From Halorubrum tebenquichense DSM 14210 (GTDB lineage: Archaea > Halobacteriota > Halobacteria > Halobacteriales > Haloferacaceae): 64,000 nucleotides of DNA. The stretch spans positions 1 through 64,000 of the forward strand of contig NZ_AOJD01000060.1 of NCBI RefSeq assembly GCF_000337415.1. Reading direction: 5' to 3'. Of this stretch, positions 1-64,000 are shown piece by piece (the stretch's first letter is position 1; each line of letters starts with the position of its first letter). The translations under genes and the position numbers were made by a program. A model generated the notes under the pieces. That model worked only from the letters and a program-made list of their open reading frames with translations. It did no database searches and was not told the origin of the DNA.

Positions 1-692
1 GGCACGGCTACGACGGGATCGTGGTGCGGACGCGGGACGCGCTCGACGCCGGGGGACCCGATCGCGACGGCGGTGCGGAAGACGACGATGGCGGCCACGA
101 GAGCCCCGTCCGCGACCCGGCGGCGATCCGCGAGGAGTACGGGATCGACGTCGTCGACGCGGTGGAGATCGACGCCGACGACCCGACGAGCGCCTCGGGC
201 GCGGTCGGGAACCACCGCTCGGACCGGACCGTGGTCTGCGTCGTCGGCGGGGACGACGCCCTGAACCGGTTCGCGGTCGAGCAGGAGCGCGTCGACGTCC
301 TCGTCCGGCCGATGGCCGGCGGCGGCGACGTCAACCACGTCCTCGCGAAGGCGGCGCGCGACAACGGCGTCCGCGTCGAGTTCGACTTCGGGCCGGCGCT
401 CCGCGCGACGGGCGGGAAGCGCGTCCGGGCGCTCGGCGACCTCCGGAAGCTCCGCGAGATCGTCGCCCACTACGACGCGCCCTACGTCGTCAGCGCGAAC
501 GCAGGCTCGCACCTCGGGCTCCGAGCGCCCCGCGAGCTGGTCGCCGTCGGCGAGGCAACCGGATTCGACGCCGAGGCCGTCCGCGAGGGGCTGCGGGCGT
601 GGGCGGATCTCGCCGAGCGCAACCGGGAGCGCCGCTCCGAGGGCTTCATAGAGCCGGGGGTCCGACGTGGCAGGTATGAAGAAGACGGTTGA
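1..692 (+). CDS. rnp3: Ribonuclease P protein component 3 (Rpp30-like), 5'-truncated by window edge
   Basis: Protein subunit of archaeal RNase P, which removes the 5' leader of pre-tRNA. The reading frame is open from the window edge (first full codon at base 3) to the TGA at 690-692, giving about 229 visible residues. The N-terminus lies outside the window; the visible part begins with HGYDGIVVRTRDA, typical of the early beta strands of the PHP/TIM-barrel fold of Rpp30. The C-terminal half has the family pattern KLREIVAHYDAPYVVSANAG followed by the LGLRAPREL segment. A methyltransferase gene starts inside its last codons, and rnp2 and psmA follow on the same strand. This fits the known archaeal linkage of RNase P proteins with the proteasome. 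A GTG at 21 is only an internal codon. Confidence 0.93.
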   Translation, partial: HGYDGIVVRTRDALDAGGPDRDGGAEDDDGGHESPVRDPAAIREEYGIDVVDAVEIDADDPTSASGAVGNHRSDRTVVCVVGGDDALNRFAVEQERVDVLVRPMAGGGDVNHVLAKAARDNGVRVEFDFGPALRATGGKRVRALGDLRKLREIVAHYDAPYVVSANAGSHLGLRAPRELVAVGEATGFDAEAVREGLRAWADLAERNRERRSEGFIEPGVRRGRYEEDG

Positions 693-1299
693 GGAACACG
701 CCGAGCGGTTCTCCGAGAAGGCGGCCGAGTACGACGACTCGAAGAGCGACGAGTACCACGCGTGCGCCGGGCTGGTGATCGACCACGCCGCGCCGGAGCC
801 GGACGACGTCGTCCTCGATCTGGGCGCGGGGACCGGAGCGATCGCGCTCGCGCTGGCCGAGGACGCCGAGCGCGTCCTCGCCCGCGACATCAGCGAGGGG
901 ATGATGGAGGAGGGCCGCCGGAAGGCGGCCGAGCGGGGCCTCGACAACGTCGAGTTCGCGTACGGCGAGTTCCGCGAGCCCGGGCTGGAGCCGGACCAGC
1001 GGGTCGACGTCGTCACCTCGAACTTCGCGCTCCACCACCTCGCGGACGACGAGAAGCGCGAGGCGATCGGCGTGATGGCGGCGACGGGCGCGCGCCGGAT
1101 CGTCCTCGGCGACGTGGCGTTCTTCGAGGAGCCGGACCCGGACGCGCCCTTTTACAGCCCGGAGGTCGACGACCCGGCGACGGTCGGCACGCTGGTCGAG
1201 GCCTTCACCGACGAGGGGTTCGCGGTGACCGCCGTCGAGCGCGTCCACGACCAGGTGGCGGTGATCGTCGCCGAGCGGATCCGGGACCTCCCGGCGTGA
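676..1299 (+). CDS. Class I SAM-dependent methyltransferase
   Basis: Predicted 207-residue methyltransferase. Motif I is VLDLGAGTGAIALALAEDA near residues 45-63, followed by the acidic motif II region ARDIS. The later VVTSNFALHHLADDEKREAI matches the post-II/III region of small class I enzymes. The ATG at 676 is preferred over the GTG at 667 because it gives MKKTVEEHAERFSEKAAEYD, the usual start of this fold. The gene overlaps the end of rnp3 by 17 nt and ends 7 nt before rnp2, so it is almost certainly co-transcribed between the two RNase P genes. The substrate is unknown; its position suggests RNA or translation-related methylation, but that is inference. Confidence 0.85.
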   Translation: MKKTVEEHAERFSEKAAEYDDSKSDEYHACAGLVIDHAAPEPDDVVLDLGAGTGAIALALAEDAERVLARDISEGMMEEGRRKAAERGLDNVEFAYGEFREPGLEPDQRVDVVTSNFALHHLADDEKREAIGVMAATGARRIVLGDVAFFEEPDPDAPFYSPEVDDPATVGTLVEAFTDEGFAVTAVERVHDQVAVIVAERIRDLPA

Positions 1300-1306
1300 T
1301 CGCCCC

Positions 1307-1786
1307 GTGAAACACCTCCCGAAGCACCTGCGGCCGCGGTGGCGGTACCTCGCGGTCGGGATCGAGTCGTGGTCCGACGCCGAGATCGGTCGGCGCGCGT
1401 TCCAGCGCGCGCTGTGGTACAGCGCCGGCAACCTCCTCGGCGACGCCGGGAGCGCCGACGCCGACCTCACGCTGCTGTCGTTCTCGCACGCGGACGGGAC
1501 CGGCGAGGCCGTCGTCCGCGTCAGACACGGCCACGTCGACGACGCGCGCGCCGCGATCGCCTGCGTGAGCGAGGTCGACGGCGAGCCGGTCGGGATCCTC
1601 GTCAGGGGGATTTCGGGGACGGTGCGTGCCTGTGAGGAAAGATATATGGGTCGCGCGAACCCCAGTTCGACACAGCGAGACGTCGCGTTCGGGAGCGCCG
1701 AACGGGCCGCGGTCGTGCGCGGCGACGCGTGCGACCTGCGGGTCGAGTCGGGTCGCGTCGGCGCGACGACGTTCGACATCGAGTGA
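1307..1786 (+). CDS. rnp2: Ribonuclease P protein component 2 (Pop5-like)
   Basis: Second RNase P protein subunit; in archaea Pop5/Rnp2 pairs with Rnp3 to activate the catalytic domain of the RNA. The 159-residue protein begins MKHLPKHLRPRWRYLAVGIE, the classical Pop5 start, and contains the RRAFQRALWYSAGNLLGDAG helix and a beta strand reading GEAVVRVRHGHVDDARAAI. The start is GTG at 1307, 7 nt after the upstream stop. The last about 40 residues, after RACEERYMG, are extra compared with compact Pop5 proteins and appear poorly conserved. psmA begins 4 nt after the stop, so this gene is part of the same operon. Confidence 0.92.
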   Translation: MKHLPKHLRPRWRYLAVGIESWSDAEIGRRAFQRALWYSAGNLLGDAGSADADLTLLSFSHADGTGEAVVRVRHGHVDDARAAIACVSEVDGEPVGILVRGISGTVRACEERYMGRANPSSTQRDVAFGSAERAAVVRGDACDLRVESGRVGATTFDIE

Positions 1787-1790
1787 TATC

Positions 1791-2564
1791 ATGCAGGGCC
1801 AATCCCAACAACAGGCGTACGACCGCGGCATCACCATCTTCTCACCGGACGGTCGACTCTACCAGGTCGAGTACGCCCGGGAGGCGGTGAAGCGAGGGAC
1901 GGCGAGCGTCGGCATCCGCGCCGAGGACGGAGTCGTCCTCGCGGCGGACAAGCGCGCCCGCTCCCCTCTCATGGAGCCGGAGAGCATCGAGAAGCTCCAC
2001 AAGGCCGACGACCACGTCGGCGTCGCGAGCGCCGGCCACGTCGCCGACGCGCGCCAGCTCATCGACTTCGCCCGCCGGCAGGCGCAGGTGAATCAGCTCC
2101 GCTACGGCGAGCCGGTCGGCATCGAGACGCTGACGAAGAACATCACCGACCACATCCAGCAGTACACGCAGGTCGGCGGCGCGCGCCCGTTCGGCGTCGC
2201 GCTCATCGTCGGCGGCATCGAGAACGGCGAGCCGCGCCTGTTCGAGACCGACCCGTCCGGCACGCCCTACGAGTGGCAGGCGCTGTCGATCGGCTCGGAC
2301 CGCAGCGACCTCCGCGACTACCTCGAGGAGGAGTACGAGGAGGGCCTCTCGACCGACGAGGCCGTCGGGCTCGCGCTCGACACACTCGCGCAGTCGAACG
2401 ACGGCGAGCTGACGCCCGACGGCGTCGGCGTCGCCACGATCACCGTCGACGACGAGCAGTACGCGGAGCGCCCCGTCGACGAGATCGAGGCGGTCCTTGA
2501 CGAGCGGGACCTGCTCCCCGCGGACGACGACGAGGCGGACGAGAGCGGCGACGACGAGGAGTAG
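1791..2564 (+). CDS. psmA: 20S proteasome subunit alpha
   Basis: Structural outer-ring subunit of the archaeal 20S proteasome. The 257-residue protein starts MQGQSQQQAYDRGITIFSPD, containing the YDRGITIFSPDGRLYQVEYA signature that forms the gate and the H0 helix of alpha subunits; this fixes the ATG at 1791 although the frame stays open further upstream. The alpha-subunit RARSPLMEPESIEKLHKAD pattern and the usual GARPFGVALIVGG segment follow. The C-terminus is a long Asp/Glu tail, common in haloarchaea. There is no catalytic Thr, as expected for alpha. It lies 4 nt after rnp2 and is probably read from the same transcript. Confidence 0.97.
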   Translation: MQGQSQQQAYDRGITIFSPDGRLYQVEYAREAVKRGTASVGIRAEDGVVLAADKRARSPLMEPESIEKLHKADDHVGVASAGHVADARQLIDFARRQAQVNQLRYGEPVGIETLTKNITDHIQQYTQVGGARPFGVALIVGGIENGEPRLFETDPSGTPYEWQALSIGSDRSDLRDYLEEEYEEGLSTDEAVGLALDTLAQSNDGELTPDGVGVATITVDDEQYAERPVDEIEAVLDERDLLPADDDEADESGDDEE

Positions 2565-2656
2565 CGACGCGGACGACGGCGGGAGGTCGCCGCCCCGTTC
2601 CGGATCTTATTCGACGACCCCGCGGCCCGCGAGCGACGCGGTCGGTCGGGAGAGTT

Positions 2657-3523
2657 ATGCCGTCGGGGACCGACCGACGACGCGTGCAGAAGACGGTACT
2701 CATCACCGGCTGTTCCTCGGGTATCGGCCGCGCCGCGGCGCACGCGTTCCTCGACGAGGGGTGGACCGTGTACGCGACCGCGCGGAACCCCGCGGACGTC
2801 GAGGCGCTCGGCGAGGCGGGCTGTGAGCTCGCCACGCTCGACGTGACCGACCAGGGCGACGTCGACCGCGTCGTCGACCGGATCCTAGACGAGGAGGGAG
2901 CGATCGACGCCCTGATCAACAACGCCGGCTACGGCCAGTTCGGACCGATCGAGGACGTCACCACCGACCGGGTCCACGACCAGTTCGATGTCAACGTGTA
3001 CGGCCCGCACCGGTTGATCCGGGCGGTGCTGCCCGCGATGCGCCGCGAGCGCGACGGGACCATCGTCAACGTCTCGTCGGTCGCGGGGCGGGTGTCCATT
3101 CCCGGCGGCGGCGTGTACAGCGGGTCGAAGTTCGCCCTCGAAGCGATGTCCGACGCGCTGCGCAACGAGGTCGCGGACCTCGGCATCGACGTGGTCGTCG
3201 TCGAGCCCGGCCCGGTGAAGACGAACTTCTCGAAGCGCGCGGAGGCGGAGGCCGACCCCGAGGAGCGCGAGGGGATCGAGCGGACCGACGCCTACGACGA
3301 GTTCTACGCGATGTTCGAGGACGCGCAGCTGATCGGCGGCGACGGCCCCGGCTCGGTCGAGCCGGAGCTCGTCGCGAACGCCATCTACGACGCCGCGAGC
3401 GCGACGCAGCCGCCGGCGCGCGTCCAGCCCGGGACGGTCGCCCGCGTCGGCGTCCTCGCCCGGTTCCTCCCGGACGCGCTGGTGGACAAGGCGTACGGGT
3501 TCGTCAGGAACTTCACCTCGTAG
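2657..3523 (+). CDS. Short-chain dehydrogenase/reductase (SDR family)
   Basis: NAD(P)-dependent oxidoreductase of the classical SDR type, 288 residues. The cofactor motif TGCSSGIG lies near residues 16-23, the NNAGYG motif near residue 95, the catalytic Ser in VNVSSVAGRVS, and the YSGSK active-site Tyr/Lys pair near residues 154-158; a PGPVKTNF segment follows. The ATG at 2657 is used; a GTG at 2684 would drop nine residues and start MQKTVLITG, which is also plausible. The substrate cannot be read from the sequence. The gene stands alone, downstream of psmA on the same strand and convergent with the next minus-strand gene. Confidence 0.9.
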   Translation: MPSGTDRRRVQKTVLITGCSSGIGRAAAHAFLDEGWTVYATARNPADVEALGEAGCELATLDVTDQGDVDRVVDRILDEEGAIDALINNAGYGQFGPIEDVTTDRVHDQFDVNVYGPHRLIRAVLPAMRRERDGTIVNVSSVAGRVSIPGGGVYSGSKFALEAMSDALRNEVADLGIDVVVVEPGPVKTNFSKRAEAEADPEEREGIERTDAYDEFYAMFEDAQLIGGDGPGSVEPELVANAIYDAASATQPPARVQPGTVARVGVLARFLPDALVDKAYGFVRNFTS

Positions 3524-3544
3524 AGGGACCGCGACGCGACGGAC

Positions 3545-4069
3545 TCACTCCTCGAAGCCGTCGGGGTCGACCGCAAAGGGGCTCTCTCCCTCTCGCCAGT
3601 CCCAGCCCGGAAGTCTCGTCTGGAACCCCGCCGCGAGCGCCGCGTCGAGGTCGTCCGCCCCGGCCGTCCCGGCTCCCCGTTCGTCCGCCTCCGCCGCGGC
3701 GTCGCGGTGGACGTGGAGGTCCGCGACGTGGAACGTCGCCTGCGCGAGCAGCGAGAGCGGCCGCCCGCCGGCGACCGTCGCCGCCAGTTCGCGGCCGAGT
3801 ACCTCGTCGACGACGAATCCGGCGTAGTCGCCCGTCACGTCGAGGTCGCGCAGGAGCGCGACGTAGGCAGCGACGTTGACCGCGACCTCGCCGTCGGCGA
3901 AGACGGCGTCGACCTCGCGGCGGTACACCGCGGGCGACACGGCGTCGACGCTCGTCTCGAAGAGCCGGCCGAGCCGGTCGCGGGTGTCGTTGAGGATCGG
4001 GACGACCACGTCGGCGCGGTCGCGGACCCAGTCGCGTTCGTCGCGGACCGTCTGCGGCGTGACGCGCAT
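3545..4069 (-). CDS. Conserved haloarchaeal protein of unknown function
   Basis: A 174-residue acidic soluble protein starting MRVTPQTVRDERDWVRDRAD. I recognise no named domain. It is mostly alpha-helical in character, with a possible cofactor-free helical bundle in residues 10-125, no membrane segments and no cysteines. Haloarchaeal codon use and a proper ATG start support it as a real gene. It faces away from aCPSF1, with which it shares a 130-nt intergenic region, and is convergent with the SDR gene, 21 nt apart. Function unknown. Confidence 0.7.
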   Translation of the reverse strand: MRVTPQTVRDERDWVRDRADVVVPILNDTRDRLGRLFETSVDAVSPAVYRREVDAVFADGEVAVNVAAYVALLRDLDVTGDYAGFVVDEVLGRELAATVAGGRPLSLLAQATFHVADLHVHRDAAAEADERGAGTAGADDLDAALAAGFQTRLPGWDWREGESPFAVDPDGFEE

Positions 4070-4110
4070 GCGCCGCGTTCGGCCGCCGGGTGCTTGCCCT
4101 TTGCGAAGGC

Positions 4111-4119
4111 TTTTATAAC
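4111..4119 (+). promoter_or_regulatory. TATA box upstream of the aCPSF1 leader
   Basis: The run TTTTATAAC is a good archaeal TATA element. Transcription should start around 4136-4142, about 150 nt upstream of the aCPSF1 start codon, so this mRNA would have an unusually long leader for a haloarchaeon. The leader contains two small open frames (see the small ORF at 4199). Confidence 0.6.
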
Positions 4120-4198
4120 GGCGGGGCAGTAGCGTGAACCAAGCGGGTTTTCGCTGGCTGTTCCCGCGTACGGAACCAGTACGGACAGTACTTCCACT

Positions 4199-4291
4199 AT
4201 GCCTACCCCGTCACGGTCGACCGATCGGCGGCGAGTCGCCGCGCGACGCGCGACGCGATTCGACGACGACGGCCCCGACGACCCGCAGTGA
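4199..4291 (+). CDS. Possible 30-residue leader ORF before aCPSF1
   Basis: ATG at 4199 opens a 30-codon frame ending TGA at 4289-4291, three bases before the aCPSF1 ATG. The peptide begins MPTPSRSTDRRRV and is Arg-rich at the front and Asp-rich at the end. A second frame, GTG at 4134 to TGA at 4296-4298, overlaps the aCPSF1 start codon. Either could be a translated leader or chance, since stop codons are rare in this GC-rich DNA. I recognise no family. Confidence 0.3.
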   Translation: MPTPSRSTDRRRVAARRATRFDDDGPDDPQ

Positions 4292-4294
4292 GAT

Positions 4295-6220
4295 ATGAGT
4301 CAAGTCGATAAGCAACTCGATACGTTGAAATCGGAGATCGAACAGGAGATTCCGAACGACATCACGGTCACAGATGTCAAATACGAGGGCCCGGAGCTGG
4401 TCGTGTACACGCGCGACCCCAAGCGATTCGCGGGTGACGGCGACCTGATCCGGCGGCTCGCCTCGAAGCTCCGCAAGCGGATCACGGTCCGCCCGGACCC
4501 GAGCGCCCTCTCCCCGCCCGCGCGGGCCGAAGAGGAGGTCCGCGAGGTGATCCCGGACGACGCCGGGGTGACGGACCTCGACTTCCACGAGGACACCGGC
4601 GAGGTCGTCATCGAGGCCGAGAAGCCGGGGATGGTGATCGGCCGCCGCGGCTCGACGCTCCGCGAGATAACCCAGGAGGTCGGCTGGACCCCCGAGGTCG
4701 TTCGGACGCCGCCGATAGAGTCCTCCACCGTCTCGAACGTGCGCGGCTTCCTGAAGAACGAGCGCGAGGAGCGCCGCGACATCCTCGAACGCGTCGGCCG
4801 CCAGATCCACCGCGAGGAGATGTCCGACGACGAGTGGGTCCGGATCACGACGCTCGGCTGCTGTCGCGAGGTCGGCCGCGCGGCCTTCATCCTCTCGACG
4901 CCTGAGACCCGGATCCTCATCGACTGCGGCGACAAGCCCGGCGCGGAGGGCGAGGTCCCGTACCTTCAGGTCCCCGAGGCGCTCGGGGCGGGCGCGGCGA
5001 CGCTCGACGCGGTCATCCTCACGCACGCCCACCTCGACCACTCGGCGCTGGTCCCGCTCCTCTTCAAGTACGGCTACGACGGCCCGATCTACACGACGGA
5101 GCCGACCCGCGACCTGATGGGCCTGCTCACGCTCGACTACCTCGACGTCGCGGCGAAGGACGGCCGGACGCCCCCGTACGAGTCCGCGCAGGTCCGCGAG
5201 GCGATCAAACACACCATCCCGCTGGAGTACGGCGACGTGACCGACGTGGCCCCGGACGTGAAGCTCACGTTCCACAACGCGGGTCACATCCTCGGCAGCG
5301 CCGTCACGCACTTCCACATCGGCGACGGCCTCTATAACGTCGCGTTCTCGGGCGACATCCACTACGAGGACACCCGGCTGTTCAACGGCGCGGTCAACGA
5401 CTTCCCGCGCGTCGAGACGCTCGTGTTAGAGTCCACCTACGGCGGCCGCAACGACTACCAGACCGACCAGGAGGACTCCGAAGAGGCGCTCAAGGAGGTC
5501 ATCAACGAGACCTACGAACAGGGCGGGAAGGTCGTCATCCCGGCGTTCGCCGTGGGGCGTTCACAGGAGATCATGCTCGTCTTGGAGGAGGCGATGCGAG
5601 AGGGCGAGATCCCGGAGATGCCGGTCCACCTCGACGGGATGATCTGGGAGGCGACCGCGATCCACACGACCTACCCCGAGTACCTCCGCGACGACCTCCG
5701 CGACCGCATCTTCCACGAGGACGAGAACCCGTTCCTCGCCGACCAGTTCAACCACATCGACGCCGGCGAGGACGAGCGACAGGACGTCGCCGACGGCGAC
5801 GAGTGTATCGTCATCTCCACCTCGGGGATGATCGAGGGCGGGCCGATCATGTCGTGGCTCCGCCACATCGGCCCCGACCCGGACTCGAACCTCGTGTTCG
5901 TCGGCTATCAGGCGCAGGGGACGCTCGGCCGCCGGATCCAGAACGGTTGGGACGAGATTCCGGTCGACGGCTGGGGCGGCGGAAGCCGCGGCGACACACT
6001 CACGCTGGAGATGGGGACCGAGGTCGTCGACGGCTTCTCCGGCCACGCCGACCGGCAGGGGTTAGAGAACTTCGTGAAGACGATGAACCCGCGCCCGGAG
6101 AAGGTGCTGTGCGTCCACGGCGACGAGAGCTCCGTTCAGGACCTCTCCTCGTCGCTGTACCACGACTACAACATGCGGACGTTCGCGCCGAAGAACCTGG
6201 AGACGTTCCGGTTCAAGTGA
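4295..6220 (+). CDS. aCPSF1: KH-domain beta-CASP ribonuclease, transcription termination factor
   Basis: Archaeal CPSF73 homologue (641 residues), an endo/5'-3' exoribonuclease that in archaea acts in factor-dependent transcription termination at U-rich 3' ends. Residues 1-140 hold the N-terminal KH-type RNA-binding region, with GMVIGRRGSTLREITQEVG as the GxxG loop. The metallo-beta-lactamase core follows, with the zinc ligands LTHAHLDHS near residues 242-250 and GDIHYE near 352. The beta-CASP insert has ESTYGGRND, PAFAVGRSQEI and STSGMIEGGP, and the C-terminus has GFSGHADRQGL and CVHGDES. All catalytic ligands appear intact and the length matches the family. It is apparently monocistronic apart from the leader frames upstream. 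Confidence 0.96.
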   Translation: MSQVDKQLDTLKSEIEQEIPNDITVTDVKYEGPELVVYTRDPKRFAGDGDLIRRLASKLRKRITVRPDPSALSPPARAEEEVREVIPDDAGVTDLDFHEDTGEVVIEAEKPGMVIGRRGSTLREITQEVGWTPEVVRTPPIESSTVSNVRGFLKNEREERRDILERVGRQIHREEMSDDEWVRITTLGCCREVGRAAFILSTPETRILIDCGDKPGAEGEVPYLQVPEALGAGAATLDAVILTHAHLDHSALVPLLFKYGYDGPIYTTEPTRDLMGLLTLDYLDVAAKDGRTPPYESAQVREAIKHTIPLEYGDVTDVAPDVKLTFHNAGHILGSAVTHFHIGDGLYNVAFSGDIHYEDTRLFNGAVNDFPRVETLVLESTYGGRNDYQTDQEDSEEALKEVINETYEQGGKVVIPAFAVGRSQEIMLVLEEAMREGEIPEMPVHLDGMIWEATAIHTTYPEYLRDDLRDRIFHEDENPFLADQFNHIDAGEDERQDVADGDECIVISTSGMIEGGPIMSWLRHIGPDPDSNLVFVGYQAQGTLGRRIQNGWDEIPVDGWGGGSRGDTLTLEMGTEVVDGFSGHADRQGLENFVKTMNPRPEKVLCVHGDESSVQDLSSSLYHDYNMRTFAPKNLETFRFK

Positions 6221-6301
6221 ACTGACCGGGGCGGCCGCATTTTCGCCGAATCTGTTCTGCCGGACCCGCGCCGTCGAGCTCGCTTTGAGATACCCGTGCC
6301 G

Positions 6302-7900
6302 TCAGTCCTCGACTTTCCCGTCGCGGCGGTCCCGCTCCGCGGCGTCCGGGTCGCGCTCGGCTGGGTCGCCGTGCCCGCCGCCGCCGGGCGTCAGGATCGA
6401 GACGGTCGTCCCGGCCGGTACGTCGACCGACGCCTTCGCCGGGACCGGTTCGCCGTCGATCAGGTTCTTCCCCATTGCCCCGTCCTCGCCGCCGGCGAGC
6501 CCCCGCGGGGCGGTCCGCCGCCGCTCGGTCAGCAGCGAGACGGTCGCGTCCGTCTCGACGGTGACGGTCCGTTCGAGGCCGAGACCGCCGCGATACCGGC
6601 CGTCACCGCCGCTCGACGGGCGCAGCGCGTACCGCTCGACGCGGAGCGGGTACGCCGTCTCCAGCGCCTCGACCGGCGTGTTGAGCGTGTTCGTCATCCC
6701 GACCTGAACGCCGTCCATCCCGTCTTTTGTCGGCCGGCCGCCGAACCCGCCGGCGATTGTCTCGTAGTAGGTGAACTCGCCGTCGCGGTCGCCGACGATC
6801 AGGTTGTTCATCGTCCCCTGTCCGCCCGCGGGGATCTCCTCGGGGACCGCCTCGGCGAGCGCGGCGAGGGCGACGTCCGTGACGCGCTGGCTCGTCTCGA
6901 CGTTCCCGCCGACGACCGCGGCCGGCGGGCGCGGGTCGAGCAGCGACCCCTCCGGGGCGGAGATCGACACCGGCTCGTAGCAGCCGTGGTTCGGCGGGAT
7001 CTCCGGGTCGGTGACCGCGCGGACGACGAAGTACACCGCGCTCTTGGCGACCGAGAACGGCGCGTTCAGGTTGCCGTCCACCTGGTCGGCCGTCCCGGCG
7101 AAGTCGACGTCGATCCCGGACCCGTCGACGGTGACCGCGACCTCGACGGGGACGTCCGCGTCCGTCACGCCGTCGCCTTCGAGGACGTCGGCGGCGCGGT
7201 AGGTGCCGTCGGGCAGGTCGGCGATCTCGCTCTCGACGCGCTCGCGGGAGTAGTCGATGACGGCGTCGAACGCGTCGAGCAGCGTCGCGCCGTGCTCGTC
7301 GAGCAGTTCGCCGACCCGCTCCTCGGCGCGCGCGTTCGCGGCCCGCTGCGCCCGGAGGTCCGCCTCCCGCTCGTCCGGGGTCCGGACGTTGGCGAGGATC
7401 AACTCGCGGACGGCCTCGTTCGGCTCGCCGCCGTCGACGAGGCGGACCGCCGGGAGGCGCAGCCCCTCCTCGTAGATCTCCCGCGCGCCGGGCGGCATGC
7501 TCCCCGGGGCGCTGCCGCCGACGTCGGCGTGGTGCGCGCGCGACACCGCGAAGCCGACGACCTCGCCGTCGGGCGCGATCGGCGAGACAAGCGTTACGTC
7601 CGGGAGGTGCGTCCCCCCGGCGAACGGGTCGTTGACGACGAACACGTCGCCCGGCTTCGGGTCCTCCTCCAAGACGACGGCGACCGCGTCGGGCATCGCG
7701 CCGAGGTGGACCGGGATGTGTTCCGCCTGCGCGACCATCCGGCCGTCGGCGTCGAACAGCGCCGTCGAGCAGTCCTGTCGCTCCTTGATGTTCGGCGAGT
7801 ACGCCCCGCGGATCAGCACGTGACCCATCTCGGCCGCGACGCTCTCCAGTTGGTTGCGGAGGATCTCAAGCGTGACCGGGTCGAGGTCGGCCTCGCTCAC
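6302..7900 (-). CDS. hyuB: Hydantoinase B / oxoprolinase family protein
   Basis: B subunit of the ATP-dependent hydantoinase/5-oxoprolinase/acetone carboxylase superfamily (532 residues). The start gives VSEADLDPVTLEILRNQLES, the normal opening of HyuB, with the GTG at 7900-7898 overlapping the hyuA stop by the tetranucleotide GTGA. Family features include FVVNDPFAGGTHLPDVTLVS near residues 90-110, GSAPGSMPPGAREIYEEG, and the C-terminal SGGDGRYRGGLGLERTV block with TPGGGGHGDP at the end. The overlap implies translational coupling with hyuA and a heteromeric enzyme. The substrate (hydantoin, 5-oxoproline or a related cyclic amide) cannot be decided from the sequence. Confidence 0.93.
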   Translation of the reverse strand: MSEADLDPVTLEILRNQLESVAAEMGHVLIRGAYSPNIKERQDCSTALFDADGRMVAQAEHIPVHLGAMPDAVAVVLEEDPKPGDVFVVNDPFAGGTHLPDVTLVSPIAPDGEVVGFAVSRAHHADVGGSAPGSMPPGAREIYEEGLRLPAVRLVDGGEPNEAVRELILANVRTPDEREADLRAQRAANARAEERVGELLDEHGATLLDAFDAVIDYSRERVESEIADLPDGTYRAADVLEGDGVTDADVPVEVAVTVDGSGIDVDFAGTADQVDGNLNAPFSVAKSAVYFVVRAVTDPEIPPNHGCYEPVSISAPEGSLLDPRPPAAVVGGNVETSQRVTDVALAALAEAVPEEIPAGGQGTMNNLIVGDRDGEFTYYETIAGGFGGRPTKDGMDGVQVGMTNTLNTPVEALETAYPLRVERYALRPSSGGDGRYRGGLGLERTVTVETDATVSLLTERRRTAPRGLAGGEDGAMGKNLIDGEPVPAKASVDVPAGTTVSILTPGGGGHGDPAERDPDAAERDRRDGKVED

Positions 7901-9915
7901 GCGTCGCTCACCTCCGCGACCAGCGCGCCGTCGCCGCGCAGTCGCACGCCCCATCCCGGCGGCACGACGACCGTGCTCTCCGCGCCCTCAACCACCGCCG
8001 GCCCCGCCACCGCCTCGTCCGCCGGGAACCGCTCGCGGTCGTAGACGGGGGTCTCGCGGGTCCCCTCGGAGAACACCGCCTCGCGGATGGTCCGCGGTTC
8101 TGCGTCGCCGCCGCCGACGGACTCGATCGCGGGCGCGCTCCGCGGGACCGTCGCCGTCGCGCGACAGTTCACGAGTTCGACCGGTTCGTCCGCGCGGTAG
8201 CCGTACGCCGACTCGTGGGCCGCCGCGAACCGCTCGCCGGCCGCCGCCGGGTCGAACGGCCGCTCGACGTCGACGGTGAGTTCGAAGCTCTGCCCGGCGT
8301 ACCGGAGGTCCGCGGCGTACTCCACCCGCGCCGCGTCCGGGTCGCTGACCTCGCCCAGCAGCCGGTCGGTCAGGTCCCCGTACACGTCGTCGACCGACTC
8401 GGCGTCGACCTCGGCGAGCGGGCCCTGTCGCGTCCGCACCGCGTCGCGGGTCTCGTCGGCCGCGAGCAGCCCGTACGCCGACAGGACGCCGGACGCGTGG
8501 GGGACGACGACGCGGTCGATGTCGAGCCCGTCCGCGATCGACACGGCGTGCATCGGCCCGGCACCGCCGAACGCGACGAGCCCGAACGCCCGGGGGTCGT
8601 GGCCGCGCTCGACGGTGACCGAGCGGATCGCGCGGCTCATGTCGGCGTTCGCGACGCGGTGGACGCCCAGCGCGGCCGCGACCGGCCCGTCCATCCCCGC
8701 TTCGTCGGCGAGGTCGGCGAGCGCGTCGCGGGCGGCCCCCGCGTCGAGCGAGAGGTCCCCGCCGAGGTCGGTGTCCGCCCCGACGTAGCCTAAGACGAGG
8801 TCCGCGTCCGTGACGGTCGGCTCCGTGCCGCCCTTGCCGTAGCAGGCGGGACCGGGGTCGGCACCGGCCGAGCGCGGCCCGATCCGGAGCGCGCCGCCGG
8901 CGTCGACCCACGCGATCGACCCGCCGCCGGCCCCCACCGTCTCGACGTCGACCATCGGCGTCCCGATCGGCCGGTCGGCGATCACGGCCTCCGTGGTCCG
9001 CTCGACCTCGCCGTCGCGGACGAGGCTCACGTCGCTGGAGGTGCCGCCCATGTCGAAGGTGACCAGCCCCTCGCGGTCCGCGTCGGTCGCCGCCGCGGCG
9101 CTCGCGCCCACGACCCCCGCCGCGGGCCCCGAGAGGACGGTCGTCACGGCGTTCCGCCTGACGGTCTCGGCGTCGGTGACGCCGCCGTTGGCCTGCATGA
9201 TCCGCGGCCGCGGGAGGCCGAGGTCCCGCGCCCGCTCGGTGAGGCGGCCGACGTAGCCGTCGATCGCCGGCCGGACGTACGCGTCGACGACCGTCGTCGA
9301 GGTGCGCTCGTACTCGCGGAACTCCGGCAGGACCTCGCGGGAGGCCGACACGGGCACGTCGAGCGCCTCGCGCAGCCCCGCCGCGACCCGCCGCTCGTTC
9401 TCCGGGCTGGCGTAGGCGTGGAGGAGGCAGACCGCGACGGACTCGACGTCCGCCTCGCGGAGGTCGGCGACGAGCGCCTCGACGTCCCCGTCGTCGACCG
9501 GGCGCTCGATCCCGTCGGCGGTCGCGCGCTCGGCCACCTCGAACCGGCGTCGTCTGGGAACGAGCGGCGTCGGCTTCTCGGCGTCGAGGTCGTACAGCGA
9601 CGGGCGGGTCTGCCGGCCGATCTCGAGCACGTCTCGGAATCCCTCGGTCGTCACGAGCGCGGTCCGCGCGCCGTCGTTCTCCAGCAGCGCGTTGACGGAG
9701 ACGGTCATCGCGTGGGAGAACTCCGTGACGCTCTCGGGGTCGATGCCGGCCGCCTCGCAGGCCTTCTCGATCCCCGCGACGACTCCCTCGCTCTGGTCCT
9801 CGGTGCTCGGCACCTTCGCGGTGACGAGGTCGCCGCCGAGCGAGAGCGCCACGTCGGTGAACGTGCCGCCGACGTCGACGCCGATCGCTCGGGGATCATC
9901 GGTTCGCCCGCCCAT
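7897..9915 (-). CDS. hyuA: Hydantoinase A / oxoprolinase family protein
   Basis: A subunit (672 residues) that carries the actin/hexokinase-like ATPase fold. Residues 12-24 read GVDVGGTFTDVAL, the phosphate-1 motif; a second motif FDMGGTSSDVSLV lies near residue 290; and AFGGAGPMHAVSIADGLDID near residue 450 is the adenosine-binding type loop. The HyuA N-terminal, central and C-terminal domains are all present, so the gene looks intact. It is the first gene of a two-gene unit with hyuB. The ATG at 9915 fits the family start. Upstream lies a stretch of broken genes, so the promoter should be within 9916-10000, where I see no strong TATA box. Confidence 0.93.
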   Translation of the reverse strand: MGGRTDDPRAIGVDVGGTFTDVALSLGGDLVTAKVPSTEDQSEGVVAGIEKACEAAGIDPESVTEFSHAMTVSVNALLENDGARTALVTTEGFRDVLEIGRQTRPSLYDLDAEKPTPLVPRRRRFEVAERATADGIERPVDDGDVEALVADLREADVESVAVCLLHAYASPENERRVAAGLREALDVPVSASREVLPEFREYERTSTTVVDAYVRPAIDGYVGRLTERARDLGLPRPRIMQANGGVTDAETVRRNAVTTVLSGPAAGVVGASAAAATDADREGLVTFDMGGTSSDVSLVRDGEVERTTEAVIADRPIGTPMVDVETVGAGGGSIAWVDAGGALRIGPRSAGADPGPACYGKGGTEPTVTDADLVLGYVGADTDLGGDLSLDAGAARDALADLADEAGMDGPVAAALGVHRVANADMSRAIRSVTVERGHDPRAFGLVAFGGAGPMHAVSIADGLDIDRVVVPHASGVLSAYGLLAADETRDAVRTRQGPLAEVDAESVDDVYGDLTDRLLGEVSDPDAARVEYAADLRYAGQSFELTVDVERPFDPAAAGERFAAAHESAYGYRADEPVELVNCRATATVPRSAPAIESVGGGDAEPRTIREAVFSEGTRETPVYDRERFPADEAVAGPAVVEGAESTVVVPPGWGVRLRGDGALVAEVSDA

Positions 9916-10059
9916 CTACGGCACCTCCGCGGCGTCCCGGAGGGCCCGGACGCCGGAGGACGCGGTCTCTCGGTCGCGTGGCATGGGACGATCTGATTAC
10001 CGGACGGACTTAATCCCGCGCGGTTCGGCGGGGGTGCGGCGGCGACTCCCGCGCGCTGA

Positions 10060-10404
10060 CGGCGGCGCGACCATCTTCGGCGACAGCAGGAGGGGAGAGG
10101 CGTCCTGCTCGCCGCCGATCCCGGCTCCGGGTTCCTCGCGGGTCTCGGCGACTCTCACGCGGGGGTCCGCGGCGCTCACGTCGCCCTCGCCGTCTTCGGC
10201 GCGGTGCTCACGACCGTCTACGGGGCGCTGTACCAGCTCGCGACGATGTTCACGCAGACGGAGCTACACGGCGTCGACCACCGCCACCGCGCCGTCGAGG
10301 AGGTCGGCCACCCCGTCGGCGTCGCCGCGCTCGCGGCCGGTCGGCTCGTCGAGTCCTCGGCGGTCGCGCGCGTCGCCGGAGACCGTCCGCGACGCGGTGC
10401 GTAA
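10060..10404 (+). pseudogene. Remnant of an integral membrane protein gene, lacking its start and end
   Basis: This frame is open from just after a TGA at 10057-10059 to a TAA at 10402-10404. It encodes a convincing membrane-protein stretch: GVLLAADPGSGFLAG, AHVALAVFGAVLTTVYGALY (a clear TM helix) and QLATMFTQTELHGVD. No ATG precedes the hydrophobic part. After ALAAGRLVESSAVARVAG the frame turns into Arg-rich nonsense and stops where a further TM segment would be expected. I read this as an internal fragment of a multi-TM protein (I have the impression of a haloarchaeal family rich in such AVFGAV/LYQLATMFTQTEL segments) left after deletion. Confidence 0.5.
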
Positions 10405-10636
10405 CGTGGAGCCGCTCGTCCGGTCGGCGGGGTTCGACGAGGTCGCGGTCGACGGGGAGACGGTGCGCGTGGCGAACGACGTGGGTCCCGCGTCGATCGA
10501 ACTGACGCTGGAACTCGTCGGCGACCTCCTCGACGCCGCTATGATCGAGCGACAGCGCCGGGCGGAGCGCTCCGCCCAGTTCGACTGGCTCGAAGGCCGG
10601 TGTGAGAGCGACGGTCGCGGCGAGGGCAGTACTTAA
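10379..10636 (+). pseudogene. Remnant of a second gene (C-terminal part of a small acidic protein)
   Basis: In the +2 frame relative to the preceding remnant, coding-like sequence begins around ETVRDAVRNVEPLVRSAGFD and continues to SAQFDWLEGRCESDGRGEGST before a TAA at 10634-10636. The composition (acidic, with an amphipathic helix ELTLELVGDLLDAAMIERQ) is that of a real haloarchaeal protein. The same frame upstream is Ser/Arg-rich nonsense, so the true N-terminus is missing. A GTG at 10397 could still allow a 79-residue product. Taken with the membrane-protein fragment it abuts, this looks like a deletion junction near 10375. Confidence 0.4.
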
Positions 10637-10637
10637 G
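10630..10637 (+). promoter_or_regulatory. TATA box of mgsA
   Basis: The octamer TACTTAAG lies 24-31 nt upstream of the mgsA ATG at 10661, the distance expected for a leaderless transcript. It also overlaps the stop codon of the gene remnant before it. Confidence 0.6.
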
Positions 10638-10660
10638 CGACGCCGCGGCGACCGCCACGT

Positions 10661-11041
10661 ATGCGCATCGCGCTCATCGCGCACGACGAACTGAAAGACG
10701 AGATGGTCGCGTTCGTCGAGGCACACGCGGCCGCCCTCGACGACTGCGAACTGGTAACCACCGGGACGACCGGCAAACGCATCTCCGAGGAGACCGGGCT
10801 GGCGGTCAACAGGCAGTCATCCGGGCCGCTCGGGGGCGACCTCCAGATCGGTGCGATGATAGCGAACGACCGGATCGACGGGGTCGTTTTCCTCCGCGAC
10901 CCCCTGACGGCGCAGGCGCACGAGCCGGACATCTCGGCGCTGTTGCGGGTCTGCGACGTGAAGGACGTGCCGCTGGCGACGAACGTCGCGTCCGCGGAGA
11001 TGCTCGTCGAGGGACTGCTCGGCGACGATTCTCTCGACTGA
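10661..11041 (+). CDS. mgsA: Methylglyoxal synthase
   Basis: Converts dihydroxyacetone phosphate to methylglyoxal plus phosphate, a bypass of lower glycolysis that releases sequestered phosphate. The 126-residue protein begins [20 protein letters not shown] and has the conserved TTGTTGKRI phosphate-binding loop near residues 33-41, then [14 protein letters not shown] with the catalytic Asp and the FLRDPL segment. The [19 protein letters not shown] ending is diagnostic of the family. The length is slightly below that of the bacterial enzyme (about 150 residues). It is a single gene with its own TATA box. Confidence 0.95.
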
Positions 11042-11058
11042 TACCGACGACCGCGGTC

Positions 11059-11066
11059 ATTTAAAC
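11059..11066 (+). promoter_or_regulatory. TATA box of the secreted-protein gene at 11089
   Basis: ATTTAAAC sits 23-30 nt before the ATG at 11089. This supports a leaderless transcript and that ATG rather than the in-frame GTG at 11068. Confidence 0.55.
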
Positions 11067-11088
11067 AGTGCGACCGAAGGGACGACAG

Positions 11089-11625
11089 ATGACTCGCTCG
11101 CACCGCGCCCGCGTCGGCGTCCTCGCACTCGCGCTGCTGCTCGTCGCCGCGGGCGTCGGCGGCGGGGCGGTCGCCGGGAGCGCCTCGGCGTCGGCGACCC
11201 ACGCGTCGACCGTTTCGGAGGGTCCAGCGACCGTCGGGCCGGGCCTCGACGGGAACGGGAGCGAGGTCGGGCCGATAACGCGCTGTTTCACCGGCGAGGG
11301 ATACCCGATATCCATCGGCGGCCAGGGCGGGGCGACGATGGAGGCGGTGCTCCACCTCTCCGTGCTGACCGACTCCGGCGCGGGCAACGAGTTCGGCCTC
11401 GAAACCGCCGGGTCGCTCGACGGCGAGCCGATCGTGACGCTCGCGGCCGGCGTCAGGCTGACCGCCCGGGAGGCGATCGCGAACGGCGTCGACCCGTTCG
11501 CGGCCTTCGACGTGTTGTACACCTACGACCTTCGCCTGCCGATGTTCGAGGGAGCGGTCGGCGACGCCGGCTACGAGGACGACGGGTCGCCGATCGACTC
11601 GACCGCCGGCGCGGCCGCCTGCTGA
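11089..11625 (+). CDS. Secreted haloarchaeal protein of unknown function
   Basis: A 178-residue protein starting MTRSHRARVGVLALALLLVA, a Sec-type signal peptide with a basic n-region and a hydrophobic core ending at AVAGSASASA. The mature part is acidic to neutral, Gly-rich and has two cysteines (ITRCF near residue 66 and the penultimate-region AAAC at the end) that could form a disulfide. No hydrophobic segment follows, so it should be released or cell-wall associated. I recognise no enzymatic motif; it resembles one of the haloarchaeal DUF families. It is convergent with the next minus-strand gene, with 1 nt between the stops. Confidence 0.7.
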   Translation: MTRSHRARVGVLALALLLVAAGVGGGAVAGSASASATHASTVSEGPATVGPGLDGNGSEVGPITRCFTGEGYPISIGGQGGATMEAVLHLSVLTDSGAGNEFGLETAGSLDGEPIVTLAAGVRLTAREAIANGVDPFAAFDVLYTYDLRLPMFEGAVGDAGYEDDGSPIDSTAGAAAC

Positions 11626-11626
11626 C

Positions 11627-12172
11627 TCACCGTCGCGACCGCTCGGATCCGACGCCGTCGCGGTCCGGCGGACGGACGCCGCGGACCAGCGCCAGCACCG
11701 CCTGCCGAGTCGCCTCGACCCCGTCGCCGGTCGGGTACGCGCCGCCCGCGAGCAGGTACTCGCCGCGCTTCCACACCGCGAGCAGCGCCTCCACCGGGAC
11801 CCGCTCGCCGTCGGCGGTACAGCGGCCGTGGAAGGTCGAGAGCGTCGCGCGCGACGCCTTCGGATCGTCGACCGCGAGCGAGCGGTCGTCGCGGTGTTCG
11901 AGTCCCGTGATCTCCCGGTCGGCGAGGCGGTCGCGGAACCCCTCGCGTGCTCGCGACTCGACGAGTCGGGTCAGGGCGGGGTTCGGACCGGTGTCCGGGG
12001 AGAGGCGGAGTCGGCTCGCGAAGAAGAACGGGCGCGGGGGCGGGGTCTCGCGCTCGTACCGCGTCGTGGCCGCCGTGACCGACACCGGTCCCGCGGCGAA
12101 CGGCCGCTCGGTCGTCTCCGCGACGAGCGTCCAGCCGTCGAGGCGGTCGCGGGGGACGGCGGGGGGCTCCAT
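11627..12172 (-). CDS. Conserved haloarchaeal hypothetical protein
   Basis: A 181-residue soluble protein opening MEPPAVPRDRLDGWTLVAET and containing a beta-rich core (FFFASRLRLSPDT, SLAVDDPKASRATLSTFHG, VEALLAVWKRGEYLLAGGAY). This looks like the cytoplasmic DUF6517-type fold seen in haloarchaea, but I am recalling that and cannot verify it. There is no signal peptide. The pattern of a conserved Trp in WKRGEYLLAGGAYP suggests a small ligand-binding domain. It is convergent with the secreted-protein gene and 42 nt downstream of the TFS gene, which reads in the same direction, so they may share a transcript. Function unknown. Confidence 0.65.
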   Translation of the reverse strand: MEPPAVPRDRLDGWTLVAETTERPFAAGPVSVTAATTRYERETPPPRPFFFASRLRLSPDTGPNPALTRLVESRAREGFRDRLADREITGLEHRDDRSLAVDDPKASRATLSTFHGRCTADGERVPVEALLAVWKRGEYLLAGGAYPTGDGVEATRQAVLALVRGVRPPDRDGVGSERSRR

Positions 12173-12213
12173 GGGCGTCGTTCGCCGGGCGGACAGTTAA
12201 AACGGACCGCCGG

Positions 12214-12534
12214 TCAGTGGTCGTCTTCGCGCCACTTGTGTTCGCACTCGGTACAGACGAAGAAGCGCGTCTCTGACTCGTCGGCCGCCCGGATCTGTTG
12301 CATGTACCAGTACGCCTGGTCGTTGTCGCACTCGGGGCACTGCGCGGTCGTCGTCGGCAGCCCCTTGTCCTCGGCGTCGCTCACGTCGACGATCTCGGAC
12401 TCAACCTGTGACTGGGTCGTCCACTCGTCGTCGCCGTCGTCGCGCCCGATCTCGTGGCCGCAGGAGTCGCACACCCAGTGGTCTTCGCCCTCGCCGGATT
12501 TCATCATGGATCCGCACTCGTCGCAGAACTTCAT
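12214..12534 (-). CDS. tfs: Transcription factor S (TFIIS/RPA12-like)
   Basis: Induces RNA cleavage in backtracked RNA polymerase. The 106-residue protein starts MKFCDECGSMM at 12534; an upstream in-frame extension is ignored because the zinc ribbon begins at residue 4. The N-terminal ribbon is CDECG...CDSCGHEIG. The C-terminal ribbon is CPECDNDQAYWYMQQIRAAD followed by CTECEHKWRE, containing the family Q-x-R-x-A/S-D-E-(S/P)-x-T-x-F-x-x-C pattern. The acidic Asp-Glu pair (ADESETRFF) that reaches into the polymerase active site is intact. It is a single gene, upstream of and co-directional with the hypothetical protein at 11627-12172. Confidence 0.94.
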   Translation of the reverse strand: MKFCDECGSMMKSGEGEDHWVCDSCGHEIGRDDGDDEWTTQSQVESEIVDVSDAEDKGLPTTTAQCPECDNDQAYWYMQQIRAADESETRFFVCTECEHKWREDDH

Positions 12535-12607
12535 GCCCGAACCTACCGCGGATCGCATATAAGCGGCGGGATCGCGAACGAGCCGCGTTCCGGGCGCTGC
12601 GGGTCGG

Positions 12608-13399
12608 TCAGTCCTCGTCGACGTGCTCGGCGAGCGCGAACCGCACGCGCTCTTCCTCCGGGCCCTTCGTCTCCCGGCCCGTGACGACGACCTCGCCGAT
12701 GTCGGCCGTGTTCTCGACGTGCGTCCCCGCGCAGGCGGTCCGGTCGTACGGCTCGTCGCCCTCGCTCTCCCCCGCGATCTCGACGATCCGGAGTTCTTCG
12801 ATCGAGTCGGGGAGGAGATCGATCCGCGTCCGCTCGGTGTCGAGCGTCGCCTCCGCTTGCTCGCGGTCCATCGCGTAGCTCGACACCGGACGCGCGTCGG
12901 CGACGAGTTCGTTGAGCCGCGTCTCGATCCGATCGAGGTCCGCGTCGGAGAACCGGTCGTGGGCGGCGTCGAGCCGCGCGCGGTCGGCGTACAGTTGGTT
13001 GCCGGTCGTCCGCGCGTCGAACTCGTCGAGCAGCAGGGCGGAGAGCAGGTGCTGTGCGGTGTGGTACCGCGAGTGCGCCGCCCGTCGGTCGGCGTCGATC
13101 TCGCCTCGCACCGCCGTGCCCGGTTCGGGCAGTTCTGGCGGCTCTCCGTCGCCGCCGTCCGCGTCCTCGGCCGTCCCGAGCGCGTGGTACACCGTGTCCC
13201 GCTTCTCGACGTCGACCACGCGCCAGACGCGGTCGCCGTCGGCCGCTCGCAGCGCGCCCGTGTCGTGGGGCTGGCCCCCGCCGGTCGGGTAGAAGTGCGT
13301 CCGGTCGAGCACGACCCGCGGCGGGTCCGAGAGGGCGCGCTCGACCGTCGCGTCGAACGCCGTCACGGAGTCGTCGTCGAGGTACAGTTGCTCGGTCAC
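12608..13399 (-). CDS. alaX: Alanyl-tRNA editing protein (AlaX type)
   Basis: Stand-alone editing domain that hydrolyses mischarged Ser- or Gly-tRNA(Ala). The 263-residue protein starts VTEQLYLDDDSVTAFDATVE when read from the GTG at 13399; a TATA-like ATATTT lies about 27 nt upstream and supports this start over the ATG at 13447. The family pattern DRTHFYPTGGGQPHDTG lies near residues 30-46, zinc ligands in SRYHTAQHLLSALL near 120, and CAGTHVENTADIG near 225. The C-terminal extension beyond the minimal AlaX-S makes it the longer AlaX-M/L class, though it lacks the oligomerisation domain of AlaRS. It is divergent from the pilin-like gene at 13590. Confidence 0.9.
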   Translation of the reverse strand: MTEQLYLDDDSVTAFDATVERALSDPPRVVLDRTHFYPTGGGQPHDTGALRAADGDRVWRVVDVEKRDTVYHALGTAEDADGGDGEPPELPEPGTAVRGEIDADRRAAHSRYHTAQHLLSALLLDEFDARTTGNQLYADRARLDAAHDRFSDADLDRIETRLNELVADARPVSSYAMDREQAEATLDTERTRIDLLPDSIEELRIVEIAGESEGDEPYDRTACAGTHVENTADIGEVVVTGRETKGPEEERVRFALAEHVDED

Positions 13400-13589
13400 G
13401 AGTCCGGAGAGGAGCGCCGCGAGGAAATATCGATCGACCGGGACCATCCATCGACGCCCCGAGCGCGGCCCTCCGTCGACGCCTCGGGTGCGGTGGAGTG
13501 TTCTGGACGCGAACACTGCTTCACATCCAGATCTCAGCCGCGATAGTCGGGTGTCTACGTTTATGCGTGCGCCCGGCGTACCTCGCGCC

Positions 13590-15515
13590 ATGTTCGGGGG
13601 TGAGCGCGCGCAGAGCGAGGTGCTCGGGACGGTGTTACTGCTGGGGCTGACGGTCGCGGTCGTCGGCACCACGGTCGCACTCGGCGGGACCGCGCTCGGC
13701 GACTCCCAGCGGACCGCGGACCTCCAGCGCGTCGAGGGAGCGATGACGCAGATGGACTCGAAGGCGAGCCTCGTCGCGCACGGGGAATCGCCGAGCCAGC
13801 GGGTCTCGTTCGGAGAGAGACGGGGAACGATGTCGATCGACGACGACGCCGGTCGAATGATCGTCGCCGAAAACGAGTCCGGTGAGGAGATACTCAACGC
13901 GAGCCTGACTGCGCTCGTATACGAGAACGACGGAACGAAGGTCGCCTATCAAGGCGGAGGGGTCTGGCGGTCCAACGGGAACCACACGTCGATGGTCTCG
14001 CAGCCGGAGTTCCACTACCGCGGCGAGACGCTCACGATCCCATTGATCACCGTCGCAAACGACTCGGAGGTCGACAGCGACCGCCTGACGATCACTGCCA
14101 ACGGGACACCGAAGGGCCACGTGGAGCGGAACCCGGTCGTCGACGACGTCACGGTCACGGTGACGGGAGATTATCACGGAGGATGGGCGTCGTTCTTCGA
14201 GTCGCGAACCGACTCGCGGATCGTCGAACGCGGAGACAATTCGGTCACGGTAGTCCTGCGGACGGAACTCATCGGCAACGGCGTCCCGCAGTCCCTCGGC
14301 GTGCTGGGAAACAGTAAGTTCAACCTCGAATCCATCGGTTCGCTGTCCGCCGACAGCTACGACTCGGCCGTCGCCGGGCCGAACGACCGCACCGGCAACG
14401 CCGTCATCGCGGTCGGCGGGTCGATCGACGGCCCCCAGGGTAATGGTAACCAAGAGGAGTACATCACGATCAACGGAAGTCTGTTGGCTAAGGATTCCAT
14501 CCAGCCGAGTCCCAGTGGACTCAAAAACGGGAACCACGGGATCGTCACAAAGAATGTCACCGAGGGCGCGGAGATCGACGACCCGACTCCCGTCGACGGA
14601 TACCTCTTTCAGGCGTTCTCCGAGTACGACGACCGCTACGCCAACGAGTCGACGGTGACCTACTCGGACTGGACGGAGGTGAAGGACGACGAGCCGGTGA
14701 CGGAGCCCGCCACGGTCGGGGATGATCTCGAAGTCGACGGAACGACGGAGTCGTACCGGGTCGAGGACGCCGTGCTCGGCGTCGACAACGAAAACGACCT
14801 CTCGATTGAGGACGGGGGCAGCCTTACGCTGGAGGCGGCCGGTGGACAGGCAGGGTTCGAGTTCGACGACCTCGAGGTCGAGTCCGGTGAGCTCGTGCTC
14901 GACACGACCGACGGCGACATCGACCTGTTCGTCGACGGCGGCGTCTCGTTCGGCGGTGAGAGTGCCAGTCCCGCGAACCTCACCGTCATCGGCGACGGCG
15001 CGGTCCGGCTGTACGCGAGGGGCGACGTGTCATTCAGGCGGGACGTGAACGTCGACGTCGGGTCCGGAGCGGAGCTTCGGTTGTTCCACGACGACGGCGA
15101 CGGCGACATCGATATCGGCGGCGAGGGCGACGATGACGACCCCGACGACGGCGGCGTCAGCGTCACTACCGGGCCGAACGAGCCCGCCGACGCGTTCTGG
15201 CTGTTCTCGAACGCGGACGAAATGGAGATCGACGGGTCTGACGACCCCGTCGACATCACGGGAACCATCTATGCGCCGAACGCCGAGGTCGAGGACGCAG
15301 AGGGGGCGGTCACGATCCGGGGCGCGCTTGTCGTGAACTCGCTCGGTGATTCAGAAAGCGACGAGGACAATGACGACAATTTAAGCGGTCTCGACCTGAC
15401 AATTCGGTACGACGAGGCGCTCGCGACGGCCGAGGTGTTCGGCGAGGTGGAACGCGTGCCGACAATCACGTACCTCCACGTGTCGACACAGGATATCCGG
15501 ATCGAGAGCGACTGA
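13590..15515 (+). CDS. Large pilin-like surface protein with a C-terminal adhesin-like domain
   Basis: A 641-residue exported protein. The start MFGGERAQSEVLGTVLLLGL has the QSEVLG motif of haloarchaeal type IV pilin-like proteins (cleavage site before a hydrophobic helix of about 22 residues). An in-frame ATG at 13563 exists, but TTTATG at 13560 fits a TATA box about 28 nt before 13590. Residues 35-270 resemble the pilin-like DUF7289 family. From about 400 on, the protein has acidic beta-strand repeats (DGDIDIGGEGDDDD) and a terminal IYAPNAEVEDAEGAVTIRGA motif typical of the DUF7305/bactofilin-like beta-solenoid domain. It faces the pilus operon and converges with its last gene. Codon use is less GC-biased than that of its neighbours. 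Confidence 0.8.
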   Translation: MFGGERAQSEVLGTVLLLGLTVAVVGTTVALGGTALGDSQRTADLQRVEGAMTQMDSKASLVAHGESPSQRVSFGERRGTMSIDDDAGRMIVAENESGEEILNASLTALVYENDGTKVAYQGGGVWRSNGNHTSMVSQPEFHYRGETLTIPLITVANDSEVDSDRLTITANGTPKGHVERNPVVDDVTVTVTGDYHGGWASFFESRTDSRIVERGDNSVTVVLRTELIGNGVPQSLGVLGNSKFNLESIGSLSADSYDSAVAGPNDRTGNAVIAVGGSIDGPQGNGNQEEYITINGSLLAKDSIQPSPSGLKNGNHGIVTKNVTEGAEIDDPTPVDGYLFQAFSEYDDRYANESTVTYSDWTEVKDDEPVTEPATVGDDLEVDGTTESYRVEDAVLGVDNENDLSIEDGGSLTLEAAGGQAGFEFDDLEVESGELVLDTTDGDIDLFVDGGVSFGGESASPANLTVIGDGAVRLYARGDVSFRRDVNVDVGSGAELRLFHDDGDGDIDIGGEGDDDDPDDGGVSVTTGPNEPADAFWLFSNADEMEIDGSDDPVDITGTIYAPNAEVEDAEGAVTIRGALVVNSLGDSESDEDNDDNLSGLDLTIRYDEALATAEVFGEVERVPTITYLHVSTQDIRIESD

Positions 15516-15542
15516 CCGTCGCGATCGACGGCGTTCCCGCGA

Positions 15543-16337
15543 TCAGTCGGAGAACCGGACGACGACCGTCGTTCGGTGGACGGCGACACGCTCGTCCGCG
15601 TTCAGCGTAACCACAAGCTCGTCACCCGTCCGGTCGATACCGTCGATCACCTCGCTCCCCCGCCCGTCGCGCCGGTCCTCGAAGTACCGCTCCCACGCGT
15701 CGACGGTTGAGCCCTCGAAGGTGAGGTTCGCGGACTCGCCGGCGTTAGAGACGGACCGGTCGTCCGCAAGGGTCGTGCGAACGAGAACCGTTCTCTCGCC
15801 CCCGGCTGTCGCGTCTCCGCGCGGCCGCAGGTCGACGAACCCGAACACCGTCCTGTCGCCGAACAGCAGGTCCGGTTCCCGGATCATGACGCTCCCGCCC
15901 CCGTCAGTCCGGATCACGGCACCGTACTCGTAGCGGATCTCGGTGTCTCCGGCCCCGCGGTAGACGACTGCTGCCGACACGTTCTCCAGCTCCCTGTTCG
16001 TCGAACTTTCGATGATTAGCCGGGAGCTCGCGTCGGTCGTCAGAGAGCCGCCGCCGAGCCGGAGTTCGGTCGACCTGCTCGGCGCGCCGTCCCGGCTGAG
16101 GTCGTTAACGTTGTCGTGGAGGACGTCGAACGCGCGCTCGACGTTGTTGTCGCGCTCGGCGAGCCGGGCGTCCTCCAGCCCGCCGAGACCGACGGTGAAC
16201 GTGACCGCGATCGTCGTCGCGATCAGCTCGAACACGAGGACGAACCCGATCGTCTCGCTGACGCCGCGGTCGTCTCTCCGGAGGCCGGACTTCCGGTCGT
16301 CTCTCCGCGGACCCGAGCCGCGATCGAGACCGCTCAT
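15543..16337 (-). CDS. Pilin-like membrane-anchored protein (DUF7289-like)
   Basis: Last gene of the pilus-like operon, 264 residues. A charged Arg/Asp-rich leader precedes DDRGVSETIGFVLVFELIAT, the prepilin-like processing and TM segment at residues 21-50. The extracytoplasmic part consists of beta strands (TELRLGGGSLTTDAS, AAVVYRGAGDTEIRYEYGAV) resembling the N-terminal half of the large plus-strand protein at 13590, to which it is probably paralogous. Its ATG overlaps the stop of the preceding gene by ATGA, which implies translational coupling. Likely a minor pilin or pseudopilin; the exact role is unknown. Confidence 0.75.
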   Translation of the reverse strand: MSGLDRGSGPRRDDRKSGLRRDDRGVSETIGFVLVFELIATTIAVTFTVGLGGLEDARLAERDNNVERAFDVLHDNVNDLSRDGAPSRSTELRLGGGSLTTDASSRLIIESSTNRELENVSAAVVYRGAGDTEIRYEYGAVIRTDGGGSVMIREPDLLFGDRTVFGFVDLRPRGDATAGGERTVLVRTTLADDRSVSNAGESANLTFEGSTVDAWERYFEDRRDGRGSEVIDGIDRTGDELVVTLNADERVAVHRTTVVVRFSD

Positions 16338-16822
16338 CGCTCGCTCACCACCACTGAGCCGTTCGCCTCGGCGTCCGGGTCCCAGCGTATCAGGAGATCC
16401 CCGCCGTCGACGGTGGTATTTCCGACCGCGACCCCGTCGCTCGTGCGGAACGGGACTTCGACGGTCGCGTCGGCCTGCTCGCTCTCCAGTGCGATCGTGC
16501 CGTTCTCCCCTGTCGCCTCGATCCGGATCCGATAGCCGGTTCCCGACACCCTGTCGGGGAGCGTCAGCGGTCGGTCGACCGTCAGGTTCTCGCGCGGCGG
16601 TGAGTCGCTCGACACGACCCTATCGACGGTCCCTAGATCGGCCGCGATCCGCTCGCCGACGACGGTGAGTTCGCCCTGTGCCGCGCGCTCGCGCTCCGTC
16701 TCGACGAAGGATCCGCCCGCCACGAACAGCCCGGAGAGCAGCAGCGTCGATATCGCGAGCGTCATGACGTAGCCGACGGTGACCGACACGGCGCGGTCCG
16801 TCCCGCCCGGCCTGTCACGCAT
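16334..16822 (-). CDS. Pilin-like membrane-anchored protein (DUF7266-like)
   Basis: A 162-residue protein with a short polar leader MRDRPGGTDRAVSVTVGYVM, then a TM helix to about residue 38, and a 120-residue external beta-rich part ending WDPDAEANGSVVVSER. The ATG at 16822 is chosen; a GTG at 16831 would add three residues. The start overlaps the upstream gene by 8 nt and the end overlaps the downstream gene by 4 nt. The pattern AVSVTVGYVMTLAISTLLLS matches the haloarchaeal DUF7266 pilin-like family as I remember it. Role inferred only from the operon. Confidence 0.75.
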   Translation of the reverse strand: MRDRPGGTDRAVSVTVGYVMTLAISTLLLSGLFVAGGSFVETERERAAQGELTVVGERIAADLGTVDRVVSSDSPPRENLTVDRPLTLPDRVSGTGYRIRIEATGENGTIALESEQADATVEVPFRTSDGVAVGNTTVDGGDLLIRWDPDAEANGSVVVSER

Positions 16823-17819
16823 CGCGCTCACCCGGCGCGAGCCGGACGGCGTCGCCGTAGGTCAGCTCCGGCGTCCGGTGGGTGAGTTCCACGTAGACGC
16901 TGTAGACGGCGTCGGCGACGTACGGCCGGGAGGGGCGGTCCGGGCTCGCGCCGCCGTCGCGGTCGTCGACGACGAGGTGGTAGGTCCCGGTCGCCGCGGT
17001 CCCGTTCTCGTAGCGCAGGTCGTACGGGTCGGACCCCGTCTGGACTCCGTCGGCCCAGACGAGCGCGTCGAACGGCACGCCGTTGACCGTACCGCCGGTG
17101 AAGTCAACGGCGTGGTTCCCGCCCGGTCCGGGCTCGAACGACTCGGTCGCCGGGGATCCGTCCCCGTCGTCCACGGTCACGGTCAGGTTGTCGCCCGACC
17201 CCGCGGACAGCGACGCCGACCAGGTTTCGTTGGTGCCGCCGTCCGTGCCGTCCGCAACGACCGTGAACACCGGGTCCGGCGAACTCGACAGGTCGTCGGG
17301 ATCGACGGTCATCCGATAGTTCCGCGTCCGCGTTACCCCGCCGGCGACCGTCCAGTTCGCCGTCGTGCCGTCGGGGGCAGTCATGTTCCGGAAGCCGCTC
17401 TCGGTCTCGTTCTGGGCGACGAAGTACCCCCGGTCGACGGTGGAGCGGTTCACGCTCACGTTCGCGATCACCCCGTCGCGCGCCCGCAGACCGGCGACAG
17501 TGCGACCGTACGTCCCCGCGCTCTCGTCAAAGTCGTCGAGGACGTCGCCGTCGCTCGCGTTCCGGTGTTCGCGGTGGAGGATCCCGGCGAGGTCGTCGAC
17601 GGCGTCGTCGCGGAACTCGATCGCCTCCGCGCCCCCCGCGTCCGTACCCCGAGTCGCGAGGTTCTCGGTGTAGATGACGGTGTTCAACAGGAGCACCACC
17701 GCGACGAAGAGGACGGCGAGCGTGAGCCCGGTGATCAGGATGATCTGCGCCCGGTCCTCGTCGTGGTCGGGGCCGTCGTTCTCGTGCCCGCGCCTGCGGG
17801 GGAAACTCACATCTGCCAT
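16815..17819 (-). CDS. Pilin-like membrane-anchored protein (DUF7261-like)
   Basis: A 334-residue protein, the largest pseudopilin-like member of the operon. The N-terminus is charged (SFPRRRGHENDGPDHDEDRA), followed by the DRAQIILITGLTLAVLFVAV helix and a long external region rich in Asn-X-Ser/Thr sites (NASDGD, NVSVNRST, NMTAPDGT, NLTVTVDD), which suggests N-glycosylation. The DRAQIILITGL motif is characteristic of the haloarchaeal DUF7261 family (from memory). It overlaps the preceding gene by 13 nt. Likely part of the same envelope-spanning filament or secretion complex. Confidence 0.77.
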   Translation of the reverse strand: MADVSFPRRRGHENDGPDHDEDRAQIILITGLTLAVLFVAVVLLLNTVIYTENLATRGTDAGGAEAIEFRDDAVDDLAGILHREHRNASDGDVLDDFDESAGTYGRTVAGLRARDGVIANVSVNRSTVDRGYFVAQNETESGFRNMTAPDGTTANWTVAGGVTRTRNYRMTVDPDDLSSSPDPVFTVVADGTDGGTNETWSASLSAGSGDNLTVTVDDGDGSPATESFEPGPGGNHAVDFTGGTVNGVPFDALVWADGVQTGSDPYDLRYENGTAATGTYHLVVDDRDGGASPDRPSRPYVADAVYSVYVELTHRTPELTYGDAVRLAPGERDA

Positions 17820-18442
17820 GCGGTAATCTTCACCTCCACGACCGTGTACAGCGTGTCGCTCCCGCCGACCGACGGCGCGAAGTAGTCGTGTCCGCTCTCG
17901 TTCGCGAGCCGCGGCCCGGAGTAGGTCGCGTCGCCCGGATCGTCGACGCTGCCGTCGAACAGTCGGTCGTCGGCGTACAGCGCCACGCGGGCGCTCGCGG
18001 TCGCCGCGTTGTCGCTCGGCGATCCCATGTCGACCACGGTGGCGTCGCCCGTCCGGTTGCCGCCGTCCTCGGGGAAAGCCACCTCGATGTCGAAGGCGAT
18101 CTGACGGTCGCCGAACGCCTCCGTCAGCGGGTCGTGGAGCGGGTGCGACGCCGGCGGCACCCCCGCGTAGCCGGCCTCGTCGCCGCTGTCGACGAACTCG
18201 CCGTCCTCGTAGTACAGCAGCGCGGCCCGCAGGTTCCCGCTTTCCCCGGTCGTCGTCAACACGTCCTGCGCGGCGATCGCCGCCTGATTCTCGACGTGCT
18301 GGTTCGACGTGCTCGCGGACAGCGGCGTGACGGCCGTCGCCTGCGTCGCGAAGATGAGGCCGGCGACGAGGAGCAGCGCCGCCGTGAACGCCTCCAGGGT
18401 GTGCGCCTGCCCGCGGTCGTCGGGGAGGTGTTCGACGAACAT
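17807..18442 (-). CDS. Pilin-like membrane-anchored protein (DUF7288-like)
   Basis: A 211-residue protein with the leader MFVEHLPDDRGQAHTLEAFT, a TM helix AALLLVAGLIFATQATAV at residues 21-38, and an external domain containing GNLRAALLYYEDGEFV and HPLHDPLTEAFGDRQIAFDI. The GQAHTLEAF motif is a variant of the class III signal-peptide motif (Q followed by hydrophobic residues) of archaeal pilins and matches DUF7288 as I recall it. It follows the DUF7287-like gene with 1 nt between stop and start, so it is coupled in the operon. Confidence 0.78.
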   Translation of the reverse strand: MFVEHLPDDRGQAHTLEAFTAALLLVAGLIFATQATAVTPLSASTSNQHVENQAAIAAQDVLTTTGESGNLRAALLYYEDGEFVDSGDEAGYAGVPPASHPLHDPLTEAFGDRQIAFDIEVAFPEDGGNRTGDATVVDMGSPSDNAATASARVALYADDRLFDGSVDDPGDATYSGPRLANESGHDYFAPSVGGSDTLYTVVEVKITAWQM

Positions 18443-18443
18443 C

Positions 18444-18962
18444 TCACCACACCCGCAGCGTGAGCCGGTACGTCTCTGGATCCCCCGGGCTCTCGGGATC
18501 GTCGATGGTGACGATGCGGCTGGCGGCCGAGACGCTCTCCGTCCGCGGCGGTGCGGGACCGGCGCGCATCGTGGTGACGTTCCCGTTCGATTCGAGCTGC
18601 TGGACCCTCCCGTCCTGCGTCACGGTGAGATTGAGTCCGCGCAGGTCGTCGACGCCGAGTTCCGCGTGGAGGTCGTCGGCGTCTTCGGTCCACCCGCACT
18701 CCTCGTCGGCCGCCGGGGCAGTCCCGCCGAAGAACGCGAACGTACAGGCGTGCGACAGCGCCGCGGTCGAGCCGACGCCGGTGAGCGACGACTCCGCGAG
18801 CCGCGCCGCGCCGCGCTCGGCGACGATGACGGTCGCGCCCTCCCCGACCGCGTACGGCTCCAGAAGCGACGGGACGAACGCGAACGTGAACCCGACCGCG
18901 ACGAGGAACACGGACATCCCGACGACGAAGTCGAGGACGGTCTGGGCGCGGTCACCCGACAT
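18444..18962 (-). CDS. Pilin-like membrane-anchored protein (DUF7287-like)
   Basis: A 172-residue protein beginning MSGDRAQTVLDFVVGMSVFL, with the DRAQTVLDFVVG pilin-type motif at the very N-terminus and one TM helix (residues 8-32). The external part has two cysteines (HACTF, EECGW) that could pair, and ends in beta strands TYRLTLRVW. It overlaps the end of the platform-protein gene by 11 nt. It is the first of five consecutive pilin-like genes after the ATPase and platform genes. Family assignment is from memory; the role as a pilin or pseudopilin is inferred from motif plus operon. Confidence 0.78.
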   Translation of the reverse strand: MSGDRAQTVLDFVVGMSVFLVAVGFTFAFVPSLLEPYAVGEGATVIVAERGAARLAESSLTGVGSTAALSHACTFAFFGGTAPAADEECGWTEDADDLHAELGVDDLRGLNLTVTQDGRVQQLESNGNVTTMRAGPAPPRTESVSAASRIVTIDDPESPGDPETYRLTLRVW

Positions 18963-20991
18963 AGATCCACACCCCCAGCGCCAGCGTCATCAGGATCACG
19001 GCGAACTTGACCCCGGAGATGAGCTCCGCGTCGCGGATGTAGCCGCTGATGAACCCCGAGAGGATCGCCTGGATCGTCACCGCGTGGAAGAACAGCATCG
19101 AGAGGATGTCGGGGTCGATGCCGCCGCCCCCGCCGAAGCCCGCGCCGCCGGCGCTCCCGCCGCCGCTACCGCCCTGAGAGACCAGGTCGCCCATCACGCT
19201 GATGAACTGCGTCTGGAGGATGGCCATCACGCCGAGCAGTGTGATGTACGTCATCACGATGATCGCCACCTGCATCCGGGTCCGGGACTTGCGCTCGCGC
19301 TCGATGTCGTCTTGATTCTCCGAGGCCTGCGCGGCCGTCGTCAGCACGTCCGTGATCTGCGAGGAGGCCTCCTGCGCCTCCGTGATGAGCTTCACCGTCC
19401 GAGCGAGCCGGGGCACCGCGTACGAGTTGTTGAACTCGACTAAGGCGTCCCGCAGGCTCATCCCGTAGTTCACCTTCGCGTGGATCACCTCGAACTCGTC
19501 CGAGAGCGTCCCGGTCGAGGTCTCCGAGACGGTCTGGACCGATTCGAGCAGCGTCTGCCCGGTGTCGTTCGCTGAGGAGAGCTTCCGGAGGGTCTCCGAG
19601 AGCTTCCCCGTCACCGCCCGCCGCGAGCGCTGGTGCCACTCGTAGAAGACCCCGAGCGGGATCAACACGACGTAGACGGGGACGTAGACCCAGACGAACG
19701 CCGACCACACGGGGCGGTCGATCCACCCGTCGAGCGTCGTCGGGGCCGAGCCGGCCGCGGCCGCGACGGCGACCAAGGCGAGCGCCGAGGGGACGGTCAA
19801 CGCGAGGGTGTACAGCGGGTTCTCGCGTAAGAAGACGTGGGGGGCGGAGAGTATCTCCATCGTCTTGTGGGTGCCCTCGCGGTCGCGGATGCGGTCGAAC
19901 ACCTCGAAGCTCCCGGTGAACGCCTCCACCAGCCCGAAGTGGAACAGCCCCTCCCGGCTCGTCTGCCTGAGCCGCTCGCTGCCGCCGTCCGGCTGGAGGT
20001 AGCCGTCGCCCGGCTCGTCCTGTTTCACCGTCGAGACCAACACGAGGAAGCCGACGCCGACGAGCGGGATGAGCAGGTACACCGTGACGTACAACAGTCG
20101 GTCGTCGGCCTCGCCCATCATGCCCATGATGACGAGGATGATGATGAGAAGGAGCGGGAACAGAGAGAGCGTCATGTACATCTCGCCGAACAGCTCCAGC
20201 GTCTCCAGCGTCATCTCGCGCTCCTGTTTCGACGTGCGGAGGTGTTTCTCCTTTTTGTCCTTCAGGAAACTCTCCATGTCGCCGCCGGAATTGACGATGG
20301 AGAGCATGTCCGCGAGGAACTGCGAGAGCTCGTCCGAGGGGGTCTCAAGCGACTGCTGGCGGATCGCGTTGCGGTAGTCGGTGCCGAAGTACTCCGTCTC
20401 GTTGACGATGCTCTGGAACTCGCGAGACACCTCGCCGTAGGTGTCCTCGGCGGCCGCCATCGCGCGCAGGATCTCCAGCTGATTGAGTCCCCCGACCGAG
20501 AGGGCATACATGAACGAGACGGAATCGGCCAGCAGGAGGTTGATCTCCCGCTTCCGCGACGAGGCCCGAGAGTACGGCACCGCGAGGAGACCGCCGAACC
20601 CGAGCGCGAAGCCGATCGAGCCGAAGACGAGCCCGCTGACGAGCACCGCGGTCGGCACGACGAGCGACCGGAGCAGCGCCTGAATCCCCGGCGTCGGCGC
20701 GGGAACGCCGAGCGAGAGGGTCTCCGGATCGATCAGCCCGAGCGAGAACACGCCGTAGCCGACGAGCGTGCCGACCGCCCAGAGCGTCCCGCCGACCAGT
20801 ATCCCAATGGCGAGCGCCATCGAGACGTACATCTCGACTTGGTCCGGCATGCGCGCCTCGACGAGCTTGCGCTCGACGTCCCCCACGAAGTCGCCGTCGG
20901 GGTCGAACAGCAGCTCGAACACCGGGTAACACAGCTCCGCGAGGACGTTCGCGTCGAGTCCGCCGTCTCCCGGGTCCACGTCGACGCTCAC
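18952..20991 (-). CDS. pilC: Type II/IV secretion system inner-membrane platform protein (PilC/TadC/ArlJ-like)
   Basis: A 679-residue polytopic membrane protein, a fused double-T2SSF-domain platform. The first T2SSF domain lies at about residues 130-300 (LLADSVSFMYALSVGGLNQLEILR, then LSQFLADMLSIVNSGGDMES), with TM helices around 60-80, 100-140, 265-285 and 295-315. The second lies at about 440-610 (SSANDTGQTLLESVQTVSET), with TM helices near 390, 420, 575 and 655. It should anchor the ATPase and extract or insert pilin subunits. It starts at a GTG 30 nt after the ATPase gene. The Gly/Ser-rich loop near residue 600 (GGSGGGSAGGAGFGGGGG) is a low-complexity linker. Confidence 0.9.
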   Translation of the reverse strand: MSVDVDPGDGGLDANVLAELCYPVFELLFDPDGDFVGDVERKLVEARMPDQVEMYVSMALAIGILVGGTLWAVGTLVGYGVFSLGLIDPETLSLGVPAPTPGIQALLRSLVVPTAVLVSGLVFGSIGFALGFGGLLAVPYSRASSRKREINLLLADSVSFMYALSVGGLNQLEILRAMAAAEDTYGEVSREFQSIVNETEYFGTDYRNAIRQQSLETPSDELSQFLADMLSIVNSGGDMESFLKDKKEKHLRTSKQEREMTLETLELFGEMYMTLSLFPLLLIIILVIMGMMGEADDRLLYVTVYLLIPLVGVGFLVLVSTVKQDEPGDGYLQPDGGSERLRQTSREGLFHFGLVEAFTGSFEVFDRIRDREGTHKTMEILSAPHVFLRENPLYTLALTVPSALALVAVAAAAGSAPTTLDGWIDRPVWSAFVWVYVPVYVVLIPLGVFYEWHQRSRRAVTGKLSETLRKLSSANDTGQTLLESVQTVSETSTGTLSDEFEVIHAKVNYGMSLRDALVEFNNSYAVPRLARTVKLITEAQEASSQITDVLTTAAQASENQDDIERERKSRTRMQVAIIVMTYITLLGVMAILQTQFISVMGDLVSQGGSGGGSAGGAGFGGGGGIDPDILSMLFFHAVTIQAILSGFISGYIRDAELISGVKFAVILMTLALGVWIYVG

Positions 20992-21021
20992 GGCTCGGCC
21001 CCGGCCCTCACGACCGACATA

Positions 21022-24000
21022 TCACCCGTCCTCCGCGGGCTCGACGTCGCCGAACCCCCAGTTCTCGATGTCGTCGTCCGACTTGTCGGGGTCGTCGCTC
21101 CGGGGGTCTTCATCGTCCGATCTCCCCGGTTCGTCCGGGGCGGCCGGCTCGCCGAACTCGTCCGATTCGCCGGACCCGTCGACACCGGGGGCGACGGAGT
21201 CGCCGGCGTCGTCGTCCGCGACGGGATCGGCAGCGCCGAACCCCTCGCTCACGTCCGGCTCGGCGACCGACCCCGAGGGTCCCGCGGGCGACGAGAGCAC
21301 GTCGACACCCTCGTCGAACGGCTCCTCGAAATCGATGTCGCCCGGATCGCCGGAACCGTCGCCGGCCGCGGTCGCGTCCACCTCGGCGGTCTCCCCGAAC
21401 TCGTCGTGAACGGAGTCGGATGGTGAGGCGTCCGGATCGGTGTCTGGCGCGGGAGCGTCCGGATCGGTGTCTGGCGCGGGAGCGTCCGGATCGGTGTCTG
21501 GCGCGGGAGCGTCCGGATCGGTGTCGGCCGTCTCCGGCGGCGCGGTCGGATCGCTCGCGGCCGCGTCCGTCGCGTCCGCCTCCAGCGCCGTTTCGGCGAG
21601 GGCCTCGCGGTCGGCTCCCGGCCGCGCCTCGACGTCGCGGGCGGGGGCCATCTCGAGGAGGGCGTTCGCGACCGAGTCCGGCACTTCGCCCCGATACGTC
21701 TCGAACAGGTCCTCGGCGGCGTCGAGTATCTCGGCGACCTCCGCTCGCGCCTCGGCGTCCGGTTCGGGCCGCGGGACCAGCTCCTCCTTGTCGCGGTCGA
21801 CGTTGATCAGCACCGACTCCATCTCGCGGAGGTCCTCCAGCGAGCGCTCCAGTTCGTCGTTGGCCATGAGCGCGAGCACCGTCTCCGGGTCGTTGATGAA
21901 CGCCTGGAACGTCGCCGCCACCTGCGCGTAGCTGTTGAGCCCGCGGTCGATGAGGTACGCCAACACGACGCGACGCTTGCGCAGCTCCTCGTCGAGCGTC
22001 TTCCGGCTCCAACCGCGGTCGAACATGATGTCCTCGAGGGTGTTCGAGTCGCCCATCTGGAGGAACTCGTCCGTCTCGGCCTGCCACTGGAACACGTCCT
22101 GAACGTTGATCTCGTCGTTCTCCGCGTCGTAGTGGTTGATCTCAGTGATCGACTTGTTTCGGCGGACCTTCTTGCCCTGAACCCGAGTCGACGTCTGGAT
22201 GGAGACCAGATCGAGGGCGGTGAACATCGTCTTCGAGACGTTGATCGGGTCGGTGGTGAACCGCTTGAGCACCTCGCCGACGGAGTCGGCGTGGAAGGTG
22301 GTGTAGGTGGTGTGGCCGGTCGACATCACCTGGAAGGCGGTCCGGCCCTCCTCGCCGCGGATCTCGCCCATCACGATGTAGTCGGGGCGCTGGCGAAGCG
22401 CGGCCTCCAGCAGGTCGAACTCGTCGATGTCGCCCTTGTCGTCGTCGGAGAAGGAGGGGCGCGTGACGGAGGCGATCCAGTTGCGCTGGGGCAGCTCCAC
22501 CTCGCGGGTGTCCTCGATGGAGACGATCTTCGCGTTCGAGGGGATAAAGAGGGAGACCGCGTTCAGGCTCGTCGTCTTCCCGGACGCGGTGCCGCCGGCG
22601 AAGATCAGGCTCTTGTGGTTCTCGATCGACAGCCAGAGGAACGCCATCTCGTCGAGCGAGAACGTCTTCCAGTTGATCAGGTCGATCGGGGTGAACGGCA
22701 CGTCGTTGAACTGCCGGATGGTGTAGTTGGTCCCGTGGTCGGAGACCTCGCGGCCGAGCGTGAGCTGGGCGCGCGAGCCGTCCGGGAGGGTCGCGTCCAC
22801 CTGCGGCCGCCGCTTCGAGATCCCCTTTCCGGAGCGCTGCGCCAGCTTCACCACGAAGTCGTCAAGCTCGTCGGTGTCGTGGTGGATGTTCGTGATGATC
22901 TGCTCGTACTCGGAGTGGTAGACGAAGACGGGCGAGTTGTACCCGTCACAGGAGATGTCCTCGACGTTGATGTCGTACTTGATCGGGTCGATCCGCTCGT
23001 AGCCGATGAAGTCGCGTTTGAGGTAGTACAGCAGCTTCTCGACCTGATGTTCCGAGAGCGTCTCCGCGTCCTCCGCGAGGACCGCCGGCTCGGGACGGGC
23101 GCTGATCGACGGCGGGTCGGACGCCGACTCGACGGGCGGCTCGTACCCCAGCGACTCCGCGATCCGCCAGGCGATCCCCTCGGACGGCTCGATGCCGAAC
23201 CGGTCGATCAGCGCGTCCGCGATCCCGCGCTCGTCGCCGTCGTCCTCGTAGATCCCGTAGCGGTCCAAAAGCGAGCGCGTCTCCTCGACGATCACCTCCT
23301 CGCGGAACGCCTCGTCGCCGCCCGCGATCGACTCGTCGGCGTACTTGATCGAGGTGCGGAGCTTGCCGGTGAGGAACTCCGTGAGGTCCTCCTCGATCTC
23401 GGTCCGGTACGGCTGGACCGCGTAGTACTTCACCTCGTTCTCCTTCGTCGACCGGAAGACGATGACGAACGCGTACGGCTTGTTCACCCAGTAGCGCTCC
23501 TCCTCGCGGAAGTGCGTCTTCTTCGGCATCGGCACCGCCTTCTCCAGGTCGTACCGGTTCGTCAGCGTGGTGTGCCCCTCCGCGGTCGAGAAGAAGGCGT
23601 CCTCGTCGATCTCGGGGTTGACGTCGACGGTCCGCTCGTCGACGAGGTCCGCGAGGTCGGCGGCGGCGGTCCCGCCCGCGCCGAGTAAGTCCTCGGTGCG
23701 GTCCGGATCGAACCCGAGCGCCTCCGTCTTGTCCTCGTGGGTGAACGAAAGCGGCTCGGGCTCTCCCTCCTCGTTCTCAACCGTCGGCGGGCTCCCGTCC
23801 TCGTCGAGGAAGAACTCCTCGCGGTAGTCGTCCCACGTGTAGTACCCCTTCAACACGGGGACCGAGTAGGGGTCGTACCGCTCCGCACACAGGTCCCAGA
23901 GGGCGTCGCCGACCGCCGCGGCCGCGCGGACTCGGTACCCGGTCTCGCTCGGGTCGAACCCGAGGAGCGCGGCCGGGTCGAGGTCGATCCGGTCCCACTC

Positions 24001-24678
24001 CTCGGACGTCGGCGCGCGCGACGGTACCGACTCGACGCCGTCGCCGGGCGCGACCACGATTCCGCCGACGCCGCCGCGCCCGACCGGGTCGTCGAAGACC
24101 GTGTCGGGGGCGGCGTGTTCGGTATCGACGGCGTCGGCTGCGGGGTCGCCTCGCTCCGTCCCGGCGTCGGGGTCGTCGGATTCCGTGGCGTTCGGATCCG
24201 TTTCCTCGTCGGGCGGCGCTGCGAGGCGCTCGCCGGTCGGCACGACGGCCGACCCGTCGAGCAGAACCGCGTCCGAGCCGACGACCAGGGTGCCTCGCTC
24301 GGGGGTCCCGTGGCCGGAGACGGCGGTCTCGCCGTCGGCCTCGAACGGCTCGTCGACGCCTGTCGCTCGGATCACGTCGTCGAGGCCGGCGGGGAGGTGG
24401 AGGGCGACCGCGTCGGCCGGGACCGCCGGAGCGTCCGGCACGTCGGCGTACACCCGCCGCGCGGCGTCCTCGTGGCCTCGCTCCGCGAGCAAAGACCGCC
24501 AGGCGTACCGGTCGGTGACGACCGGCGACCCCGCGTCCGCGTCCCGTTCGTCGGGGTCGTCTCGTTGGTCGGGTCCCTCGGAGTCATCCCGACCGTCCCC
24601 CGGGGACGCGTCGGACGCGGAGCTGTCGCCCTCCGGATCGGACCGCTGGGCGGGGCGCTCGGCGTCCTCGTCGCTCAT
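21022..24678 (-). CDS. pilB: Type II/IV secretion system ATPase (PilB/ArlI-like), unusually long
   Basis: AAA-type secretion ATPase (1218 residues) that powers assembly of the filament. The core lies in about residues 380-1010: Walker A FAGGTASGKTTSLNAVSL near 690, the Asp-box SIEDTREVELP, Walker B PDYIVMGEIRGEEGRTAF near 755, and the His-box STGHTTYTTFHADS. The first about 250 residues are Asp/Glu/Pro/Ser-rich and low in complexity, with a possible domain at 60-100. The C-terminal about 220 residues are also acidic and contain a perfect 9-residue tandem repeat (DTDPDAPAP, 3.6 copies). The ATG at 24678 has a TATA-like CCTTTTTCAA at 24701-24710. It is the first gene of the pilus operon. Confidence 0.92.
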   Translation of the reverse strand: MSDEDAERPAQRSDPEGDSSASDASPGDGRDDSEGPDQRDDPDERDADAGSPVVTDRYAWRSLLAERGHEDAARRVYADVPDAPAVPADAVALHLPAGLDDVIRATGVDEPFEADGETAVSGHGTPERGTLVVGSDAVLLDGSAVVPTGERLAAPPDEETDPNATESDDPDAGTERGDPAADAVDTEHAAPDTVFDDPVGRGGVGGIVVAPGDGVESVPSRAPTSEEWDRIDLDPAALLGFDPSETGYRVRAAAAVGDALWDLCAERYDPYSVPVLKGYYTWDDYREEFFLDEDGSPPTVENEEGEPEPLSFTHEDKTEALGFDPDRTEDLLGAGGTAAADLADLVDERTVDVNPEIDEDAFFSTAEGHTTLTNRYDLEKAVPMPKKTHFREEERYWVNKPYAFVIVFRSTKENEVKYYAVQPYRTEIEEDLTEFLTGKLRTSIKYADESIAGGDEAFREEVIVEETRSLLDRYGIYEDDGDERGIADALIDRFGIEPSEGIAWRIAESLGYEPPVESASDPPSISARPEPAVLAEDAETLSEHQVEKLLYYLKRDFIGYERIDPIKYDINVEDISCDGYNSPVFVYHSEYEQIITNIHHDTDELDDFVVKLAQRSGKGISKRRPQVDATLPDGSRAQLTLGREVSDHGTNYTIRQFNDVPFTPIDLINWKTFSLDEMAFLWLSIENHKSLIFAGGTASGKTTSLNAVSLFIPSNAKIVSIEDTREVELPQRNWIASVTRPSFSDDDKGDIDEFDLLEAALRQRPDYIVMGEIRGEEGRTAFQVMSTGHTTYTTFHADSVGEVLKRFTTDPINVSKTMFTALDLVSIQTSTRVQGKKVRRNKSITEINHYDAENDEINVQDVFQWQAETDEFLQMGDSNTLEDIMFDRGWSRKTLDEELRKRRVVLAYLIDRGLNSYAQVAATFQAFINDPETVLALMANDELERSLEDLREMESVLINVDRDKEELVPRPEPDAEARAEVAEILDAAEDLFETYRGEVPDSVANALLEMAPARDVEARPGADREALAETALEADATDAAASDPTAPPETADTDPDAPAPDTDPDAPAPDTDPDAPAPDTDPDASPSDSVHDEFGETAEVDATAAGDGSGDPGDIDFEEPFDEGVDVLSSPAGPSGSVAEPDVSEGFGAADPVADDDAGDSVAPGVDGSGESDEFGEPAAPDEPGRSDDEDPRSDDPDKSDDDIENWGFGDVEPAEDG
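21428..21523. repeat. 27-bp tandem repeat, about 3.6 copies, inside the ATPase gene
   Basis: On the plus strand the unit begins GCGTCCGGATCGGTGTCTGG and repeats at 21428, 21455, 21482 and 21509 (the last copy partial and diverged). The period of 27 bp keeps the frame and encodes the nonapeptide DTDPDAPAP on the minus strand. The first three copies are identical, which points to recent expansion and likely copy-number variation between strains. Confidence 0.9.
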
Positions 24679-24785
24679 AGTTCCGTCAACGCCGGGTCCG
24701 TTGAAAAAGGTGTCTGGCAAAACACCGCGATTGATAATCGACCGCGGACGGGCGGGTTTTAGGTCGTCGCGCACGGATCGCCGCC

Positions 24786-25493
24786 GTGTCACGCTCCGAA
24801 CGCTCCCCGCGGCTCCGGCGACTCCGGCGACTGCGAAACCCCGCGGTCAGGCGGCGGGTGCGGGCGGCGATCGCCGAGGAGTTGCTCGGGACGCCGCGGA
24901 GCCTCGCCGTCGTCTGCGGGTTCACCGCGTTCATGCTCGCGGTCGGCACCTGGTACTACGCGCCGACTGCGGGCTCGGTTCCGGTCCCCCTCTGGCCGCT
25001 GTACGCGGACTCGACGGTCGCGGTCGCGCTCGGCGGAGCGGTCCTCGTCGGAATCATCCCGACGGTCCGACGCGGCGGCGACGTCACCGTCGACACCCCG
25101 ATATCGCGGGCGTCGGCGTACCTCCAGACGGTCGCGTTCGTCTGGTTGGTCCAGTTCGGCGTCTGGCCGCTGGTCTCGCTCAACCTCGCGTTCGGTCAGT
25201 ACGTCGCCGCCCCGGACGCGTGGCTCTACTACTGGGGCGTGATCGGGACACACCTGCTGTTCGTCGGGCTGGCGCTCCTGTTCCCGGCGTTCGGACGCAC
25301 GACGCCGGGCGCGCTCGCGACGGCGCTGGGGCTCGGCGTCGCGAACGTCGTCGTCGACTACTGGGTCGGCTTCCACCCGCCGCTGCTGTACGAGCCCGGA
25401 GCCGGACTAGCGGGCGCGACGCTCGCGATCGCGGTCGGATCGGTCACGCTCGCGTCGCACTCGTTCAGGCGGCTGGAGGACTCTGAGCGGTGA
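24786..25493 (+). CDS. DUF1405-like integral membrane protein
   Basis: A 235-residue polytopic membrane protein with about six TM helices and an Arg-rich N-terminus (SERSPRLRRLRRLRNPAVRR). The sequence EELLGTPRSLAVVCGFTAFM, a TWYYAPTAG-like loop and FVWLVQFGVWPLVSL match the DUF1405 (YpjA-like) family as I remember it. The start is the GTG at 24786, with TTTTAG at 24757 acting as a TATA box for a leaderless transcript. Function unknown; possibly an ion or small-molecule transporter. It is divergent from the secretion ATPase. Confidence 0.75.
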   Translation: MSRSERSPRLRRLRRLRNPAVRRRVRAAIAEELLGTPRSLAVVCGFTAFMLAVGTWYYAPTAGSVPVPLWPLYADSTVAVALGGAVLVGIIPTVRRGGDVTVDTPISRASAYLQTVAFVWLVQFGVWPLVSLNLAFGQYVAAPDAWLYYWGVIGTHLLFVGLALLFPAFGRTTPGALATALGLGVANVVVDYWVGFHPPLLYEPGAGLAGATLAIAVGSVTLASHSFRRLEDSER

Positions 25494-25514
25494 CGCGCTT
25501 TCGACAGCGCAAGA

Positions 25515-25570
25515 ATCCCGCTTGTGCCGCTACTGCTCACTTCGTTCGCAGATAGCGGGCACGGCGGGAT
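25515..25570. repeat. Long imperfect inverted repeat between the DUF1405-like gene and tRNA-Arg
   Basis: Arms 25515-25532 (ATCCCGCTTGTGCCGCTA) and 25553-25570 (TAGCGGGCACGGCGGGAT) pair over about 16 bp with one offset, leaving a loop of about 20 nt. The hairpin sits 22 nt after the upstream stop codon, so it could end that transcript or be a REP-like element. Beyond it, GTCGCGCCCGT at about 25607-25617 is an inverted copy of the tRNA 3' end (25637-25647). Confidence 0.55.
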
Positions 25571-25637
25571 CCTCGCGAGCGAACGCAGTGAGCGAGCGTG
25601 GAGCCAGTCGCGCCCGTGACTGAGCGAAGCGAGGGAA

Positions 25638-25710
25638 CGGGCGCGACGGGATTCGAACCCGCGATCGAGAGGTTAGGAACCTCTCGCCCTGTCCGCTAGG
25701 CCACGCGCCC
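25638..25710 (-). tRNA. tRNA-Arg (anticodon CCU)
   Basis: The 73-nt minus-strand sequence folds as a cloverleaf. The acceptor is GGGCGCG/CGCGCCC, the D stem GCCU/GGGC, the anticodon stem AGAGG/CCUCU with the 7-nt loop UUCCUAA (anticodon CCU), and the T arm GCGGG-UUCGAAU-CCCGU. The discriminator base is G and CCA is not encoded. The CCU anticodon reads AGG. No intron is seen. It is flanked by inverted-repeat sequence on its 3' side. Confidence 0.95.
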
Positions 25711-25763
25711 AGATCGGGGAGAGAAGACTGTACGGCGGAAGTGGATCGGCGTCGGAGCCGGCG

Positions 25764-26036
25764 TTACGCGCTGGTTTCCTTGTCGGTCTCGGTTTCGAGG
25801 TCGTCGAACTCGTCGTCCTCGTCGTTGACCACCGAGCCGCTGTCGTCGTCGTCCATCTCTTTCAGTTCCTCTTCGATCTCCTCGCGGCCCTTCTTGAACT
25901 CACCCATCGCCTGGCCGGTCGAGCGGGCCAGCTTCGGGATCTTGTTCGCCCCGAACAGCAGGACCAGCACGAGCAGGATGATGAGGAGCTCGGGCCCCAC
26001 CGGAAGACCGCCGAACAGTGGAATCACACTTACCAT
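25764..26036 (-). CDS. tatA: Twin-arginine translocase TatA/E family subunit
   Basis: A 90-residue protein with the TatA layout: a short N-terminal TM helix (VGPELLIILLVLVLLFGANK, residues 12-31), the FGANKIPKLARSTGQAMGEF hinge and amphipathic helix, and a highly acidic Asp/Glu tail. It forms the protein-conducting pore for folded exported proteins. Haloarchaea rely heavily on Tat, and several Tat substrates are encoded within a few kb (26140, 28043, 28474, 63113). No tatC is visible here. The ATG at 26036 follows a TATA-like CTTTTTG at about 26071 read on the opposite strand. Confidence 0.93.
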   Translation of the reverse strand: MVSVIPLFGGLPVGPELLIILLVLVLLFGANKIPKLARSTGQAMGEFKKGREEIEEELKEMDDDDSGSVVNDEDDEFDDLETETDKETSA

Positions 26037-26139
26037 CTCTGTCTCGCAGTAACCCTGTGGCGACTATAGTCTTTTTGCCTCTGTCGGATCCGCGCGGCCG
26101 CCGAGGACGTCCGAGCTCGAGCGGCGACCGCCGGACCGA

Positions 26140-27057
26140 TCAGTCCCACCCGGAGAGGTGCGTGAAGTACCAGTCCCCGTCGTAGCGGACGAGCGGAACG
26201 GCCTCCCCGTCGGTCGACAGCGCGTCGAGGACCGCCGCGAACGCGTCGGAGTGCGGCCGCGACTCGCGGTACTCGGAGTCGATCGCCGCGTCGAGAATCG
26301 CGCGCCGCTCCGGGCTCGGGTCGTCGAACGACCGACCCTGCTCCTCGCCGACGACCCGACGGAACCCGTCCGGCGACGAGGCGACGTGCTCCGCGCGAAC
26401 GGCGACGGTCCGGACCTCGACCGATCGCTCTTCTTCGAACCCGAACTGAAGCAGTTCGCCGCCCCACTCGACGCGCTGGCCGTCCTTCCCGGGGACGAAC
26501 CGCGAACGCTCCCGCGTCTCGGCGGACGCGTACGCGAACGTCACGTCGAACGGCGGATAGTGCGGCGCATGAACGAGACCCGCGTTCCCGAGCGCGTCGC
26601 GGACCGCGTCGCGGTCGCACGCGGGGAGGTCCGCGAACGAGACGTTCGACGGTGGGCCGAAGAGGAACGAATCGACGGCGTCGACCTCGACCGCGTACTC
26701 GTATCCCGTCACCGTGACAGAGCGGAGCGTCTCGGTCTCGACGCGGTGGAACGCCGGGCCGTCGGTGACGACGTACGGTGCCGAGATGTCCGGGCCGTAG
26801 TACCCCTCGACGGTCCCCTCGCCGCCGCCGATCGCGGTCCGCACGGCGGCTCGGCCGGCGTGGCCGACCATGTCGACGGAGGTGCCGAAGGTGTTCGAAA
26901 CGCCCGCGGGCGACGCCTCGTCAAGCCTGAACACGGTCTCGTCGGCACCGTCGTTCCCGAGGCCGGCGTCGAGACATCCGGACAGCGCGGTCGCCGAGGC
27001 GGTCGCGGTCAGCAGTGCCACTCGACGGCGGGTCGGGCGGCGTGGAGGGCGGGACAC
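26140..27057 (-). CDS. Tat-exported lipoprotein of unknown function
   Basis: A 305-residue protein from a GTG at 27057. The signal peptide has RRPTRRRVALLTATASATAL with a lipobox LSGC near residue 28, so it is predicted to be a Tat-type lipoprotein anchored in the outer leaflet. The frame is open upstream, but those residues look like shadow coding. The mature part contains beta strands and two cysteines (LPACDRD), with no named domain. It lies between tatA (same strand) and the peroxiredoxin (divergent). The exact start is uncertain; GTG was chosen because it leaves a normal n-region. Confidence 0.65.
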   Translation of the reverse strand: MSRPPRRPTRRRVALLTATASATALSGCLDAGLGNDGADETVFRLDEASPAGVSNTFGTSVDMVGHAGRAAVRTAIGGGEGTVEGYYGPDISAPYVVTDGPAFHRVETETLRSVTVTGYEYAVEVDAVDSFLFGPPSNVSFADLPACDRDAVRDALGNAGLVHAPHYPPFDVTFAYASAETRERSRFVPGKDGQRVEWGGELLQFGFEEERSVEVRTVAVRAEHVASSPDGFRRVVGEEQGRSFDDPSPERRAILDAAIDSEYRESRPHSDAFAAVLDALSTDGEAVPLVRYDGDWYFTHLSGWD

Positions 27058-27211
27058 GCGCGGTGCTACCGCGGCGATCCACTTGGTCTCTGTCCCGACT
27101 CGGGTCGAATCGTCGCCTCCGATCGTACCGAGGACGGGCCGCCCGAAGGCGACGGACCGACTCGAATTCCGCCGTCGAAACCGTGATACGCCCGGCCGCC
27201 GACGACCAGAT

Positions 27212-27679
27212 ATGCCACACGTCGGCGACGACGCTCCCGACTTCACCGGATCGCTCGTGGACGGCGACATCGCGCCGTTCGAACTCGCCGATCACCTCGG
27301 CGACGAGCCTGTCGTGCTCGCTTTCTTCCCGGCCGCCTTCTCGAACACCTGTACCGACGAGATGGAGGCGCTCCGCGACGGGTTCGACCGCGACGACTGT
27401 ACGCTGTTCGGCGTGAGCACCGACCTCCCGCACGCGCTCGCCGCGTACCGCGCCCAGTACGACCTCCCGTTCGCGCTCGTCGGCGACCCGGACCACAACG
27501 CGATCGAGGCGTACGACGTGATCGAGGACTTCGAACGCTACGGCGTCGAGACGGTCGCCCAGCGCGCGGTGTTCGTTATCGACGCGGACGGCACCGTGAC
27601 GTACCGCTGGCTCGCGGACAACGCGGGACAGGAGCCGGACTACGACGAACTCGACGAAGCGGTCGACGAGGCGGCCTGA
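27212..27679 (+). CDS. Peroxiredoxin (AhpC/BCP-like)
   Basis: A 155-residue thiol peroxidase. PHVGDDAPDFTGSLVDGDIA is the N-terminal strand, FFPAAFSNTCTDEMEALRDG carries the peroxidatic Cys at about residue 48 with the Thr/Ser three residues earlier, and FALVGDPDHNAIEAYDV and QRAVFVIDADGTVTYRW complete the thioredoxin fold. A second Cys (DDCTLFGVSTDL) lies near residue 68 and might resolve the sulfenic acid. The ATG at 27212 follows a weak TATA (GATACG) 28 nt upstream. It would reduce peroxides using an unidentified thioredoxin/glutaredoxin partner. A perfect small hairpin, CGGAGT-TCGG-ACTCCG, follows the stop. Confidence 0.9.
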   Translation: MPHVGDDAPDFTGSLVDGDIAPFELADHLGDEPVVLAFFPAAFSNTCTDEMEALRDGFDRDDCTLFGVSTDLPHALAAYRAQYDLPFALVGDPDHNAIEAYDVIEDFERYGVETVAQRAVFVIDADGTVTYRWLADNAGQEPDYDELDEAVDEAA

Positions 27680-27681
27680 AG

Positions 27682-27697
27682 CGGAGTTCGGACTCCG
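27682..27697 (+). terminator. Hairpin just after the peroxiredoxin gene
   Basis: CGGAGT and ACTCCG form a perfect 6-bp stem with a TCGG loop, starting 3 nt after the stop codon. No U-run follows, so it may protect the 3' end rather than terminate. Confidence 0.35.
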
Positions 27698-27699
27698 TT

Positions 27700-28040
27700 A
27701 CGGGAGTCGAACGGGAATTTCGTCCTCCGCGGCTACAGCGACGCGCTACGGGCCTCAACGACAGACGGATCGATCTTCGGGGACCTTCCCGTGCCTGCCT
27801 TCGCGCCCTCGGTTCGACACGAGACGAGTCGTGACCCGACTCCTCAGATTCGTCTTCTCTGAAACGGCGGGTAGTCGGAGAATGCGTACCTGACAGTCGG
27901 TTAATCACATCAGATAGAGAAATGACTGCGATATGGCCGGCAACTCCGGTGTATGCGGCTCGTGGCGTCCAATAGGGCCAGATTGTTGAGGCGTGGAATG
28001 ACGTACAAAAAGCCTATGCCCACGTAATCATCAACTGACA
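27700..28040. other. Gene-free stretch at the left edge of an AT-richer segment
   Basis: I see no supportable gene, RNA or repeat in these roughly 340 bases. The composition changes near 27900 from the GC-rich background to a more balanced mix, continuing through the two Tat-exported genes to about 29480. The last part (TACAAAAAGC near 28003) could serve as the promoter for the gene at 28043. Confidence 0.6.
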
Positions 28041-28042
28041 CT

Positions 28043-28477
28043 ATGCCCTCCAGACGTGCGTTTCTCACGACAGGCGGAGCCATACTTGGCACGGCACTCG
28101 CGGGCTGTACGCTGTCGCCGAGTGAGCCCTCTACGGAGTCGTACCCGGCAACCACCCCAAACACGTTCTTCTCTTTCGACTGGGCTCCCGATCAGTCAGT
28201 ACTCACGGTCACGTTCGAGCGCGGGAACCGCCTCACGACCGAAAATACGGAACGTCTGAGCATTATCACAGAAGACGGGGACGAAAGGGAGACCGTCTGG
28301 GTCGGGCCTACGGAGAGAGATCCGGCGGCGACATTTCCACTCACACCGAAAGCGACGGTAGCCCACGAACTATCGGCTCCAGCAGAGACGCGGATTATAT
28401 GGACTCGATCTGAAGAAGCAAGAATACAGGCCGGAGCATGGCGTCCTGAAGTAGAAACGGAGGGTGCGAACGAATGA
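28043..28477 (+). CDS. Small Tat lipoprotein of unknown function
   Basis: A 144-residue protein starting MPSRRAFLTTGGAILGTALA, with a twin-arginine motif RRAFL and the lipobox LAGC at residues 20-23. The mature part is a compact beta-rich domain, FFSFDWAPDQSVLTVTFERG then RLSIITEDGDERETVWVG, similar in style to the immunoglobulin-like domain of haloarchaeal pilin-related proteins (impression only). Its stop overlaps the next start by ATGA. Codon usage is less GC-extreme than in flanking genes, which suggests later acquisition. No homologue is named. Confidence 0.7.
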   Translation: MPSRRAFLTTGGAILGTALAGCTLSPSEPSTESYPATTPNTFFSFDWAPDQSVLTVTFERGNRLTTENTERLSIITEDGDERETVWVGPTERDPAATFPLTPKATVAHELSAPAETRIIWTRSEEARIQAGAWRPEVETEGANE

Positions 28478-29415
28478 ACCGCCGTCAGTTTCTTGCCGGG
28501 ACTGGTACTGCTGTAGTCGGGGCCGCGGGTGGATACGGTGGTCTTCGTGTCGCTGATATCCGTCCGTACGATCCGGAACTTCCGACGGGCGACTCACCGC
28601 GTGAACGCATCGTCGCGGCGGCGAAACACCGTCACGCGGCCGATCATCGGGCAGTTACTCGGGTACGGGTCCTCGATGACTGGACCGGTGAAGCACCGTA
28701 CGATCTGGACGTGTTTCGACGGTGGTACCAGCATTCACGTCGTCGCCAACTCCGGGCGCTAACGACATACAAGGCACCGCTGGCTCGTGACCACCCGGTT
28801 CGTGATGAGTTAGGTGTCGAAGAGATGTTCCCCCACGAGACGGTCTTGGAGTTGGATCATTCGGTCCGGGTACTCAGAGACCCCGAGTATCTTCCGTCGA
28901 CCACTGTTTACTATCTCACTGACGGGAAAGCGATCTACGACCCTGACGCGCCGGCCCCAGACGGAGACACAGTTCGCGTCTCAGATGCGCACGCTTACAA
29001 TATCAGTCCCAATAGCTATCCTGGCGAATCGACTTGGATCGATTTTGTCCGGCCGCACCGGACTGAGTGGATGGAAACCGAAGCAGCAGCCGAAACCGTC
29101 ACGTACCGCGTTTCCGGTCCAGACACGTACGCGCAGGTCGTTCCATTTCCATCCGATATCAGTCGCCAGCTACAGCTCGGCGACTGTTGGATCGAGGTGA
29201 CACTCGGTCGTGACACGGGACGACTTCGACGAGTCGTCAACCACCGTGACGTTAGTATTGACGTACAGGGAACTTCCGAGCAATCGTTGACGCATCGTAT
29301 CGACACGAGATTCGACCGGTACGGTGAGACGACGGTCCATCCGCCTGCCGGAAGTATCGACCAGGATTTGACCACCCGCGTGAACGGACTCCTCAACGAT
29401 TTATTTACATATTAA
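28474..29415 (+). CDS. Tat-exported protein of unknown function
   Basis: A 313-residue protein with MNRRQFLAGTGTAVVGAAGG, a strong Tat signal (RRQFLAG). No Cys is placed for a lipobox, so it is probably a soluble or transiently anchored exported protein. The mature region is acidic with many aromatic residues and repeats of the type YRVSGPDTYAQVV and RRVVNHRDVSIDVQ; it may be a periplasm-like binding or structural domain. It is translationally coupled to the preceding lipoprotein (4-nt overlap), so the two probably act together. No family recognised. It lies wholly within the AT-richer segment. Confidence 0.7.
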   Translation: MNRRQFLAGTGTAVVGAAGGYGGLRVADIRPYDPELPTGDSPRERIVAAAKHRHAADHRAVTRVRVLDDWTGEAPYDLDVFRRWYQHSRRRQLRALTTYKAPLARDHPVRDELGVEEMFPHETVLELDHSVRVLRDPEYLPSTTVYYLTDGKAIYDPDAPAPDGDTVRVSDAHAYNISPNSYPGESTWIDFVRPHRTEWMETEAAAETVTYRVSGPDTYAQVVPFPSDISRQLQLGDCWIEVTLGRDTGRLRRVVNHRDVSIDVQGTSEQSLTHRIDTRFDRYGETTVHPPAGSIDQDLTTRVNGLLNDLFTY

Positions 29416-29681
29416 ACAGCATAATAATATGCCCGAACCAGTTTATCCCTGTTTACCGATAAATAAACCGTTTGGGCTGTTGAGATCCCGATTCCTGAAC
29501 AGTGATTCCGGATTGGTCATCCGATGGAAACGACAGGCTGAGTGATCCGTGGATCAGCTGTACTGAGCGATCGAGGTCGTCGAACCGTCGGAACCTGAGT
29601 GTTTCAACGGGGCCTACGGGGGTATCGATTTCAGAGGGCCTCGACGGACCCGAAGCCGTGTTCGGTCGGTTGATTCTTCGC

Positions 29682-31730
29682 TCAGACCGCGTCCCGCAGC
29701 GCATCGAGCGCCTCCGGGTTCTCCATCGAGGAGAGGTCGCCCGGGTCCTCGCCGTTGTAGACCGACTCGATCGCGCGCCGGATGATCTTGCCCGACTGAG
29801 TCTTCGGGAAGGCGTCGACGAACAGCAGTTCGCGCGGCCGGAACGGCTTGCCGTGCTCGTCGCCGACCAGGGCCCGCAGCTCCTCGCGGAGGTCGTCGCT
29901 CGGCTCCGCGTCGGGTTCGAGGACGACGTACGCGACGACTGCCGTCCCGGTGGTGTCGTCCGGGACGCCCACCGCCGCGGCCTGGTTGACGGCGTCGTGG
30001 TCGATGAGGACGCCCTCGATCTCGGCCGGGCCGACCTTCCGCCCGGCGACGTTCAGGGCGTCGTCGGCGCGGCCGTGGAGGAACCAGAAGCCGTCGTCGT
30101 CCTTCTGCGCGAAGTCGCCGTGGTCCCACAAGTCGGGCCACGTCGACCAGTACTCCTCTAAGTAGCGCTCGTCACCCGACCACAGCGACTTCGTCATCGA
30201 GGGGCAGGAGTCGCGCGCGACGAGGTAGCCGCGCTCGCCGGACTCCCGGACCGACTCGCCGGTCTCGTCGACGATGTCGATGTCCATCCCCAGTCCGGGG
30301 CCGCCGAGCGTACAGGGCTTCAGCGGCTGGTTCGGCATCGGCATCAGGAAGCAGCCGCAGATCTCCGTGCCGCCGGAGATGTTGATTATCGGGCAGTCGC
30401 CGCCGCCGACCGCGTCGTGGAACCAGCGCCACGACTCGGGGTCCCACGGCTCGCCGGTGGAGCCCAGTATTCGGAGCGAGGAGAGGTCGTGATCGTCGAC
30501 CCATTCGTCTCCGTGCTTGCGGAGCGCGCGGATCGCGGTCGGCGAGATGCCGAACTGCGTGATCGCGTGCCGGTCGATCAGCTCCCAGAAGCGGTCCGGT
30601 TCGGGGTGGTCGGGCGCGCCCTCGTACATCACCACCGTCCCGCCGAACGCGTGGTTGCCGATCAGCGTCCACGGGCCCATCATCCAACCGATGTCGGAGA
30701 CCCAGAAGAACCGGTCCGCGGGCTTCTGGTCGAAGCCGAAGTGGATCTCCTTCGCGCACTGCGTGAGGACGCCCGCGTGGGTGTGGACGATCCCCTTCGG
30801 CTCGCCCGTGGTCCCCGAGGAGTACAACAGCATCGACTCCTGGTCGCTCGGGAGGCGCTTCGTCTCGTACGTCGAGGGCTGCGAGCCGACCGCGTCCGCC
30901 CACGTCCGGTCGCGGTCGTCGTTCCACGGGACGGGGTCGGCGTCGTCAGCGCCGCCGCCGGCCGCGTTCGGGCCCTCGCCGTCGCTCGCGGGCGTCGCGC
31001 CGAGCCGGTCGTACACGACCACCTCTTCGACGTGGCCGGCGTCCGCGATCGCCTCGTCGGCGGTCCCCTTCAGCCGCACCTCGTCCCCCCGGCGGTAGAA
31101 CCCGTCGCCCGTGAACAGCACGGACGGCTCCCCGTCCTCGATCCGGGTCGCGGTCGCCTCGCGCCCGAACCCGGAGAAGATCGGCACCGCGATCGCGCCG
31201 ACCTTCAGGCAGCCGTAGAGGATCGAGACGACCTCGGGCACCATCGGCATGTACAGCCCGACGGTGTCGCCGGTCTCGATCCCCGCCTCCGTCAGGTAGT
31301 TCGCGACGCGGTCGCTCTGCCGGCGGAGCTCGTGGTAGGTGATTTCGCGGACGTCGCCCGGCTCCCCCTCCCAGAGCAGCGCGACGCGGTTACGGTTCGG
31401 GGAGTCGGCCGCGGCGTGGCGGTCGACGACGTTGTGCGCGACGTTGACCTCGCCGCCGGGGTACCAGTCGGAGAACTGCGGGCCGTCGCTGTCGTCGCGC
31501 ACCGCGTCGTAGTCGGTGTAGAAGTCGAGATCGAGGTAGTCGACGATCTCGTCCCAGAACCAGTCGACCCCGGACGCCGGCTCGCCCGGGACCTCCGAGG
31601 TCGTCCGCTCGATCAGCTCCTCGTAGTCGTCGATCCCGTACTCGCGCATGAACGCCGCGACGTTCGTCGACTCGGCGAACGCCTCGGTCGGCTCGTGTAC
31701 GACCTCGTCTATCCCCTCGTACTCGTCCAT
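29682..31730 (-). CDS. Acetate/acyl-CoA ligase, AMP-forming (Acs-like)
   Basis: ANL-superfamily ligase (682 residues) that activates a carboxylate through an acyl-AMP. The N-terminal Acs cap covers residues 1-90. The ATP-binding motif YSSGTTGEPKGIVHTHAG lies near 295-312, SGGTEICGCF (A5) near 450, the A7/A8 hinge FLHGRADDALNVAGRKVGPAE near 555, and the catalytic-lysine region FPKTQSGKIIRRAIESVYNG near 645. The length and C-terminus resemble acetyl-CoA synthetase, but the W414-type region cannot be assigned by eye, so acetate versus a longer acid is open. It is downstream of gyrA on the same strand with a 136-nt gap. The ATG at 31730 is the family start. Confidence 0.88.
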   Translation of the reverse strand: MDEYEGIDEVVHEPTEAFAESTNVAAFMREYGIDDYEELIERTTSEVPGEPASGVDWFWDEIVDYLDLDFYTDYDAVRDDSDGPQFSDWYPGGEVNVAHNVVDRHAAADSPNRNRVALLWEGEPGDVREITYHELRRQSDRVANYLTEAGIETGDTVGLYMPMVPEVVSILYGCLKVGAIAVPIFSGFGREATATRIEDGEPSVLFTGDGFYRRGDEVRLKGTADEAIADAGHVEEVVVYDRLGATPASDGEGPNAAGGGADDADPVPWNDDRDRTWADAVGSQPSTYETKRLPSDQESMLLYSSGTTGEPKGIVHTHAGVLTQCAKEIHFGFDQKPADRFFWVSDIGWMMGPWTLIGNHAFGGTVVMYEGAPDHPEPDRFWELIDRHAITQFGISPTAIRALRKHGDEWVDDHDLSSLRILGSTGEPWDPESWRWFHDAVGGGDCPIINISGGTEICGCFLMPMPNQPLKPCTLGGPGLGMDIDIVDETGESVRESGERGYLVARDSCPSMTKSLWSGDERYLEEYWSTWPDLWDHGDFAQKDDDGFWFLHGRADDALNVAGRKVGPAEIEGVLIDHDAVNQAAAVGVPDDTTGTAVVAYVVLEPDAEPSDDLREELRALVGDEHGKPFRPRELLFVDAFPKTQSGKIIRRAIESVYNGEDPGDLSSMENPEALDALRDAV

Positions 31731-31866
31731 CTCGTCCGGGGATTTTCGCGGCGACAGTAAGTAACTTTCCTGAAGGACCTACCGGGGGTCGGCAGTTCAA
31801 CTCCGCACACGCGCCCGGAGGGCGGTCGGGAGACCGGAACCGGGGCGGTTTCGTCGCGCGGGGCGA

Positions 31867-36305
<4,439 letters not shown>

Positions 36306-36327
36306 TTACTCCAGCTAATTGCCGTCG

Positions 36328-36337
36328 GTTTATAAAC
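36328..36337 (-). promoter_or_regulatory. TATA box of the gyrBA operon
   Basis: GTTTATAAAC is a perfect palindrome and an ideal archaeal TATA element, 29-38 nt upstream of the gyrB ATG. The transcript would be essentially leaderless. Confidence 0.7.
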
Positions 36338-36480
36338 CCGACGCACGCCCGCGCGCGTGAACGGCCGCCACGGACCCCGCACGGCGCACTCGGCCCGGTT
36401 CGACCGGGGTTCTCGTCCGGGCCCGCGGTGTGGCGACGCCTCCCACAGCTACAAGCCGCCGCCGGCCGTACGCCCCGCCG

Positions 36481-37692
36481 ATGCTACCGATCGCGGACTC
36501 CTTCGAACACGTTCATCGCGGCTGCGAGATCCGGTTCGGACGGGGACGAGTCGCCGACCTCGGCGGCTGGCTCGGCGACCGCGGCCTCAACGACGCCCTC
36601 GTCGTCTGCGGCTCGAACACCGGCGCGAACGACGGCCTGATGGACCCGATCCGAGACGGACTCGGCGACCGGTTCGCGGGGACCTTCGACGGGACCACCC
36701 CGGACAAGCGGATCGAGACCGCCTACGACCTCCTCGACGCGCGGGCGGAGGCGGGGGCGGACGTCCTCGTCGCGGTCGGCGGCGGCGCGAGCCTCGACGT
36801 CGCGCGGCAGTCGACGCTGCTCGCGGCGGACGGGCGGGACCTCGACGACCTCCGCGCCGACGCGGAGTCGGGACCGGACGCGCTCGGCGAGCTGGCACCC
36901 GGGTCGGAGCCGGCCCTCCCGGTCGTCGTCGTCCCGACGACGTTCGCGGGTGCGGACCTCTCGGCGGGCGGGTCGTTGGCGGTGTTCTCGGCCGACGAGT
37001 CCCCGACCGATCAGCCGGTGTCCGTCAGCGGGAGCGGCGCGTGGCCGATCGCGGACGTCGCCGACCCGGCGCTGTTCGAGACGACGCCGCGGTCGGTGCT
37101 CGCCGGGTCGGCGATGAACGGGTTCAACAAGGGCGTCGAGACGCCGTACGCCCGCGACGCCTCCCCGGTAAGCGATGCGACCGCGGTCCACGGCCTCCGG
37201 CTCCTCTCGGACGCGCTCCCGCACGTCGCGGGCGACCGGCCGTCGAGCGAGGCGGCGACCGACCGCGCCGTCGTCGGGGCGCTGCTCGTCCAGCTCGACC
37301 GCAAGCTATCCGTCATCCACGCGTTCGGCCACGGGTTCGCCCGCCGCTACGACGTCCAGCAGGGCGCGGTCCACGCCGCGATTGCGCCCCACGCGCTGGC
37401 GTACCTCTTCGACGAGGTCGACGCGAGCCGCCGGGCGCTCGCGGCCGGGCTGGGCGTCCCGACGGAGGGCCGCGACGACGACGCGGTCGCAGAGGACGTC
37501 GTCGCGGCGGTCGCCGCGGTCCGGGACTCGCTCGACGCCCCGAGCCGGCTCCGGGACCTGCCCGAGACGGACGAGGACGACCTCCCGTCGATCGCCGAGT
37601 TCGTCGCCGAGGACCCGCCGATGGCGCGCGCGCCGGCCGACCTCGACGCGACCGCAGAGGGGATCCTCGGCGTGTTGCGCGCGGCCTGGTAA
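36481..37692 (+). CDS. Iron-containing alcohol dehydrogenase-like protein
   Basis: A 403-residue protein of the Fe-ADH/glycerol dehydrogenase superfamily. The NAD-binding GGGASLDVARQSTLLAADG lies near residues 98-116, the PTTFAGADLSAGGSLAVFSA segment near 150-170, and the metal-binding helices MNGFNKGVETPYARDASPVS and HAFGHGFARRYDVQQGAVHA near 280-300 (HxxxH-type ligands HAFGHG present). The first metal ligand Asp of classical ADHs is not obvious in the SAGGSLAVF region, so metal binding may be altered. The ATG at 36481 was chosen over an upstream in-frame ATG at 36430, which gives an unlike leader. Substrate unknown. Confidence 0.85.
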   Translation: MLPIADSFEHVHRGCEIRFGRGRVADLGGWLGDRGLNDALVVCGSNTGANDGLMDPIRDGLGDRFAGTFDGTTPDKRIETAYDLLDARAEAGADVLVAVGGGASLDVARQSTLLAADGRDLDDLRADAESGPDALGELAPGSEPALPVVVVPTTFAGADLSAGGSLAVFSADESPTDQPVSVSGSGAWPIADVADPALFETTPRSVLAGSAMNGFNKGVETPYARDASPVSDATAVHGLRLLSDALPHVAGDRPSSEAATDRAVVGALLVQLDRKLSVIHAFGHGFARRYDVQQGAVHAAIAPHALAYLFDEVDASRRALAAGLGVPTEGRDDDAVAEDVVAAVAAVRDSLDAPSRLRDLPETDEDDLPSIAEFVAEDPPMARAPADLDATAEGILGVLRAAW

Positions 37693-37719
37693 TTCGGGAC
37701 GGCGCGGCGAGAACCGATC

Positions 37720-38148
37720 CTACGAGTCGGCCGCGTACGTCTCCAGCGCGGTCAGCCGCCCGTCCTCGACGTCGAAGGCGTCGACGAACGCGAACAGCTC
37801 CTCGCCGGCCGCGTCGAGGAGCCTCCCTCGGGCCGCGACGCCGGGCCCCGCGGGGTAGACGCGCTCGACGACGTGGGTCGTGTCCGTGTCCGGCCGCTCG
37901 TCGCGCATGAACGCGACGAAGCGGTCGCGGCCCTCGAAGGTCCGGTCGGGGCGTCGCTGGACGAACGCGGGATCGAGCAGCGACCGCAGCCGGTCGTACT
38001 CGCCGGCGTCGAGCGCGTCGTAGTACGCTCTGACGAGGGCGACGGGACCCCGTTCGTCCCTCTCGTCTCCCGGACCCTCCCCGTTAGCGTCGCCGTCCTG
38101 CCGCCCGCTCTCCGGCTCCGCCCCGTCCGCCTCACGCCGCGAGGGCAT
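37720..38148 (-). CDS. NTF2-like/SnoaL-type small protein
   Basis: A 142-residue protein with an acidic, low-complexity leader (ADGAEPESGRQDGDANGEGP), then the NTF2-like fold: VRAYYDALDAGEYDRLRSLL, a beta strand with RTFEGRDRFVAFMRDE, and EELFAFVDAFDVEDGRLTAL. Such domains are polyketide-cyclase-like pockets or serve as dimerisation modules; the ligand is unknown. Its start overlaps the stop of the PhoU/TrkA-C gene by 17 nt, so both are likely read together. Confidence 0.8.
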   Translation of the reverse strand: MPSRREADGAEPESGRQDGDANGEGPGDERDERGPVALVRAYYDALDAGEYDRLRSLLDPAFVQRRPDRTFEGRDRFVAFMRDERPDTDTTHVVERVYPAGPGVAARGRLLDAAGEELFAFVDAFDVEDGRLTALETYAADS

Positions 38149-39325
38149 CGAACTCCTCCGCGGAGGTGCGGGTCCCCTTCGCGATGATCACGTCGCCGGC
38201 CCGGAGCGTGGTGTCGATGTCGGGACCGACCAGCCACCCCTCATCCGGGCGGCGGACCGCGAGGACGCTCGTCGAGATGTCGGTCGCGGGGACGCCGTCG
38301 GCGACCGCGGTCCCGTCGAGGTCGCTCCCCTCGGCGACGATGGTTCGGGTGATTATCTCGTCCGACTCCTGGACCGCCATCTCCACGACCGGGTGGACGT
38401 CGAGATCGCGGCGGACCCCCTCCGTGATCGCCAGCGCGGCGTCGGAGATCTCCTCGGTCGCGACGCCGAGGTGGATCAGCCCGCGCAGCGACACCGGGTC
38501 GTCGGCCTCGGCGGCCGCCCGGAGCGTCCACGCCTCGAACCGCGACTGGAGCGCGTCCACCTCGATCTCCAGGTTGCTCACCTCCTCCGCGAGCTCCTCG
38601 TTGTCGAAGAGCACGGAGCCGTAGGCCAGGTCGACGGCCAGCTCCGAGAGGTTCTTCATCAACACGATCGAGTCGACCGCGCGCTCCAAGTCGTCTATCG
38701 CGGGCTCCGCGGGCGGCTCCGGGTCGAACGGCTCGCCGCTCAGTTCGGGGTAGACCTCGGCGACGCCGGCCTCGGGACCGCGAAGCAGCGTCACGTCGCC
38801 CGCCTTCAGTCGCGTCGTCGGTCCGGGATTGAGGATCCAGTCCTCGTCGCGCCGGATCGCGATGACCCGGACGCCCGTCGCCGATTCGAGGTCGATGGCG
38901 TCGAGGCTCCGACCGGCGTACGCGGAGTCGGCGCTGACGGTCCCGCGGACGAGCGTCTCGACGCCGGCCGAGAGCGCGCCCCGCATCGCGTCGGGCAGCC
39001 CGATCTCCTCGGTGACGATCTTGGCGATGTCGCCCGCGGCGTCCGCGACCTTGTCGGCGGCGGCGATGACGCCGAGGACGGGCGCGAGCGTCTCCGCCTC
39101 GTTCGGGTTCCGCGCCGCGAGCATCAGGCTCATCCGAGCCTGCATCTGGAGGGCGTCCATCCGGTGTTCGAGCTCGACGACCTCGTGGGCGACCGTCGGA
39201 CTCCCGTGAAGCACCGCCGAGTACGAGAGGTCGATCAGCAGCTCCGCGGTGTCTTTCATCTCGACGAGCAGGTCCTTGACGCTCGTCGGCTCGTAGCGGA
39301 CCGTGCGCTCGTCGGCGCGTCTCAT
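38132..39325 (-). CDS. Tandem PhoU-like / TrkA-C domain protein
   Basis: A 397-residue cytoplasmic protein composed of a duplicated unit. Unit 1 covers residues about 10-190: a PhoU-like four-helix bundle (VKDLLVEMKDTAELLIDLSY, LEHRMDALQMQARMSLMLAA) followed by a TrkA-C domain (LDAIDLESATGVRVIAIRRD, TRLKAGDVTLLRG). Unit 2 covers residues about 205-397 with the same order (NLSELAVDLAYGSVLFDNEE, then DISTSVLAVRRPDEGWLVGP, TLRAGDVIIAKG). TrkA-C domains bind nucleotides or c-di-AMP and regulate K+ channels and transporters; a role in potassium control is inferred. No TM segments are present, and no channel gene is adjacent. Confidence 0.88.
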   Translation of the reverse strand: MRRADERTVRYEPTSVKDLLVEMKDTAELLIDLSYSAVLHGSPTVAHEVVELEHRMDALQMQARMSLMLAARNPNEAETLAPVLGVIAAADKVADAAGDIAKIVTEEIGLPDAMRGALSAGVETLVRGTVSADSAYAGRSLDAIDLESATGVRVIAIRRDEDWILNPGPTTRLKAGDVTLLRGPEAGVAEVYPELSGEPFDPEPPAEPAIDDLERAVDSIVLMKNLSELAVDLAYGSVLFDNEELAEEVSNLEIEVDALQSRFEAWTLRAAAEADDPVSLRGLIHLGVATEEISDAALAITEGVRRDLDVHPVVEMAVQESDEIITRTIVAEGSDLDGTAVADGVPATDISTSVLAVRRPDEGWLVGPDIDTTLRAGDVIIAKGTRTSAEEFDALAA

Positions 39326-39404
39326 GTGCGTCCCTCTCCGGCTGCGAGTAAAAGGCTTGTTCCGGGGCCGGCGTCGCCGGACGCGCGGGTCGCGTCGGGG
39401 AGAC

Positions 39405-39920
39405 TCAGGCGGCGTCTCCGGCGACGTATCCCGCGGTTCCGTCCTCGCTCTCGACCCGTGCCGCGAGGTCGGCGAGCGCGAGCCACGCCAGCAGCCGGGC
39501 CGCGCGGTCGCGCCACTCGGCCTCCCACTCGGGGTCGCGGGCGCGGTCGTGCCGCGGGACCCGGTCGCGGGTGGCCGCGAAGAGGTCGTCGGGGGTCACG
39601 GGGTCCTCGCGCGAGGCCTCGGCGAGCGCCGCGAGCGCCTCGGGCGCGAACAGCACGCCGTCCCGGAGCCCATCGCGGACGCGCTCCGGGGTCGGCTCCG
39701 CGTCGGCGCGGACGAACCCCCGCGGGGTCTCCTCGACGAGTCCGAGCGTCCGGAGGAAGGCGAGCCAGTCGTTTGCGGTCTGCCGGTCGGGAAGGTCACA
39801 GCGCCGCCGGAGGCGGGCGCAGCAGTCGTCGGTGTCGCCGGGGACGAGCGGGACCGCGCGCCGGTGCTCGCGCAGCGCGTCGAGGTCGGACGGGGGTTCG
39901 GGGACGGGTTTGAGTCGCAT
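39405..39920 (-). CDS. Conserved haloarchaeal hypothetical protein, winged-helix-like
   Basis: A 171-residue soluble protein starting MRLKPVPEPPSDLDALREHR. Residues 45-75 (ANDWLAFLRTLGLVEETPRG) read like the recognition helix and wing of a small winged-helix domain, and residues 90-150 form Arg/Asp-rich helices. Two cysteines sit together (DDCCARLRRRC). No family is recognised with confidence. It lies between the PhoU/TrkA-C gene and mch, 48 nt after mch on the same strand, so it may be on the mch transcript. Confidence 0.65.
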   Translation of the reverse strand: MRLKPVPEPPSDLDALREHRRAVPLVPGDTDDCCARLRRRCDLPDRQTANDWLAFLRTLGLVEETPRGFVRADAEPTPERVRDGLRDGVLFAPEALAALAEASREDPVTPDDLFAATRDRVPRHDRARDPEWEAEWRDRAARLLAWLALADLAARVESEDGTAGYVAGDAA

Positions 39921-39968
39921 CGGGTGTCGTGACGGGGTCTGCGGGTCAGTCGGTGACGCTCCGGGGAG

Positions 39969-40907
39969 TCAGCGGTAGCCGAACGACTCCGCGAGCAGTT
40001 CCTCGTCGGTGTCGCCCACGGTGTAGACGGGGCCGTCGACCACGTCGACGGTGACCTGCGCCGGGGCGAACACGCTCTCGGGCACGTCGTAGAAGTCCCA
40101 GTCGGCGTCCTCGAACACCTCGACGAAGGGCGTCCCGTACTCCTCGCTCGCGGTGGAGACGATCTCGGAGAACCGGTCGTCGTCGCGCGCGACCTGGAGG
40201 TGGACCTCGCCGCCGTACGCCAGGGCGTCGTTCGTCCGCCCCATCGCCTCGGTCTCGTCGCGGGTCGGGGGCGCGAGCGGCGCGGCTCCGGACGCGTGGA
40301 GCACGTCCGTCGGCTCGTAGCCGACCTCCAGCAGGCGGAAGACGGCGAGTTCGGCGGCGCGGGCCGCCGTGGTGACGGAGCCGGCGGTCGAGCCGGTCGC
40401 GAACGTCGGGAGGAACACGCCGTCGGTCTCGACCTCGGCCAGCTCCGCGACCTGCTCCGCGACCTCCTCGTCGGGCAGCGCCGTCGACTCGATCGTCAGC
40501 GTGGCGAACTCGGAGGAGTCGTAGTAGCCGACGCGCTCGAACTCGGTCTCGCGGCCGACTAAGGCGCGGGCCGGGCCGGAGCCGAGCCCCTCGAAGCCGC
40601 CCTCGGTCGTGAGCTCCCAGCCGGCCTTCTGCGAGCAGAGCAGCGCGACCGCGGGGTGGTCCGTCGACAGCTCGACGTACTGGCGGGGCGCGCCCGCGAG
40701 CTTCCCCATTCGCGTCTGCAGGTTCGCCAGCCCGGCGGTCTGTATCTCCGCGAGCAGCAGCCCCGCTTCGACCCCGCCGGCCGCGTCGATTCCGAAGTCG
40801 ACGACGGTGGCTCCGTTGTCCAACTCGTAGCCGACGACGTCCAGCTCGCCGGCGAAATCGAGCGCCTCGTCGACCAGCTCGATCGCGGTCCGGTTGATGC
40901 TCTCCAT
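39969..40907 (-). CDS. mch: Methenyltetrahydromethanopterin cyclohydrolase-like protein
   Basis: A 312-residue enzyme that interconverts methenyl- and formyl-tetrahydromethanopterin in methanogens; haloarchaea, which are not methanogens, are known to carry mch homologues and probably use them in folate-type C1 metabolism. The protein starts MESINRTAIELVDEALDFAG. The central GGVEAGLLLAEIQTAGLANL, LSTDHPAVALLCSQKAGWEL and GYEPTDVLHASGAAPLAPPT blocks are diagnostic. The frame is open far upstream, but a TATA box (GTTTAAGG) at 40929-40936 places the start at 40907. The length matches the family. Confidence 0.93.
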   Translation of the reverse strand: MESINRTAIELVDEALDFAGELDVVGYELDNGATVVDFGIDAAGGVEAGLLLAEIQTAGLANLQTRMGKLAGAPRQYVELSTDHPAVALLCSQKAGWELTTEGGFEGLGSGPARALVGRETEFERVGYYDSSEFATLTIESTALPDEEVAEQVAELAEVETDGVFLPTFATGSTAGSVTTAARAAELAVFRLLEVGYEPTDVLHASGAAPLAPPTRDETEAMGRTNDALAYGGEVHLQVARDDDRFSEIVSTASEEYGTPFVEVFEDADWDFYDVPESVFAPAQVTVDVVDGPVYTVGDTDEELLAESFGYR

Positions 40908-40928
40908 GTCGACGCCTACTCGCTCACC

Positions 40929-40936
40929 GTTTAAGG
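40929..40936 (-). promoter_or_regulatory. TATA box of mch
   Basis: GTTTAAGG on the plus strand (CCTTAAAC on the coding strand) lies 22-29 nt upstream of the mch ATG at 40907, as expected for a leaderless message. Confidence 0.6.
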
Positions 40937-41020
40937 GGTTTGGCTGTTGGGCGCGAGCGGCGGCGTCTCCCTCGCAAGTGTGCTTAAATAACCGCGGCGG
41001 TCGGCGCGCGCCTCCGAGCG

Positions 41021-41260
41021 CCTTTTTAAGGGCGCGAGGAGCGCCGTGCGAGGGAGTCGGCGGTCCGAAGCGAAGCGGAGGACCGCCGACGAGGCTGGGG
41101 AGGCGTGAGGTGCTGTGTGGAGCGGTGCGGGGCGGGACTCGAAGGGGCAGCTGCGAGGCGGGCGCAGGCGACGTAAGCACCGAAGCGAGGGAGCGAGTGA
41201 AACGAGCGACCGAGTGAGGCGCGCAGCGAGCGTGCGCCCGCCTCGCGGCTGGGGCTTCGG
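41021..41260 (+). ncRNA. Candidate structured RNA or repeated element with its own TATA-like box
   Basis: A gene-free 466-nt gap (40908-41373) holds this strongly folded segment. CTTTTTAAGG at 41021-41030 looks like a TATA box pointing right. About 26 nt later begins a perfect 11-bp inverted repeat (41056-41066 with 41080-41090). Further on, a perfect 14-bp inverted repeat pairs 41153-41166 (GCGAGGCGGGCGCA) with 41233-41246. Between them lies GGGACTCGAAGGGGCAGC and a Glu/Arg-like series of GAGCGA repeats. From memory, sequences containing GGACTC-AAGGGGCAGC recur between genes in haloarchaeal genomes, so this may be a dispersed repeat rather than a unique RNA. Confidence 0.4.
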
Positions 41261-41264
41261 TGGT

Positions 41265-41342
41265 GTTCGTGTCGATCAGGTGTTTATAAATGAGTACGTG
41301 TAGCCGAGCGGCTGTCTCTTCGATGTTGTTCGTCTCGATCAG
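41265..41342. repeat. Pair of near-identical 15-mers next to the folded element
   Basis: GTTCGTGTCGATCAG at about 41266-41280 and GTTCGTCTCGATCAG at about 41327-41341 differ in one base and lie 61 nt apart in the same orientation, with TGTTTATAAATG (a second TATA-like box) after the first copy. They could be duplicated ends of an element. Confidence 0.45.
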
Positions 41343-41373
41343 CGGCCGACCAGCACGACGCCCACATCCGTAG

Positions 41374-41874
41374 TCACCAGAAACCGCCGTCGGAGTCGCC
41401 GACGCCGCTCGGTCCGCTCGGTCCCTGGGGACCGCTCGGCCGCGGATCCGGGTTGATCTCGACGGGCTCCGACTCCGCGTCCGGATCGATCTCGCGGCCC
41501 TCCTCGTACCGGACGAACGAGAGGTAAAAGGCCTCGCCGCAGCCGACGCCCTCGGCGTCCGGCTCCCGGTACGGCTCGTCGCCGCCCACGTCGGTGCCGC
41601 GCACGCCGTCGTGCGGGTCCCACTCGACGCCGTCGCTCTCGCCGCAGACGAACCGGACGCCGTCCGCCCCGGCGGAGTCTCCATCGCCGCCTCCGTTCCC
41701 CTCGGCGGAGTCTCCATCGCCGCCCCCGTCCGCGTCGAACGGTTCCGTGGGCGCGGCGTACGTCCACCCCTCCAGCGGGTACGGGGTCACCGACTTGTCC
41801 GCGAGGTACCCCTCGCGTTCGAGCGCGACGAGCGTCCCGCAGTGGGGACAGTAGTACGTGACCGGGTAGCTCAT
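41374..41874 (-). CDS. Zinc-ribbon-like protein with Gly/Asp and Gly-Pro-Ser repeats
   Basis: A 166-residue acidic protein starting MSYPVTYYCPHCGTLVALER, with one CxxC pair at residues 9-12 and further Cys at FVCGESD and GVGCGEAFYL, enough for a partial zinc ribbon. Residues about 45-70 contain two copies of GGGDGDSAxG, and the C-terminus has QGPSGPSGVG (collagen-like Gly-Pro-Ser triplets) ending GGFW. The ATG at 41874 follows the Cys motif naturally; an in-frame start at 41922 would overlap the promoter of the divergent hydrolase. Function unknown. The repeats are probably flexible linkers. Confidence 0.65.
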   Translation of the reverse strand: MSYPVTYYCPHCGTLVALEREGYLADKSVTPYPLEGWTYAAPTEPFDADGGGDGDSAEGNGGGDGDSAGADGVRFVCGESDGVEWDPHDGVRGTDVGGDEPYREPDAEGVGCGEAFYLSFVRYEEGREIDPDAESEPVEINPDPRPSGPQGPSGPSGVGDSDGGFW

Positions 41875-41920
41875 GTCCGTCGTACGGCCCGAACTGATAA
41901 ACAGCCGTCGCAGTCGCGTC

Positions 41921-41928
41921 AAATATTT
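41921..41928 (+). promoter_or_regulatory. TATA box of the alpha/beta hydrolase gene
   Basis: AAATATTT lies 25-32 nt upstream of the codon at 41953 where the hydrolase appears to begin. It is palindromic and could also serve the divergent zinc-ribbon gene (start 41874), though at a longer distance. Confidence 0.6.
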
Positions 41929-41952
41929 GATCCTCCGGCGCGTCGATCCGAC

Positions 41953-42882
41953 ATCTCATCCGATCCCACTTCCGGCGGCCCCGACGGCGCGGACCGCGCG
42001 GACGATTCAGGCGGAACCGGCCGCCCGGGCGACGACGGCGGCCTCGTCGCTCGCCGGCGGCTCCTCGCGGGCGTCGCGGGCGGCGTGGGCCTCCTCGGGG
42101 GCGGCGGGCTCTACGCCGCGAACGAACTCGGCGGCGACTTCGGCGGGTACGAGGCTCCGGAGACGCAGCCGGTAGTGTCGACCCGCGGACGCCTCGACGA
42201 GTCGGATCCCACGGAGCGGTCGGGGTCGTGGGCGTTCGACGGTGCCGACCGGGTGGTGCTGTACGTCCACGGCCTCGGGGCGGACGCGGCGTCGGCGCGC
42301 GATCAGGCGTACACCGCGGGACTCGCCCTCGACGAGTCGCTCGGAGCCGACGCCCCGCCCGTGATCGGCTACTCGTGGGCGTCGGATGTCGACTGGGGGC
42401 CGGCGAAGCGCACGGCCGAGGCCAACGCCGTCCCGCTCGCCGATTGGCTGACGGCGTGGGCGGACGCGGACGGGCGGCCGGTCCACCTGTTCGCGCACTC
42501 GCTCGGCGCTCGCGTGACGGGGGAGGCGCTCCGCGAGCTCGACGACCGCGGCCGGACGGACGCCCTCGCCTCGGCGTCGCTGTTCGGCGGCGCGGTCCCT
42601 GACGAGAGCGTCGGGCGCGACGGGCGGTACGGGCCGGCGATCGGCGCGCTCGACGCCCCGCTCTACAACTTCCACAGCCGGAACGACCGCGTCCTCGGCT
42701 GGGTGTACCGCGCCTCCGACCGGACCCGCGCGGTCGGTCACGGGGGGCTCCCGGACGCCGCGACCGCGCCGGACGGCTACGCGAACGTCGACGTCACGGA
42801 TCTGATCGCGGACCACTACTCGTACATAGAGCCGGAGGAGGGGTGTATGCCGCGCGCGGTCGGCCGGATCGGACTCGAGTAA
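41953..42882 (+). CDS. Tat-exported alpha/beta hydrolase; expected start codon reads ATC
   Basis: Alpha/beta-hydrolase/esterase-like protein of about 309 residues. VVLYVHGLGADAASARDQAY gives the oxyanion region (near residue 97), HLFAHSLGARVTGEALREL the nucleophile elbow G/AHSLG with Ser near residue 181, and the end carries His in VTDLIADHYSYIEPE. A Tat signal, VARRRLLAGVAGGVGLLGGG, lies at residues 33-52. No ATG, GTG or TTG lies between the TATA box at 41921 and the signal. The codon at the leaderless position is ATC, followed by TCATCCGATCCC (SSDP), exactly where MSSDP would be expected. The next in-frame GTG falls inside the signal and would delete RRR. Confidence 0.72.
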   Translation: MSSDPTSGGPDGADRADDSGGTGRPGDDGGLVARRRLLAGVAGGVGLLGGGGLYAANELGGDFGGYEAPETQPVVSTRGRLDESDPTERSGSWAFDGADRVVLYVHGLGADAASARDQAYTAGLALDESLGADAPPVIGYSWASDVDWGPAKRTAEANAVPLADWLTAWADADGRPVHLFAHSLGARVTGEALRELDDRGRTDALASASLFGGAVPDESVGRDGRYGPAIGALDAPLYNFHSRNDRVLGWVYRASDRTRAVGHGGLPDAATAPDGYANVDVTDLIADHYSYIEPEEGCMPRAVGRIGLE

Positions 42883-44345
42883 ACTACCCCACCCTACTCG
42901 CTCACGGCTTCGCCGTTCGCTTCGTTGCGGGTGGGGCTTTCGCGTGGACTCCCGTTCTGGCCGCCGCCGGCGGCAGGCGAATACTCGCCGTTCACGTTCA
43001 ACGTCCCGCGATTCAAGCACACGTTTACGGGTGCGCCTCCGCCCGACGACTTTTGCGCCGAGCGGAGATACTTCAGGCCAATATTCTTCGCCGCGTTGTA
43101 GTCCGCGTGTGGTGAGTACCCACACTTCAGACACTCGAACACGTCCTGCCCATCCGAAGTCGGGCGGTTGTTCTCATGGGTGAATCCGCACTTCGAACAC
43201 CGTTGAGAGGTGTAGGCAGGACTCACTTGTTCGACCGAGATACCGACTACTTCGGATTTGTACTCGACATACTCGAACAGGCGTCGGAACGCCCACGCGT
43301 GGAACTTCTTCGCGTTGGGCATCCGTTCACGGATCCCAGTCAGGTTCTCGAACGCGATCACGTCGCAACCGTACTCGACGGCCTCGGCGACGAGTTCCTT
43401 CGAGACGGTGTGGAAAAAGTGGTCATAGCGTCCCGTCTCGGTGCGTCCGACCGACTGGATGGTTTCGTGGGCAGCGCGCGTTCCACGCTGTTGGAGCGCC
43501 CCGCGTCGTTTCTCGAACTCGCGGTGCCAGTGGTTCCACTCCGACCCATTCCAGAACTCGCCTGTCGAAGTGACGGCGACGTTTTCGATGCCGAGGTCAA
43601 CGCCGAGGACTGTGTTGTGCTCGTCGTTGCCGTCGTCGGCAGTCTCAGACTCCACGTCCGCCTTTGTTCGGACGTGAAGGTAGAACCCGCCGTCGCGGTA
43701 GTGTAGTTCTCCGCCCGTCACTTCGTAGTCATCGTTGAACAGGTACTTCGAGTGGGGCGTCTCGCGGCTCTCGTCGGGAAGGACGTATTCTGCCGTAATG
43801 CGTCCTTCGACAGTCGAGAGTGTCGCGTGATCGTCGTTGAACGTCGCACATCGCTTGTCGTAAACGAGTGTCGGCGCTATGAAGTGTGGCTTGCCCGCGT
43901 AGTCACCTTGCTTCCATCGAGCGACAACGCTCTGGACGGCGTCGGCTGCCTTATTGCGAGCGTTCTGGACGAGGTTCGCTTGGAGTCGCGTTTCGGCCCG
44001 GACTTCGTCGTAGGTTTCGCGTTGGAGTTCAGCTTTACTCGTGGTCTTGTACTCGCCTTGCCACGCGTGGTCAACGACGTAGTTGGCGGCCCACAGGAAT
44101 TCGGAGATGGTTTCGTGGAGGAGGTTGACGTCGCTGTCGGCCACATCGAGTTTGACGGGAACGGTACGACGCACCTCCATCCGTGTTTCAGATGTGGTCT
44201 TGTGTTTTTTATTATAGTAACGGTCGATGGGGAGTTGGCCAGCCATCGAGCGTGGTTGGTGACGTTTCATGTCGGTTTCCTCTCCGACCTACTCGCTCGC
44301 TCCGCTCGCTCCTTGAGGTCGGAGGCTCCACCTTGTATCACGCTG
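42883..44345 (-). mobile_element. Solitary TnpB element of the IS200/IS605 type with hairpin ends
   Basis: Contains only tnpB; no tnpA-type transposase is seen. The right end, overlapping the tnpB stop, has a perfect 8-bp stem (42887-42894 with 42929-42936) enclosing a smaller hairpin (42904-42908 with 42912-42916). The left end has a perfect 9-bp inverted repeat (44282-44290 with 44316-44324). Both ends contain CCTACTCGCTC-like sequence in the same orientation. The element begins right after the hydrolase stop codon. Boundaries are approximate. Confidence 0.6.
42894..44180 (-). CDS. tnpB: RNA-guided endonuclease TnpB family protein (OrfB)
   Basis: A 428-residue TnpB, the ancestor-type RuvC nuclease of Cas12. 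It starts [20 protein letters not shown], as haloarchaeal homologues do; the upstream in-frame ATG at 44270 is rejected because a TATA box (TTTATTATA on the plus strand, 44208-44216) lies between. The RuvC catalytic residues are Asp in [12 protein letters not shown] near 193, Glu in [10 protein letters not shown] near 278, and Asp in [11 protein letters not shown] near 360. The zinc finger CSKCGF...CLKCGY lies near 330-352. All appear intact, so the protein should be active. The C-terminal about 50 residues, after [16 protein letters not shown], are variable; the guide RNA probably overlaps this end. Confidence 0.93.
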
Positions 44346-44432
44346 AGATCGGCCTCGACCGTGGGGCGGGTCTCGACAGAGAGCGCGTCCGTCCCCGGAA
44401 CCCCTTTTACCGGCCCGGCCGACCCTTCGGGC

Positions 44433-45275
44433 ATGATCGACGAGACCGTCGCCGAGATCCGGGCGATGCGGACCCACAGCACGTCGGCGGTGGCCGTGAA
44501 GGCGACGCGGTCGCTCGCGGACCTGCTCGACCGCGAGTACGTGACCGTCGACGAGTTCGAGCGCGACCTCGAACACAACGCGGGCGTGCTGCGCCGGTCG
44601 AACCCCTCCCACGCCGCGCTCCACAACGCGATGCGCGATGTCGAGCGCTCCATCGTCGGCGAGGCGACGAGCGTCGAGGGCGCGAAACAGCTGCTGGAGG
44701 ACGTGATCGCCCGCGTCACGGAGGACATCGAGACCGCGAAGGGCGAGGCGGCGGCCAACGCGGCAGAACACATCGAGGACGGCGACACGCTGCTCGTCCA
44801 CGACTACTCGACGACCGTGCTGGAGGCCATCGAGAACGCCGCGCGCGACGGCGCGCACCTGACCGTCTACGTCACCGAGGCCCGCCCGCGAACCCTCGGC
44901 CGCAAGACCGCGCGCGTCCTCGCCGGGATGTCCCGCGTCGAGACCCGGATGGTCGTCGACGGCGCGATGGGGTACGCGCTCCGCGACTGCGACCGCGTCC
45001 TCCTCGGAATCACCTGTATCACCGGCGGGACCTACTACAACCGGATCGGGACGTTCCCGCTCGTCGTCACCGCCCGCGAGCTCGGCGTTCCCGTCACCGC
45101 GGTCGGCTCGGGCGCGAAGACCATCGAGGAGTTCCGGTTCGAGAACGAGTTCCGCGACGCCGTCGAGGTGATGCGCGAACCGGTCGAGGACGTCGAGATC
45201 GAGAACCCCAGCTACGACGCCACCCCGATCGGCATGATCGACACCGTGATCACCGACGACGGCGTCCGGAACTGA
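44433..45275 (+). CDS. eIF2B alpha-like protein, initiation factor/isomerase family
   Basis: A 280-residue protein of the family uniting eIF2B alpha, MtnA and ribose-1,5-bisphosphate isomerase. The opening helices ETVAEIRAMRTHSTSAVAVK and the Rossmann-like part ANAAEHIEDGDTLLVHDYST are present. In the isomerases I expect GAD-type active-site Asp and a Cys in the THCxS loop. Here the matching segments read GITCITGGTYYNRIG and VHDYST, so both catalytic residues appear to be absent; a regulatory eIF2B-like role is more likely than R15P isomerase. The ATG at 44433 has TTTTAC near 44405 as a TATA box. It lies beside the TnpB element on the other strand. Confidence 0.85.
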   Translation: MIDETVAEIRAMRTHSTSAVAVKATRSLADLLDREYVTVDEFERDLEHNAGVLRRSNPSHAALHNAMRDVERSIVGEATSVEGAKQLLEDVIARVTEDIETAKGEAAANAAEHIEDGDTLLVHDYSTTVLEAIENAARDGAHLTVYVTEARPRTLGRKTARVLAGMSRVETRMVVDGAMGYALRDCDRVLLGITCITGGTYYNRIGTFPLVVTARELGVPVTAVGSGAKTIEEFRFENEFRDAVEVMREPVEDVEIENPSYDATPIGMIDTVITDDGVRN

Positions 45276-45445
45276 CGACGGCGTCTGGAACTGACGACGG
45301 CTTCGTACCTGCCGCCCTCTCCGAACACGATACGCCCTCCGAACGCGACGCCCGCCCCCGCACCCGACGGTGACCGAGCGCGTCGCGACGAACTCCCGAG
45401 CGGCGAACCAAAGTGATTTGTGCGTGTAACGTGTTAACAAACGCA

Positions 45446-46426
45446 ATGAGCGTACATCCGGGCTCGACGACGGTCTTCCAGATCCCCGATCGGGGGGTGA
45501 CGGCGGCGGGGTGCTCGAACGCATGGTGCGAGGTCGGCGCGGTCGCGACCCGGCCGGAGGTGGTCGCGGCGGTGGCGGTCGTCGGGGTCGTCGCGCTGCT
45601 CGCGTTCGCGTACGTCCGCGACGCCGAGGCGGCCTGCCGGGCGGAGCGGCGGCGCGTCCTCGACGAGCGCGACGCGTTCGAGACGTTCGCCGACCGGGTG
45701 GCCGAGATGGACACCGTGCCGGTCCCGTCCGACTCGTCCCCGTCCGGCGTCCCCGCCGGCGCGTTCGGCGGCATCGGCTCGGCGGGGAACGGGGTCTCGC
45801 CGGGCGGCGGCCCGAGCGGCGGCGACGTGACGCTCCGGCGGGTGCTGGCCGCGTACGACGACACCGTGCTGTCGCTGTCGCACTACCGGGACGAGTACGA
45901 CGAGACGGCGGCCGAGAGCCTGGCCGCGGAACTCGGCCCCGACACGGCGACCGCGCTGGCGACCGACGGGGGGTTATCGAGCGGGGCCAAGTCGGCGCTC
46001 GTCGACCGGAGCCGGCGCGCCGCGGACGCGCGCGACGGACTGGCGGGCGCGATAGACGAGGAGATAGCGGAGCTGGCGGACCGGGAGACGGCGCTGTCCG
46101 GTATCGACCGTCGCCGCCGGCGGCTGCTCGGTCACATGGAGGGCGTCCGCGACGGGCGCGAGACCGACGCGGCGATCGACGTCTGGAACCGGCTGGCGGT
46201 GTTGGAGCGCGAGTGCGACGAGCTCGCCGCCGACCGACAGCGCTCGCTCGACGACCCCCCGCTGACGCCCCGCCTCGACGACGACTCCGAGCGGACGTTC
46301 TACGGCTATCTCTACGGACCCACCGACGGGCCGCGCTATCCCGTGCTGGCGCAGGTGGCGGAGCTGGCGGACCGCGTCCGCGCGGACAGGGACAGCGTCG
46401 GGAGTCGAATCGCCGCCGACCGCTGA
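45446..46426 (+). CDS. Single-pass membrane protein with a coiled-coil-like domain (DUF7260-like)
   Basis: A 326-residue protein with one TM helix (VVAAVAVVGVVALLAFAYV, about residues 38-56) after a short outer segment. A cytoplasmic domain follows, with charged helices (RAERRRVLDERDAFETFADR), a Gly/Ser/Pro linker near residues 105-125, and a helical region DVTLRRVLAAYDDTVLSLSH with conserved YDETAAESLAAEL and ending YPVLAQVAELADRVRAD. I associate this layout with the haloarchaeal DUF7260 family. The ATG at 45446 follows TTAACA (TATA-like) at 45434. Function unknown; possibly a scaffold. Confidence 0.7.
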   Translation: MSVHPGSTTVFQIPDRGVTAAGCSNAWCEVGAVATRPEVVAAVAVVGVVALLAFAYVRDAEAACRAERRRVLDERDAFETFADRVAEMDTVPVPSDSSPSGVPAGAFGGIGSAGNGVSPGGGPSGGDVTLRRVLAAYDDTVLSLSHYRDEYDETAAESLAAELGPDTATALATDGGLSSGAKSALVDRSRRAADARDGLAGAIDEEIAELADRETALSGIDRRRRRLLGHMEGVRDGRETDAAIDVWNRLAVLERECDELAADRQRSLDDPPLTPRLDDDSERTFYGYLYGPTDGPRYPVLAQVAELADRVRADRDSVGSRIAADR

Positions 46427-46609
46427 CCGCAGAGGGCCACCGCCGCGCTCGACCGTGTATCGGACGCTTCGACGACGGCTCGGGACCGACCCGCAGACGG
46501 CGTAAATCCGACTCGGAGACCGCGAACAGTCGCTTCCGTGGAGCGGATGGTCGAGAGAAAACTCAAAACTACCGGGTCGTTTATGAGGGTAGGGCGGGAC
46601 TGGGGGGGT

Positions 46610-48691
46610 ATGAGTTGGCAGGAGGCGGAACGATCGTTCACCGACGCCGCGATCGCCCGGGAAACCCTCCCGCAGATGTTCGAGGGGAGCGCGGAGCGGC
46701 ACGCGGACCGGCTCGCGCAGCGGTACAAAGGGGGCATCCACGACCGGGCGCTCGTCGCCGCCGGGGTCGTCCCGGCGGCACCCGCGGGCGAGTACGCCGA
46801 CCTGACGTACGCCGAGATGCGCGGGATCGTCCGGAGCCTCGCCGCGGGGCTCCGCGAGGTGGGCGTCGACGGCGACACGCGGGTGGCGATGTACTCGAAG
46901 ACTCGCATGGAGTGGGCCCAGACGGACTTCGCCGCGCTGGCGGCCGGCGCGGCGGTGACGACCGTCTACGCCTCCTCGTCGCCGACACAGCTCCGATACC
47001 TGCTGGAGGACCCGGAGGCGACCGTCGTCGTCGCCGAGAACCGCGAGATGCTCGCGGACGTGCTCCGCGTCCGCGACGACCTCGGACACGATCTGGACGC
47101 GATCGTGACGATCGACGACGTCGACGCCGACGCCGTGGCGGCCGAAATCGATGCGGACGGATTGACCACCGACGACGTGTACACGCTGGGGGAGGTCCAC
47201 GAGCGCGGCGCGACGGCGTTCGACGAGGCGGCCTACGAGGGGTGGATCGACGCCCCCGACCCCGACGATCTCGCCAGCCTCATCTACACCTCCGGGACGA
47301 CCGGGAAGCCGAAGGGCGTCCGGCTCACGCACGCGAACTTCCGCGACAACGTCTCGCAGTGTTACCGCCGGTTCGCCGACAGGCCCGACCGGGACCCCGA
47401 GGTGCCCGGCATCTCCGCCGAGTCGACGACGCTCTCGTTCCTCCCGCTCGCGCACGTCTTCGAGCGGATGGCCGGCCACTACATGATGTTCGCCGCCGGC
47501 GCGACCGTCGCGTACGCGGAGAGCCCCGACACGCTCCGCGAGGACTTCGGACTGGTTCGACCGACGACGACGACCAGCGTTCCGCGCGTCTACGAGAAGC
47601 TGTACGACGCGATCCGCGAGCAGGCGAGCGAGTCGCCGGTCAAGGAGCGCATCTTCGAGTGGGCGGTCGGGGTCGGTCGCGCCCACCACGAGGCCGACGA
47701 CCCCGGTCCGATCCTCGACGCCAAGCGCGCGGTCGCCGACCGGCTCGTCTTCTCGTCGGTCCGGGAGGCGATCGGCGGCAACATCGACTTCTTCATCTCC
47801 GGGGGCGGGTCGCTGTCGGCCGAGCTCTGCGCGCTGTACCACGCGATGGACCTCCCGATCTTAGAGGGGTACGGCCTGACGGAGACCTCGCCGGTCATCA
47901 GCGTCAACCCGCCCGAGCGCCCGACGGTGGGGACCATCGGCCCGCCGGTCGTCGACGCAGAGATCGCGATCGACGACGCGGTCGTCGGCGAGGAGGTCGC
48001 GGACTTAGACGGCGACGTGGGCGAGCTGCTCGTCCGCGGCCCGCAGGTGACCGACGGCTACTGGAACCGGCCGGACGCGACCGAGGAGGCGTTCGTCGCC
48101 GCCGACGAACTCCCCGAGAGCGTCGTGACCGCCGGGACACCACCGGACGAGCGCGTCGGCGTCGAGGGGAACGCGCCCGACCCGTCGGACGCGGCGGCCG
48201 AGCCGTGGTTCCGCACCGGTGACATCGTCCAGCTTCGCCCGGACGGCTACGTCGCCTTCCGCGAGCGCGCGAAGCAGCTGCTCGTGCTCTCGACGGGGAA
48301 GAACGTCGCGCCGGGGCCGATCGAGGACCGGTTCGCGGCCAACGAGTTCGTCGAGCAGTGCGTCGTGCTCGGCGACGGCCGGAAGTTCGTCTCCGCGCTC
48401 ATCGTCCCGAACTTCGAGAAGGTCGCGGCGTGGGCCGACGCCGAGGGGATCGACCTGCCAGAGGCCCCCGCGGACATCTGCCGCGACGACCGGGTCCGCG
48501 AGCGGATTCAAGCGGAGGTCGACCGCGTGAACGAGGAGTTCGAGTCGTACGAGAGGATCAAGCAGTTCCGGCTCGTCGAAGAGGAGTTCACCGAGGCGAA
48601 CGACCTGCTCACGCCCACGATGAAGAAGAAGCGGCGGAACATCTTAGACCGGTTCGCCGACGAGGTGGAACTGATCTACGACGACGAGTAG
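46610..48691 (+). CDS. fadD: Long-chain fatty acid-CoA ligase (AMP-binding)
   Basis: A 693-residue ANL-superfamily enzyme that makes acyl-AMP then acyl-CoA. The ATP motif LIYTSGTTGKPKGVRLTHA lies near residues 225-243, A5 YGLTETSPVISVN near 418, WFRTGDIV near 530, and the long-chain ligase motif REQASESPVKERIFEWAVGV (a mobile insert) near 340. C-terminal KNVAPGPIEDRFAANEFVEQ and LTPTMKKKRRNILDRFADEV end it. The last lysines contact the phosphopantetheine. The ATG at 46610 follows TTTATGAG at 46581, a leaderless arrangement. Relative to bacterial FadD it has the longer cap domain typical of archaeal and eukaryotic long-chain forms. Confidence 0.92.
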   Translation: MSWQEAERSFTDAAIARETLPQMFEGSAERHADRLAQRYKGGIHDRALVAAGVVPAAPAGEYADLTYAEMRGIVRSLAAGLREVGVDGDTRVAMYSKTRMEWAQTDFAALAAGAAVTTVYASSSPTQLRYLLEDPEATVVVAENREMLADVLRVRDDLGHDLDAIVTIDDVDADAVAAEIDADGLTTDDVYTLGEVHERGATAFDEAAYEGWIDAPDPDDLASLIYTSGTTGKPKGVRLTHANFRDNVSQCYRRFADRPDRDPEVPGISAESTTLSFLPLAHVFERMAGHYMMFAAGATVAYAESPDTLREDFGLVRPTTTTSVPRVYEKLYDAIREQASESPVKERIFEWAVGVGRAHHEADDPGPILDAKRAVADRLVFSSVREAIGGNIDFFISGGGSLSAELCALYHAMDLPILEGYGLTETSPVISVNPPERPTVGTIGPPVVDAEIAIDDAVVGEEVADLDGDVGELLVRGPQVTDGYWNRPDATEEAFVAADELPESVVTAGTPPDERVGVEGNAPDPSDAAAEPWFRTGDIVQLRPDGYVAFRERAKQLLVLSTGKNVAPGPIEDRFAANEFVEQCVVLGDGRKFVSALIVPNFEKVAAWADAEGIDLPEAPADICRDDRVRERIQAEVDRVNEEFESYERIKQFRLVEEEFTEANDLLTPTMKKKRRNILDRFADEVELIYDDE

Positions 48692-48751
48692 ACCGGTCCG
48701 CACCTGTCAGAACTAGAAACGGATATCAGTCTCCGGCGGGTAGTATCGTCG

Positions 48752-49915
48752 ATGGTCCGGCGTGTCCCGCCCCGATACGGCTTCGCTGCTCTCGGCGGAT
48801 GCTGTTTCGGCGTCGGCGCGCGCCACCTCGCCTTCGGGAGCCGAAACGTGGGGACCGCGCTCGAGTTCGGGCTGATATTCGCCCTCTCGGCCGTCGTCTT
48901 CTACACCGTCCACGACCTCCCGCGCTGGGAGATCTCCCGTTCGGGGCAGTGGCGAGCGGTCCGGATCGGCGTCTACACCGCGCTCGGGTTCGCCGCGCTC
49001 GCCGGCGTCGTCTGGCTCATCTGGCTGCTCGGCCACCACGCGTTCAAGCTCTCCTTCCTGCTCTCGTTCGCCGTCAGCCTCGGCGCGGCGGTCGGATCGC
49101 GGGCGGGGCTGTACGTGGTGAAGGCGGACGAACGGCTCACCGAGGCGCAGGACCTGACGACGCTCCTGTCGATCAACGACCGGGTGCTACGCCACAACAT
49201 CCGAAACGAGCTGGCGGTGGCGCTCGGCCACCTCGAAGGGATCGAGGACGCGGCGGACGGGGAGACGATCGGGGAACAGGCGCGGATCGCCCGGACCCAC
49301 CTTGAGGAGCTCGTCGAGACGAGCGAGCGAACGCGGCGCATCGCCGCGATCTGGCGGACGGAAACCCTCCAGTCGATCGACCTCGTCGCCGTCGTCGAGG
49401 CGCGGATCGCCCGGGTGACCGCGGAGTCGCCCGGAGTCGCGATTCACACGGAGCTCCCTGACAGCTGTGTCGTCCGAACCCATCCGTCGCTCCCGCTCGC
49501 GGTCGAGGAGGCGCTCCGGAACGCGATCGAACACAACGACGACGACGTGGCGATCACGGTGCGGGTGCGGCGGGACGGGGACGCGACGGACCTCGTCATC
49601 GAGGACACGGGCCGAGGCATCCCGCGGATCGAGCGACAGACGCTCCGCAACGCCGAGGAGACCCCGCTCGAACACACCGAGGGGCTCGGGCTGTGGCTGA
49701 TATACTGGACCGTGGCCCGGGCGGGGGGAACGGTGGAGTTCGCCGAGAACGACCCGCGGGGCACCGTCGTCCGGATCCGGCTCCCCGACGACCCGGAAGC
49801 GACCCGGTCGGTCGGGGAGAGCTCGGGACGTTCCGGGTCGGGTGGATGGCGGTCGACGCGGCCGGGGTCGAGAGACTCGAAGTCGAGCGGGTCGAACGCG
49901 ACGGACCCGAAGTGA
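48752..49915 (+). CDS. Membrane sensor histidine kinase
   Basis: A 387-residue kinase. Residues 1-130 contain about four TM helices (GTALEFGLIFALSAVVFYTV, ALGFAALAGVVWLIWLLG), then the phosphorylation box VLRHNIRNELAVALGHLEGI with His near residue 149, and the ATPase domain with N-box EALRNAIEHNDDDVAITV near 255, IEDTGRGIPRIE (G1) near 290 and GLGLWLIYWTV (G2) near 315. The H-box is of the archaeal RHNxxN type. The last about 35 residues (Ser/Gly/Arg-rich) are unlike haloarchaeal sequence and may be read-through noise. No response regulator is adjacent. Confidence 0.88.
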   Translation: MVRRVPPRYGFAALGGCCFGVGARHLAFGSRNVGTALEFGLIFALSAVVFYTVHDLPRWEISRSGQWRAVRIGVYTALGFAALAGVVWLIWLLGHHAFKLSFLLSFAVSLGAAVGSRAGLYVVKADERLTEAQDLTTLLSINDRVLRHNIRNELAVALGHLEGIEDAADGETIGEQARIARTHLEELVETSERTRRIAAIWRTETLQSIDLVAVVEARIARVTAESPGVAIHTELPDSCVVRTHPSLPLAVEEALRNAIEHNDDDVAITVRVRRDGDATDLVIEDTGRGIPRIERQTLRNAEETPLEHTEGLGLWLIYWTVARAGGTVEFAENDPRGTVVRIRLPDDPEATRSVGESSGRSGSGGWRSTRPGSRDSKSSGSNATDPK

Positions 49916-49964
49916 GTCCGGCCGGCCCGGCGAGAGAGGCGGTCGGCCGGTCGTCGGCGAGCCG

Positions 49965-51317
49965 CTACGCCGAGGAAGCGGTCGACTCCGGGCCGTCGTC
50001 GCGGTCGACCGAGTCGCCGTCGAGCGCGTCGCGTTCCGCCGCGTCGAGGTCGGCCGCCTCGTCCGTCGCGACCGGATCGCCGAACGCGTACACGGTGTTG
50101 TGGCCGGTGACCTCGACGGTGAGGAAGTCCCCGACCTCGACGCCGCGGTCGGTCGCGTTCTGGACGATGATCTGCCGGTAAGCGGAGTCGCGGCACTTCA
50201 CGGAGTCGCCGGTCCCCTCCTCGACGACGAGCACCTCGAACGTCTCGCCGACCATCGACTCGTACGCCTCGCCGACGACCTCCATCTTCAGTTCGGACAT
50301 CGCCTTCGAGCGCTCCTTCTTCACGGTCCCGCCGAGCCCCTTCATCTCGGCGGCGTCGGTGCCGGGGCGCTTCGAGAAGCGCGTGACGTTGATCTTCTCC
50401 GGCCGGACCTCGGCGAGCAGGTCCATCGACAGCTCGTGGTCCTCGTCGTCCTCGGTCGGGAAGCCGACGATGAAGTCGGTCGAGAGCGTCCAGTGGTCGA
50501 GCCGGTCGTCGAACGTCTCGACGACCTCGCGGAACTTCTCGACGCGGTGCTGGCGACGCATATCTTCGAGCACGTCGTCGGAGCCGGACTGGACCGGCGC
50601 GTGGATGAAGTCGTACAGCTCCTCGTTGTCCGCGAACACGTCGGCCAGTTCGTCGTGGATCCCGTGGATGCCGCCGGGGTTCGCCATCCCGAGCCGGACG
50701 CGGAAGTCGCCGTCGATGTCGCAGATCCGGTCGAGCAGTTCGGGGAGCTTCCGATCCCCGTTGTCCCAGCCGTAGACGCCGGTGTCCTGTCCCGTGACGC
50801 GGAGCTCCTTCGCGCCGGCGTGGACCAACGCGCGGGCCTTCTCGACGTTCTCCTCGATCGACGGGGAGTCGACGCGGCCGGTGGCAAACTTGGTGATACA
50901 GTACGAGCAGTTGCTCATACAGCCGCGCGCGATGGGGAGGATGCCGACGACGCCGTCCAAGACCGGCTCGGCGTCGGGCGTGACCGTCGGGCACTCGCCG
51001 TTGAGCACGTACGAGGGGACCTCGTCCCAGTGGAGGATCTCGGCGTCGACGTCCGCCTCCGCGAACTGCTCGCCCTGCGCGAGCGCCATACAGCCGGTGA
51101 CGACGAGCTCTGCGGTGATGTCCGACAGCTCCTCGGCGCGGCGGAGCATGTTGCGCTCGGTCTTTTCGACGACAGTACAGGTGTTGAGGATGGCGACGTC
51201 CGCGTCTTCGGGGCCGTCGGCCGGGCGGTGCCCCCCGTCGCGGAGGGCGCGCTCGATCTCCCGGCTCTCTCCCCGGTTGGAGCTACAGCCGTACGTCTCG
51301 ATGTGGTACGTCGCCAT
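49965..51317 (-). CDS. tRNA threonylcarbamoyladenosine methylthiotransferase (MtaB/CDKAL1 type)
   Basis: A 450-residue radical-SAM enzyme that adds a methylthio group to t6A37 of ANN-decoding tRNAs. The N-terminal UPF0004 domain starts MATYHIETYGCSSNRGES and contains NTCTVVEKTERNMLRR and VVTGCMALAQGEQFAE (three Cys for the auxiliary cluster). The radical-SAM triad is GCMSNCSYC near residue 145-153. Later GMANPGGIHG and FIHAPVQSGSDDVLEDMRR precede a TRAM domain (GETFEVLVVEEGTGD) near 370-430 that binds RNA. The e-MtaB (archaeal/eukaryotic) subgroup is inferred. The C-terminus is an acidic tail. It is convergent with the kinase at 48752. Confidence 0.92.
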   Translation of the reverse strand: MATYHIETYGCSSNRGESREIERALRDGGHRPADGPEDADVAILNTCTVVEKTERNMLRRAEELSDITAELVVTGCMALAQGEQFAEADVDAEILHWDEVPSYVLNGECPTVTPDAEPVLDGVVGILPIARGCMSNCSYCITKFATGRVDSPSIEENVEKARALVHAGAKELRVTGQDTGVYGWDNGDRKLPELLDRICDIDGDFRVRLGMANPGGIHGIHDELADVFADNEELYDFIHAPVQSGSDDVLEDMRRQHRVEKFREVVETFDDRLDHWTLSTDFIVGFPTEDDEDHELSMDLLAEVRPEKINVTRFSKRPGTDAAEMKGLGGTVKKERSKAMSELKMEVVGEAYESMVGETFEVLVVEEGTGDSVKCRDSAYRQIIVQNATDRGVEVGDFLTVEVTGHNTVYAFGDPVATDEAADLDAAERDALDGDSVDRDDGPESTASSA

Positions 51318-51409
51318 CTGAGTGTGTAGGGTATCGGTCCCGTGGGCAAAAGCGCGACGGATCGGGGCGTCGGACGGTCGGGGTCGGAGCGGTTCGAGCC
51401 CGGTCCGAC

Positions 51410-51718
51410 TCAGTCCTCGGCGACCGCGGCGGTCGGCGCGTCGGCCTCGGCGGCCGCCTCCGGCTCGTCGACGGGGTCGCGCTCCGCGGGCGGGACCGCC
51501 TGATAGACGGAGCGGCGGGCGTCTCGGGGGCACAGCCCCTCCTCGACGAGCCCGACCTCGGTGAGCTTCTCGACCGCGAACCGGACGGTTCGCGTCGAGA
51601 GACGGGTCTCCTCGGCGAGGCCGGTCTGGTCGAACCGGCCCTCGGCGTCGAGCACGTAGTAGACCAGCTTGGCGCTCGGCGGGAGCGGTTCGAGCAGCTC
51701 GCGGGTTCCTTCGTCCAT
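51410..51718 (-). CDS. Winged-helix transcriptional regulator
   Basis: A 102-residue DNA-binding protein. The wHTH occupies residues 10-75: SAKLVYYVLDAEGRFDQTGL is helix 1-2, AEETRLSTRTVRFAVEKLTE the turn and recognition helix, and VGLVEEGLCPRDARRSVYQA the wing. The final about 25 residues are Ala/Glu/Asp-rich. It is MarR/ArsR-like in layout and could bind DNA as a dimer. It reads in the same direction as the methylthiotransferase, 92 nt upstream of it, with its own start at 51718. Target unknown. Confidence 0.85.
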   Translation of the reverse strand: MDEGTRELLEPLPPSAKLVYYVLDAEGRFDQTGLAEETRLSTRTVRFAVEKLTEVGLVEEGLCPRDARRSVYQAVPPAERDPVDEPEAAAEADAPTAAVAED

Positions 51719-51798
51719 ACATCACGTAAACGGGCGAATCGCGCATAACCGTGGCCCGTCTGTGCGCCGGCCGCGCACGCAACCCCCGTTTTTATGTA

Positions 51799-54360
51799 TC
51801 ACCGATCGGTCCGGAACTCGAAGCGAGCGCCGTCGTCGTCCTCGATCGACAGCTCCCAGCCGTGCGCGGCCGCGATCTCGCGGACGATCGCGAGACCGAA
51901 GCCCGTTCCGGCCGCCGTGCTCGACCGCCCGTAGTCCGTCGCCTCGTCCGGGTCGATGTCGAAGCCGGAGCCGTCGTCCGCGACGTAGAACCCGTCCGAG
52001 AGCGGTCCGACGGAGACGGTGAGGTCGTCGTCGGTCTCCGACCGGCCGTCAGCGGAGCCGTGCTCGACGCTATCGCCGGCCTCCGGCCGGCTGTCAGTGG
52101 AGCCATGCTCCACGCTATTCGCGAACAGGTTCTCCAGGAGCGTCCGGAGCCGTTCCGGGTCCGCGTCGACCGCGGCCGACGCGTCGGCGACGTCGAGGGT
52201 CGCGTTCGCGGTGTCAACGGTGCTCCACGCGCGCTCGGCCGTCTCGGCGAGGGGGACGGGCTCGATCTGATCGACCGTCCGGCCCTGTCGGGCCAGCGCG
52301 AGGAGGTCGGAGATCAGCTGTGACATCCGGTCGTGAGCGTCCTCGAGCCGGTCGAGCTCGGCGAGGACGGCTTCGTCGTCGGTCAGCGACCGCGCCATGT
52401 CCGCCCGACCGCTGGCGACGTTGAGCGGACTCCGCAGGTCGTGCGAGACCAGCCCGGCGAACTTCTCCAACCGGTCGATCTCCCGCTGGAGCGCGGCGTC
52501 GCGGTCGCGGAGCTGCTCGGTCCGCTCGGCGTGGTCGAGCGCGACCGTGACGTTCGCCGCGAGGACGCGAGCCAACTGGAGGTCGGTCTCGTCGAAGGCG
52601 TCCGGCTCGCGCGAGCCGAGCGGCATCACGCCGTGATCGCCGAGCGGAACGACGAGGAGGCTCCGGATGTCGCCGTACCCGACCGCGGTGTCGACCGCGT
52701 TGATGTCGTCGACGACGACCGGCTGGCCGGTCTCGAACGCCTCCCAGACGCGGCCGTCTCCGGGGCCGAACGGGGGTCGGTCGCCGAAGGCCGCGGTCGC
52801 CTCGTCGCTTATCGCCGTCGGCCGGAGGACGTCCGCCTCGGAGTCGTACAGCCGGACGCCGCTGTTCGGGAACTCGAGGATGTCGATCGCCGCGCGGGTG
52901 GCCAGTTCGGCGATCTCCTCGCGGCTCTCACCGCCGAACATCTCGCGGGTCGTCGCGTGGAGCTTCCTGAGGGTGCGCTCGACCCGCTTCTGTTCGCCGA
53001 TGTCGGCGTACACGCAGTATATGACGTTTTCGTGCGTCTGTTCGACCGGGATGACGTGGAGGATGAAGTCCCGAAGGCCGTCAGGCGTCCGACGGCGCAC
53101 TTCGAGCCGCGACGGTCCGTCGCGGTCGAGGGCCGCCTCGGGGTCGGGCCGGTCGGCACCGCCCGGGATGAGGGCGTCTCGCGTCTCCTCGTACCCGTGT
53201 TCCGCCGAGTAGCCGAACGTCTCCTCGAACGCCTCGTTCGCGGCGTCGAGGCGACGCTCCCCATCGCCGAGCGCGACGGTGCGCACCGCCGGGAGCGGGA
53301 GGTCGTCGAAGAGCGCGGCGAGGCGGTCCCGCTCGCGCCTGAGCGCGCCCTCCGTCTCGATCTGCTCGATCCGGTCGGCCGCGTGGGTCACCAGCAGCTC
53401 CGCGAACTCGACGTCGCGCGCGTCGAACGCGGCGTACCCGTCCGAGACGGCCTGTAACACGCCGTGTGAGCCGATCGGGACGCTGATGGCCGACCGGATG
53501 TCGTCCGCGACCGGGTCCGCCACCTCCGCCCCCTTCCGCCGGTCGGCTTCCGGCGGATCGCGGCCGGGAGACGCCGGGTCCTCCAGCTCGTCCGGGTCCG
53601 CGGGGTCGACGCTGAGGTTGTCGACCACCATGGTCTCCTCCTCGGCGACGGTGGTTCCGACGACCCCCTCCCCGACGTCGAAGGTCCGGATCTCGTCTTC
53701 GGTGACACTCTCGGAGAGCGCCGTCGGAACGACCCGGTCGCCGCGGCGGCGGGCGGCGACGCAGCGGTCGAACTCGAGGATGTCCTCGGCCGCGTCGACG
53801 GTGCGGTCGAACACCGTCGCCACGTCCGTGACCGACGCCAGCCCCGTCGCGAACTCGTGGATGGCGGTGACCTTCGCGTTCACCTCGCGGAGGTCGCGCT
53901 CCGCCTTCCGGCGTCCGAGGGCGTTCGCGACGCTGTTCGCGAGCATCTCGTAGCGGTCCCGGCCGGCCCCCTTCTGGAGGTAGTCGGTGACGCCCGCGGA
54001 GATGGCCTCGCTCGCTATCTCCTCGCTCCCCTTCCCGGTGAACAGCACGAAGGGGAGTCCGGGGTCGATCGAGCGAACCGCTTCGAGGAATTCGAGCCCG
54101 TTAGACCCCGGCATGTCGAAGTCGCTGACGACGCAGTCGACGTCCTGCCCCCGGACCACGGAGAGCGCCTCGTCCGGCGACAGCCGGGTGACGGTCTCGA
54201 TGTCGTCGACGAGCCGTTCGACGTGCGTCGCGGCGAGGTCGGCGGCACCCGGTTCGTCGTCGACGAAGAGGACGCGCCGAGGCCCGTCGTCGCTCGCTCC
54301 CGACGCGTCGGACGCGACCGAGTCAGTCCCTTCAGACGAGTCGTCGGGGCGGGCGTTCAT
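51799..54360 (-). CDS. Hybrid receiver-GAF-PAS-GAF histidine kinase
   Basis: An 853-residue multidomain signalling protein. After an acidic lead, the receiver domain has RRVLFVDDEPGAADLAATHV and the phospho-acceptor Asp in DCVVSDFDMPGSNGLEFLEA (about residues 28-145). GAF domains are near 175-330 and 505-645 (RSAISVPIGSHGVLQAVSDG, RSLLVVPLGDHGVMPLGSRE), with a PAS domain near 350-470 between them. The HisKA phosphorylation site is FAGLVSHDLRSPLNVASGRA near 665; the ATPase N-box NLFANSVEHGS, DDGSGFDI and GTGFGLAIV follow. A 45-bp in-frame tandem duplication lies in the N-box region (52030-52119). The ATG at 54360 is preferred over the open upstream frame. Confidence 0.9.
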   Translation of the reverse strand: MNARPDDSSEGTDSVASDASGASDDGPRRVLFVDDEPGAADLAATHVERLVDDIETVTRLSPDEALSVVRGQDVDCVVSDFDMPGSNGLEFLEAVRSIDPGLPFVLFTGKGSEEIASEAISAGVTDYLQKGAGRDRYEMLANSVANALGRRKAERDLREVNAKVTAIHEFATGLASVTDVATVFDRTVDAAEDILEFDRCVAARRRGDRVVPTALSESVTEDEIRTFDVGEGVVGTTVAEEETMVVDNLSVDPADPDELEDPASPGRDPPEADRRKGAEVADPVADDIRSAISVPIGSHGVLQAVSDGYAAFDARDVEFAELLVTHAADRIEQIETEGALRRERDRLAALFDDLPLPAVRTVALGDGERRLDAANEAFEETFGYSAEHGYEETRDALIPGGADRPDPEAALDRDGPSRLEVRRRTPDGLRDFILHVIPVEQTHENVIYCVYADIGEQKRVERTLRKLHATTREMFGGESREEIAELATRAAIDILEFPNSGVRLYDSEADVLRPTAISDEATAAFGDRPPFGPGDGRVWEAFETGQPVVVDDINAVDTAVGYGDIRSLLVVPLGDHGVMPLGSREPDAFDETDLQLARVLAANVTVALDHAERTEQLRDRDAALQREIDRLEKFAGLVSHDLRSPLNVASGRADMARSLTDDEAVLAELDRLEDAHDRMSQLISDLLALARQGRTVDQIEPVPLAETAERAWSTVDTANATLDVADASAAVDADPERLRTLLENLFANSVEHGSTDSRPEAGDSVEHGSADGRSETDDDLTVSVGPLSDGFYVADDGSGFDIDPDEATDYGRSSTAAGTGFGLAIVREIAAAHGWELSIEDDDGARFEFRTDR
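52030..52119. repeat. 45-bp tandem duplication in the kinase ATP-binding domain
   Basis: Units 52030-52074 and 52075-52119 match at most positions (shared GCTATC/GCTATT ends and CAGCGGAGCC/CAGTGGAGCC cores) and encode SVEHGSTDSRPEAGD / SVEHGSADGRSETDD. The duplication stays in frame. Confidence 0.8.
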
Positions 54361-54461
54361 GTCCGTGTATTGCCCTACCGGTAGGTTTAGCTTTCGCTCC
54401 GAGTCCCGGAACTGAAAAACGGACCGGGAGCCGCGCGGTCGGAGCGGCGGTCCGGGACCGT

Positions 54462-55331
54462 CTACAGGAAGTCCTCGACGTGGTCGGCGACCTCTTCCGG
54501 AGTGTCGCCGACGGGGACGCCCGCGTCGTTGAGGGCGTCGATCTTCGACTGCGCCGTCCCGGTGCCGGAGCCGGAGACGATGGCACCCGCGTGGCCCATC
54601 CGCTTGCCCGGCGGTGCCGTGCGACCGGCGATGAAGCCGGCGACCGGCGTGTCCATGTGCTCGCCGATGAAGCGGGCGGCCTGCTCCTCGTCCTCGCCGC
54701 CGATCTCGCCGCACATCACGACCGCGTCGGTATCGGTGTCGGCCTCGAACGCCTCTAGGGCGTCGATGAAGGAGGTCCCGATGATCGGGTCCCCGCCGAT
54801 GCCGATGGCGGTCGACTGGCCGAGTCCGCGCTCGGTGAGATTGTCGACGACCTGGTAGGTGAGCGTCCCGGAGCGGGAGACGAGCCCGACGTTCCCCTCG
54901 GAGAAGATGTTACCGGGGAGGATTCCGAGTTTCGCCTCGCCGGGCGTGATGATGCCCGGACAGTTCGGGCCGAGGAGGCGCGTGTCGGTCTCGCTCAGGC
55001 GCTTGTTCACCTTCGCCATGTCCTGCGTCGGGATCCCCTCGGTGATCGCGACCGCGAGATCGAGGTCGGTGTCGAGCGACTCGAAGATCGCGTCGGCGGC
55101 GAACGCCGGCGGCACGAAGATCACGGAGGCGTCCGCGTCCTCCGCCTCGACGGCCTCGTCGACGGTGTCGTACACCGGGACGCCGTCGACCTCCTGACCG
55201 CCCTTGCCGGGCACCGCGCCGGCGACCACGTTCGTGCCGTACTCGATCATCTGGCCGGCGTGGAACTTCCCCTCCCCGCCGGTGATTCCCTGTACCACGA
55301 CGCGCGTGTCGTCGTCGACGAAAATGCTCAT
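54462..55331 (-). CDS. sucD: Succinyl-CoA synthetase subunit alpha
   Basis: Alpha subunit (289 residues) of ADP-forming succinyl-CoA synthetase, a TCA-cycle enzyme. It starts [20 protein letters not shown] and has the CoA-binding [20 protein letters not shown] segment. The active-site phosphohistidine lies in [20 protein letters not shown] near residue 245, and the [20 protein letters not shown] block is present. The ATG overlaps the sucC stop by ATGA, so translation is coupled. Intact. Confidence 0.97.
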
Positions 55332-56473
55332 TGGGTCACCTCCTCGGCGTTCTGCACCGCGCGCTGGACCGCGTCCTCCAGCGTCTTCTCGACCTCCACG
55401 AGGTCCGTGTTCAGGATCTCCATCCCCTCCTCGGCGTTCGTGCCGGCGAGCCGGACGACCACCTTCTTCGGGATCTCGTCGAACTGCTCTAAGGCCTCGT
55501 TGATCCCCTTGGCGACCTCGTCGCCGCGGGTGATCCCGCCGAAGATGTTGAACACGACCGCGTCGACGTTGTCGTCGGAGAACACCATGTCGAGCGCCTG
55601 CGTGACGCGCTCCGCCTTCGCGCCGCCGCCGATGTCGAGGAAGTTCGCGGGCGACCCGCCGTAGTAGTCGACCAGGTCCAGCGTCGTCATGACGAGGCCG
55701 GCACCGTTGCCGATGATGCCGACGTTGCCCGACAGGCGGACGTAGTCGAAGCCGTACTCGCCGGCCTTGCGTTCGAGGTCGTCCTCGTAGGACGCCTCGG
55801 CCATCTCGGCCAGTTCGGGCTGGCGGAACAGCGCGTCCTCGTCGATGTTCATCACGGCGTCCGCGGCGACCACGTCGCGGTCCCCCGTGATCATCACCGG
55901 GTTGACCTCGATCTCGGAGGCGTCGTTCTCCTCGTAGAGGTCGTACAGCGTCGAGAGGATCGACGCCACGTCGAGCGCCACGTCGGCGTCGACGCCCGCC
56001 TCGTAGACGACCTTCCGGGCCTGATAGGGGTGGAGCCCGAACGCGGGGTCGACGTGCTCGCGCGCGATCGCGTCGGGGTTCTCCTCGGCGACCTCCTCGA
56101 TGTTCACGCCGCCCTCGGTCGACACCATCAGGACGGGCTTCCCCTCGCCGCGGTCCATCGTGACGCCGACGTACAGCTCGTCGACGAAGTCGACGCCCGC
56201 CTCGACGAGGACCGAGTCGACGGTGTAACCCTTCAGGTCCATCCCGAGGATCTCCTCGGCGTACTCCTCGGCCTCCTCGCGGTCGGTCGCGATCTTGATC
56301 CCGCCGGCCTTGCCGCGGCCGCCCACGTGGACCTGCGCCTTGATCGCGGCCGGGTAGCCGATCTCGTCGACGGCGTCGAGCGCCTCGTCGACGCTCGTCG
56401 CGAGCCGGGAGTCCGGTACCGGGATCCCGGCGTCCGCGAAGATAGACTTCGCTTGATATTCGTGAAGTTTCAT
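55328..56473 (-). CDS. sucC: Succinyl-CoA synthetase subunit beta
   Basis: Beta subunit (381 residues) with the ATP-grasp nucleotide-binding domain. It starts [20 protein letters not shown] and has [20 protein letters not shown] near residues 45-64, the [20 protein letters not shown] Mg-binding segment near 195-214 and the [20 protein letters not shown] block near 305. The promoter CTTAAATGG region (56501-56510) fits a leaderless start. The pair sucC-sucD forms the operon upstream of fumC-like TCA functions, though fumC has its own promoter. Confidence 0.97.
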
Positions 56474-56602
56474 CCGTGTTTGATCGGTACGGACTGCGGC
56501 TTAAATGGTGCCGATCCGGCGCGAATCGCGCCGCAGAAACCAGCAACCGCTACCGGCAACCCCGAGACGACGCCGAAGCGCCTCGGAGAGGTGGGCCGCC
56601 GC

Positions 56603-58012
<1,410 letters not shown>

Positions 58013-58183
58013 GCGCCGACCTTCCCGCGAGACGCTGTAAAAGGTATTGGAACTCCCGCCGTCCCGCCGCGATCGGCCGCGTTCGCCGCCCGCGTCGGCG
58101 CGGGAGAGCCGAGCGAAATCGCCGAAGCTCGGCCCAAGCGCTTCCGCCTACTATACCGGTCGGTCGGCAAGGGCGGCGCGCAC

Positions 58184-58396
58184 ATGAGTTCGAACGACAC
58201 AGCGGTCGGAACGGCCCTCGACGGCGACGCGGTGCGGTGGGCGAGCAGGCTCCTGATCGGCGCGCTGGCGGTCGTCGGCGTCCTCACCGTGGTCACGCTG
58301 CTGCCGGGGATCGACCGCCTCGTCCCGTTCGCACCCGTGACGTTCGCCGCGGTCGCTCCGGAGTCGACCGCGACCGCCGATCGGAACGAGGAGTGA
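58184..58396 (+). CDS. Small single-TM membrane protein (70 residues)
   Basis: Starts MSSNDTAVGTALDGDAVRWA with one TM helix (LLIGALAVVGVLTVVTLLPG, residues 23-42) and a short outer loop ending in VAPESTATADRNEE. A TATA-like CTATACCG lies 27-33 nt upstream at 58151-58158, so it should be transcribed. It is divergent from fumC and convergent with the membrane-protein gene at 58416 (19-nt gap). No family recognised. Confidence 0.6.
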   Translation: MSSNDTAVGTALDGDAVRWASRLLIGALAVVGVLTVVTLLPGIDRLVPFAPVTFAAVAPESTATADRNEE

Positions 58397-58415
58397 GGCG
58401 ACGCCGACCGACCCC

Positions 58416-58967
58416 TCACTCGAACAGGAACGGGACCGTCAGCAGCGCCCCGTTGAGTCCGAACAGGCCCACCAGCGCAAGCCCGAGCGGCGGGTCGTCT
58501 CCGGGGTAGGTCGCGAGCAGCGCGAACGACCCGACCCCGAGCAGCGCCAGTCCGACCGTCAGCGCGAGGTCCGACCAGCGGTTCCACGCGTCGTCAAGCG
58601 CGGGTTCGAGCCGTGCGACCCACCAGTCGGGGTCGGACTCGGCGGCGGCGCGGTCGGCCCGGTCGGTCCAGGGCGTGTCGTCGGCCGTCTCGTCGAGCCA
58701 CGCGTCCCCCGGTTCCGCCCTCTCGTCTCGGACCGCGCCGTCGCCGTCTTCGGAGTCGTTCGCGCTCGACTCGCCGACACCGAGCAGTCGCCGGACTCCC
58801 GCTGGTCCGACGGCCGCCGAGAGCGTCGCGGTCCCGACTCCGGCGAGCCCGAGCAGGACGGTCGGATCGGTGACGCGCGACTCGGCAGCGAGGAAGAGCA
58901 CGGCGAACGCCAGCAGCGAGATCGCAGAGCAGATCCCGCGGAGGGCGCGGACGAGTGCGGATCGCAT
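58416..58967 (-). CDS. Membrane protein of unknown function
   Basis: A 183-residue protein beginning MRSALVRALRGICSAISLLA, with four predicted TM helices: residues 8-30 (GICSAISLLAFAVLFLAAES), 38-58, 135-155 (SDLALTVGLALLGVGSFALL) and 162-180. A highly acidic cytosolic loop of about 75 residues (SANDSEDGDGAVRDERAE) lies between the second and third helices and contains Trp-rich DPDWWVARLEPALDDAWNRW. Convergent with the small 70-residue membrane protein and 77 nt downstream of the BolA-like gene. Function unknown. Confidence 0.7.
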   Translation of the reverse strand: MRSALVRALRGICSAISLLAFAVLFLAAESRVTDPTVLLGLAGVGTATLSAAVGPAGVRRLLGVGESSANDSEDGDGAVRDERAEPGDAWLDETADDTPWTDRADRAAAESDPDWWVARLEPALDDAWNRWSDLALTVGLALLGVGSFALLATYPGDDPPLGLALVGLFGLNGALLTVPFLFE

Positions 58968-59044
58968 CGGTGCGGGTGGTGGAGACGGTAGTGATTCGGC
59001 TCGGCGACGCGGCGGACCGCCGGAGGGAACTCGTCGAACGCGAC

Positions 59045-59368
59045 TCAGGCCTCGTCGACCGGGAACAGCCCGGCCTCCCGGAGGGCCTCGTCGAGGGCCC
59101 CGTCGCCGTGTTCCGCGTACGCCTCGGGGGTGTACGTCTTGATCTCTAGCGCGTGGACCGACTGCGTCATGTGGTCGCCGACCGCGTCGTACACGCGCTG
59201 GTGCTGGTCGACGAGCGACTCGCCCTCGAAGACTGGCGAGACGACCCACGCCGCGAAGTGGGCGTCCTCGTCCTCGTCGTCGTGGACTCGTGGCGTGGTG
59301 ACGCGGGCGACCGCGTCGGGGAGGTTCTCCTCGATGAGGGCCGCGACCTCGTCCGGTTCGATGGTCAT
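59045..59368 (-). CDS. BolA-like protein
   Basis: A 107-residue protein that fits the BolA/IbaG fold. MTIEPDEVAALIEENLPDAV is the N-terminal helix, DEDEDAHFAAWVVSPVFEGE a central strand, and LVDQHQRVYDAVGDHMTQSV then IKTYTPEAYAEHG the conserved H/R region. BolA proteins partner with monothiol glutaredoxins in iron-sulfur cluster handling; here there is no glutaredoxin neighbour. The ATG at 59368 was chosen over upstream in-frame codons because the fold begins there. Confidence 0.82.
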   Translation of the reverse strand: MTIEPDEVAALIEENLPDAVARVTTPRVHDDEDEDAHFAAWVVSPVFEGESLVDQHQRVYDAVGDHMTQSVHALEIKTYTPEAYAEHGDGALDEALREAGLFPVDEA

Positions 59369-59468
59369 GGGTCCCGGTCGGTCGCGGACGGGCAAAAGTC
59401 GACCGGCCCGCGTGCGTGCGTCCCGGTTCGGCGCAACTCCGACCGGCGTCGACGCGGGCGGTCGGCGA

Positions 59469-60407
59469 CTACGCCCGGTCGAGCCGGGAGAGCCCGCGCC
59501 AGATGGCATCGACCAGCCGCGTTTCGGGGTCGGCGTCGGATTCCGCATTTTCCCAGCCACGCGCGAGCGCGTCCTCCAGCACCGCGAGCGAGTGGTTCTC
59601 GAAGTTGTTCATGCCGCGGAACGACTCCAGCGCGTCGCGGGCGTCGCCGCCGAACTCGCCGGCCGGCTCGCCGTCGTAGAAGCCGAGATCCGCGAGCGCG
59701 GACTCGACCGCGACGGCCGCCTCGCCCGTCAACTCCCGCGTCTCCTCTGGGGCCTCGCGTTCGAGGAGCGTCACGTCGTATATCTTGAACACGCGCTCCA
59801 ACTCGTCGATGGGGCGCTCGTGGTCGTCGACGCGCACGTCGATCCACCGGTCGTTCTTCCCGTCGTAGCCGCCCTCGGGCTTGGCGACGTACAGCGCCGC
59901 CGACTGCTCGCCGCGCTTGTCGCCGCCGGCCTCGTTGCCGGCGTGGAGCGCGGCGATGAGCCGCTCCGGCAGGCCGCCGTCGGTCTCCTCGAACGTTGCG
60001 GCCATCGCGTCGAGCGTCTCGGCGTTCTCCAGGATGTTCCCCTGAACCGTGTAGTGGTCGCCCTGCCGGTCGCCGGCGTGGTCGTGGCACTCGTCGCCGG
60101 TGAACGCCGCGGGGTCGTCGTCCGGGTCGACGCCGACGACGCCCACCTGCCGCGAGGGGGCCTCCTCGTCGGCGGCGGTGAGTCGGTCGATCGCCTCGGC
60201 CGGGTCGTGGCCCTCGCGGAGCAGGTCGAGCCCGTCGGGACCGTACGCGACGTTCGCGAAGCTCTGCGTGGCGACCGCGCCCGCGTCCGCGCTGACGAAC
60301 GGGACGACGGCACCGACGCCGACAAACTTCGACTGGACGGCGACGCCGACCGCGTCCGTCTCCGGGTCGCGGGCGGCGATCGAGAAGGTCGAGGGGCGAG
60401 GCGGCAT
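59469..60407 (-). CDS. DUF1028 family protein
   Basis: A 312-residue protein. MPPRPSTFSIAARDPETDAV opens the DUF1028 domain (about residues 1-215) with Ntn-hydrolase-like AVATQSFANVAYGPDGLDLL, GDHYTVQGNILENAETLDAM and DVRVDDHERPIDEL motifs. The C-terminal about 90 residues (LTGEAAVAVESALADLGFYD through FRGMNNFENHSLAVLEDALA) form a peptidoglycan-binding-like helical domain often fused to it. The first residues are preceded by an open frame, but the ATG at 60407 gives the standard N-terminus. Metabolic role unknown; proposed amidohydrolase-like. It lies 46 nt downstream of the TrmB gene stop, in the same direction. Confidence 0.85.
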   Translation of the reverse strand: MPPRPSTFSIAARDPETDAVGVAVQSKFVGVGAVVPFVSADAGAVATQSFANVAYGPDGLDLLREGHDPAEAIDRLTAADEEAPSRQVGVVGVDPDDDPAAFTGDECHDHAGDRQGDHYTVQGNILENAETLDAMAATFEETDGGLPERLIAALHAGNEAGGDKRGEQSAALYVAKPEGGYDGKNDRWIDVRVDDHERPIDELERVFKIYDVTLLEREAPEETRELTGEAAVAVESALADLGFYDGEPAGEFGGDARDALESFRGMNNFENHSLAVLEDALARGWENAESDADPETRLVDAIWRGLSRLDRA

Positions 60408-60453
60408 GTCGCGTCGATAATCGCGCGCCGCGATCATAAATCCGCCGCCCGCG

Positions 60454-61551
60454 TCACTCCGCCGGCTCGGCCTCGGTCTCGGCGGTCGCGTCCGTCACGC
60501 GGATCCGTTCGGCCTCGACGTCCTCGTAGGTCGCGCCCCAGCCGCCGACCGTCCACCGTCGCTCGCCGTCGTCGACGACCACGGAGGCGGTGCCAGTCAG
60601 CGCCATCACGCTCGGGGCGCGGTCGTCGCGGCCGTCGCCGTCCGAGAGGTGTTCGGCGTCGACGACCTCGCCGGAGAGGGTCACGGACCGGTCCCCGTCC
60701 GTCTCGCGGCCCTCGATCTCGACCCGGAGGGGCTCGTCGCCCCGGATCCGCTCCCGGTTCTCCAGCAGGAACTGTCGGATGTCCGCGTACCGCTTGGACC
60801 CGACCGCCCCGGCCTCGTACGCGACGGGCGAGGGGAGCCACATGAAGAGGAGGAAGTGCCAGAAGAAGACGTAGGTGAACGACCGGTTGCGTAAGATCAG
60901 CCCGTAGTCCTCGACCGCGGCGGGGTTCGGGGCGAACGCCGTCCGCCGGAGGTCGGAGGTGAGCACGAACGGCGCGGGACGGGAGAGCCGGTGCGCGACG
61001 TTCACGGCCCCCTCGTAGTCCGCCTCGTCGAGCGACTCGTCGCCGTCGCGGTCGAGGACCGTGACGTTGACCGTGACGCCGCGGTCGCGCGCGTCGACGA
61101 GGTCGCCGCGCAGCGCCTCGAACTGGTCGCGGGTGAGCGCCGCGTGGACCTGCGTGTCGGCGTCGCGGACGAACGTGCGGGCCGCTTCGAGGACCGTGTC
61201 GAACCGCTTGACGATGCTGACCGTCTGGGTGTCGAGCGTCGGCCGCTCGTACCGCTCCTCGATCTCCGCGGCGGCCGATTCGAGGGCGCTCGCGCGGTCC
61301 GAGAGCCCGGAGACGATGGTCTCCGGGTCGGTCGCGCGCGCCTGGAACGTCTCCTGTTCGTACAGCTCCACGTACCCGAAGTCGTCGAGGTCGCGGAGGA
61401 CGTCGTAGATCCGGGCGTCCGGCACGTCGCTGGCCTGCGCGACCTCGGTCGCCGACGCGGTCCCCAGTTCGAGGAGAGTGACGTACGCGTTCGCCTGATA
61501 GTAAGAGAGGTCCGCGGCCTGGAGCGTCTCCAGGAGTTCCTCGGTGTCCAT
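60454..61551 (-). CDS. TrmB-family transcriptional regulator
   Basis: Sugar-responsive regulator of 365 residues. The N-terminal winged helix is MDTEELLETLQAADLSYYQA, LELGTASATEVAQASDVPDA and RIYDVLRDLDDFGYVELYEQ (residues 1-70), followed by a coiled coil (SALESAAAEIEERYERP) and the TrmB PLD-like and C-terminal sugar-binding domain (FDTVLEAARTFVRDADTQVH, VFFWHFLLFMWLPSPV). TrmB proteins control sugar ABC-transporter and central-carbon genes in archaea; here a sulfatase and a sugar-binding protein lie next to it. A perfect palindrome frames its own TATA box (61569-61591), so autoregulation is likely. Confidence 0.92.
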   Translation of the reverse strand: MDTEELLETLQAADLSYYQANAYVTLLELGTASATEVAQASDVPDARIYDVLRDLDDFGYVELYEQETFQARATDPETIVSGLSDRASALESAAAEIEERYERPTLDTQTVSIVKRFDTVLEAARTFVRDADTQVHAALTRDQFEALRGDLVDARDRGVTVNVTVLDRDGDESLDEADYEGAVNVAHRLSRPAPFVLTSDLRRTAFAPNPAAVEDYGLILRNRSFTYVFFWHFLLFMWLPSPVAYEAGAVGSKRYADIRQFLLENRERIRGDEPLRVEIEGRETDGDRSVTLSGEVVDAEHLSDGDGRDDRAPSVMALTGTASVVVDDGERRWTVGGWGATYEDVEAERIRVTDATAETEAEPAE

Positions 61552-61568
61552 GACGATCGATTAACTAC

Positions 61569-61591
61569 CTCGGTGTATAAAAGTCACCGAG
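61569..61591 (-). promoter_or_regulatory. Palindrome framing the TATA box of the TrmB-family gene
   Basis: CTCGGTG (61569-61575) and CACCGAG (61585-61591) are perfect inverted repeats separated by TATAAAAGT, the TATA box of the regulator gene that starts at 61551. A protein bound here would block TBP, so this is a strong autoregulatory operator candidate. Confidence 0.6.
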
Positions 61592-61625
61592 ACCCGTCAG
61601 AGCGGGACCGGCCCCGCCAGCCCGG

Positions 61626-62981
61626 TCACTCCGCGTCGGGGTACGGCACCGGCCCGTCGAGGAGCGGGTCGTCGGTCGACTCCATCCACGCCTCCAACTC
61701 GTCGCGGAGCCGGTCGAGGGCGTCGGCGTGGGCCGGCTCCGGGTCGCTCGCCGCCGCCGCCGTCTCGAACGGCTTCCGATCCGAGGCGAGGTTCTCCGAC
61801 TCGTTCGGGTCGGCCTCTAAGTCGTACAGCTCCTCGGCCGGGCGCTGCGGGACGTGGAACTCCTCGTGGACCTCGCGCCCGGCGGGCGTCGGCGCGACGT
61901 CCATCGGGACGAACACCTCGGGGAGCAGCGAGAAGTTACGGACGTACTTGTACCGCTCCGTCCGGACCGCGCGGATCGGGTTGTACCGGTCGTGCCACGT
62001 CATCTCGGCGAAGATCCGGTCGCGGCCGTCGTGGGGTTCCCCGCGGAGCAGCGGCGCGAACGACTCGCCGGCGGTCTCCGTCGGCGGGTCGATCCCGAGC
62101 AGGTCCAGCATCGTCGGCGTGAAGTCGACGTTGGTGACGAGGTCGTCGTGGACCGCGCCGCCCTCGATCGCGTCCGGCCGGTGGATCAAGAGCGCGGTCT
62201 CGATCCCCGGGTCGTAGCAGGTGCCCTTCGCGCGCGGCATCGCCAGCCCGTGGTCGGTCGTGAAGACGAACACGGTGTCCTCGGCCAGCCCGGCGTCCGC
62301 GAGCGACTCGCGGTAGCGGCCCACCGCCGGGTCGAGTACCTCCGAGACGAGCGCGCCGAGGTCGGCGGCGTCCTCGCGGACCCCCGGCGCGTCCGGGAGG
62401 TACGGGAAATCGTCGAGGTCGACCGCGTCGGGATCGGCGTCGTCGTACGTTCCCTCGGGAAGGTACTCCCGGCGGAACGGGCGGTGCGGCTCCTCGATGC
62501 CGACGGAGACGAAGAAGGGGTCGTCGGCGTCGGCGCGCTCGGCGAAGAAGTCGTCGACCACGTCGACGAGTTCTAGCGCGCGCTTCGTCCCGCTGTCGAC
62601 GTGCTCGTACCCCAGCCGCTCCGGCTCGTCGGGAACCTCGTGTTGGAAGCCGAGCAGGGCGGTGTCGTACCCCGCCGCCCGGAGGTGCTTCGGGAGCGTC
62701 TCCCAGTCGTCCCCGAGCGCCCAGCCCATGTGCGCCAGCCCCATGACGCCGTTCTCGTGGGGGTAGTAGCCCGTCATCATGCTGGACCGGCTGGGTGAGC
62801 ACTGGGGGGCCGAACAGAAGCTGTTCGCCATCCGGACGCCGTCGGCCGCGATCCGATCGATGTTCGGCGTGTCGACGTCGGCCCCGTAACAGCCGAGGTG
62901 CTGCCCGAGGTCATGACAGTGGACCAGCACTAAATTCGGGCGGCGCGTCGCGTCGGCGGACGGGTCGGCTTCGACCGTCAT
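61626..62981 (-). CDS. Sulfatase family protein (type I)
   Basis: A 451-residue alkaline-phosphatase-superfamily sulfatase. RPNLVLVHCHDLGQHLGCYG is the metal-binding start near residues 14-33, and CSAPQCSPSRSSMMTGYYPH carries the active-site CxPSR motif (Cys modified to formylglycine) near 61-80. Conserved FFVSVGIEEPHRPF, VFVFTTDHGLAMPRAKGTCY and RTERYKYVRNFSLLPEVFVP follow. There is no signal peptide, so it is predicted to be cytosolic. The ATG at 62981 was chosen; TATA-like ATAAATA lies 23-33 nt upstream. Its substrate is unknown; a sulfated saccharide is likely given the neighbouring regulator and transporter. Confidence 0.92.
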   Translation of the reverse strand: MTVEADPSADATRRPNLVLVHCHDLGQHLGCYGADVDTPNIDRIAADGVRMANSFCSAPQCSPSRSSMMTGYYPHENGVMGLAHMGWALGDDWETLPKHLRAAGYDTALLGFQHEVPDEPERLGYEHVDSGTKRALELVDVVDDFFAERADADDPFFVSVGIEEPHRPFRREYLPEGTYDDADPDAVDLDDFPYLPDAPGVREDAADLGALVSEVLDPAVGRYRESLADAGLAEDTVFVFTTDHGLAMPRAKGTCYDPGIETALLIHRPDAIEGGAVHDDLVTNVDFTPTMLDLLGIDPPTETAGESFAPLLRGEPHDGRDRIFAEMTWHDRYNPIRAVRTERYKYVRNFSLLPEVFVPMDVAPTPAGREVHEEFHVPQRPAEELYDLEADPNESENLASDRKPFETAAAASDPEPAHADALDRLRDELEAWMESTDDPLLDGPVPYPDAE

Positions 62982-63003
62982 GTCCCCATCAACCCTCGAG
63001 ACG

Positions 63004-63086
63004 CCAATAAATAGCGGTGGTCGCCGGTCGCGCCGCACCGCTTGAGATTAGTGACTATAGCGGTAATTAATAAGCAAATTTGAAGT
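63004..63086. promoter_or_regulatory. Divergent promoter region between sulfatase and sugar-binding protein
   Basis: Contains CAATAAATAG at 63005-63014 (TATA of the sulfatase, minus strand), AATTAATAAG near 63066-63075 and CAAATTTG at 63075-63082 (possible TATA of the plus-strand gene, start 63113). TAGCGGT occurs twice (63012-63018 and 63058-63064), and AGCGGTG/CACCGCT form an inverted pair (63013-63019, 63036-63042). These are candidate operators for the TrmB-family protein. Confidence 0.45.
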
Positions 63087-63112
63087 AATTGGGACCGAAC
63101 GATGGGAACGAC

Positions 63113-64000
63113 ATGTCCGATGATCGATCCTGTACTACGCGGCGGAGCGTACTGAAAACGACCGGAACCGCGTCGGTGCTGGGGAGCGTCGCGCTCGCCG
63201 GTTGTTCCGGCGGCGGGTCCGACGGCGGAGACGGCGAGGACGGCGAGGACGGCGGGGACGGCGGGAGCAGCAGCCTGGAGATCACCGGCGTCTGGTCCGG
63301 CGGCGAGCAGGAGTCGTTCAGCAACGTGATGGACTTCGTGGAGGAGTCGACGGGGATGGGGCTGGAGTACTTCCCGCGCGACACCGACAGCCTGCTCACC
63401 GGGACGCTGATGGACTACGAGTCCGGCGTCGCCTCCGCGGACATCGTCGTGATGCCCTCGCCGGCGCGGATCATCTCCGACGCCCGGAACGGCCACCTCG
63501 CGCCGGTCGGCGACGCGTGGGACGCCGAGAACTTCGCGGTCGACCCGTCGCGGGTGACCGTCGACGGCGAGGTGTACGCCGCGCCGTTCAAGATGGACCT
63601 CAAGCCCGGCTTCTGGTACCGGAAGTCGTTCTTCGACGAGCACGACCTCGAAGAGCCCGAGACCTACGACGAGTTCCTGACGCTGCTCGACGAGATCGCG
63701 GCGATCGACGGCGTCGACGCCCCGATCGCCTCCGGGAACGGGACCGGGTGGCCGCTCAGCGACCTCACCGAGGGCTTCTTCATGCGGCAGGAGGACGGCG
63801 CGTCGCTCCAGCAGGGCCTCATCGACGGCGACGCCTCCTTCACCGACGACCGGATCGCGACCGCCTTCGACGAGATCAAGACGCTCCACGAGGAGGGGTA
63901 CTTCAGCCAGACGCGCGACTTCGGCGTCCAGTACGAGTACTTCTGGGACAACAGCCTCCCGCTGTACTTCATGGGCTCGTTCACGCCCGCGCAGGACGCG
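63113..64000 (+). CDS. ABC transporter sugar-type substrate-binding lipoprotein, 3'-truncated by window edge
   Basis: Extracellular binding protein, first about 296 residues visible. MSDDRSCTTRRSVLKTTGTA is a Tat signal (RRSVLK) and the lipobox LAGC lies near residues 29-32. It is followed by a Gly/Asp-rich linker and the start of a family 1 (MalE-like) fold: ITGVWSGGEQESFSNVMDFV, GMGLEYFPRDTDSLLTGTLM, EVYAAPFKMDLKPGFWYRKS and EPETYDEFLTLLDEIAAIDG. It delivers a sugar or oligosaccharide to an ABC transporter whose permeases would lie beyond the window. Divergent from the sulfatase, with the TrmB gene beyond that, forming a probable regulon. Confidence 0.92.
   Translation, partial: MSDDRSCTTRRSVLKTTGTASVLGSVALAGCSGGGSDGGDGEDGEDGGDGGSSSLEITGVWSGGEQESFSNVMDFVEESTGMGLEYFPRDTDSLLTGTLMDYESGVASADIVVMPSPARIISDARNGHLAPVGDAWDAENFAVDPSRVTVDGEVYAAPFKMDLKPGFWYRKSFFDEHDLEEPETYDEFLTLLDEIAAIDGVDAPIASGNGTGWPLSDLTEGFFMRQEDGASLQQGLIDGDASFTDDRIATAFDEIKTLHEEGYFSQTRDFGVQYEYFWDNSLPLYFMGSFTPAQDA

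Follow-up and report, generated by a model that had tools for sequence, protein, structure and literature searches.

The window analysed here, a stretch of 64,000 nt from Halorubrum tebenquichense DSM 14210, contains a folded intergenic unit. One neighbour is mch (methenyltetrahydromethanopterin cyclohydrolase; 39969-40907, minus strand; TIGR03120 match), whose 5' end faces the unit, and the other is a small hypothetical gene (41374-41874, minus strand; no NCBIfam match), which faces it with its 3' end. A codon-usage gene caller trained on the window left 40908-41373 non-coding, in agreement with the first-pass annotation, which had recognised no coding potential in this region. The core strand of the unit is antisense to both neighbours. 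Several ORFs were listed across the window copy; the unit seeds such false ORFs in haloarchaeal genomes and merits annotation there. Assemblies may also break at the unit, and some copies were located less than 100 bp from contig ends. A TnpB family gene (guided_TnpB, NF040570; 42894-44270, minus strand) with no TnpA nearby ends approximately 1.6 kb from the unit, and only three TnpB-like matches were present in the whole genome. At the mch site, the unit was found, whole or in part, in approximately 15 close species and was absent from more distant ones.

The unit spans 40997-41268 on the plus strand, as defined by a family profile match and by 40-odd aligned copies from its own genome, which align in the order P1, P2, invariant block, core, P3 and tail (all described here on the plus strand). 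The P1 hairpin (41004-41048), recognised from perfect-stem counts and from arms that change in step, consists of an outer helix (GCGCGCGC / GCGCCGTGCG) that is imperfect in the window copy, TCC (41013-41015) paired with GGA (41038-41040), a conserved GAG/GA internal loop and an inner stem (41018-41023 with 41030-41035). The two perfect inverted repeats described in the first-pass annotation were confirmed, and both sit inside this larger unit of ~270 bp, whose 3' tail can be repeated in tandem. The first, of 11 bp (GTCGGCGGTCC, 41056-41066, paired with GGACCGCCGAC, 41080-41090), provides the arms of the P2 hairpin (41056-41090), which is followed by an invariant block (GAGGCTGGGGAGGCGTGAGG, 41091-41110) that is unpaired in the model and conserved in nearly all aligned copies. 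The second, of 14 bp (GCGAGGCGGGCGCA, 41153-41166, paired with TGCGCCCGCCTCGC, 41233-41246), belongs to P3 (41140-41259). This helix continues outward through CAGCT/GGCTG, which completes a long stem of 41148-41166 with 41233-41251, and through a GGG/GGG internal loop to a base formed by CGAAG (41140-41144) and CTTCG (41255-41259); its inner helix contains a covarying pair at 41178-41221. The core (GGGACTCGAAGGGGCAGC) occupies 41134-41151. The folding of the region was stronger than that of 200 of 200 dinucleotide shuffles on both strands (z -5.3 and -3.6).

The 3' tail (41247-41345) comprises a unit of GCTGGGGCTTCGG..GTGTTCGTGTCGATCAG..TTTATAAA with a degenerate second copy from ~41310, and other copies carry one to five tail units within 300 bp. 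At the 3' ends of L009, L025 and L045, the tail (46-75 bp, with TTTATAAA) was arranged in tandem up to ~5 times. We also observed a small double-hairpin module (TCGCCGGCGGC..GCCGCCGGCTGCCAGAG..CTCGCTG) inserted in P1, P2 or P3 of some copies, as in P2 of L031 and L060, P3 of L059 and the 5' ends of L020 and L027; the module looks like a further element of smaller size. A further inserted segment (~GGAAGTC.CAGCCCGC...GAGCAGGACCGTCTTCCGG), positioned before the core or inside P3, recurred in distant species (L056, L171, L191 and L196).

The unit is present in high copy number. Allowing up to two mismatches, the core had 104 matches in its own genome, and a DNA search of the same genome gave at least 47 matches (40 of the 214 candidates scored). 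Forty-nine of 52 genomes of the genus contained the core, with up to 167 copies in the genus search, and in a sample of the class a 15-base core was found in 263 of 391 genomes, with up to 169 copies and controls near zero. Carriers beyond the genus include Haloarcula, Halorussus, Haladaptatus, Haloglomus, Salinarchaeum and Halobellus. The link drawn in the first-pass annotation between the core and repeated intergenic sequences of haloarchaea is supported, and the family extends across the class. G+C-rich genomes do yield chance stems, as random segments demonstrated, but an origin of the feature as chance palindromes in G+C-rich intergenic DNA has a negligible probability and is refuted by the core matches, against a single match for the control, and by covariation far above that of shuffles. 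Two near-complete genomes of the genus had no or nearly no copies (G067, 0; G075, 0-1), which indicates that the unit is not essential. Viral, phage and plasmid collections gave no match except for one partial copy on a Halorubrum salinarum plasmid. The few bacterial core matches had no downstream arm and look like chance. In other haloarchaeal families, head-to-head copies, core to core, were frequent and form a compact double unit with a nearly fixed distance of 46-47 bp between core starts (e.g. L156, 6245-6301, and L114, ~3954; genomes G164, G319, G357 and G398).

Compensatory base changes, the mark by which structured non-coding RNAs are recognised and which the first-pass annotation had suggested looking for among copies, were found in P1, P2 and P3. 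In P3, 94.2% of cells were standard pairs and 770 double changes were counted in 151 distinct copies, as opposed to at most 66.9% paired and 327 double changes in column shuffles, the P3 counts being inflated by the relatedness of copies and by conversion. The copies from other families had been picked by their CTT[TC]C end, a choice that biases the two pairs at the base of P3 but leaves the rest of the helix unaffected. Between lineages and families, the two sides of the P3 base changed together (CTCGAAG/CTTCGG, CTCAAAG/CTTTGG and CTGAAAG/CTTTC), and the inner pair 41178-41221 was C-G in 26 and G-C in 10 copies of the H. tebenquichense genome, with 0 mismatched. Within the genus, the core was mostly CTCGAAG in G000, G072, G016, G021 and G024 and partly so in G007, and was CTCAAAG elsewhere. 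P1 and P2 diverge widely in sequence among copies while their arms remain complementary; as copies differ in length, their pairing was scored by stem searches. A perfect stem of at least 6 bp was found in 91% of 98 distinct P1s (9% when shuffled) and in 75% of 71 distinct P2s (15% when shuffled), the latter having 43 different 5' arms.

Copies were found only between genes. Across the 1.6 Mb covered in the relative G016, 80 of 80 copies were located between predicted genes, 62 of them near full length and 40 on each strand, and in other taxa 0 of 78 copies were inside genes. Units occupied 9.2% of convergent, 4.6% of tandem and 5.2% of divergent gaps in G016, so that occupancy of convergent gaps was double that of tandem ones (p 0.008). 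When the gene upstream points at the unit, a median of 38-59 bp separates its stop codon from the start of the unit. The orientation of the unit towards genes was unbiased, and neither a conserved neighbour gene nor an enriched flanking family was found in the G016 flanks or beside copies in other taxa.

Comparison of the two species revealed that sites are conserved: flanks in G016 could be assigned to 24 sites of H. tebenquichense, and at 22 of these the unit is present there too (20 found by script, all in the same orientation, with L044 and L046 added from alignments). At the other two, G016 has no unit, and neither of these sites is cleanly empty. The copies at shared sites are nevertheless as different from each other as unrelated copies. 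Identity between species was 99-100% at four shared sites and at several others no closer than that of random paralogs; the similarity rank of ortholog copies varied between 1st and 57th among 63, and L014 was a mosaic. Since several shared-site copies are closer to other copies, sequence seems to have been exchanged between copies in place, re-insertion at the same position being less likely.

These observations bear on the view that the unit is a non-autonomous mobile element of the PATE or MITE type, in which the hairpins would be single-stranded DNA folded for a transposase and the covariation would reflect the recognition of DNA hairpins and the correction of palindromes, RNA having no function. 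Such an element would account for the high and patchy copy number, the neighbour genes that are not conserved across families, the long, near-perfect arms with few wobble pairs, the lack of a clear strand asymmetry inside helices and the smaller hairpin modules inserted into P1, P2 and P3. We consider it unlikely, however, in view of the 22 sites common to two species. In addition, none of 30 loci with a Y1 transposase and 3 with TnpB resembled the family profile (best E 0.39), and G016, G019, G002, G004 and G005 hold 39-100 core copies with no match to a Y1 transposase (TnpA), although copies may have been mobilised in the past. The short interrupted inner helix also covaries, and the unpaired blocks are invariant. 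MITE-type terminal inverted repeats were not found, as the 5' end (GCGGTGGCGCG) and the 3' end (CTTCGGCGGTGTT) are not inverted repeats, and no target-site duplication was found, the comparison being confined to the two sites empty in G016, which are not clean.

In the first-pass annotation, transcription was expected to begin at about 41056, behind a TATA-like box at 41021-41030. The TATA-like string (CTTTTTAAGG) is indeed present, and it forms the loop and upper stem of P1. In other copies, this loop reads GAA, ACC, CTC and others, which shows that the string is a variable hairpin loop and not a conserved promoter; the start at 41056 was rejected along with it, and the discrete RNA of ~200 nt that the annotation had proposed is putative. 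Instead, copies of the family are preceded by an A+T box at positions -14 to -6 relative to the unit (A+T content 56% vs 31% nearby), represented in the window copy by CTTAAATAA at 40983-40991, ~13 bp upstream on the plus strand. This box was TATA-like in 22 of 101 copies, with a peak at -13, and more often so where the upstream gene could not use it. It is a better, if only suggestive, candidate for a promoter than the string at 41021-41030. The usual haloarchaeal promoter spacing would put the start near +17, a predicted position that falls inside the P1 5' arm and would omit the 5' arm of the outer P1 helix.

The same evidence bears on a second alternative, in which every copy of this dispersed family is a separate gene, with a promoter of its own, for a small RNA that acts in trans, and in which concerted changes in the core are driven by a protein or RNA partner that all copies share. 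The A+T box at a fixed place before many copies, the conserved fold with a P3 base pair switched genome-wide and an orientation independent of neighbours are consistent with such genes. The recognisable TATA string in only 22% of copies, the implied start inside P1, the genomes of the genus that have no unit and the many degraded copies argue against them, and we regard this alternative as quite improbable. The strand tests gave a mixed picture. Counted by column, G.T exceeded A.C mismatches by 73 to 22; we did not rely on this asymmetry, as it was absent for mid-helix mismatches (15 to 16 and 5 to 6), and folding energy revealed no strand preference. Because these tests disagree, the selected fold may be that of RNA or of single-stranded DNA; the unpaired blocks, which are invariant, and the inner helix, which is short and interrupted, speak for RNA.

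The feature is best explained as one copy of a class-wide, dispersed, non-coding, structured intergenic family of haloarchaea, a reading that taken as a whole stands about an even chance; its high copy number, its placement between genes only, its fold with compensatory changes and the conservation of its sites between close species are shown. The G-rich strand would function in single-stranded, folded form, most probably as an RNA transcribed from the A+T box that lies 13 bp upstream. The copies may have spread long ago as a non-autonomous element, would now be mainly inherited in place and would be homogenised by recombination (gene conversion) between copies. Such conversion would explain the lineage-wide switch from G-C to A-U at the P3 base, and the same exchange would explain the split between CTCGAAG and CTCAAAG cores across the genomes of the genus. 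At a single locus, the unit would most likely work in the manner of REP/BIME, by folding where genes border on each other and transcripts end, a role that we prefer over that of a protein-linked guide RNA. More tentatively, the family could constitute a new structured RNA class of Halobacteria, with putative expression from up to ~170 dispersed loci per genome, at fixed sites whose copies swap sequence.

To place the unit among known systems, we compared it with other dispersed or structured elements. Rfam 15 gave no match at the gathering threshold in the window or in 12 copy-bearing loci, and nothing meaningful under relaxed conditions (E up to 5). The literature searched, exclusive of subscription papers and supplements, contained no description of the unit; one may exist. 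OMEGA RNAs (TnpB or IscB/HEARO) are structured, sometimes present in many copies and also found without an adjacent nuclease gene, while some of their copies overlap a tnpB or iscB gene or lie next to one. The unit is likewise structured and multi-copy, but its copies have no nuclease gene next door, and it shows no similarity to TnpB loci and has no Rfam match. The 1.6 Mb of G016 yielded a single weak TnpB match, at a distance of 37 kb from the closest copy, and the TnpB flanks in the unit's own genome did not contain the unit. The PATEs (palindrome-associated transposable elements) of haloarchaea are short and non-coding, contain palindromes, occur in well over 100 copies per genome and have no obvious terminal inverted repeats or target duplications (PMC3119063). 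The unit resembles them in being short, non-coding and palindromic, with more than 100 copies per genome and no terminal inverted repeats. In contrast, the PATE palindromes are near-terminal and related to IS605-type ends, and PATEs are moved in trans by a TnpA (Y1) transposase, whereas the unit has no such relation and its sites are stable.

Dispersed palindromic repeats are known mostly from bacteria. ERIC and BOX repeats are intergenic and modular, fold as RNA and have variable inserted modules; the unit is also intergenic and modular with variable inserted modules, but it is archaeal, spans a class and is unrelated to them in sequence as far as tested. REP/BIME elements with RAYT in Enterobacteria and Pseudomonas are dispersed intergenic palindromes at hundreds of loci that are homogenised, the REP palindromes being short (20-40 nt) and accompanied by a RAYT gene. 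The unit is similarly dispersed, palindromic, located between genes and apparently homogenised, but its ~270 bp form three hairpins and include unpaired blocks that are invariant, and it needs no Y1/RAYT partner, as several copy-rich genomes have no Y1 family member. It spans a whole archaeal class with a conserved multi-helix fold, clear covariation, stable sites and signs of sequence exchange between sites. With it, one can ask whether repeats of this kind work at the level of RNA or of DNA, and how gene conversion keeps repeats uniform in polyploid archaea. On the best reading, it is a class-wide structured intergenic repeat, REP/ERIC-like in habit and RNA-like in conservation, and it fits best among the dispersed structured intergenic repeats, as a new variant that spans the class.
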